A stretch of 27,572 bases of DNA, taken from positions 1 to 27,572 of the IMG/VR virus record IMGVR_UViG_3300037585_004390. One strand, 5' to 3'. Below the pieces are notes generated by a model that did not search any database, was not told the DNA's origin, and saw nothing but the letters and a program-made list of their open reading frames with translations. A program made the translations under genes and the position numbers. This DNA comes from a virus. Positions 1-27,572 of the stretch are shown here, in pieces (the stretch's first letter is position 1; each line of letters opens with the position of its first letter).

Positions 1-2106
1 TTCGAGCTAGGCACCGAGCCTATGCCGAAGGACGGCGTTCCGAAAGACTACGTCAAGTTGTCATCCGGAATCGACGACCTGTTGGCGGCGGTCAAGGCTT
101 ACCGATATTACGACAACCCCAAGGAGGGTGAAGAGGGGCATAGCGAGGCGGCTGCCAGACTGTCGGAGCTGGACAACCCAGAGAACTATTCCGCGCTGCT
201 TGCTGAAGCCTACAAGCGCAAGGGTGCCGACTTTATAATCCGCAAGGATCTGGTGAAGCTGCTCACAAATAAGTTTGCACATAGCAGTCAGCAGAACCGA
301 CTGATGAGGGCGTTGAACTGGGGCATCCGCAACTCGACGCAGGGCTTCCTAGTTCATCCCTACTCCTATGTCGTTAACATGCTGACCAACGATTATTTTG
401 CAGTGGAGGCAGCTTTCTTTCGGGCGTTCCGAGGGACTGCTCTCATGCTCAAGAAAGATACCCGGTCGATGGGCAAGGCGGACGTAGATCAGGCTGGCCG
501 GATTGTTGCCGGGATGGTCATCCACCGTGCTGCCGGGATCCGTCAACTGATGGGCTTCAAAACCCAGTACGACCGGGTCATCGACGAGATACTTCCGGAC
601 GAGGTGTTCGAGAATTCAACAGCCTTGGCTGACCTGAAGGTGAACTACGATGTTGGCTGGGTTGAATACTTGAAGCAGGGCGAGATAGGTGCGGCTGGGT
701 TGCAGGCGATCCGTTACGGCAACATCGATCTACGGCCCAAGCAGAGGCTGGCCTACGCCTACCTGAAGTCTCAGGCGGTGCGCCGTGCGAAGGACAAGGG
801 ACTGAAAGGCAAAGCCCTCAAGGATTCGGTTGACAGCTACATGCTGAACCCACCTCAAGACGCGAGGATCGAGGCGGTCAACCAATCCCAGTTTGAATTC
901 CTGAACTACGCTGACAGCCCACAGCTTTTGCAAGACCTGACACGGTCGGACATGTCTCGGTTGGTGTTCCAGTATCCAAGGTTCGGCTACCACTATGCTC
1001 ACAAGCAATACGACCGGCTGAAGGCTTTGAAGAATGTTTTCGGAAAGCAGCCTCCCGGCAGGAGGGCGGACGCCTTGGCCCATGTGGTGACGCTGGCGAC
1101 CTTTACCGGGGGCTTGGGTGGTGCAACCCTGCATTACATCCTGAAGGCCATGGCTGGCGACGACGAGGACGATTCAGGTCAGTACATTGGCAACTACCAA
1201 ATCAAGTACCGTGACCAGATGACCGGCGAGGTGAAGACAAAGAAGATCGACTACTCGATGATCACCAGCAACCGGATCAACTTGTCTAAATATTTCGAGG
1301 CACTTGGGATCGGTGACGGTGATGGTGAAGACTTCTGGTGGAGGGTTCGCAACTACCCGATGATCGCCATGGCCGGTGCATCCGTTCAGGCAATCGAGGA
1401 CGGTAAGAAGTTCGGGGCTGGTCATGGAGTGGCAACGTGGCTCGGCATGGCTAAAGACTTGGCAACCGACATGACCACAATCGGGGCTGGCCTGAAGGTT
1501 GGCTCGAAGGCAATAGCCTCCCTCAAGTCGATGGATTCCGGCCAACCGGAGCGACCGGCACTGGATCCATACGGAGCCACTGTCCCGTTCTCTTTCTACC
1601 TGACCGAGGCGGCGTTGTCCTCCTTCGTTCCCGGCAAGCGTCAGTTCGATGAGTTTTCACTGATGGTGGATCCAATCCACCGGAGGCGAACCGGCAGCAA
1701 GCAGATCGGTTACGACCCCGGCGCATGGGAAGCCATCAGGCAGGGCCATGCAGGCGGAGCCGTTGACAGGGTGCTGACGGCGTTAGGAGCTGTTGAACCT
1801 CTACCTCCCGGCGGGAAGGTGGAGAACGTCAGCAGAAGCTCAATGTCAACAAACCAGACGGCCAAGAGCAGGCGGGTACGGAGCGAGGCTAGGCAGAAGT
1901 TGGATACCAGCTCGGCAGGCCAGTACTACGATCACAACGGCAACCTCCGCTTGGGAGTGGTGCCTGATGCCAATATTCGGAAACAGGAGCTTTGGCAGAC
2001 CGGAGCCAAGTTCGGAGGCTTCAACCTGAAGTCGGTTGACCGGAGGCTGTACCTTGACCAGCTCGAACCGCCCAAGCGAAAGAAGCGGAGCCTCCAGATC
2101 CGATGA
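1..2106 (+). CDS. Large internal virion / polyvalent protein, C-terminal part (LPD38-like), truncated by window edge
   Basis: The frame is open to base 1, so this is the C-terminal ~701 residues of a longer protein. Residue numbers here count from the ATG at 22. A conserved-looking stretch (NQSQFEFLNYADSP, about 287-300) followed by FQYPRFGYHYAHKQYDRL and a hydrophobic, glycine-rich segment (about 351-377) resembles the LPD38-type domain at the C-terminus of phage polyvalent proteins, which in podoviruses are carried in the capsid and ejected with DNA. An acidic loop follows, and the tail is basic (PKRKKRSLQIR). It overlaps the next small gene by ATGA. The assignment rests on remembered family pattern; a generic internal virion protein is the fallback. 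Confidence 0.6.
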   Translation, partial: FELGTEPMPKDGVPKDYVKLSSGIDDLLAAVKAYRYYDNPKEGEEGHSEAAARLSELDNPENYSALLAEAYKRKGADFIIRKDLVKLLTNKFAHSSQQNRLMRALNWGIRNSTQGFLVHPYSYVVNMLTNDYFAVEAAFFRAFRGTALMLKKDTRSMGKADVDQAGRIVAGMVIHRAAGIRQLMGFKTQYDRVIDEILPDEVFENSTALADLKVNYDVGWVEYLKQGEIGAAGLQAIRYGNIDLRPKQRLAYAYLKSQAVRRAKDKGLKGKALKDSVDSYMLNPPQDARIEAVNQSQFEFLNYADSPQLLQDLTRSDMSRLVFQYPRFGYHYAHKQYDRLKALKNVFGKQPPGRRADALAHVVTLATFTGGLGGATLHYILKAMAGDDEDDSGQYIGNYQIKYRDQMTGEVKTKKIDYSMITSNRINLSKYFEALGIGDGDGEDFWWRVRNYPMIAMAGASVQAIEDGKKFGAGHGVATWLGMAKDLATDMTTIGAGLKVGSKAIASLKSMDSGQPERPALDPYGATVPFSFYLTEAALSSFVPGKRQFDEFSLMVDPIHRRRTGSKQIGYDPGAWEAIRQGHAGGAVDRVLTALGAVEPLPPGGKVENVSRSSMSTNQTAKSRRVRSEARQKLDTSSAGQYYDHNGNLRLGVVPDANIRKQELWQTGAKFGGFNLKSVDRRLYLDQLEPPKRKKRSLQIR

Positions 2107-2276
2107 TTGGAATTGACCTGAACGACAGCCGGATACCGGAGCCGGACTTTGCTGACCAACTGGCTGACCTGATTCAGAGCTGGTCTGGGAAGATAACCAT
2201 GGGTGAAATTGTCGGCGCACTAGAAGTTCACAAGTTGCAAATAGTTATCCAGAATTCGGAACCTGAACCCGAATAA
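2103..2276 (+). CDS. Small acidic protein, 57 aa, end of late operon
   Basis: The ATG overlaps the stop of the large virion protein (ATGA), the coupling seen between most genes here. The product begins MIGIDLNDSRIPEPDF and ends in an acidic NSEPEPE tail; it has no membrane segment or recognised motif. It is the last gene of the rightward late module before a 300-base non-coding gap. Function unknown. The coupled start and collinear position support it as real; its shortness keeps confidence moderate. Confidence 0.5.
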   Translation: MIGIDLNDSRIPEPDFADQLADLIQSWSGKITMGEIVGALEVHKLQIVIQNSEPEPE

Positions 2277-2286
2277 GTGTTGCAAA

Positions 2287-2294
2287 GTGTTACA
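2287..2294. promoter_or_regulatory. GTGTTACA box
   Basis: First of five exact GTGTTACA/TGTAACAC octamers, all in non-coding gaps. It lies in the 10-base word TGTTACAGTG, which recurs exactly at 5623-5632 in the integrase control region. Possible arm site for integrase or operator half-site. Confidence 0.3.
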
Positions 2295-2376
2295 GTGAAT
2301 TTACAACCACTGCAAACAAAGGCTTAAAGTGCTAAAGGAACCGAATCACAAGTTGTCTCCCTACGTTTTTTAGACC

Positions 2377-2430
2377 TTAATAAATAAACAAAGAAAAGAC
2401 TTCTTCACCCTTTGTTTACAGGCTTATTAA
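2377..2430. repeat. AT-rich inverted repeat
   Basis: Arms TTAATAA + TAAACAAAG (2377-2383, 2385-2393) face CTTTGTTTA + TTATTAA (2410-2418, 2424-2430), giving 16 paired bases with a small bulge and a 16-base loop. There is no T-run placed like a classical terminator. It could be a termination, integrase or host-factor binding structure; the function is not determined by sequence. Confidence 0.45.
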
Positions 2431-2483
2431 TACTTGTCCATTGAAGTTAGTAGAAGTTGTCTGAAAAGGCAGAATCCGAGTTT

Positions 2484-2500
2484 GTGTTACATTGTAACAC
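2484..2500. promoter_or_regulatory. Perfect 17-base palindrome GTGTTAC-ATT-GTAACAC
   Basis: Two GTGTTACA octamers in inverted arrangement overlap to form a perfect 7-bp dyad around ATT. The same octamer occurs once at 2287 and as a direct pair at 11331 and 11344. A symmetric protein-binding site is the simplest reading; the protein is unknown, but the phage encodes two ribbon-helix-helix proteins and an integrase. Confidence 0.45.
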
Positions 2501-2550
2501 TTTCCGTTTCCGGCGTCCGCGAAACCCTAGGGCGGAGGCGGAAACGGAAA
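2501..2550. repeat. Long inverted repeat (about 19-bp arms)
   Basis: TTTCCGTTTCC at 2501-2511 pairs perfectly with GGAAACGGAAA at 2540-2550, and the helix continues inward through GC and TCCGC (one bulge, one mismatch) to an 11-base loop. It directly abuts the GTGTTAC palindrome on the left and the terminator on the right. Read leftward it is preceded by the T-run of that terminator, so it could strengthen termination or serve as a recombination or processing structure. Confidence 0.5.
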
Positions 2551-2573
2551 AAGCCCCCGGTTAGGGGGGCTTT
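2548..2573 (-). terminator. Rho-independent terminator of the leftward tRNA/integrase operon
   Basis: AAAGCCCCC (2550-2558) and GGGGGCTTT (2565-2573) form a 9-bp stem with a 6-base loop. On the minus strand the hairpin is followed by a T-run (GGGGGCTTTTT), just after the tRNA 3' end, so it ends leftward transcription. Confidence 0.75.
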
Positions 2574-2577
2574 GAAG

Positions 2578-2654
2578 TGGTACACCGGGTAGGACTTGAA
2601 CCTACAACCTACGGATTAGAAGTCCGTCGCTCTATCCAGTTGAGCTACCGGTGC
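2578..2654 (-). tRNA. tRNA-Arg (anticodon TCT)
   Basis: Folding the minus strand by eye gives a complete 77-nt cloverleaf: acceptor GCACCGG/CCGGTGT, D stem GCTC/GAGC, anticodon stem ACGGA/TCCGT with loop CTTCTAA (anticodon TCT), T stem GTAGG/CCTAC with loop TTCAAGT, discriminator A and an encoded CCA. It sits at the downstream end of the integrase operon, before a terminator. It decodes AGA/AGG. tRNA-Arg genes are common phage integration targets, so it may be a phage tRNA, the attachment identity block, or both. Its first 23 nt overlap the end of the adjacent coding sequence. Confidence 0.95.
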
Positions 2655-2889
2655 CAAATTTCTGTTCCCAGCCTTCGGGGCTGATTCCGGTGATCAGAAA
2701 TTCCCTGTCCTCATTGGAAACTGACTTGAGGGCATCCTGAATGAGCTTGCCGCGCCGGTACTGGAACAGCTCCTGTCCCGGCACCGACACTGTCCAATCC
2801 TTGCCTGTCACGCGACACTTCCCGATGAAGTGGTAGCGGTGACCGCCCTCGTAAGTCTCGGTGTACTGGAGTTGATCTAGGGCTGGCAT
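2632..2889 (-). CDS. Conserved-type small phage protein, 85 aa, ending inside the tRNA
   Basis: The protein contains HRYHFIGKCRVTGKDWTVSVPG ... FQYRRGKLIQDALKSVSNEDREFLITGISPEGWEQKFG (shown in parts), a pattern familiar from small hypothetical proteins of many tailed phages; its function is not established. It starts at an ATG overlapping the upstream stop (TAATG). The last eight codons, including the TAG stop, are bases of the tRNA-Arg 5' half: GGC ACC GGT AGC TCA ACT GGA TAG, the stop lying in the tRNA D-loop. The recognisable family region ends at about KFG, so the tRNA-encoded tail is an addition. Confidence 0.7.
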   Translation of the reverse strand: MPALDQLQYTETYEGGHRYHFIGKCRVTGKDWTVSVPGQELFQYRRGKLIQDALKSVSNEDREFLITGISPEGWEQKFGTGSSTG

Positions 2890-3125
2890 TATTCCACCAC
2901 CTCCACCGATGACGGGGCGATCCTTGGAAATGAATTATCCACTTCAACCAGATCCCAATGCTTTCCTTCAAGCAACTGATCAAGGTTAGGGTCGTCTTCG
3001 ATTTGTTCAGCCACATTGTCCTTCCATGTCATGTCGAAAGGACAAGGGTCTGATATTGGATCGATTTCGACAACCAAGTCGGTCTGCTCAACGAGCTTCC
3101 GTGTTACTGTTACCTTGATTTTCAA
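2889..3125 (-). CDS. Small protein of unknown function, 78 aa (TTG start)
   Basis: I place the start at the TTG overlapping the upstream stop (TTGA), with GGAGG four bases before it, giving a protein beginning (M)KIKVTVTRKLVEQTDLVVEI. A farther TTG at 3149 would add eight residues but has no better ribosome site. The sequence is acidic and β-rich in appearance (alternating K-I-K-V-T-V) with a WKDNVAEQIEDD segment; no domain is recognised. It is in the leftward integrase operon, coupled on both sides. Function unknown. Confidence 0.55.
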   Translation of the reverse strand: MKIKVTVTRKLVEQTDLVVEIDPISDPCPFDMTWKDNVAEQIEDDPNLDQLLEGKHWDLVEVDNSFPRIAPSSVEVVE

Positions 3126-3526
3126 AATGCCTCCACTGCCGACGACCAAGAGCCGTCTTTTTCCAAAACCTTGAGGTAGATAGCCCCGGCGTTCGGTGTT
3201 CCGAAATCGTCCAGCGGCTCCGTCAAATCGTACTCACCGGCAATCCAGCCGACGTAGTACAACTCGCCATTCCCGTCCAGCATCTGGAACTTGTCCATGC
3301 TCCACAAACTTTCTTCACTAGATTGATCGAGCTTTGACACTAGTAGTTCCTCGATCTCACCGGAGCAGTTGCTCGGCCCGATTGTGCCTACATCCGACTT
3401 TTGCCTACCGTGAATGTGATCCTCGGTGATGATCCAGCCATACTTGGCACCGTCTTTGGGATCGTAATTCACAGCCTCTGTCGGCGTAATGAATTCGATC
3501 ATTCGTTTCTTATTTAATCGCGACAT
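3122..3526 (-). CDS. Hypothetical protein, 134 aa
   Basis: An acidic soluble protein with KYGWIITEDHIHG near residues 28-40 and GELYYVGWIAGEYDL near 86-100. The N-terminal pattern (WIITEDHI, followed by a small Gly/Ser-rich region) recalls small hypothetical proteins found in phages, but no function can be given. No clear Shine-Dalgarno precedes the first ATG; a second ATG eight codons in is possible. It overlaps the upstream 45-aa membrane gene by 17 bases and the downstream gene by a few bases. Confidence 0.6.
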   Translation of the reverse strand: MSRLNKKRMIEFITPTEAVNYDPKDGAKYGWIITEDHIHGRQKSDVGTIGPSNCSGEIEELLVSKLDQSSEESLWSMDKFQMLDGNGELYYVGWIAGEYDLTEPLDDFGTPNAGAIYLKVLEKDGSWSSAVEAF

Positions 3527-3647
3527 TATGTGTTGGTTGGTTGATGATTACTTTCTTGGTTAATGATCCGTAAAAGAGAAGCCCCACTATCAGGACGTAG
3601 CCGATAGTGGTGAACCAAAAGAACGGTTTGTCGAGTTTAGAGTGCAT
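3510..3647 (-). CDS. Small single-pass membrane protein, 45 aa
   Basis: This short gene has a strong ribosome site (GGAGG six bases before ATG) placed inside the end of the upstream gene. The product has a basic N-terminus (MHSKLDK), one hydrophobic segment at about 9-27 (FFWFTTIGYVLIVGLLFYG) and a basic tail (SLTKKVIINQPTHNVAIK). It overlaps its neighbours by 11 and 17 bases, as expected for a coupled operon. A one-TM protein in a lysogeny region could act in superinfection exclusion or membrane signalling; that is inference only. Confidence 0.65.
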   Translation of the reverse strand: MHSKLDKPFFWFTTIGYVLIVGLLFYGSLTKKVIINQPTHNVAIK

Positions 3648-3981
3648 GACCCTCCTCCACTGCCGCCTTGATGGCCTTGGCTTGCTCTGTAACGCCCTTC
3701 AGCGCGTTTTCTGCACGGTGGAGTGAAAGGATCAGCCAATCTGAATTGCCGGTCTTAAATCCATCGTCAGCGTTGGCCAGATTGTAAGCTACTTTCTTAC
3801 GGGCCAGCTCCAGTTCCCGCGAAGCACGGCCAATCTTGTTGATCAGCGTTATGTACTTCGAGGTTTCGTTCAGGCGAGTAACCTCACCACTCCGCAAGCC
3901 AGTGTTTAAATTCAGGTGGCTTGCCTTCACCAAGTTCGCCGCCGTGATGGCTGCTAGTTGGGTTTCTATTAGTTCTACCAT
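3637..3981 (-). CDS. Helical protein, 114 aa, unknown function
   Basis: The start is placed at the ATG at 3981 (MVELIETQLAAITAANLVKASH), because a repeated leader element with AAAGG directly precedes it; an in-frame ATG further upstream lies beyond that element. The sequence is predicted almost entirely helical (IETQLAAITAANLVKA; INKIGRASRELELARKKVAYNL; LHRAENALKGVTEQAKAIKAAVEEG), consistent with a coiled-coil or helical-bundle protein. No motif is recognised. It follows the integrase in the leftward operon. Confidence 0.6.
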   Translation of the reverse strand: MVELIETQLAAITAANLVKASHLNLNTGLRSGEVTRLNETSKYITLINKIGRASRELELARKKVAYNLANADDGFKTGNSDWLILSLHRAENALKGVTEQAKAIKAAVEEGHAL

Positions 3982-4004
3982 GTTTAGTACCTTTCGTTTT
4001 GCGT
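3982..4004 (-). repeat. Leader element R1 (ACGCAAAAC ... GGTACTAAAC)
   Basis: Minus-strand copy of a bipartite element: ACGCAAAAC, GAAA, then GGTACTAAAC, ending immediately before the ATG of the 114-aa gene. Its AAAGG can act as the ribosome site. A hairpin CTCCC-TTCG-GGGAG (4029-4042) and an inverted repeat GGAGG/CCTCC lie just upstream. Related copies are at 5535, 7783 and 18062. Confidence 0.55.
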
Positions 4005-4054
4005 GGAGGGGAATTCCTCCCATCAACTCTCCCCGAAGGGAGGGCTGAAGGGAA

Positions 4055-4071
4055 GAGCCTGAATCAGGCTC
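4055..4071 (-). terminator. Hairpin at integrase stop codon
   Basis: GAGCCTGA-A-TCAGGCTC is a perfect 8-bp dyad containing the integrase TGA, followed on the minus strand by a pyrimidine stretch (TTCCCTTC) rather than a pure T-run. It could attenuate transcription or protect the integrase message 3' end. Confidence 0.4.
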
Positions 4072-5530
4072 CGATAGTTAGGTTGAAGTTAAAGTCAACC
4101 AGAAGGTTGGCGTAGTGCTTCTCCGTAGTGGAGATGTTCTGATGGCCAAGCGCGAGCTGGGCTGCGTGCATGGAGCCGGTGTTAGTGACGACCTCGGATC
4201 CGAACAAGGCCCGAAGCTCATGTAACCGCTTCTTGAAGTAGTCACATGCGTCCAGACCGTACAGCAACTCCTCGTTCCACCACTCATCGTGGAGCTTGTC
4301 CAGTGACGCCACAGCCCAACGGTGCTGACCGCGAAAGATGCGTTCAGATTTGGGAGCCTTACGACGCTTCTGCTCGGCCTTAAACCAATCGTGCAGCCAA
4401 CGAGGGATCTGTACGTCCCGCCTTGTCTTGCCCTTCGCCTCCCATGCGGGTTGCTCGAAAGACCCAACCTTGTAAGGGTCAGTGGTGCGAACCTGAACGA
4501 CCGGCACCGAGACTTTCGTGATCTCGTTTGTGAGGGCGTTACGGGCAACCTTGTCAACGATCTTGAAGGAGTCGAAAGAGAGGTGGTTGATCTCGTCCTT
4601 ACGCAGGCCGGACAGGCGAGCGATGAAGTACTTCGCAATATGGTTCCAAAGGTCGTCAGTGGAGGCGTTGTTGATGCTGAAGTCAGTACCGTCGCGAAGC
4701 GCGATGACACGGTCATCAACTTCAGTCACAACCTCGGTAGGCGGTGCCTGATAGCACTTGTTAGTGTCCACGCCGCACTTGTTGGTAGACCGGAACACCT
4801 CGATGGCTTTTTTCGGTATAGTCAACTTACCGTAGGCAACAGTGACGACGTTGTCGCTAAACAACGCCTTGGCCTTGGACAGATTCGAGTTGAAGGTAGC
4901 AGCCTTCGACTCGTAGCTTGGGCCGCATGTCAAAACAGATCCGTTACCGTCGCTCAAGACCTTCCGGCGGTACACCTCGAAGACCTTGCACTTGTCGCCG
5001 TCAACGATCTCGCCCAGTACTGACAGCGGGATCTTCCGGAGGGCATCCGTCACGGCGGTAGGAACACCCTTGATGGATGGGTCGTTACCGAAGCCGAGAA
5101 CCAACCGAACCGCCGCCGGGTAATCGGAGACAGACTTGTCGCCTAGCGGCTTGTTTTTCTTGGTGATGATCTTCTTGCCTTCACAAGCCAGCTCGAAAGC
5201 ATCGATGCAGTCCTGCACCGACGACCAGTTCTTCCGCTCCTTGATGACAACGTCCTTGGCAGCGTCAGTCCATGGAGTGTTCAGGATCTTCGCATACAGC
5301 TCGGCTCCCTTCTCGGCTGCAACCTCTATGTTAGCGGTTCCAGTGGACTTCGGGTAGGGCTTGTTGCGGATCTTTTTGAACGCCTGATAGTTCGGCGTAC
5401 CGGGTCGATTCCGTAGACTGAACACAATTTGGTTTCCGCGAAATTTCGCAGTAACGCTGGTGCTACGATCATGCTTTATGTAGGTGAACGTCGGCTTCGC
5501 GATCTTGTTGATTTCTGTATTTATGGTCAT
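4064..5530 (-). CDS. int: Tyrosine recombinase (phage integrase), 488 aa
   Basis: Site-specific recombinase that would integrate and excise the phage. The C-terminal half carries the family catalytic set: Arg310 in LSGLRKDEI, a basic β-hairpin lysine (about 366-368, AKGKTRRDV), His437-x-x-Arg440 in LHELRALFG, His463 in LGHQNIS and the nucleophile Tyr473 in TTEKHYANL. The N-terminal ~250 residues are long for the family and would contain the arm-binding and core-binding domains. It is the first gene of the leftward operon ending in the tRNA. The ATG follows leader element R2, which provides AAGG, and the operator/promoter region at 5573-5635. Confidence 0.93.
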   Translation of the reverse strand: MTINTEINKIAKPTFTYIKHDRSTSVTAKFRGNQIVFSLRNRPGTPNYQAFKKIRNKPYPKSTGTANIEVAAEKGAELYAKILNTPWTDAAKDVVIKERKNWSSVQDCIDAFELACEGKKIITKKNKPLGDKSVSDYPAAVRLVLGFGNDPSIKGVPTAVTDALRKIPLSVLGEIVDGDKCKVFEVYRRKVLSDGNGSVLTCGPSYESKAATFNSNLSKAKALFSDNVVTVAYGKLTIPKKAIEVFRSTNKCGVDTNKCYQAPPTEVVTEVDDRVIALRDGTDFSINNASTDDLWNHIAKYFIARLSGLRKDEINHLSFDSFKIVDKVARNALTNEITKVSVPVVQVRTTDPYKVGSFEQPAWEAKGKTRRDVQIPRWLHDWFKAEQKRRKAPKSERIFRGQHRWAVASLDKLHDEWWNEELLYGLDACDYFKKRLHELRALFGSEVVTNTGSMHAAQLALGHQNISTTEKHYANLLVDFNFNLTIGA

Positions 5531-5534
5531 TTTC

Positions 5535-5558
5535 TTTAGTATCCTTTCAGTTTTGCGT
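5535..5558 (-). repeat. Leader element R2 before integrase
   Basis: Minus-strand copy: ACGCAAAAC, TGAAA, then GGATACTAAA, followed by GAAA and the integrase ATG. Comparison with the promoter of the second RHH gene shows that this ~28-base block is what separates two otherwise similar upstream regions. Confidence 0.55.
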
Positions 5559-5572
5559 GTTTCTATATGGTT

Positions 5573-5591
5573 GCTATTCAGTGTCTAGACA
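5573..5591 (-). promoter_or_regulatory. Operator-like element O1 with TGTCTAGACA palindrome
   Basis: The minus strand reads TGTCTAGACACTGAATAGC, identical over 19 bases to the plus strand at 6678-6696 before the second RHH gene. The core TGTCTAGACA is a perfect 10-bp palindrome. It lies between the candidate integrase promoter and the integrase start. Best read as an operator or phage-specific promoter element. Confidence 0.6.
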
Positions 5592-5592
5592 G

Positions 5593-5700
5593 TCAAGACG
5601 GGGAGACGATTATCAGGGTAAATGTTACAGTGCAACCCCTTTTTTAAAAAAATATTAAAATAATTGTTTGCATTCAGACAGTGAGTAGTCACCGTCTTGA
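5593..5700. repeat. 9-bp inverted repeat flanking the divergent control region
   Basis: TCAAGACGG (5593-5601) and CCGTCTTGA (5692-5700) are perfect reverse complements bracketing the AT-rich tract between integrase and the rightward RHH gene. AGACAGT also occurs beside both halves (5588, 5674). Symmetric placement suggests paired operators for looping or divergent control. Confidence 0.4.
5609..5635 (-). promoter_or_regulatory. Candidate leftward promoter of the integrase operon
   Basis: On the minus strand TTGCAC (5635-5630) and GATAAT (5614-5609) are separated by 15 bases, slightly short for a σ70-type promoter. The spacer contains the TGTTACAGTG box shared with 2288-2297, so a protein binding there would block it. 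Transcription would cross operator O1. Confidence 0.35.
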
Positions 5701-5708
5701 GCGAGGTC

Positions 5709-5891
5709 ATGGGAAACCGACACAAAGATAAGAAGGGAATTTGCATTTACGAATGGGAGTGCAATATCGATCTTCTCAAAAAACAAGCCGACAAGGAGGG
5801 CTTGACCCTAACTACTTTGATAAAGCGGTTGACCCGGCACCACATTGAAAAAAACAATCCGGATGCAAACATTCGGGAAGACAAAATATAG
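5709..5891 (+). CDS. Ribbon-helix-helix-like DNA-binding protein, 60 aa
   Basis: The product has the size and layout of an Arc/MetJ/CopG-type dimer: a short basic N-terminus, a β-strand (GICIYEWE), helix one (NIDLLKKQADKEG) and helix two (TLTTLIKRLTRHHIEKN). It is the first rightward gene of the divergent control region, so a role as lysogeny or integrase repressor is likely by position. I chose the ATG at 5709, preceded by GCGAGG; a TTG at 5697 would add four residues but lies in the inverted-repeat arm. The fold assignment is by pattern, not alignment. Confidence 0.6.
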   Translation: MGNRHKDKKGICIYEWECNIDLLKKQADKEGLTLTTLIKRLTRHHIEKNNPDANIREDKI

Positions 5892-5902
5892 AAAACGAAA
5901 CG

Positions 5903-6391
5903 ATGGATAAAAAAGGAAACAACGAAGGGGAACGTGCCACTCGCGAGTACGTTGATACTACACTTCGCACTTCACATTATAAACAAAGTGAGGATACGAA
6001 TAAGCGCGTTCGGGGGATATTAACGCTGAAACAAGCAATTGTACTTTCAGCTTTACAATGGGTTTTGTGCGCCTCGGTTACAGCTTGGTACAATGGTGTT
6101 TGGTTTTTTGAAGTCCGAGACAACCTCGAAAAAGAGACTCGCCGCGCCGATATAGCCGAGAGTCAAAATAACTGGTTGTGGCATTCACATAGCAAATTAT
6201 GTGCGTTGCTCGAAGACGACCCCAAACTTCTAACTTTGGCTGACTGGGAGTTTTTTCTAGAAAAAGGCACGACTCGCCGCATAGATGGCTTCTTGAAAAT
6301 AATGCATGACGGTGATCATCCGAATCTGGACAAGTGGCATCTTGAACTACAGAACAAGAAATCAAATCAGGGTTTACCGGCAGCAAACTAA
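5903..6391 (+). CDS. Single-pass membrane protein, 162 aa, immunity region
   Basis: A charged N-terminus (about 1-43) precedes one hydrophobic segment at about 44-69 (QAIVLSALQWVLCASVTAWYNG region) and a C-terminal domain of about 90 residues (DNLEKETRRADIAESQNNW; TLADWEFFLEKGTTRRIDGFL). With no signal peptide and a positively charged N-terminal side, an N-in/C-out topology is likely. The message leader ATAGAAAACGAAACG before the ATG lacks a Shine-Dalgarno site and resembles the leader at 7820. Placed between a repressor-like gene and a coiled-coil gene, it is a candidate superinfection-exclusion or lysogenic-conversion protein (inference). Confidence 0.6.
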   Translation: MDKKGNNEGERATREYVDTTLRTSHYKQSEDTNKRVRGILTLKQAIVLSALQWVLCASVTAWYNGVWFFEVRDNLEKETRRADIAESQNNWLWHSHSKLCALLEDDPKLLTLADWEFFLEKGTTRRIDGFLKIMHDGDHPNLDKWHLELQNKKSNQGLPAAN

Positions 6392-6393
6392 CC

Positions 6394-6657
6394 ATGAGCA
6401 ATAAATCAGAAGTCGAGTTGGAGAACCATGTTTGTGAACTTCACAAACGAATCGTGCGGCTGGAGGGTATAGCGGCTTTGAATCGCGATCATTTGGAACG
6501 GCTCGTTTCACTGGTCGAGCGGTTGCTTGAAGCAACTAAAGAGCCGGACGAGGAAGTTGACGACAGAATGACAGACATTGAGGCTGACTCTAATGCACTG
6601 GCAAGCGCAGGGTTCGGAACCGATGAGGATTACGGAGGCGAAGTCGAAAGACTTTAG
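6394..6657 (+). CDS. Coiled-coil protein, 87 aa
   Basis: Starts two bases after the membrane-protein stop. Residues about 5-48 (ELENHVCELHKRIVRLEGIAAL, then LERLVSLVERLLEATKE) carry heptad-spaced leucines and valines of a coiled coil; the C-terminus is acidic with no further motif. Its TAG stop lies inside the terminator hairpin that closes this short operon. It may partner with the upstream membrane protein, but that is positional inference. No family recognised. Confidence 0.6.
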   Translation: MSNKSEVELENHVCELHKRIVRLEGIAALNRDHLERLVSLVERLLEATKEPDEEVDDRMTDIEADSNALASAGFGTDEDYGGEVERL

Positions 6658-6668
6658 CCTTTTTTTTT
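6636..6668 (+). terminator. Rho-independent terminator after coiled-coil gene
   Basis: Stem AGGC-g-AAGTC / GACTT-ta-GCCT with a GAAA tetraloop, followed by nine T residues (6660-6668). It contains the TAG stop of the preceding gene and separates the immunity-type operon from the next transcription unit. Confidence 0.8.
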
Positions 6669-6676
6669 GGCCATAG

Positions 6677-6696
6677 GTGTCTAGACACTGAATAGC
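6677..6696 (+). promoter_or_regulatory. Operator-like element O2 with GTGTCTAGACAC palindrome
   Basis: GTGTCTAGACAC is a perfect 12-bp palindrome (6677-6688); the 19-base word starting at 6678 is identical to the minus strand at O1. It occupies the short gap after the terminator and before the second RHH gene, where the promoter must be. The following ATAGACGAATG parallels the ATATAGAAAC that follows O1. Confidence 0.6.
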
Positions 6697-6710
6697 CATC
6701 GAATAGACGA

Positions 6711-6896
6711 ATGAAAAAACGCAAAACAAAAAAACTCAAGGCGGTCGTAATTGACGACGGCGTTCACGCTGACCTCAAGGCTTGGTGCGCCAAGCGGGGC
6801 ATGAAGATCGGGGTTGTGGCAGGAGCATTCATTGCATGGGCAATCGGTCTGGAGGAGGAAAAAGAAAAGGAGAAAAAGAATGCGGCAACCATCTGA
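6711..6896 (+). CDS. Second ribbon-helix-helix-like protein, 61 aa
   Basis: A lysine-rich N-terminus leads to a β-strand (LKAVVIDDG), helix one (VHADLKAWCAKRG) and helix two (IGVVAGAFIAWAIGLEE), the usual RHH order, then a charged EKEKEKK tail. It is the first gene of the replication transcript and sits directly behind operator O2, so autoregulation or cross-control with the integrase operon through the shared operator is plausible. Assignment is by motif layout and size. The end overlaps the DnaA-like gene by 17 bases. Confidence 0.6.
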   Translation: MKKRKTKKLKAVVIDDGVHADLKAWCAKRGMKIGVVAGAFIAWAIGLEEEKEKEKKNAATI

Positions 6897-7254
6897 TATA
6901 CGCGCCATGCTGTTGGGCTTCGAGCAGCTCGTAAACAAGGAGATGACTCCGCCGGTAGAGGCACTGACGCTGGTGGCTCTTGAACGGTATGGAGTCGATT
7001 GGGGAGAGGTCGTTGACCGCCCTCGCAACAAGCCAAAGGTCGTCATGCTTCGGCGCATGGTGAGCAAGGTACTTCGCGAGCTGGGGTTCAGCTACAACCG
7101 GATTGGGGCATTCATGCAGCGTGACCATGGATCCGTAATGCACAACGTGAGTGTGATGGATGGGATGATGGACGTTTATCCTGATGTCGTAAAAGAATAC
7201 AAGGAATTCAAAGAAGATGTTTCCGAAAAAATATCTAACCCGGCAGGAAGTTAG
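6880..7254 (+). CDS. DnaA domain IV-like DNA-binding protein, 124 aa
   Basis: Residues about 55-90 match the DnaA C-terminal (domain IV) pattern: MLRRMVSKVLRELGFSYNRIGAF, then RDHGSVMHNV at 81-90, equivalent to the DnaA signature around RDHSTV. In DnaA this helix-turn-helix binds DnaA boxes; here there is no AAA+ ATPase domain, so the protein should bind DNA but not assemble an ATP-dependent filament by itself. The ATG is set by AAGGAG six bases upstream. Likely involved in phage replication initiation or as a repressor or decoy at DnaA-type sites. Confidence 0.75.
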   Translation: MRQPSDIRAMLLGFEQLVNKEMTPPVEALTLVALERYGVDWGEVVDRPRNKPKVVMLRRMVSKVLRELGFSYNRIGAFMQRDHGSVMHNVSVMDGMMDVYPDVVKEYKEFKEDVSEKISNPAGS

Positions 7255-7411
7255 CGACCACTTGCGGGTGACAACCCGAACGGTCGATACATATCTCCGC
7301 GAAGGCAGGCTGACAGGCATCAAGGTCAACACCCGTGTCCGCATCGAGGCGAAGTCTCTATGGCGGATGATCAAGGACAACCCAATTAACGCTCACATGT
7401 ATTTGCAATGA
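7217..7411 (+). CDS. Excisionase / MerR-type HTH protein, 64 aa
   Basis: The product fits the short helix-turn-helix family used by excisionases: YLTRQEVSDHLRVTTRTVDTYLREGRLTGIKVNTRVRIEA, that is HTH followed by a wing and then SLWRMIKDNP. It overlaps the previous gene by 38 bases and its stop overlaps the next start (ATGA). A role as a recombination directionality factor for the integrase or as a transcription regulator is likely; its distance from the integrase operon, on the opposite strand, fits lytic-phase expression. Confidence 0.7.
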   Translation: MFPKKYLTRQEVSDHLRVTTRTVDTYLREGRLTGIKVNTRVRIEAKSLWRMIKDNPINAHMYLQ

Positions 7412-7803
7412 CAATTAACGGACAAAAAAAAGGTGCAAGGGGCGAGCGGGAATTCGCCAGCTTCATTCGCGAACAGGGATGGGATGCCATTCGAGGATGC
7501 CAGAACGCCGGACGCGACAAGTCAGGCCACGCAGCACCTGACGTTCTTTGTCCGGATCTGCCAATCCACTTCGAGGTTAAGCGGGTCGAGAAACTTCAGA
7601 TCCGCAAAGCCTTGAGCCAAGCCATAGCCGACGCCGAGCCGGGTCAGGTTCCGGTCGTTGCATGGAGAGAGAATCATTCGGACTGGGTAGCCGTCCTGAA
7701 GATGGATGACTTAATGAATTTTGTGCGGGAGTTCGTAATTTCCACACAAGAAAAAGAGCCAGCCCCCGAAAGGGCTGACTCCACGCAAAACGAGGGATAC
7801 TAA
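7408..7803 (+). CDS. Hjc-like PD-(D/E)XK nuclease (Holliday junction resolvase type), 131 aa
   Basis: The archaeal/phage Hjc pattern is visible: KKGARGEREFASFIREQGW with Glu13, then APDVL with Asp45, then HFEVKRVEK with Glu56 and Lys58, followed by a helix with conserved-looking QA (LSQAIADAE). Such enzymes are Mg-dependent and cut four-way junctions or branched DNA, useful for resolving replicating or packaging DNA. The last codons encode STQNEGY and their DNA is repeat element R3, preceded by a hairpin, so the coding end is also a structured regulatory site. Confidence 0.75.
   Translation: MTINGQKKGARGEREFASFIREQGWDAIRGCQNAGRDKSGHAAPDVLCPDLPIHFEVKRVEKLQIRKALSQAIADAEPGQVPVVAWRENHSDWVAVLKMDDLMNFVREFVISTQEKEPAPERADSTQNEGY
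7756..7781 (+). terminator. Hairpin inside the end of the Hjc-like gene
   Basis: GAGCCAGCCC (7756-7765) pairs with GGGCTGACTC (7772-7781) with one C-A mismatch. It has no T-run, so it may pause transcription or protect RNA rather than fully terminate. It is directly followed by element R3. Confidence 0.4.
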
Positions 7804-7805
7804 AC
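7783..7805 (+). repeat. Leader element R3 (ACGCAAAAC ... GGATACTAAAC)
   Basis: Plus-strand copy: ACGCAAAAC, GAG, GGATACTAAAC. The TAA is the stop of the Hjc-like gene. An 8-bp palindrome CTCGCGAG (7806-7813) follows, then an A-rich leader ATAGAAACAAAACC before the next ATG at 7834, which lacks a Shine-Dalgarno site. Confidence 0.55.
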
Positions 7806-7833
7806 CTCGCGAGAAAAACATAGAAACAAAACC

Positions 7834-8451
7834 ATGATACTAACAGAAAAAAAACAGTACGACAGGGACTACATATTAGCAGACCAAGGTCTGCATCAGG
7901 CAGTGTGCGTCGATCAGTTCGAGGGCATCACTGAATTCCTCAACCGGGATACCGGTGATAGGCTGACCGAGGAGCAAATCGTTGCAGCAGGCATCATCAA
8001 GCGTGATGACGGCGTGTGGATGGGTGTTCCGGACACGGTCAAGAAACGGGACACGATATGGCTTGGTTTCGAGCTGGATCAGAACACGCCAGAGGACGAC
8101 AAGCCGTTGTCCATTCGTAAGAAGTTCACGGCAAGCATCCACGAACGTGCAACGCTTCGGGTGTTCTTGGAACGCTGGCGTGGTCGTCCGTTCACTGACG
8201 GTGAAAGGGCAAAGTTCGACACTGAAACATTGATCGGTGTTCCTTGCCAACTCAACATCATACACAAGGACTTCGGAAGCGGCCCTCGCCAGCTCATTGA
8301 TTTCGCAATCAAGGAGACAGGGGAAGCCATGAAGCCTTCCGGTCACTACGTTCGGAACAAGGACAAGGAGCCTAAAACCGACGAAACTCCAACCCCGCAA
8401 GCCTCTCCCCAAGAGGCTGAAAAGACAGAGCCAGTTAAGGCACCGTTCTGA
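7834..8451 (+). CDS. Phage ssDNA-binding-type protein, 205 aa
   Basis: The middle part carries a pattern seen in a widespread phage family often annotated as ssDNA-binding or recombination accessory protein: LHQAVCVDQFEG near the N-terminus, then SIRKKFTASIHERATLRVFLERWRGRPFT and LIGVPCQLNIIHKDFG (given in parts). The C-terminus (about 170-205) is a disordered, charged, Pro-rich tail, as usual in ssDNA-binding proteins. It lies between a resolvase-like nuclease and an exonuclease and is closed by a strong terminator, which may set it at high abundance. Family function is remembered, not computed. Confidence 0.6.
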   Translation: MILTEKKQYDRDYILADQGLHQAVCVDQFEGITEFLNRDTGDRLTEEQIVAAGIIKRDDGVWMGVPDTVKKRDTIWLGFELDQNTPEDDKPLSIRKKFTASIHERATLRVFLERWRGRPFTDGERAKFDTETLIGVPCQLNIIHKDFGSGPRQLIDFAIKETGEAMKPSGHYVRNKDKEPKTDETPTPQASPQEAEKTEPVKAPF

Positions 8452-8455
8452 TACA

Positions 8456-8485
8456 GAAGGGGAGGCGAAAGTCTCCCCTTCTTTT
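8456..8485 (+). terminator. Strong rho-independent terminator
   Basis: GAAGGGGAGGC - GAAA - GTCTCCCCTTC makes an 11-bp stem (one G-U pair) with a GAAA tetraloop, followed by TTTT. It lies five bases after the ssDNA-binding-type gene. Confidence 0.88.
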
Positions 8486-8507
8486 CTTAACTCAAGGAGA
8501 TTTATTT

Positions 8508-9299
8508 ATGCTTATTACTAACCCACTTATAAAACAATACGACAGCAGTCATTGGTACACCGTTGACGGTCAGACTGCTTACGGCAAGACACTCAGGGAC
8601 GCTCGCAAGGAGTGCCTGCTCCCCTCACCCAGCTCGATCAACTCGATGCTTGCATCTCCCGGTCTGGAGTTGTGGAAACAACAACAGATCTTGGAGGCTT
8701 GCCTGACCATGCCGGAATCAGAGCTGGCCAAGTACGACGGCGACGTTGAGGCGATAGCCAAGGCTGTAATTCAAGACAGCAAATCAGCCGTCACAAAAGC
8801 AGCCGACAGAGGCACCGAAGTTCATGCCGGAGCCGAAGCCATGCTGAACAACAAAGAGTGGAACAGGGACGACCCTACGCTCGTTAAGGTGGACGAGTGG
8901 ATGAAGGCCAACGTCATCTCAAAGAAATGGACTGAAGAGATCCTCATCAACAAGGAGATCGGTTACGGCGGTCGAGCTGATGCATTGATCAACCATCAGG
9001 AACACGGCTTGGTTCTGGTTGATTTTAAGACCCAGAAATGTCGCAAGCTGAAGAAGGGATTCCGGCCAAACTATTACGAGAAATGGATCCTGCAACTCGC
9101 AGCCTACAGTGAATGCATCGACTACCGTCCGCGCTGCCTGTCGGTCGTCATCAACACGGTCGAGCCAACTGACTGTTTCGAGAAACTTTGGACTGACGAG
9201 GAACAGTCCGAGGGCTACCGAATGTTTGTCAACCTCCATGCGTTGTGGTGCTGGACAAAAAACTATTACCCAATTCAGGAGCTGGAGAAATTAGCATGA
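8508..9299 (+). CDS. RecB/Cas4-type PD-(D/E)XK exonuclease, 263 aa
   Basis: The core motifs of this nuclease superfamily are in order: RGTEVH at 101-106 (His106), GYGGRADAL with Asp158, VLVDFKT with Asp172 and Lys174, and QLAAY at 196-200. These would coordinate metal and form the exonuclease active site. The length fits single-domain phage exonucleases used with an ssDNA-annealing or binding partner in recombination. AAGGAG precedes the ATG. It is the first gene after the terminator, so it either has its own promoter in 8486-8507 or depends on read-through or antitermination. Confidence 0.8.
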   Translation: MLITNPLIKQYDSSHWYTVDGQTAYGKTLRDARKECLLPSPSSINSMLASPGLELWKQQQILEACLTMPESELAKYDGDVEAIAKAVIQDSKSAVTKAADRGTEVHAGAEAMLNNKEWNRDDPTLVKVDEWMKANVISKKWTEEILINKEIGYGGRADALINHQEHGLVLVDFKTQKCRKLKKGFRPNYYEKWILQLAAYSECIDYRPRCLSVVINTVEPTDCFEKLWTDEEQSEGYRMFVNLHALWCWTKNYYPIQELEKLA

Positions 9300-9514
9300 C
9301 AGGCATGGGATCAAAAGAGGTAGACCAAATCGGTGATTGGCCTAATTACGATAAGGATCTTGGCACTGTCAACGCCAAGCTGGCCTACGGCATCCGCAAA
9401 AAGGTTCTTGAGGGTCACTACGATCCTCAAGACCCCAAGGAGGAGTCAATGCTTCGCGACTTCAAGGCTTCCAAGTTGAGCGTTGCCGAGTTTCTGAAGA
9501 TCTACAAGAGGTGA
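9296..9514 (+). CDS. Small protein, 72 aa, unknown
   Basis: Starts at an ATG overlapping the exonuclease stop (ATGA), with GGAG eight bases upstream. It is charged and helical toward the end: NAKLAYGIRKKVLEGHYDPQDPKEESMLRDFKASKLS (in parts), then VAEFLKIYKR. No recognised domain. Coupling to the exonuclease suggests a recombination or replication accessory role, without direct evidence. Confidence 0.6.
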   Translation: MTGMGSKEVDQIGDWPNYDKDLGTVNAKLAYGIRKKVLEGHYDPQDPKEESMLRDFKASKLSVAEFLKIYKR

Positions 9515-9720
9515 TGAACAACAAGGATACTAAAAAGATGTTGACTGATCCTAATTGGGCATCAGCTAACAAGGCGCGGATTAAGATGAACAAGGCGAGT
9601 GATAATTTAAACCATTACATTGCAGACCTAAAGGATCCTGAACTGAAGCGTTTAAGGAACGAACTCAGTGACGCCAAGTTTCGGTTCCAAGCCGAGCTGG
9701 CTTACATTGAAGCAGTGTGA
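9514..9720 (+). CDS. Small helical protein, 68 aa, unknown
   Basis: ATG overlaps the previous stop by one base (TGATG), with AGAGG just before it. The sequence (ANKARIKMNKASDNLNHYIADL, then KRLRNELSDAKFRFQAELAYIE) is amphipathic helix throughout with no domain recognised. The words AAGGATACTAAA at 9523 resemble the right half of the R elements but lie within codons. Its stop overlaps the GTG start of the replication initiator. Confidence 0.55.
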   Translation: MNNKDTKKMLTDPNWASANKARIKMNKASDNLNHYIADLKDPELKRLRNELSDAKFRFQAELAYIEAV

Positions 9721-10550
9721 ACTACATTGAGTTGGTCAACGGCTTCTGGCATGTGGACTTGGAATACTCGTTCCCGTCCAACGCAACCCGTCTCTACTTT
9801 GGCCTTCTCAACATGTCCAACAGGCTCGGCTGGAAGAACCCTTTCGGGGCAACCAACCAACAACTCGCAGCCCTCGTTCAGTGCGACGAGAAGACATTAA
9901 TAAAGTGTCGCAAAGTGTTGGTAAAAAGTGGCCTAATTTCGGTAAAAAGAGGGTGCAAGAATACCCCTAATTCTATTACCCTAAATGCCATACACTGGAA
10001 TATTTCCAGTGAATCCTCCAGTGAAAGCTCCAGTGTATCCTCCTGCGAATCCTCCAGCCATCTTAAAACTAAAACTAAAACTAAAAGAGTATATATTGCT
10101 CAGATCGAAGAGGTGTTCGGTTTATACCCTCGAAGGGTAGGTAAAAAAGCCGCCATCAAACGGATCCGCGAAGCCATGCATGACCATGGTTACAAATTCA
10201 TTCTGGAGAAGACCAAAGCCTACGCCAAAGCCAGAGAAGGTCAGCCTCTCGAATTCACTCCTCATCCCGCAACTTGGTACAACCAAGGCCGCTACCTCGA
10301 TGAGCCTGACACTTGGGCAGTGACCGGTTCGCAATCTGGATCCTCACCCAGCACTACCATGTCCGACTGGGAAGCCCAGAAGCAACTGGCACTTGTCGAG
10401 GCAGAGATGAAGCAAATCAAAGAGACTCACGCCTACCCCTGTCCCGGTGGTGGATATACTTGGTCAGGCGTTGACAAGAAACACCTAGCCGCCTTCAGGA
10501 AGCTCAAGGACAGGCGCAAGGAGCTAAAGCCAATTGCCATGGGACTATGA
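9717..10550 (+). CDS. Replication initiator-like protein with in-gene iterons, 277 aa (GTG start)
   Basis: The N-terminal ~95 residues read as a winged-helix replisome-organiser domain (TRLYFGLLNMSNRLGW; TNQQLAALVQCDEKTLIKCRKVLVKSGLISV). A serine-rich linker follows at about 97-122, and the C-terminal part (VFGLYPRRVGKKAAIKRIREAM; LEFTPHPATWYNQGRYLDEPDTW) matches the C-terminal region common in phage replication proteins of the O/DnaD-like type. The linker is encoded by tandem 12-bp repeats and an AT-rich tract, which suggests the origin lies inside this gene as in λ O. It should bind the iterons and recruit host helicase. GTG start overlaps the upstream stop. Confidence 0.7.
   Translation: MNYIELVNGFWHVDLEYSFPSNATRLYFGLLNMSNRLGWKNPFGATNQQLAALVQCDEKTLIKCRKVLVKSGLISVKRGCKNTPNSITLNAIHWNISSESSSESSSVSSCESSSHLKTKTKTKRVYIAQIEEVFGLYPRRVGKKAAIKRIREAMHDHGYKFILEKTKAYAKAREGQPLEFTPHPATWYNQGRYLDEPDTWAVTGSQSGSSPSTTMSDWEAQKQLALVEAEMKQIKETHAYPCPGGGYTWSGVDKKHLAAFRKLKDRRKELKPIAMGL
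9993..10059. repeat. Iteron array (CCAGTG units), candidate replication origin
   Basis: A 19-base dyad CACTGGAA-TAT-TTCCAGTG (9993-10011) runs into tandem 12-bp units at 10006 (CCAGTGAATCCT), 10018 (CCAGTGAAAGCT), 10030 (CCAGTGTATCCT), a degenerate unit at 10042 (CCTGCGAATCCT) and a partial one at 10054. All lie within the initiator gene's linker. Together with the AT-rich tract that follows, this is the classic layout of an iteron origin. Confidence 0.6.
10064..10087. repeat. AT-rich TAAAAC hexamer repeats beside the iterons (candidate unwinding element)
   Basis: Four tandem hexamers, TAAAAC three times then TAAAAG, are followed by GAGTATATATTG. The block is strongly AT-rich with strand-asymmetric A and encodes the KTKTKTKR part of the linker. 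Its position right after the iterons matches a DNA unwinding element. Confidence 0.5.
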
Positions 10551-10774
10551 CCCTCGGCGGAAATAAAAAGCCCTTACAACGCAAATATGGGACAACTAAA
10601 TACTGGATTTCATACGGAAAGGGCATTCTAGCCCAAAACAGGCCATGGCTCTCCGAAGTCAGGTGCGCCTTGATCGGGCTTGGAGAGTCTCTCAGGGACA
10701 AGGATCCGGAAGCTATCAGGCTCGCAGAGCAATTAGAGATACACAAACAATACTGTAAAAGATATGACGCCTAA
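10547..10774 (+). CDS. Small basic protein, 75 aa, unknown
   Basis: Coupled to the initiator by ATGA. The product is basic (GGNKKPLQRKYGTTKYWISYGKG) with a helical C-terminus (EVRCALIGLGESLRDKDPEAIRLAEQLEIHKQY in parts). The location directly after the initiator is where helicase loaders or DnaC-like partners are often found, but there is no Walker motif here. Function unknown. Confidence 0.55.
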   Translation: MTLGGNKKPLQRKYGTTKYWISYGKGILAQNRPWLSEVRCALIGLGESLRDKDPEAIRLAEQLEIHKQYCKRYDA

Positions 10775-11276
10775 ACAGAAAGAAGCTCGGCCCAAGCCGA
10801 AGCCCAAGAAACCAAACCAACACCTACCAGCCGAACTGGCCAACCTACCCGGCCCTCCCGATGCTGGTAGAGGAATGAAGGTCGATCCGGTGCTGTACCG
10901 GCAATGCCTCCAGATGTTCCGAGACGGTGCCACAATCAGTGCAGTGGCAGAGTTCAGTGGAGTAGGCTTCAACACCCTACAAGGCATCAGAGAGAGGCAC
11001 CTGAACCTCATCCCAAACCACAAGCAGAGGATGGCCAGAAAGCTCGACTATATCTCCGAGCAATGTGCCGATAGCTTGATGAATGATCTGGAAACTGGGA
11101 GTGTTGATCCGAAAACTAAATCGATTGTCATGGGCATAAGTATTGAAAAGTCAGCCCAAATTCGGGGAGAAACACAAACCATTCGCCATGAACACGTTAA
11201 GCTATCCCAAGAAAGTGTCGAGGATCTCCTAAACAAGCTGCCAAAGGCCAAGGTTATTGAAGTGTCAGAACACTGA
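10764..11276 (+). CDS. HTH protein, candidate small terminase subunit, 170 aa
   Basis: A Lys/Pro-rich basic N-terminus (about 1-30) precedes a helix-turn-helix (MFRDGATISAVAEFSGVGFNTLQGIRERH) and a helical C-terminal part (QCADSLMNDLE; SIVMGISIEKSAQIRGETQTIRHEHV). The ISIEKSAQIRGE stretch resembles the end of HTH proteins annotated as small terminases, where it reads like DKAQLLxGE. If correct, it would recognise the packaging site and deliver DNA to the large terminase. It is unusual that 2.7 kb of small genes separate it from terL, so a plain transcription regulator is the alternative. It overlaps the previous gene by 11 bases. Confidence 0.45.
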   Translation: MTPKQKEARPKPKPKKPNQHLPAELANLPGPPDAGRGMKVDPVLYRQCLQMFRDGATISAVAEFSGVGFNTLQGIRERHLNLIPNHKQRMARKLDYISEQCADSLMNDLETGSVDPKTKSIVMGISIEKSAQIRGETQTIRHEHVKLSQESVEDLLNKLPKAKVIEVSEH

Positions 11277-11330
11277 ATTGTCTCCTTTAGTATCGGTAAG
11301 TGCTTTGTTTACAGTGCTTTACCGGATCGC

Positions 11331-11351
11331 TGTAACACCTCCTTGTAACAC
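11331..11351. promoter_or_regulatory. Direct pair of TGTAACAC boxes
   Basis: TGTAACAC at 11331-11338 and again at 11344-11351, starts 13 bases apart. It is the same octamer as the inverted pair at 2484-2500 and the single copy at 2287. Direct and inverted arrangements of one short word are typical of operator arrays. Confidence 0.4.
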
Positions 11352-11373
11352 TGACGATTTGACCAATTGTACT

Positions 11374-11400
11374 AACCACTACATCTTGTGGTTGCTTTTT
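11374..11400 (+). terminator. Probable terminator of the replication operon
   Basis: AACCAC (11374-11379) pairs with GTGGTT (11388-11393) across an 8-base loop, with GC then TTTTT after it. The stem is short, so termination may be partial. Confidence 0.5.
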
Positions 11401-11421
11401 CTCCAGACCACAACATAGAGT

Positions 11422-11435
11422 GGGGGGGAGGGGGG
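11422..11435. other. G-tract G7-A-G6
   Basis: Thirteen Gs interrupted by a single A in 14 bases, unique in this window and followed at once by a CGGTC/GACCG dyad. It may form G-rich structure, serve in packaging initiation or simply be a sequencing-sensitive homopolymer. Confidence 0.4.
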
Positions 11436-11619
11436 TCGGTCAGACCGTCGCCGTTCCTTCCTAATATTCATTACCATGCATAGAAAATTTTACAAAAAGG
11501 GGCTTTACCGAGCTAGGTGCCTCCCCTCAAGCCCTCTCCCACAGGGGCAGTTTACATGTTTGATGCTAACTTCACACAACACGCTCCCATGAGGCATTTG
11601 GCTCGGTTCTTTTGAGTAT

Positions 11620-11757
11620 ATGAAAAAATCTGAAGCCAGCAAAAAGAAGACCGAGCTTCGGGGAGAGGCTTTGTATCTGGCCCTTCAGAAGCAGTGGAAG
11701 AATGCGCGGACATTGCGCCGGGATTTTAGTGGTGAAGGCAAGACCAGAGTGAAATGA
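11620..11757 (+). CDS. Small basic protein, 45 aa
   Basis: An open frame whose TGA overlaps the ATG of the next gene (ATGA), matching the coupling of the rest of the operon. The product MKKSEASKKKTELRGEALYL... is strongly basic and helical (ALYLALQKQWKNARTLRRDF), with no membrane segment. No Shine-Dalgarno is evident before the ATG. It begins the accessory gene cluster. Function unknown; nucleic-acid binding is possible from charge alone. Confidence 0.5.
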   Translation: MKKSEASKKKTELRGEALYLALQKQWKNARTLRRDFSGEGKTRVK

Positions 11758-12056
11758 GTATGGAAATTCTACACTTGGCCAACCGGATTGAAAATCTCAA
11801 GTCGGAGGCAAAGCTGGGTTTTGGGTACAGGTTTGATGTTAAGCCGCACCGGGATGATCCGGAAAAGTGGCAGCATGTAATGAAGACAGATTATTTTACA
11901 CGGCAAGGGATAAATGGGCTTCTCAAGGAGATTTGGGAAATCCACAAGGAAGATGCCTATAGGGAGGTTAAAGTGAACAACGACCATCGAGGCAGGAAGA
12001 TGCTTCCGTTACCTCCCGGCAAACTCATTGGAAAATCTTGTCCTGAATTTTTTTAA
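11754..12056 (+). CDS. Hypothetical protein, 100 aa
   Basis: Coupled by ATGA to the small gene before it. The protein contains ILHLANRIENLKSEAKLGFGYRFDVKPHRDDPEKWQHVMKTD (in parts) then an EIWEIHKEDAYREV helix and a basic stretch. No domain recognised. It belongs to the accessory cluster between the possible terS and terL. Confidence 0.55.
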   Translation: MSMEILHLANRIENLKSEAKLGFGYRFDVKPHRDDPEKWQHVMKTDYFTRQGINGLLKEIWEIHKEDAYREVKVNNDHRGRKMLPLPPGKLIGKSCPEFF

Positions 12057-12057
12057 A

Positions 12058-12459
12058 ATGAGCGAAGTAGATTTAGCTAACGACTTGGGGGTATGCCGGG
12101 AGACGGTGAAAAAAATCCGGAACCGGATCCTCAAACTTGGGGAAGACTACGAGAGGGGTCAGCACAACCGGGTGGTGTACTTACCTTCGGGGATTAAGAA
12201 AGTCTCGCAGGAGCTAATTCCGGACGACTACGAGGGTGATGTGAACGAGCCGGTGGTGATTAGTGGCAAGGTGACGAACTGGCGGTTCCGGAACAAGCGG
12301 ATAGTGGAGGTTGATGGTCGGCATATTGTTAGGGTTAAGAATGCTGATTTGTACATGCCTAATGGCAGGAGCGAGTTGTGTCCGATAAAGTTCAAGGAGA
12401 ACGCTAACGGATTTATTGTGCATGGCCCTGCGCCTCGAAGGCCGGGATACTGGAAGTGA
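12058..12459 (+). CDS. N-terminal HTH protein, 133 aa
   Basis: The start is at the ATG one base after the previous stop; a TTG at 12028 would add ten residues inside the upstream gene. Residues 1-35 (SEVDLANDLGVCRETVKKIRNRILKLGEDY in parts) form a helix-turn-helix, followed by VVYLPSGIKKV and then a β-rich, charged C-terminal half. It is likely a phage transcription regulator or DNA-binding adaptor; the target is unknown. The upstream sequence TTTTTTTAAA lacks a Shine-Dalgarno site, so it is probably coupled. Confidence 0.55.
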   Translation: MSEVDLANDLGVCRETVKKIRNRILKLGEDYERGQHNRVVYLPSGIKKVSQELIPDDYEGDVNEPVVISGKVTNWRFRNKRIVEVDGRHIVRVKNADLYMPNGRSELCPIKFKENANGFIVHGPAPRRPGYWK

Positions 12460-12689
12460 AAAAGACTTGGTATTTTAGTTTTGATAACGCTCCAGACTTC
12501 ATTGTGAAAGTGAACGGTAAGCGGATCGACATGAAGTCGCAGCGGATGCCTACCGAGAGCGAGAGGGATGATTGGGTGGAGGCTACATGGATGAGGGCTT
12601 CCCAGCACTTTGGCGAAGATCAGCGTAAGGAGTTTTCTGTTTTGAATACTATTCTTGAGAGGCTCGATTGTAAGGATGTTTGCAGATGA
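12456..12689 (+). CDS. Hypothetical protein, 77 aa (GTG start)
   Basis: GTG overlaps the previous stop (GTGA). The protein has a β-like N-terminus (KTWYFSFDNAPDFIVKVNGKRI) and an acidic helical C-terminus (ESERDDWVEATWMRASQHFGED). No domain recognised. Its stop overlaps the metallopeptidase start. Confidence 0.5.
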   Translation: MKKTWYFSFDNAPDFIVKVNGKRIDMKSQRMPTESERDDWVEATWMRASQHFGEDQRKEFSVLNTILERLDCKDVCR

Positions 12690-13003
12690 GGATCCAGCCC
12701 CCGAAACGCATCAAGATTTTGAACCTGACTTACAAGGTTGAGTTTTGCTCGAAGACAGACCGGGTTGCGGCGGAGGCTGATGGTTGGTGCGATTTCGATA
12801 ACCAGACGATTGTGGTTTATGGGGGGTTGGCTGACGAGTCGAAGGCGGACACGTTTTTGCATGAGTGCATCCACGCTGTTGGTCATGCGATGGGTGTTGA
12901 TTGGACGAAAGAGGAGCAGATAAGCAGACGAATCGCAACCGGGCTTTGCACGTTATGGAAGGGCAACCCAAGTGCGTTTCGTTGGTGGAAGAATTTACTA
13001 TGA
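12686..13003 (+). CDS. HExxH metallopeptidase-like protein, 105 aa
   Basis: TFLHECIHAVGHAMG carries the zinc-binding HExxH motif (HECIH at 59-63), and acidic residues follow at 76-77 (TKEEQIS), suitable as third ligand. The overall order, a short β-rich N-terminus (KILNLTYKVEF; NQTIVVYGG) then this helix, resembles small phage Zn-peptidases of the SprT or ImmA/IrrE-like kind. Possible targets include a host repressor or defence protein, but no substrate can be read. The ATG at 12686 is chosen over a TTG two codons upstream. Confidence 0.6.
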   Translation: MRIQPPKRIKILNLTYKVEFCSKTDRVAAEADGWCDFDNQTIVVYGGLADESKADTFLHECIHAVGHAMGVDWTKEEQISRRIATGLCTLWKGNPSAFRWWKNLL

Positions 13004-13287
13004 CGCCTGAAGACATAGCCCATACGTCGGTGAATCGCTTTGTAGACAAAGCGTTCAATAAGTACATGAGTGGTCAGAACGAACACGGAGGATGCCTGAT
13101 GAGCAAGAGCAAGGCTCTTGGGTTTTTTCTGGATCATGTAGAGGAGGAGATAATCGACATGTGGCACTATGTGCAGGCGTTCCGGATAGCGCAGGCTGAC
13201 AAGATAGTTGATGAGAAAAACATCGAGGATCTTGAGGCTACAAGGGAAACCGTGGACAGGGGAGGAAAGTTGGATCATGTCGTCTAA
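13000..13287 (+). CDS. MazG-like helical protein candidate, 95 aa
   Basis: Coupled by ATGA. The central part, KYMSGQNEHGGCLMSKSKAL then FFLDHVEEEIIDMWHYVQAF, has the EExxD-type motif (VEEEIIDMWHY) and layout of small all-α NTP pyrophosphohydrolases of the MazG/dUTPase-2 superfamily, which phages use to alter nucleotide pools. Only one of the usual acidic motifs is plain (a second, DLEATRE, may be the partner helix), so it may be a degenerate or distinct helical protein. Confidence 0.45.
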   Translation: MTPEDIAHTSVNRFVDKAFNKYMSGQNEHGGCLMSKSKALGFFLDHVEEEIIDMWHYVQAFRIAQADKIVDEKNIEDLEATRETVDRGGKLDHVV

Positions 13288-13486
13288 AAAGAACAGGGTA
13301 AGCAGGGGCAGGCTTGTTAGTGTTAAGAACAAGGCTGGCAAGTTCGGTGCGTCTAGGAATTACGTTTTTACGTTCCTAGAGAACCTTCCTTATTTGTTCA
13401 CTCAGGCACAGCTTGATGTGGCAAGGGATAGGGCGGAAAAGAATCCGGAGGATCTTTTACCTAGAAAGAAGTTTTTCTTTTTTTGA
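13277..13486 (+). CDS. Small basic protein, 69 aa
   Basis: The ATG at 13277 is preceded at a distance by GGAGG and overlaps the upstream gene by 11 bases. The N-terminus is strongly basic (SSKKNRVSRGRLVSVKNKAGKFGASRN), followed by a helical region (YVFTFLENLPYLFTQAQLDVARDRAEKNPEDL) and a Phe-rich end (RKKFFFF). Possibly nucleic-acid binding. No family recognised. Confidence 0.55.
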   Translation: MSSKKNRVSRGRLVSVKNKAGKFGASRNYVFTFLENLPYLFTQAQLDVARDRAEKNPEDLLPRKKFFFF

Positions 13487-13487
13487 T

Positions 13488-13952
13488 ATGGAAGTTGAAC
13501 TGGACAACGGCGAGATCCTGATGGCGACGATGCTTGGCCTGTTGAGGAACAGCGTCAACCGAGCTGCCGGGGTTGTGGATCGGAAGAAGGGTGATCTGGA
13601 TCCTTCGAGGATGGACATTGATGGGATGGCGGCAGAGGTGGCGTTTTGTAAGTTCCAGAATCTGTATCCGGACTTTTCCATAAGCCCCCAGAAGTTGACC
13701 TATGACTGCCTGACGAGTGACGGCAACAAGGTTGACATAAAGCAGACTCATTATCCTGACGGCAGGCTGTTGGTGAATCCTGACAAGGTTGAGTCGGAGA
13801 CGACGCACTACGTTCTGGTCATTGGCCGGGTTCCGAAATTCCGGATGGTTGGGTATGCGGAGAAGGCTGATATTTTTGTTGAGAAGAATCTGGTGGATCT
13901 ACATGGCCGGGAGGTTTACGCAATCACGCAGGGCAACCTGAAAAAGTTTTGA
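13488..13952 (+). CDS. PD-(D/E)XK nuclease-like protein, 154 aa
   Basis: The protein has GMAAEVAFCKF (Glu50), then TYDCL (Asp73) and KVDIKQTHYPDG with Asp83-Ile-Lys85, the arrangement of a restriction-endonuclease-like fold, followed by LLVNPDK and HYVLVIGR strands and GYAEKAD. Phage and mobile-element proteins of this type act as DNA endonucleases. It lies directly before the large terminase, where HNH or other packaging-associated nucleases often occur, so it may help packaging or degrade host DNA. Its stop overlaps the terminase TTG. Confidence 0.6.
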   Translation: MEVELDNGEILMATMLGLLRNSVNRAAGVVDRKKGDLDPSRMDIDGMAAEVAFCKFQNLYPDFSISPQKLTYDCLTSDGNKVDIKQTHYPDGRLLVNPDKVESETTHYVLVIGRVPKFRMVGYAEKADIFVEKNLVDLHGREVYAITQGNLKKF

Positions 13953-15556
13953 GCTGGGAGAAGTACGCATACGAGCCGCATCCTGTTTATCGAACGATAA
14001 CGCAGGAGGATGCAAAGCTGATCCTGAAGGAGAAGGACGGCGAGAAGAAGCTGCGTGAAGCGTTGCAGGCCAGAGGCACCAAGATTGGCCTTGAGCGGAA
14101 TGACCCATACAACCATGGCTACGAGCCGTTCCACTGGAAGGATGCGGAGGAGCTGGTCGAGAAGAACGATGCCATCCTGATCTCAGGCGGCAACCGTAGT
14201 GGCAAGACTGAATTTTGTGCAAAGTTTTGCATCAAGAAATTGTTGGAAAAACCGGACACTCGGATAGTGGCTTTTCATACGACGCACCAGAGTTCGCTAC
14301 AGACGCAGCAGCCGGTGCTGTACAAGTATCTGCCCAGCGAACTGAAGGGCCGAAAGATCCGCTCGACGATAGCCAACGTAAGCTACACGCAAAAGAATGG
14401 CTTCACTGAATCGACGTTCATCATGCCGAACCGGAGCCAGTTGTGGTGTATGCATTACTCACAGGATCCGAGGACGGTCGAGGGTCTGGAGCTGGATTAT
14501 TGCTGGGCTGACGAGCTGATACCGAAAGCGTTGCTGGACACGATCCGGTTTAGGCTTGTGACGAGATCCGGAAAGCTGCTTTTGTCGTTCACTCCGATTG
14601 AGGGCATGACTCCTGTTGTGAAGGATTTTGTTTCAGGCGGAGAGGTGACCGAGTGGGCTGACTCGGAGCTGTTGCCGGGAGTCAACATGGCGGCTGGCCC
14701 GAAGGGCAAGATGCCCTACATCATGCGGGGGCATAAAGAGAAGACAGCGGCCATTTGGTTCTTCACCCTGTTCAACCCCTACAACCCTTACAAGGAGCTT
14801 GTGAAGCGCATCTCAGGCGCACATTCGAGCGACATAAAGATCCGTGCCTATGGCTGGGCGGACAGTTCTGTTGGCAACGCCTTTCCGCGATTCGGTGATG
14901 ACCATATAATTAATCATGCAGATATACCAACGGGGGGGCAAAACTTCATGGTTACGGATCCGGCTGGTTCGCGTAACTGGTTTTTCTTATGGGCCAGAGC
15001 TGTAGATGGCCGGGTGTATTTCTATCGGGAGTGGCCAGATTATAGTATGGGTGAATGGAGTCTGCCCGGTGCCAAGCTGGACGGCCAACCCGGCCCTGCC
15101 CAGAGGGCTGGCGGAGGTGCCAACAGTATAGCTGAATACAAGCGCATCATTCTGGATCTGGAACAGGGGGAGCCGATATTCCAGAGGCTGATAGATCCGC
15201 GAGCTGGACGGGCCAAGTCGATGGATGGCCGGGAGATAATGGACGAGCTGAAGCTGGGCGAGGACGGGCTTTGGTTTGATCAGGCTTCGGGTGCCAAGAT
15301 CGAGGAGGGTGTTACCCTGATAAACGACATGCTGTACTTTGACCAACACAAGCCGATGCTGGACGACAACAAGCCGAGGATGTTTGTCAGTGATGCATGC
15401 AAAAATTTAATCTACTCGCTGCGCGAGTGGACGGGAGCGGACAAGGAACACGGGGCGAGCAAGGATCCGATTGATTGTTGCCGCTACGTTATACAAGAAG
15501 AGAATCTTTTGGTATCGACCGACATGGTCGGATCAAAGGGAGGCGGAGCATATTAA
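13949..15556 (+). CDS. terL: Terminase large subunit, 535 aa (TTG start)
   Basis: DNA-packaging motor. The ATPase domain has Walker A GGNRSGKT at 80-87, a coupling/adenine-type region (VAFHTTHQSSLQTQQ), and Walker B LELDYCWADE ending in Asp188-Glu189, with motif III in LLLSFTP. The C-terminal nuclease domain shows acidic residues Asp337 (VTDPAG), Asp416 (LIDPRAG) and Asp506/509 (KDPIDCCRY), consistent with the RNase H-like fold. TTG overlaps the upstream stop (TTGA); no in-frame ATG lies near it. Size and motifs are normal for the family. Confidence 0.95.
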   Translation: MSWEKYAYEPHPVYRTITQEDAKLILKEKDGEKKLREALQARGTKIGLERNDPYNHGYEPFHWKDAEELVEKNDAILISGGNRSGKTEFCAKFCIKKLLEKPDTRIVAFHTTHQSSLQTQQPVLYKYLPSELKGRKIRSTIANVSYTQKNGFTESTFIMPNRSQLWCMHYSQDPRTVEGLELDYCWADELIPKALLDTIRFRLVTRSGKLLLSFTPIEGMTPVVKDFVSGGEVTEWADSELLPGVNMAAGPKGKMPYIMRGHKEKTAAIWFFTLFNPYNPYKELVKRISGAHSSDIKIRAYGWADSSVGNAFPRFGDDHIINHADIPTGGQNFMVTDPAGSRNWFFLWARAVDGRVYFYREWPDYSMGEWSLPGAKLDGQPGPAQRAGGGANSIAEYKRIILDLEQGEPIFQRLIDPRAGRAKSMDGREIMDELKLGEDGLWFDQASGAKIEEGVTLINDMLYFDQHKPMLDDNKPRMFVSDACKNLIYSLREWTGADKEHGASKDPIDCCRYVIQEENLLVSTDMVGSKGGGAY

Positions 15557-15741
15557 TGGCAACCTTTCCAAAACTATTATCGTTTAAGGATGCGTCAGAG
15601 TTTAGCGGCCTGACCATAAAGGAGCTTCAGCATCTTGCAGATGCCGGGAAGCTACGAACCGTTATTCCGGTTCACAGGAAAAGAAAATTTATAAAACAGC
15701 AATTAGCTGAATTCATGGAGAAATTGTTATGTCAAAAATAG
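15556..15741 (+). CDS. Small excisionase/MerR-type HTH protein between terL and portal, 61 aa
   Basis: ATG overlaps the terL stop (TAATG), with GGAG seven bases upstream. The sequence LLSFKDASEFSGLTIKELQHLADAGKLRTVIPVHRKRKFIKQQLAEFMEKLL (in parts) is a winged helix-turn-helix of the same type as the gene at 7217. It overlaps the portal gene by 13 bases. An HTH between terminase and portal is unusual; it could act as a small terminase-like DNA-recognition subunit or late regulator. Confidence 0.65.
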   Translation: MATFPKLLSFKDASEFSGLTIKELQHLADAGKLRTVIPVHRKRKFIKQQLAEFMEKLLCQK

Positions 15742-17792
15742 ACGTAAAACAAATCGCGTCGGAATACAGTCGAGCCGGGGGTTTCAACAACACCTACACC
15801 ACATGGTACAAGGCGGACAGTATTCGGTTTAGTAGATGGAACGGGCAGACTGACGATGGCCGTAAGCACCAGTATCAGCATTCCAACAAGAAAGTTTTCC
15901 CTTGGGACGGGGCGGCTGACGTAAGGGTTAGGCTGGCTGACACAATCATCAGTGAGAACGCCGACGTAATGACGACGGCATTCCAGCGCGGAACACTTCG
16001 AGCAAGCCCTACAGAGAGCGGTGACGGCTCGCAATCGGCATTGGTGACAACCCTCCTGAAGTACTACAAGGAGAACAAGCTGATGAACGAGATGCGGCAT
16101 GAGGCACACTTGCTGGCCAACTATGGTCAGCAGTACGGCGTCGGCATTCTTCAGGTTGGTTGGGAGAAGGAGGAAACCAAGGCCAAGAAGCCGGTAACCA
16201 TGGAGGATGTTGTTGCGTTCTCTCAGGAAGCTGACCCGCAATCCGCCGAGGCTAACCTCCCCCAGATGATCATGGATCCTGATCAGGAGGATGCAGCCGT
16301 CGAGGTTGTCGCGGCACTGATGGATGTCAGGCGCAACACTGCCAAGCGAGGCATCAAGGAGTTGCGAAACAACGGCGTCACCGAGATCCCGGTTGCCGAG
16401 GTAACCAAGAACACGCCTCAAGTTTCGGCTTTGCGATTGGATGACGACTTCTTTGTACCGCCCGAAACTATAGACCTTCAGGATGCGAGGTTTTGTTTCC
16501 GGCGGGTATGGATGACCGAGGTGCAGATGCGTCAGGGTGACTTCGATGAGAAGTGGGTGGAGCGGGTTGTGGCTACCAAGTCGCAACCGGGGATGGTTTA
16601 TCAGGACACATACACCCAGTTCACAAACGACACCGGGCAGCAGGAGGGGTTGTATGAAATTGTTTATGCTTATTACCGTGAGCTGGATGAGGATGGTATG
16701 CCGGGAATTCACTGTTGTGTTTTCACGCCGCATATCACGGATGCTACGGGCAAAAAGGAGATGCTGGACTACTTGGCGGGATCGTATCCGTTCGTGGCTT
16801 ACAGACGCGAATCGGTAGCTCGCAAGTTCGTTGACAGTCGAGGAGTTTCGGAAATCTGCATGACATGGCAGGACGAGATCAAGACCCAGCGCGACATGTT
16901 GAGTGACCGCGCAAGCCTGATAATAAATCCGCCTATAGTTCATGCGGCTCGATCCGGATCCAACTATGAGTTCAAGCCGGGAACGGCAATTGCGGAGATG
17001 AGGCAGGGCGAGGTTCGCTATCTGGATCCTCCACGATCCAACCCGGCGGAGAGCTTGTCGATCATCGAGTATGTCGAGCGTCAGGCGGATGACTACTTTG
17101 GCCGGGTAACACCGAACGGGGATCCGACAACGGCGGCTCTCAGGCGTCAGGCCATGGTTGACACTTACATGTCATGCTGGTCGGAAGCGTTCACGATGAT
17201 ATTCAAGTTGATTCAGGAATTCGTCAGTGACGAAGAGCTGGCGCGGATAGCTGGCAAGGAGGTTGCCCTTCCGAAGTCGTCGGCAGAGATTCAGGGCAAT
17301 TACGATTTCCGGACGGTGTTCGATGTTCGAGAAATGGATCAGGATTATATGTCCGCCAAGTTGCAGGCCATGAGTCAGTTTGTTCTGCCGGAAGACACGG
17401 CAGGCGTAATTGATCGAGCTGCCTATACCAAGTTCAAGGCGACACTGATCGACCCGGTACTGGCCGACATGGTTGTGCAGGACAAGACCGGTGCAACGCA
17501 ACAGGCGTTCGAGAAGGTCAACTCTGACATTGGCTTCATGGCCTTGGGCAACGAACCGCAATATGTTGAGAACGATCCGACTGCCGAGATGAAGATGAAG
17601 TTCATGGAACAGATCATTGGAAACAATCCGAAGTATCAGGAAATGATGCAGGAGGGTGGAGACGAAAGGTTTGCGGATCTGGTTCAGAACTACAGCCAGA
17701 ACTTGCAGCATTCTGTTACGCAAAGGCAGAACGCAGAGGTAGGCCGGGTCGGCGTTCAGCCGGTCGGCGGCGGACGAGAAGGTGGATACTAA
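15729..17792 (+). CDS. Portal protein, 687 aa
   Basis: Position directly after terminase, size (~690 aa), and the N-terminal pattern (KADSIRFSRWNGQTDDGRKHQ; FPWDGAADVRVRLADTIISENADVM) are those of podovirus-type portal proteins. Long helices and β-rich wings alternate (EHMRHEAHLLANYGQQYGVGILQVGWEKE region), with ITRREIR-like stem elements not individually recognised. It would form the dodecameric DNA channel at one capsid vertex. The C-terminus is Gly-rich (QPVGGGREGGY), and its last codons GGATACTAA match the right half of the R elements. Confidence 0.9.
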   Translation: MSKIDVKQIASEYSRAGGFNNTYTTWYKADSIRFSRWNGQTDDGRKHQYQHSNKKVFPWDGAADVRVRLADTIISENADVMTTAFQRGTLRASPTESGDGSQSALVTTLLKYYKENKLMNEMRHEAHLLANYGQQYGVGILQVGWEKEETKAKKPVTMEDVVAFSQEADPQSAEANLPQMIMDPDQEDAAVEVVAALMDVRRNTAKRGIKELRNNGVTEIPVAEVTKNTPQVSALRLDDDFFVPPETIDLQDARFCFRRVWMTEVQMRQGDFDEKWVERVVATKSQPGMVYQDTYTQFTNDTGQQEGLYEIVYAYYRELDEDGMPGIHCCVFTPHITDATGKKEMLDYLAGSYPFVAYRRESVARKFVDSRGVSEICMTWQDEIKTQRDMLSDRASLIINPPIVHAARSGSNYEFKPGTAIAEMRQGEVRYLDPPRSNPAESLSIIEYVERQADDYFGRVTPNGDPTTAALRRQAMVDTYMSCWSEAFTMIFKLIQEFVSDEELARIAGKEVALPKSSAEIQGNYDFRTVFDVREMDQDYMSAKLQAMSQFVLPEDTAGVIDRAAYTKFKATLIDPVLADMVVQDKTGATQQAFEKVNSDIGFMALGNEPQYVENDPTAEMKMKFMEQIIGNNPKYQEMMQEGGDERFADLVQNYSQNLQHSVTQRQNAEVGRVGVQPVGGGREGGY

Positions 17793-17795
17793 TTT

Positions 17796-18026
17796 ATGGG
17801 CCTGAACGAACAACAACTAACGACTGCAATAAAAAACCTGACAGATGACAACGTAACTTACATTGCGTTGAAGCAACTGTTTGAACATCAGATAAGATTG
17901 GGAGTGGATGCGCTGGTGACTCCGGCACAAAGCTCAGATGATCGGCACTGGAATGCCGGGTATGTTTATTCGTTGCAACTCCTACTCGAACGAATCGACG
18001 ACCTCCGGAAAGCAAAGATAGAATAA
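17796..18026 (+). CDS. Small helical protein after portal, 76 aa
   Basis: Starts three bases after the portal stop. The product is helical and acidic (QLTTAIKNLTDDNVTYIALKQLFEHQIRLGVDAL, then WNAGYVYSLQLLLERIDDLRKAK). Proteins of this size and pattern follow the portal gene in several podoviruses, but no function is known to me. It is the last rightward gene before the counter-oriented moron. Confidence 0.6.
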   Translation: MGLNEQQLTTAIKNLTDDNVTYIALKQLFEHQIRLGVDALVTPAQSSDDRHWNAGYVYSLQLLLERIDDLRKAKIE

Positions 18027-18055
18027 AAAACCCCGCGCACCTTTCGGTGCCGGGG
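18025..18055 (-). terminator. Terminator of the leftward lone gene (possibly bidirectional)
   Basis: CCCCG-C-GCACC (18031-18041) pairs with GGTGCCGGGG (18046-18055) around a TTTC loop with one bulged C. On the minus strand TTTTTT follows. Rightward transcripts from the portal operon would meet the same stem but without a T-run. Confidence 0.8.
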
Positions 18056-18061
18056 CTGCTT

Positions 18062-18085
18062 GTTTAGTATCCCTCGGTTTTACTC
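18062..18085 (-). repeat. Leader element R4
   Basis: Minus-strand copy: GAGTAAAACC, GAG, GGATACTAAAC, overlapping the TAA of the lone gene and lying between its stop and its terminator. The right half is identical to R3. Confidence 0.5.
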
Positions 18086-18364
18086 GGACGATTTCCAATC
18101 GCCGGGTTTGCCTGAATGGTTGCGTCCAGTTTCATTAAGAAACGGACACCAGCCAATCATAGGGATGAGGTGCGCTTCGCAATTATAGCGAACGATCACA
18201 ATATCCTCTTTGCCTTTACGCTTCTGCTTTCGGAAAATCCGAAACGCTTCAGCCGCATGACGAGCTTTGCAATAGTCAAACTTCATTCGAGACTTATCTG
18301 GAATCTCTTTTTTCCAGCGTACTTGGTATTCGTCTGGTAGCTTTTTAGACTTCTCAATTTTCAT
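18080..18364 (-). CDS. Counter-oriented lone gene (moron), 94 aa, basic protein
   Basis: ATG at 18364 is preceded by a full-length Shine-Dalgarno (AAAGGAGGTGAT), by an extended -10 promoter, and the gene ends with a terminator, making an autonomous cassette inserted between portal and scaffold. The protein is strongly basic in its first half (MKIEKSKKLPDEYQVRWKKE; DYCKARHAAEAFRIFRKQKRKGKED in parts), then IVIVRYNCEAHLIPMIGWCPF, and has three cysteines. No family is recognised. The arrangement suggests expression in the prophage state, for example a lysogenic-conversion or defence gene. Confidence 0.7.
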   Translation of the reverse strand: MKIEKSKKLPDEYQVRWKKEIPDKSRMKFDYCKARHAAEAFRIFRKQKRKGKEDIVIVRYNCEAHLIPMIGWCPFLNETGRNHSGKPGDWKSSE

Positions 18365-18368
18365 TTTT

Positions 18369-18380
18369 ATCACCTCCTTT
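18369..18380 (-). promoter_or_regulatory. Extended Shine-Dalgarno of the lone gene
   Basis: The minus strand reads AAAGGAGGTGAT, fully complementary over 12 bases to the usual 3' end of bacterial 16S rRNA, four bases before ATG. Most genes in the window have weak or no such site. Confidence 0.8.
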
Positions 18381-18398
18381 CCGGATAGCAAAGGAGAC

Positions 18399-18407
18399 AT
18401 TATAACA
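18399..18407 (-). promoter_or_regulatory. Extended -10 promoter of the lone gene
   Basis: On the minus strand TGTTATAAT gives TG-n-TATAAT, a perfect extended -10. No good -35 is found at 16-18 bases; TTGAAA lies only 11 bases upstream. Expected start about 18390, giving a short leader. Confidence 0.6.
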
Positions 18408-18685
18408 TATTAGGTTTTCAAAAATCTGGGAATCGGGGGTTTTCGAGCTTCAAAAGTTTCTAGTTGTTAGGAAATAAAAAATTAAAAAAAACGGTTGACA
18501 CTGTTTTTCGGGTTTCGGTCAACACCATTATATCTAACTAAATTCTTCTTATTTTTCTTATTATACTTATCAGCCCGATAACCAGGTAATTGATATAACC
18601 AAGGGCTTGTTTCAGCGATATAACAGGAGCGGGTTCTTCGCACCCAAAGCGATGTCTACCTACTTGCGGGTATTAAAAATTTAGC
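18408..18685 (+). other. Non-coding AT-rich region and leader before the scaffold/capsid operon
   Basis: No gene is supported in about 278 bases. Two GTTGAC/GTCAAC arms (18494-18499, 18518-18523) form an inverted repeat, TATACT (18562) may be a -10, and the last ~115 bases look like a structured leader: AGCCC/GGGCT (18572-18576, 18604-18608), GGGT/ACCC (about 18632-18647), and three related words GATAACCAGG, GATATAACCAAGG and GATATAACAGGAG. The scaffold ATG has no Shine-Dalgarno. Confidence 0.4.
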
Positions 18686-19708
18686 ATGGATAACGACGAA
18701 AGTGTGGCGGCGGATAGCCACGATAAAGAAGCCGGAACCGCATCAGGTCACGATGCAGACCAACTGCCTGATTTGGATCAGTTACTGGTTCAGGGATTAG
18801 GCGGTGCAGAGGATGGATCAGACCCTTCTCCGAGTGGAGAAGAGGCAGAACCGGATGAGGCTGGAGAAGAAGAACCTCCTGCCGCTGAAAGGGAAGATCA
18901 GGATCTTTCTCAGGATGAAGTAGAGAACGCCGACGCGCCTGATTGGTATCAGAAGCGCATTGATCGGTTTACTCGAAAATTACGCACGGCGGAAGAGGAG
19001 CGAGACGACTTGGCTGACAAGGTTGCAGAGCTGGAAGCGAAAGCTAAAGCCCCACAACCGGTTCAACCGGGAGCAAATCCCCTCGGCAATATCAACTCCA
19101 ATAAGGAGCTGGATGACTTGGTTACGCTCGAAGAAGCGCGACTTGATTTTGTCGAGGATCAAAAAGATTTGCTCATGGATGACGGTCTATATCAGGTCAT
19201 TGAAAACCTCAAGGGCCAAGGATTGCAACTTGACGATGACGTTTCTGAAAACGACATCCGCAAGGAAATTCGGAACATCGAACGGAACAGCTCGAAGAAC
19301 TTATCGAGAAACATTCCGAGACGAAAAACCGAGCTTCAACACAAGGAGCAATTCGATGCACAAGCCGAGCAGATATATCCATGGCTCGCAGATGATAAGT
19401 CTGCTGAAATGGAGATTTTCGGGGAAGTCGTTAAGTCATCACCAGCTTTGGCCAGTGTGCCTACAAGCAAACTGGAAATTGCACGGTACGTTACGGGAGT
19501 AATGATTGAACAACAAAGGGGTAAGGTTAAGGCAACAGCCAAGGCGAAACCCAAAAAGCAACCAATAAGTCCCGGCAAACCAAAAGCGGCACCAGCCGCT
19601 GCTGATGATGCGGCTAACAACTACGAAACATCCAGAGAAAGACTGTTCACGGATCCATCCAAAGATTCGCTAGATAGCATGCTAGTGAATGCGGGAGTTC
19701 TTCAATAA
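18686..19708 (+). CDS. Capsid scaffolding protein, 340 aa
   Basis: The gene directly precedes the major capsid gene. The protein has a very acidic disordered N-terminus (about 1-85), a coiled coil at about 88-120 (RIDRFTRKLRTAEEERDDLADKVAEL), an Ala/Pro-rich linker, then charged helices and a basic Lys/Pro/Ala-rich segment near 275-305 (KVKATAKAKPKKQP), followed by a helical tail. This is the usual composition of scaffolding proteins that nucleate procapsid assembly and then leave. The start rests on the first ATG after stops; no Shine-Dalgarno is visible. Confidence 0.8.
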   Translation: MDNDESVAADSHDKEAGTASGHDADQLPDLDQLLVQGLGGAEDGSDPSPSGEEAEPDEAGEEEPPAAEREDQDLSQDEVENADAPDWYQKRIDRFTRKLRTAEEERDDLADKVAELEAKAKAPQPVQPGANPLGNINSNKELDDLVTLEEARLDFVEDQKDLLMDDGLYQVIENLKGQGLQLDDDVSENDIRKEIRNIERNSSKNLSRNIPRRKTELQHKEQFDAQAEQIYPWLADDKSAEMEIFGEVVKSSPALASVPTSKLEIARYVTGVMIEQQRGKVKATAKAKPKKQPISPGKPKAAPAAADDAANNYETSRERLFTDPSKDSLDSMLVNAGVLQ

Positions 19709-19721
19709 ATGAAGAAATAAA

Positions 19722-20978
19722 ATGGCTTCGTCTTTATATAGTTATACAACAAACGAAACAAGCGGCTCTGCTGAAAAAGTATTTGGGCCTGCACCGGGCG
19801 GTTCTAACCGCGACTTACTCAACGCCATAACTTTAGTGGATGCCAAAGAGTGTCCGCTGATGGCCATGATACCGAAAGCTGGGGGGGTTACTAACCTCAA
19901 CTTTGAATGGCCTGTCGATAAGGAATTAGCGGCAGAGGATAATGCAGCAATTGATGGACACGATCTACAGCACGGTTTCAGTTCCGCTAACACTGGTGGT
20001 TCAGCCGCTTCTGACTTCGGTCAAGTTCTCGATGATTACGCCATCATGGACAACCGTGTCCAGTGGTTCAGACGCGCTGCCTTGGTTTCCAAGCTGACAG
20101 AGTCTGCAACCAACTTGGCTGGCGTTGCCAACCAAAGGGCATATGCAGTTCGCAAGCAATTGCTGGCCCTGAAGCGGGACATGGAAATCCGCCTTTGTGC
20201 AGATCACATTCCTAAAACTGGGGGAACCAAAAACTCCTTCTATAACGCTGGTAAAGTTACCGGCGATTCATCGAAAGGAAACAAGACTGCGTCTTTGGGT
20301 GCTTTCATTGACAACCATGACACTGCTGGAGTTGCGCCTGCTGGTTATTCCACTCCGGCTGCAAGTGTGTTCGATTCGGATCCGGTTGATAACGACGCTG
20401 CAACCATTACCAACGGATCAGGAGCTGACGCACTTCGGACTACTGATACCCTTACAGAGGATCAAGTGAACGGAGTGCTGCAAAGCATCTACGAGCAGAC
20501 CGGCAAGATATCCACGAAGACACTGCTTTGCGGCCCGAACCTCAAGAAACGGTTCAAGGACTACACGGCAGTCAGTGTGGGAGCATCTTCCGGCGGTGCT
20601 ACAGTTGCTCGCAGTTACGGGGCTAGTCTCGCGGACAAGAAGGTCATCTCGACCGTCGATGTTTACGAGGGTGACTTCGGAACCCTTCAGTTGGTGCCGA
20701 CGCTTTGGAACGCATTCAACTTCCCCACTAGTTCTGAAACTGGATCTAACACAAAAGCTATTAGTTGGTCTGGCTTAACAAACGGTGTGGGTGCCGCTCC
20801 GCAACTGTCTTACGGTTACGTTTTGGACATGGATCTTTTGGAGCTTCGGTTCCATCAGTTGCCACAAGTTCAGCCGCTACCGAACCAAGGTGCAGGCGAG
20901 CGTTTTGCAGTCGATGCAATCGCCGGGTTGTGCGTGAAGAATCCACTTGGGCTAGGTGCCTTCAAGATGATTAAGTGA
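19722..20978 (+). CDS. Major capsid protein (SU10 MCP / DUF5309-like), 418 aa
   Basis: HK97-fold candidate. The N-terminal part (NRDLLNAITLVDAKECPLMAMIPK, then NLNFEWPVDKELAAEDNAAIDG) closely follows the pattern of the SU10-type/DUF5309 capsid family: a short N-arm, a stretch with PL(M/L)xM(I/L)PK, and a W-x-x-D segment. Location after the scaffold and before head-tail connector genes is as expected. It should be the most abundant virion protein. No strong Shine-Dalgarno is visible (AAGAAATAAAATG). Length is normal. Confidence 0.85.
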   Translation: MASSLYSYTTNETSGSAEKVFGPAPGGSNRDLLNAITLVDAKECPLMAMIPKAGGVTNLNFEWPVDKELAAEDNAAIDGHDLQHGFSSANTGGSAASDFGQVLDDYAIMDNRVQWFRRAALVSKLTESATNLAGVANQRAYAVRKQLLALKRDMEIRLCADHIPKTGGTKNSFYNAGKVTGDSSKGNKTASLGAFIDNHDTAGVAPAGYSTPAASVFDSDPVDNDAATITNGSGADALRTTDTLTEDQVNGVLQSIYEQTGKISTKTLLCGPNLKKRFKDYTAVSVGASSGGATVARSYGASLADKKVISTVDVYEGDFGTLQLVPTLWNAFNFPTSSETGSNTKAISWSGLTNGVGAAPQLSYGYVLDMDLLELRFHQLPQVQPLPNQGAGERFAVDAIAGLCVKNPLGLGAFKMIK

Positions 20979-21304
20979 TGTCAGACCTTGTCGATCTTTC
21001 TGAATTTGGGCCGGGGCAGAAGAACGCCATCATCAAGGAATTGGTGACAGGGCATCAGATGCAGATGGTTCAGTCTGAAATTAATCAGAAGAAAATCGCC
21101 AAGGAGAATCAACGCGACCACCGGTCAAGCAATGGGTTTGGCCGGTTGGTCGCTAGGTTCGATCTGAACGGGTATCTGTCTAACTTCCTACGCAAGGGAG
21201 AATCGATTCAGGACAACGACTACCTCAACTGGGTGGTCAAGAATCATCCTGAAGTTGCGGTCAAAAGCGTAGGGACGAAGACCCAAGTGGGGCATGGAAG
21301 CTAG
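20978..21304 (+). CDS. Small helical protein after capsid, 108 aa
   Basis: ATG at 20978 overlaps the capsid stop by one base (TGATG). The sequence (FGPGQKNAIIKELVTGHQMQMVQSEINQKKIAKENQRDH, in parts) is helical and charged, then FGRLVARFDLNGYLSNFLRKGESI and a C-terminal β-like KSVGTKTQVGH. By position it may be a head-completion or internal head protein. Its TAG overlaps the GTG of the next gene. Confidence 0.6.
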   Translation: MSDLVDLSEFGPGQKNAIIKELVTGHQMQMVQSEINQKKIAKENQRDHRSSNGFGRLVARFDLNGYLSNFLRKGESIQDNDYLNWVVKNHPEVAVKSVGTKTQVGHGS

Positions 21305-22164
21305 TGAGAAAAGTTTCAGCCAGAAACGTATTACAAGGGGCGGTCGAATCTACTGGCCGTCTTTATTCTAATTTAACTAACGACGAGTTTGTTCTCTTTC
21401 GAGGATCAATGAACCGTCGTCTCAGGGAGGCTTACGAGCTGGAGTTTTGGCCTGACCTGATGACAATCGAGAAGAGGTACTGGCGCGACACTTGGGCGTC
21501 AGGAACCTATGCGGATGGCGCAGAGGTTTATCACTCTGACAAATACTACACCAACTCCAGCGGAGGTTCGACGACCGGCACTCCCGGCGTCAGCACAGAT
21601 TGGACAAGCCTAACAGATTACATCACCTACGTTTCGCATGAGCAGAATCTGCAAACAGAGATAGGTGCTACCTACCGGGGAACGTCAAAGGATCCAAGGC
21701 TCAGTTTGGACTACGAAACTTTCCCGTTTGAGGTAAAGGATATTGGGGTTGTGTTTCCGTATGTGGACAAGAGTTATATTTATCTGGAATACAGAAAACG
21801 TGCGCCGGAGATAAAGGGAGACAAGTTCGATTCGACCAAGACTTACTACGAGGGCCAGCAAGTTTTTTACGAGGGAGCAGACAGCCGGGACGTTGGAGAA
21901 TTCTATACTGTTATCACCTCAAGCACTACCGCAACCCCCAGCACAAACGGAGCGGTTAATGGGGCTTGGTCAAAGGTAGACATCCCCTACATCTTCGGAG
22001 CTTATCTGGAGAAAGCCATCTCGGCGGACATATTATTGCTGGACGAGAAATCAGATCTGGCCGGGATACAATTTAATGAGTCGAACCGTTTGTTGGGTTG
22101 CGAAGTTAAGAAGGCAACCAACCAACAGGGCGACACGGTTCAACCAAAGTTTAGAGGATATTAA
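21304..22164 (+). CDS. Head-tail adaptor-like protein with two CBM5/12-like inserts, 286 aa (GTG start)
   Basis: The N-terminal part (NVLQGAVESTGRLYSNLTNDEFVLFRGSMNRRLREAYELEFWPDL in parts) looks like the helical adaptor that plugs onto the portal. Two segments with the chitin-binding-like CBM5/12 pattern interrupt it: residues about 60-101 (DTWASGTYADGAEVYHSD ... W) and 173-223 (DSTKTYYEGQQVFYEGAD ... TP ... W). The central Y-x-x-G-x-x-V-(Y/F) and terminal Trp are kept in both. Such decoration domains on neck proteins would lie outside the virion and could bind polysaccharide. Confidence 0.6.
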   Translation: MRKVSARNVLQGAVESTGRLYSNLTNDEFVLFRGSMNRRLREAYELEFWPDLMTIEKRYWRDTWASGTYADGAEVYHSDKYYTNSSGGSTTGTPGVSTDWTSLTDYITYVSHEQNLQTEIGATYRGTSKDPRLSLDYETFPFEVKDIGVVFPYVDKSYIYLEYRKRAPEIKGDKFDSTKTYYEGQQVFYEGADSRDVGEFYTVITSSTTATPSTNGAVNGAWSKVDIPYIFGAYLEKAISADILLLDEKSDLAGIQFNESNRLLGCEVKKATNQQGDTVQPKFRGY

Positions 22165-22166
22165 TT

Positions 22167-22418
22167 ATGAACACTGTAAGACAGGCACCGAGTTCCTCGG
22201 TGAAAAGCGTTGCGACGACCCTTGTGGCAAACACGGCAAGGCGGCGGTTGCTTATTTCAAACGGCACGGGAGCGGTTGCCTATGTGAACTTCTCCACAAC
22301 GGCGGGAGCTTCTAATGCTTACCACTTAAAGTTGGCCATTGCTGAAAACCTTATGATTGAGGCATACGATGGCCCAGCTACCGCTGGCAGCGCGGTGGTT
22401 TTCACAGAATTTATTTAG
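22167..22418 (+). CDS. Small β-rich protein, 83 aa, possible decoration protein
   Basis: Begins two bases after the adaptor stop. The product is Ala/Thr/Ser-rich with alternating small and β-branched residues (VKSVATTLVANTARRRLLISNGTGAVAYVNFST; ENLMIEAYDGPATAGSAVVFTEF in parts), the look of a compact β-sandwich. Similar small proteins in phages decorate capsid or tail. No cysteine or membrane segment. Function inferred from position only. Confidence 0.55.
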   Translation: MNTVRQAPSSSVKSVATTLVANTARRRLLISNGTGAVAYVNFSTTAGASNAYHLKLAIAENLMIEAYDGPATAGSAVVFTEFI

Positions 22419-22424
22419 TTAGAC

Positions 22425-22598
22425 ATGAACGCAAAACAAGCACTAAACCTACTGTTCCAAGCTGCCGGTATGGCGGCTTTAAATCGCGAAGGCCACGAAC
22501 AAGTGGCGCAGGCCGGACAAGTTTTGAACGAACTTGTGAAAGACATTCCGGATGAGGAGCCTGCTCCTGAACCGGACGAGAGTGGTGAGCTGGATTGA
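22425..22598 (+). CDS. Small acidic-tailed protein, 57 aa
   Basis: ATG six bases after the previous stop; the product MNAKQALNLLFQAAGMAALN... is helical to about residue 42 and ends in a Glu/Pro/Asp-rich tail (PDEEPAPEPDESGELD). The first codons contain ACGCAAAAC, the left half of the R element, perhaps by chance. Its end overlaps the holin-like gene. Function unknown. Confidence 0.5.
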   Translation: MNAKQALNLLFQAAGMAALNREGHEQVAQAGQVLNELVKDIPDEEPAPEPDESGELD

Positions 22599-22749
22599 TG
22601 ACGCCAAGGTACTTTTAGCTTCAACGGCAGGGGTTGGTAACCTCCTGTTGAACATAGATCTTTGGTTAAAGATAACGGTTTCACTGCTTACATGTGTTTA
22701 CCTTGGGTACAAGGTTTATCAGATACATTATAATATAAAAAACAAATGA
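22585..22749 (+). CDS. Holin-like membrane protein, 54 aa (GTG start)
   Basis: The GTG at 22585 gives MSWIDDAKVLLASTAGVGNLLLNIDLWL..., a short helix with a hydrophobic stretch, then a strong transmembrane helix at about 27-45 (WLKITVSLLTCVYLGYKVY) and a short basic tail (NIKNK). A GTG one codon earlier is equally open. Size, topology and position before a second membrane protein and a spanin pair fit a holin. It overlaps the upstream gene by 14 bases. Confidence 0.6.
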   Translation: MSWIDDAKVLLASTAGVGNLLLNIDLWLKITVSLLTCVYLGYKVYQIHYNIKNK

Positions 22750-22934
22750 AAGCGTTAGAAGCCGTTTCTGGCAAAAAGACCTACACTACCGGCATAGGTG
22801 CCATAGCTGTTTGTGTCGGGATGTTCCTACAAGATCCCGAAACAATGCCTATGTCCACGATGATACAGTCCATAATCACCGCCCTCCTCGCGATGTTTAT
22901 TCGGAGCGGGGTGAAGTCGGACACTGCCGGATGA
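22746..22934 (+). CDS. Second holin-like membrane protein, 62 aa
   Basis: Coupled to the previous gene by ATGA. Two hydrophobic segments at about 15-29 (TGIGAIAVCVGMFLQ) and 38-52 (TMIQSIITALLAMFI) separated by a Pro/acidic turn (DPETMPM), with a basic stretch after them, resemble the small two-TM phage holins. It may be the holin, with the upstream gene as antiholin or pinholin, or the reverse. Confidence 0.65.
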   Translation: MKALEAVSGKKTYTTGIGAIAVCVGMFLQDPETMPMSTMIQSIITALLAMFIRSGVKSDTAG

Positions 22935-23218
22935 TTCAGGGCATCATTGCTTTGTTCAAGGCGGTGCCGTTATTGGCAAAGCTATTTGAACAGGCGGTTG
23001 ATGCGTATCGTGTTCAAAAAGCCAATGCTCGGCATGGCCAAAAGGTTCGCAACATCGATGATGCTATTGACGGCATTGTTGGCGACAGGATGTCAATCGG
23101 TAGCATTGAACAATACCGAGAGGCTGATGACGGGCCAGAACGAGAGGGGCTTCAAGAAGGCGGCGATGGCCAGCCCAGAGTGGTGCCGGGAAACTTTGAA
23201 AACGATAGCGGGTCTTGA
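22931..23218 (+). CDS. Candidate inner-membrane spanin (Rz-like), 95 aa
   Basis: Coupled by ATGA to the second holin-like gene. It starts MIQGIIALFKAVPLLAKLFEQAVDAYRV, a moderately hydrophobic amphipathic N-terminal anchor, then a charged helical part (NARHGQKVRNIDDAIDGI) and a Gly/acid-rich tail. A second gene with a lipoprotein signal lies within it in another frame, the Rz/Rz1 arrangement. The N-terminal segment is a weaker membrane anchor than in typical i-spanins, which keeps confidence moderate. Confidence 0.5.
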   Translation: MIQGIIALFKAVPLLAKLFEQAVDAYRVQKANARHGQKVRNIDDAIDGIVGDRMSIGSIEQYREADDGPEREGLQEGGDGQPRVVPGNFENDSGS

Positions 23219-23252
23219 AAAGGAAATTGAAAAATGCCCCAACCACCGATAA
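23001..23252 (+). CDS. Candidate outer-membrane lipoprotein spanin (Rz1-like), 83 aa, embedded
   Basis: From ATG 23001, with AGG six bases upstream, the product has a basic n-region, a hydrophobic core (SMMLLTALLATG) and a lipobox cysteine at 31 (LLATGCQS), so a processed lipoprotein is predicted. The mature part (NNTERLMTGQNERGFKKAAM; WCRETLKTIAGLEKEIEKC) is short, charged and has two further cysteines. ATGs at 23025 and 23034 give shorter signal peptides. It lies in a different frame inside the Rz-like gene and runs 19 bases into the next gene. Confidence 0.6.
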   Translation: MRIVFKKPMLGMAKRFATSMMLLTALLATGCQSVALNNTERLMTGQNERGFKKAAMASPEWCRETLKTIAGLEKEIEKCPNHR

Positions 23253-25330
23253 CCGATTTGGATCAGGGATTCGTCGGGGTGAACGGAAGAACGGATCCGG
23301 CCCTGACGCAACAAGGTTTGGTATCTTCGGCCAAGAACCGAAGGTTCATTAAGGGCGTTGCCACTACCCGGCGAGGGGTAAAGATTCTGCCTTGGTCAAA
23401 CAAGGCTTCTGGTTTCTACGAGAACGTCGCCTACGCTACTGGCGACATCGTTCGGTTTTCCGGCCTGAAGATAGAAGGCGGAACAGGCGATGCGGCTACC
23501 GTCATTACGACAGCGACCGAGGCGTACAATGGGGTAACGCCGAATGCGGATCCCGATGGCCCAAGCAGCAACAGGCTTGCTGGCCCTTACTTCGAGCGAA
23601 CCAGTTTAAATTCCGGATCTAGCCAAGGGCAACTGCCGGTCACGGCGTATAACACCTCCGGCCCTGCCGTCACGGTCAACACTAGCTACTGGACTGACAA
23701 GGGGGCATTGGTTTTCAAGTACGGCACCGTGTATGGAGCTGGAGTTTTCCGGACGCCCAACGACATCGAGTGGTTGGTTGTAGCGACGACGACCGGGGTT
23801 TTTATTACTCAGGAAAATAACGCAAGTGAGGAGCTGAAGGTTGACGGAAAGACCTATGCAGCGTCGGCTGACTCCACTCACTACACAGACCTGATAACAG
23901 GATCCCATGACCGGGTAACCTTTGTTCAGTGCTTTGAGAAGTTGATCATGTTCAGGGGCAAGGACGATGCTCCGCTTGAGTTGAGTGAAGACCTTGCTGC
24001 CGGATTTAAAATAGTAGGCAAAGAGGAGAGCGAAGATGTTGACGAAAACCCAAACGGCACAGGTTTGGAAAGCATCCCGAACGCCGACACGGGAGTGTAC
24101 TTTGGGAACCGGTTAGTGGTGCCTCATGGCCGGGATGAAATTGCAGTTTCCGATTACCTGAACTACACCGCCTTCGAGCCAACCAGAAGCAGCCTGCGTG
24201 TCAACGTCGGCTCAAGCGATTCTCTCAAGGCTGTATTCAAGTTTGATCCAAACACCTTGATCGTCTTCAAGACGGGTTCGGTTTATGCAGTGCGAAATCT
24301 GTATGGCGACTTGGCCGGGGCTTACCTCGATCTCATTACGGATCAGTACGGGCTGAAGGCATCCAAGAGTTTGGCGGCGGCAGGCAAGGATCTGATCTTC
24401 CTGTCAGACCAGCGCGGTGTTGTCAGTTTACAGATGACCGAGTCAGGCCAGACTCAAGGGGTGGACGTTCCGTTGTCGGAACCCATCAGCAACATCATCG
24501 AGAACATCAACTGGACTTACGCTGACAATGCGGTCGGTGTTTACCATGACAACAAATACTTTCTGGCAGTCCCTCTGAAGGGGCTGAACGGCGACAACCC
24601 AACAGAGAACAATGCCGTGCTGGTTTATGACTTCATCAACAAGGCATGGAGCGGCATCGATCACGGTGACGCAATTGGGAAGCTGACCGGATCCACTTGG
24701 ACAGGAATTCGGGAATGGATCCTGAAGGACTACCGGGGAGCGAGGCGTTTGTTTTTTATTAGCAGCGACGGAACGCTTGGCTTGTACGACGACAACATGT
24801 TCGGCGGCTACATGGATGAGGTTATCAACACCACAACCAACAAGGTTGACGAGAAGACGATAGCGACCGAGCTGGTGACTCGCGGGTATGGCGGCAGTGT
24901 TCCGGACATGAAACGGTTTCAGGCTTTGTCGATGGGAGTGGCGAGCTGGTATCCAAACTACTCAGTGTCGATCTTGGTTGATGGCGTTGAGGAGAGCGTC
25001 AGTCTGGTCACCGACAAGAAGTTTGACCGGACAAAGTATCAAACCTTTGCAGATGCGGACTATGTCGCGACAAACGCCAACAACGATTTTCATAATGCCA
25101 ACCGTCAGGACTACAGTGTTGCGATCCCGTTTGTATTGGGGAGCAAGGGCGTCACGCCTGACCTGAAGCAGAGCTGGATGGATCGTCACAGGTTTTTGAA
25201 GGAGGGCCGGTTTGCCCAAGTGAAGATAACGACCCAATCCGACACAAGTGAGTACGGAGTTATAGATATAAAAGAGTTAACAATTTTAGGAACACAGAGA
25301 GCGAGAACGATAACATCTGAAGCAGTATGA
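23234..25330 (+). CDS. Tail β-propeller / stopper-nozzle protein (P22 gp10-like), 698 aa
   Basis: The N-terminus (DLDQGFVGVNGRTDPALTQQGLVSSAKNRRFIKGVATTRRGVK in parts) and repeated blades (FFVQCFEKLIMFRG-type; NRLVVPHGRDEIAVSD; KFDPNTLIVFKTGSVYAVR; GLKASKSLAAAGKDLIFLSDQRGVVSL; KYFLAVPLKG; LVYDFINKAWSG) are those of the β-propeller protein that extends the podovirus tail and seals packaged DNA. The length fits. The start has GGAAATTGAAAA before ATG. It is followed by fibre genes through ATGA coupling. Confidence 0.75.
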   Translation: MPQPPITDLDQGFVGVNGRTDPALTQQGLVSSAKNRRFIKGVATTRRGVKILPWSNKASGFYENVAYATGDIVRFSGLKIEGGTGDAATVITTATEAYNGVTPNADPDGPSSNRLAGPYFERTSLNSGSSQGQLPVTAYNTSGPAVTVNTSYWTDKGALVFKYGTVYGAGVFRTPNDIEWLVVATTTGVFITQENNASEELKVDGKTYAASADSTHYTDLITGSHDRVTFVQCFEKLIMFRGKDDAPLELSEDLAAGFKIVGKEESEDVDENPNGTGLESIPNADTGVYFGNRLVVPHGRDEIAVSDYLNYTAFEPTRSSLRVNVGSSDSLKAVFKFDPNTLIVFKTGSVYAVRNLYGDLAGAYLDLITDQYGLKASKSLAAAGKDLIFLSDQRGVVSLQMTESGQTQGVDVPLSEPISNIIENINWTYADNAVGVYHDNKYFLAVPLKGLNGDNPTENNAVLVYDFINKAWSGIDHGDAIGKLTGSTWTGIREWILKDYRGARRLFFISSDGTLGLYDDNMFGGYMDEVINTTTNKVDEKTIATELVTRGYGGSVPDMKRFQALSMGVASWYPNYSVSILVDGVEESVSLVTDKKFDRTKYQTFADADYVATNANNDFHNANRQDYSVAIPFVLGSKGVTPDLKQSWMDRHRFLKEGRFAQVKITTQSDTSEYGVIDIKELTILGTQRARTITSEAV

Positions 25331-26499
25331 GTTTAAATGTAACAGTAACACCGGGCCACACTTTCACCGACAGTGAAACGGTAAACACGGCGAAGTTAAA
25401 TGCGGCGGCAACGCCTACCGTGTCGGTTAGCGGATCCATCGATTCAAGTGAGTTGGGGGCTAGTTCGGTTGACACAACGCAGCTTGCAGCCGGGGCGGTT
25501 GATCCTTCCAAAATGGGAGAGTCAACGCTTACCCCATCAGCTCCCGGCGGCGGCGTCACAATGGATCCGTCTTCTTATAACAAGAAGGGAGTGATTCTTG
25601 CTAGTGGGGCAATCAACAACACGCCGACAGGACAGTTTGAGGAGTTATGGGCTGGCCAGCCTAACAGTTTTCTAATCGGACATGCGACAGAGCTGGATGG
25701 AACATGGACAGGCGATTGGTCACTGAAGAGTAAAACGCTTCACGCAAACTCATCAGTATATGTTTCCCAACAGGACGAGGGTTCGGATAGCACTCCCAAT
25801 AACACCTTCACCCTTCAGGTGAGGGACGGCTCTATCAAAAGGGACATGCTTCAGGGCGGGTCTGTCAGTAACTCAAAGCTGGCAGCCTATTCCGTTACTT
25901 TAGACAAACTCACTCCCGGCGGCGGTGCGGCTACATCAAACACTGGAGGCGTAGCGGAACTGGATAACAGTTTTTGGGGAGGCATAATTGATTTCGATCC
26001 TTCCGACGCGACGACCACTACGAAGTTTAACGGCACGGCGAAGGTGTTGCAGCCTACGGCAGCTAATCAAGTTCTCAGGTCAACCGCCGAGGGGGTTAGG
26101 TTGTCGTTCGGCCATCACCCATGTATTCCAAAGGCTTGGGTCAACGCCATACAAACAGGGGGTACTTTTAGCCGTGAAAGCACAAATGCAACCTATACGA
26201 CTGAAGGGAATTCCGGTATAGATAGTATAACCACGACCGGAGAGGGTGTTATAGAAATTGTTTTCGCTTCAGGCACACCAATTGCGGTGGGGGATACTGT
26301 TAGGGTGTTCGGTTTTGGTAAACCTTGTGTTACTAGCGCATTTTCAGTTTTCCCACACGCAGCCACGGTCGCGGAGGCTGGAACAGGCACAGCGGTAAAG
26401 TTGGAAATCAAATTCTATAACAAGTCACACACTGCCGAGCCGTGGGTACGTTCCAACGAATTAGATACTCCTTCATGGTTTAATTTAATGTTCTTCTGA
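25327..26499 (+). CDS. Tail fibre / receptor-binding subunit, 390 aa
   Basis: Ser/Thr/Gly/Asn-rich protein with short repeated fibre-like elements in the N-terminal part (SGSIDSSELGASSVDTTQLAAGAVDPSKMGESTLTP in parts, then again SVSNSKLAAYSVTLDKLTPGGG), typical of trimeric phage fibres with D-x-x-x-L/A-x-x-A-V turns. The C-terminal ~200 residues are β-rich without recognised domain. ATG overlaps the β-propeller stop. Probable attachment to the tail nozzle is by position. Confidence 0.65.
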   Translation: MSLNVTVTPGHTFTDSETVNTAKLNAAATPTVSVSGSIDSSELGASSVDTTQLAAGAVDPSKMGESTLTPSAPGGGVTMDPSSYNKKGVILASGAINNTPTGQFEELWAGQPNSFLIGHATELDGTWTGDWSLKSKTLHANSSVYVSQQDEGSDSTPNNTFTLQVRDGSIKRDMLQGGSVSNSKLAAYSVTLDKLTPGGGAATSNTGGVAELDNSFWGGIIDFDPSDATTTTKFNGTAKVLQPTAANQVLRSTAEGVRLSFGHHPCIPKAWVNAIQTGGTFSRESTNATYTTEGNSGIDSITTTGEGVIEIVFASGTPIAVGDTVRVFGFGKPCVTSAFSVFPHAATVAEAGTGTAVKLEIKFYNKSHTAEPWVRSNELDTPSWFNLMFF

Positions 26500-27290
26500 T
26501 GATCAATGGTGGACAAATTGCACAAGGCGCGATTACCGACAACAAGGTTGGTAAGAACGCCAACATCAAGCACTCGAAGCTGGACACGGCGAACGAGGGC
26601 GAGGTGCTTGTCGCGCAGAGAGACGGGAAGCTGAAGGCAGTCCGGATCTCTGGTGACGCCAGAATGTCCACCTCTGGTAAGCTGACGGTCACTGTTCCGG
26701 AAATAGAGCTTCCAGAGATTGCGGTCGATGAAGGAGTTTTAAGGAAGTCTGACATCAAACAGGGCAAGACCCTCGTAGGTGGCCCTACAAAGCCGGAGGA
26801 AGTGCTGGTAGGGTCTGGAGCCAACGCAATCCCCCAAAGGGACAGCAGCGGCAACCTCAAAGCCGAGACGGCAGATCAGGCAACCAATGCAACAACGGCA
26901 ACCAACGCCGATGATGCGACTCTGCTAAACGGCAACAATATGGACTACTACCGAAGCGTGGCCAACCATGTTGCGGAAACTGAAACAACGTCCACCGATT
27001 CAAACAGCAACGAGACAACCCACAAGAAAACCCCTCACAAGGTTTTTGAGTTTGATGTGCCGAGTGATTCTGGCAGCTATTGTGCAGCAGGAACAAGTAA
27101 CTCAAACTATCCAATAGAATTTACACACAACTGCGGATATATACCCGATGTTTCGGTGTACTATAAAAGCAATAACGCACAGGCATCTGATCCTTGGGAG
27201 GAAGTTGATGCGGAGGTGCAAAACACAACGACGATTACGAAGGTGCAAATATCTGCACAGAACGCTCAGTTAAAAATAGTAGCTAAATAG
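26499..27290 (+). CDS. Second tail fibre-type protein, 263 aa
   Basis: Starts at TGATG on the previous stop. N-terminal motif INGGQIAQGAITDNKVGKNANIKHSKLDT repeats the I-x-x-G-x-I-x-x-x-K pattern of phage fibres; KTLVGGPTKPEEVLVGSGANAIPQRDSSGNLKAETADQATNATTATNADDATLLNG (in parts) is the low-complexity Ala/Thr/Asn stretch common in such proteins. The C-terminus (about 175-263) is a compact β-domain (EFTHNCGYIPDVSVYYKSN) that may be the tip. Confidence 0.65.
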   Translation: MINGGQIAQGAITDNKVGKNANIKHSKLDTANEGEVLVAQRDGKLKAVRISGDARMSTSGKLTVTVPEIELPEIAVDEGVLRKSDIKQGKTLVGGPTKPEEVLVGSGANAIPQRDSSGNLKAETADQATNATTATNADDATLLNGNNMDYYRSVANHVAETETTSTDSNSNETTHKKTPHKVFEFDVPSDSGSYCAAGTSNSNYPIEFTHNCGYIPDVSVYYKSNNAQASDPWEEVDAEVQNTTTITKVQISAQNAQLKIVAK

Positions 27291-27291
27291 C

Positions 27292-27572
27292 ATGGCATCA
27301 AAAAAGGTTTTTACTAGTTTAGAATTTCAGTCTGGAGCAAAACTGCTCAAGGCGAAAATTGACCCACAAAACGCAACTCATTTAAGCGGGGAAGACCCTA
27401 CGTTTGGGGCATCAGCAGGGCAGTTGGCTTATGGTGATGACGCTAACCTTTACCTCGGTGTTGGGGCAGAGTGGAAAAAGTTAATGCGAGTAGGTCAACC
27501 CATCTCCACCGCATCTGTACTTACTTCTACTTTAGCTTCAAACAGCGGAGCAGCACCACCGTTTGTTGTCGC
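27292..27572 (+). CDS. Third tail fibre-type protein, 5' part, cut by window edge
   Basis: ATG 27292 opens a frame that runs to the window end with no stop. The first ~94 residues (MASKKVFTSLEFQSGAKLLK...; GEDPTFGASAGQLAYGDDANLYLGVGAEWKKL in parts) match the N-terminal G-x-L-x-Y-G-D-x-x-L-Y-x-G pattern of phage tail-fibre proteins. The rest is outside the window. Confidence 0.6.
   Translation, partial: MASKKVFTSLEFQSGAKLLKAKIDPQNATHLSGEDPTFGASAGQLAYGDDANLYLGVGAEWKKLMRVGQPISTASVLTSTLASNSGAAPPFVV

Follow-up and report, generated by a model that had tools for sequence, protein, structure and literature searches.

The segment 9990-10098 of the viral DNA studied here (IMG/VR record IMGVR_UViG_3300037585_004390; the window is the whole analysed stretch, 27,572 nucleotides, positions 1 to 27,572 of that record) is very probably a theta-type replication origin, which lies inside the linker-coding part of its own initiator gene and contains iterons that would be bound by the initiator. 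An earlier note on this DNA had described CCAGTG units, degenerate units, an inverted copy, TAAAAC/G hexamers and TATATA in this region, and all of them are present (Table 1). The heptamer TCCAGTG starts at 10005, 10017 and 10029 on the plus strand and at 9993 on the minus strand; degenerate units begin at 10041 (TCCTGCG) and 10053 (TCCAGC). Tandem Repeats Finder delimited the array as 10005-10057, with a period of 12 and 4.4 copies, and reported a second tract, TAAAAC × 3.8, at 10064-10086. The fourth hexamer of this tract is TAAAAG (10082-10087), and TATATAT occupies 10090-10096. A dyad is formed by arms at 9990-10000 and 10004-10014, with 10 of 11 positions paired. The impression that the phage is marine stems from its uncultivated relatives.

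Table 1. Features of the initiator gene and the proposed origin (window coordinates).
Feature	Position	Strand	Remarks
Replication initiator gene	9717-10550	+	GTG start, 277 aa; PHROG 270, relatives at 60-96% identity
Predicted N-terminal winged-helix DNA-binding domain, residues 1-90	9717-9986	+	AlphaFold2 pLDDT about 90
Inverted head copy ATACACTGGA, inverse of TCCAGTGTAT	9990-9999	-	perfect 10-nt inverse of 10029-10038
DNA for disordered linker, residues 94-122, overlapping iterons	9996-10082	+	pLDDT 30-43
Iteron 1, TCCAGTGAATCC	10005-10016	+	
Iteron 2, TCCAGTGAAAGC	10017-10028	+	
Iteron 3, TCCAGTGTATCC	10029-10040	+	
Iteron 4, degenerate, TCCTGCGAATCC	10041-10052	+	
Fifth unit, partial, TCCAGC	10053-10058	+	
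A-rich tract (TAAAAC × 3, TAAAAG, TATATAT), putative DNA unwinding element	10064-10098	+	
C-terminal part, residues 127-277	10095-10547	+	helical model

The AT content of 10064-10098 is 83%, which places it among the top 0.2% of the 35-mers of the window. With 11 occurrences in the window (3.7 expected), TCCAGTG is more frequent than in any of 100 shuffles; the four sites of the array are the only clustered ones, the other seven being scattered. A tandem array of this strength did not appear in 60 codon shuffles of the initiator gene. Within the 12-bp unit the longest inverted arm measures 2 nt, no better than in shuffled units, compared with 6 for iteron 1 of phage lambda. The GC skew of the window shows no sharp turn at the array and was uninformative. 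An origin driven by DnaA was rejected, since the whole window contained no match to the DnaA box TTWTNCACA. A fixed hairpin of the inverted copy and iteron 1 was likewise discarded: the spacing is 3 nt here and 15 nt in a homologue (L041), and since the distance between inverted copy and array varies widely, a pair of binding sites fits better than a fixed hairpin.

The designation of the encoded protein as initiator-like was borne out by its match to PHROG 270 (replication initiation protein; E 2.4e-23); PHROG 186 (DnaD-like) and PHROG 678 (O-like) were matched more weakly. In the AlphaFold2 model, which was built from a 25-member alignment, the predicted recognition helix comprises residues about 58-71 and the wing residues 74-89. 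The C-terminal part matches PHROG 9474 and PHROG 9327 (initiation/primosomal proteins) and probably serves for recruitment of a helicase or primosome. A fold search of the PDB with the C-terminal model yielded no match, including none to a RepA/DnaD fold, an absence which proves nothing. No gene for a helicase or helicase loader was recognised beside the initiator gene, and the next ORFs, 10547-10774 and 10764-11276, had no match to a loader family. An initiator with a winged helix, a disordered linker exactly over the repeats and a separate C-terminal part supports the reading of the region as an origin.

From this arrangement we infer binding, melting, helicase loading and use as an origin along the following lines. 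The winged helix encoded just upstream would bind the inverted head copy as well as the 12-bp iterons, and the asymmetry of the units suggests that each site takes up a single initiator monomer, with about one helical turn between neighbours, and not a dimer on a dyad as in lambda. The clustered initiator could then strain the A-rich TAAAAC/TATATAT tract and bring about its opening, and the C-terminal part, tethered by a flexible linker, may recruit a helicase of the host or of the phage; the residues of the linker would be whatever the iterons encode. The course from bound iterons to opened tract to loaded helicase is proposed by analogy with lambda and SPP1.

Six close relatives of the initiator gene (L001-L005 and L008), with 60-96% identity, were available on viral contigs, together with a partial copy (L006) and a distant relative (L009). 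The earlier note had regarded the repeat as selected at the DNA level, with the Ser/Lys-Thr linker as a by-product, and had suggested a look at whether relatives keep iterons while linker residues drift; the outcome favours this view. The linker residues drift from SESSSESS to TNASINAS while 12-bp CCAGT units are kept. L008 encodes NISSTNASINASINASENAS where the window encodes NISSESSSESSSVSSCESSS, and both contain 12-bp units centred on CCAGT; in L004, too, the Ser-rich linker is lost and the 12-bp register of the CCAGT type stays, although the units there are degenerate. Several diverged pairs of close relatives have linkers with an amino acid identity of only 0.22-0.39. In codons 81-116, shared residues use the same codon in 83-97% of cases versus 48-64% outside this interval (Fisher p between 0.03 and 2e-5), so that this interval is nearly without synonymous change in pairs which are heavily diverged elsewhere. 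Comparison of these sequences thus supports DNA-level selection on the array.

In L002 and L003, binding domain and iterons differ together from those of the window. The recognition region contains other residues, two units read CCACAC (CTCCACACAAAG), and in the inverted arm CACTGG is replaced by GTGTGG, the inverse of the new CCACAC core; residues 129-200 are 88% identical to those of the window. In L002 only two of the four units are changed. Among viral contigs, TCCAGTGNANNCTCCAGTG was located in 31 stretches, of which only L038, from the same contig as L001, matched the initiator convincingly; the motif is therefore specific for this lineage.

More distant homologues (ten phage records and 36 genome loci, the latter mostly from Bacteroidota), among which Bacteroidota prophages prevail, possess arrays of other sequences. 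In 41 of 53 genes a tandem array was present which no codon shuffle matched; in most cases its period was 12 or 24, and its usual location was the linker. A strict array score was passed by 31 of the 50 non-redundant homologues, with the array in the corresponding linker and in most cases of different sequence; lineage-specific units are, for example, CTGATACGG, CTTAAGTAAACC, TGACACACAGA, TACCCTAAACGA, AGGTAACATACA and TTTCCGACAA. About 19 of the 50 lacked a strong array of 12, 15 or 24 bp in the interval tested; some of the array-poor homologues (L009, L045) have repeats of longer spacing, and in others none were found. Plasmid records with homologues were considered as potential evidence of autonomous replication; those inspected contained numerous phage genes or a further replication gene and allowed no such conclusion. 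The similarity of neighbouring units is equal at the three codon positions (0.80/0.76/0.78), mismatches between units being distributed as 72/83/79 over positions 1, 2 and 3, and where adjacent units have the same residue, the codon is also the same in 81.5% of pairs (39.8% expected). The mismatches spare a contiguous core (0 of 2000 permutations of positions; p 0.026 with codon blocks); as the homologues are interrelated, permutation p-values are somewhat too small.

Directly upstream of the array an inverted copy of each lineage's own repeat was found. With repeats of other lineages as the permutation control, the own repeat scored 4.6 bits higher on the reverse strand (null 0.15, sd 0.48, p 5e-5), and the forward strand upstream of the array gave no own-repeat signal (p 0.89). 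Directly downstream of the array the AT content is 0.75 versus 0.56 in the rest of the gene, and it was higher in all 26 homologues tested. TAAA[AC] was seen there 69 times against 8.2 expected; when the amino acids were held fixed, 68 occurrences stood against 26.5 expected, in two codon phases. Distances between the iterons of different homologues correlate with the distances of these homologues in HTH helix, recognition helix and wing when the distance of residues 2-44 is allowed for (partial r 0.33-0.38, p 2e-4); this fits a binding domain that reads the iterons, without being a proof of it.

It could be argued that the repeats merely encode a flexible, Ser-rich linker of the protein, which has grown by slippage in steps of 12 bp, the DNA itself being without a role. 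The linker is indeed predicted to be disordered and of low complexity, and the codon identity within one array could by itself be the consequence of recent tandem duplication; the head copy and the A-rich tail could not. An inverted copy is beyond the reach of slippage, encodes other residues and tracks the repeat of each lineage, the TAAAC tail goes beyond the demands of the amino acid sequence, and mismatches avoid the contiguous core with no preference for third positions. Since L004 and L008 retain 12-bp units after loss of the Ser-richness, since sites co-vary with the protein in L002 and L003, and since head copy and tail recur, an explanation by the protein alone fails; it was rejected and we regard it as most improbable. 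Autoregulatory sites of plasmid initiators are also made of an inverted pair and direct repeats, and the array might accordingly be an operator, by which the initiator represses or times its own gene or operon, and not an origin. The array, however, lies about 290 bp inside the gene, a search for a promoter-like site in its vicinity found none, and repression would leave the adjoining conserved A-rich tract unexplained, so that this interpretation appears quite unlikely.

A partition site or a secondary origin, with the main origin elsewhere, would have a precedent in SPP1, where oriL is located inside gene 38 and a second origin, oriR, is distant (PMC6316719); moreover, the window may be a fragment and another site could lie outside of it. 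Yet the window contains no second cluster of TCCAGTG, and no partition genes were recognised among the proteins scanned, and very little probability is assigned to this explanation. The main origin, with the initiator binding to iterons in its own gene, is the reading which we prefer.

The earlier note had compared the region with the O gene and origin of lambda. In lambdoid phages the origin is located inside the O gene (PMC7466680, PMC6022878), and the correspondence holds for the order of elements: in both cases the origin is in the middle of the initiator gene, with iterons followed by an AT-rich region on the 3' side, and a linker encoded by the iterons joins an N-terminal DNA-binding domain to a C-terminal part, which recruits the helicase in lambda. 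Here, iterons and A-rich region are situated between the predicted DNA-binding domain and the C-terminal part. The correspondence does not extend to the iterons themselves. In lambda an O dimer binds to each iteron, a hyphenated dyad of 18 bp (PMC6022878), and the iterons are 20-24 bp apart in the lambda record, whereas the units here are asymmetric half-sites of 12 bp, without internal dyad, in codon register and with one inverted copy at the head; the region is thus lambda-like in layout only. The proteins differ as well, lambda O belonging mainly to PHROG 277 and the initiator described here to PHROG 270; PHROG 678 is matched strongly by lambda O (1.7e-35) and weakly, in the HTH region only, by the present initiator (1.6e-4).

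A second comparison is offered by the RepA_N initiators of staphylococcal plasmids. In pSK41, four Rep boxes are located centrally in rep and encode a dispensable linker (PMC5703833); similarly, the repeats described here are central in the initiator gene and encode a linker (codons 97-114 of ORF 9717-10550, pLDDT 30-43). The best fold matches of the winged helix were the N-terminal domains of RepA_N initiators, 4pql, 4pt7 and 5kbj (Z 10.3, 9.9 and 9.3; for 4pql over 93 residues, rmsd 3.3), the last being a Rep-DNA complex, although generic winged helices such as CRP and PerR scored nearly as high (9-10). A sequence search of the PDB with the homologue profile retrieved only generic winged helices, mostly SlyA. 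Unlike RepA_N initiators, the present protein had no match to Pfam RepA_N (PF06970) at E values up to 1, nor had any of 25 homologues at 0.01. HTH_36, which has been reported for the phage-like N-terminal domain of the pPR9 initiator (PMC5703833), was matched by seven of the 25 homologues. SPP1 differs by its second origin and by a phage-coded helicase and loader, none of which were recognised here. For ORF20 of the staphylococcal phage 80alpha, the lack of complementation in trans suggested an embedded origin (PMC5499656); some homologues of the present initiator (e.g., L084) fall into the DnaD-like PHROG 186.

Since embedded origins are established in lambdoid phages, SPP1 and pSK41 and proposed for 80alpha, the kind of origin is already known. 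The sequences suggest as new the combination of an asymmetric 12-bp unit, an inverted head copy and a TAAA(A)C tail, common to one family; in the literature, which was covered incompletely, no description of the family in these terms was found, and novelty is not thereby proven. A widespread and distinct class of phage origins may perhaps exist, which we propose tentatively: asymmetric 12-bp half-sites, consisting of whole codons and occurring about once per helical turn, would be occupied head-to-tail by a winged-helix initiator; a single inverted copy would start the array, which points at the conserved TAAA(A)C tail; a shared factor would recognise the tail once melted; and binding domain and iterons would be swapped as a module. 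Such anatomy should serve as a simple rule by which the origin can be located in numerous phages, uncultivated ones and those of Bacteroidota, in which the initiator is listed as a hypothetical protein. The homologues also form a natural set of binding domains paired with their sites, from which the code of DNA recognition of these winged helices could be read, and the gene would illustrate clearly how coding DNA can shape a protein linker.

Several minor observations were made. In L044 (bajarodcaudo virus 4) the homologous initiator (2501-2863) stops directly behind the iteron array, where another ORF begins that overlaps it (2823-3245); it looks as though the DNA-binding part had a gene of its own, separate from that of the remainder. 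The initiators of L046 (2006-2782), L047 (2015-2767), L048 (2069-2875) and L050 (2075-2800) have a different N-terminal domain, and their iterons are palindromic with a spacing of 11-23 bp, in contrast to the asymmetric 12-mers; site symmetry therefore seems to be tied to the type of N-terminal domain. In the window, a small ORF at 6814-7254 (+) matches DnaA domain IV (Bac_DnaA_C, E 7.3e-6, just under the Pfam cut-off), i.e., a phage DnaA-like DNA-binding protein is encoded in DNA without a TTWTNCACA box. A complete tRNA-Arg (TCT) gene is present at 2578-2654 (-), and a tyrosine integrase gene at 4064-5530 (-), about 1.4 kb away; there may be a link to the attachment site. Finally, the record "Shigella phage Henu10" (OQ791282.1) gave a match whose coordinates and identity equal those for Riemerella phage PT15 (ON933637.1), which may point to mislabelling.
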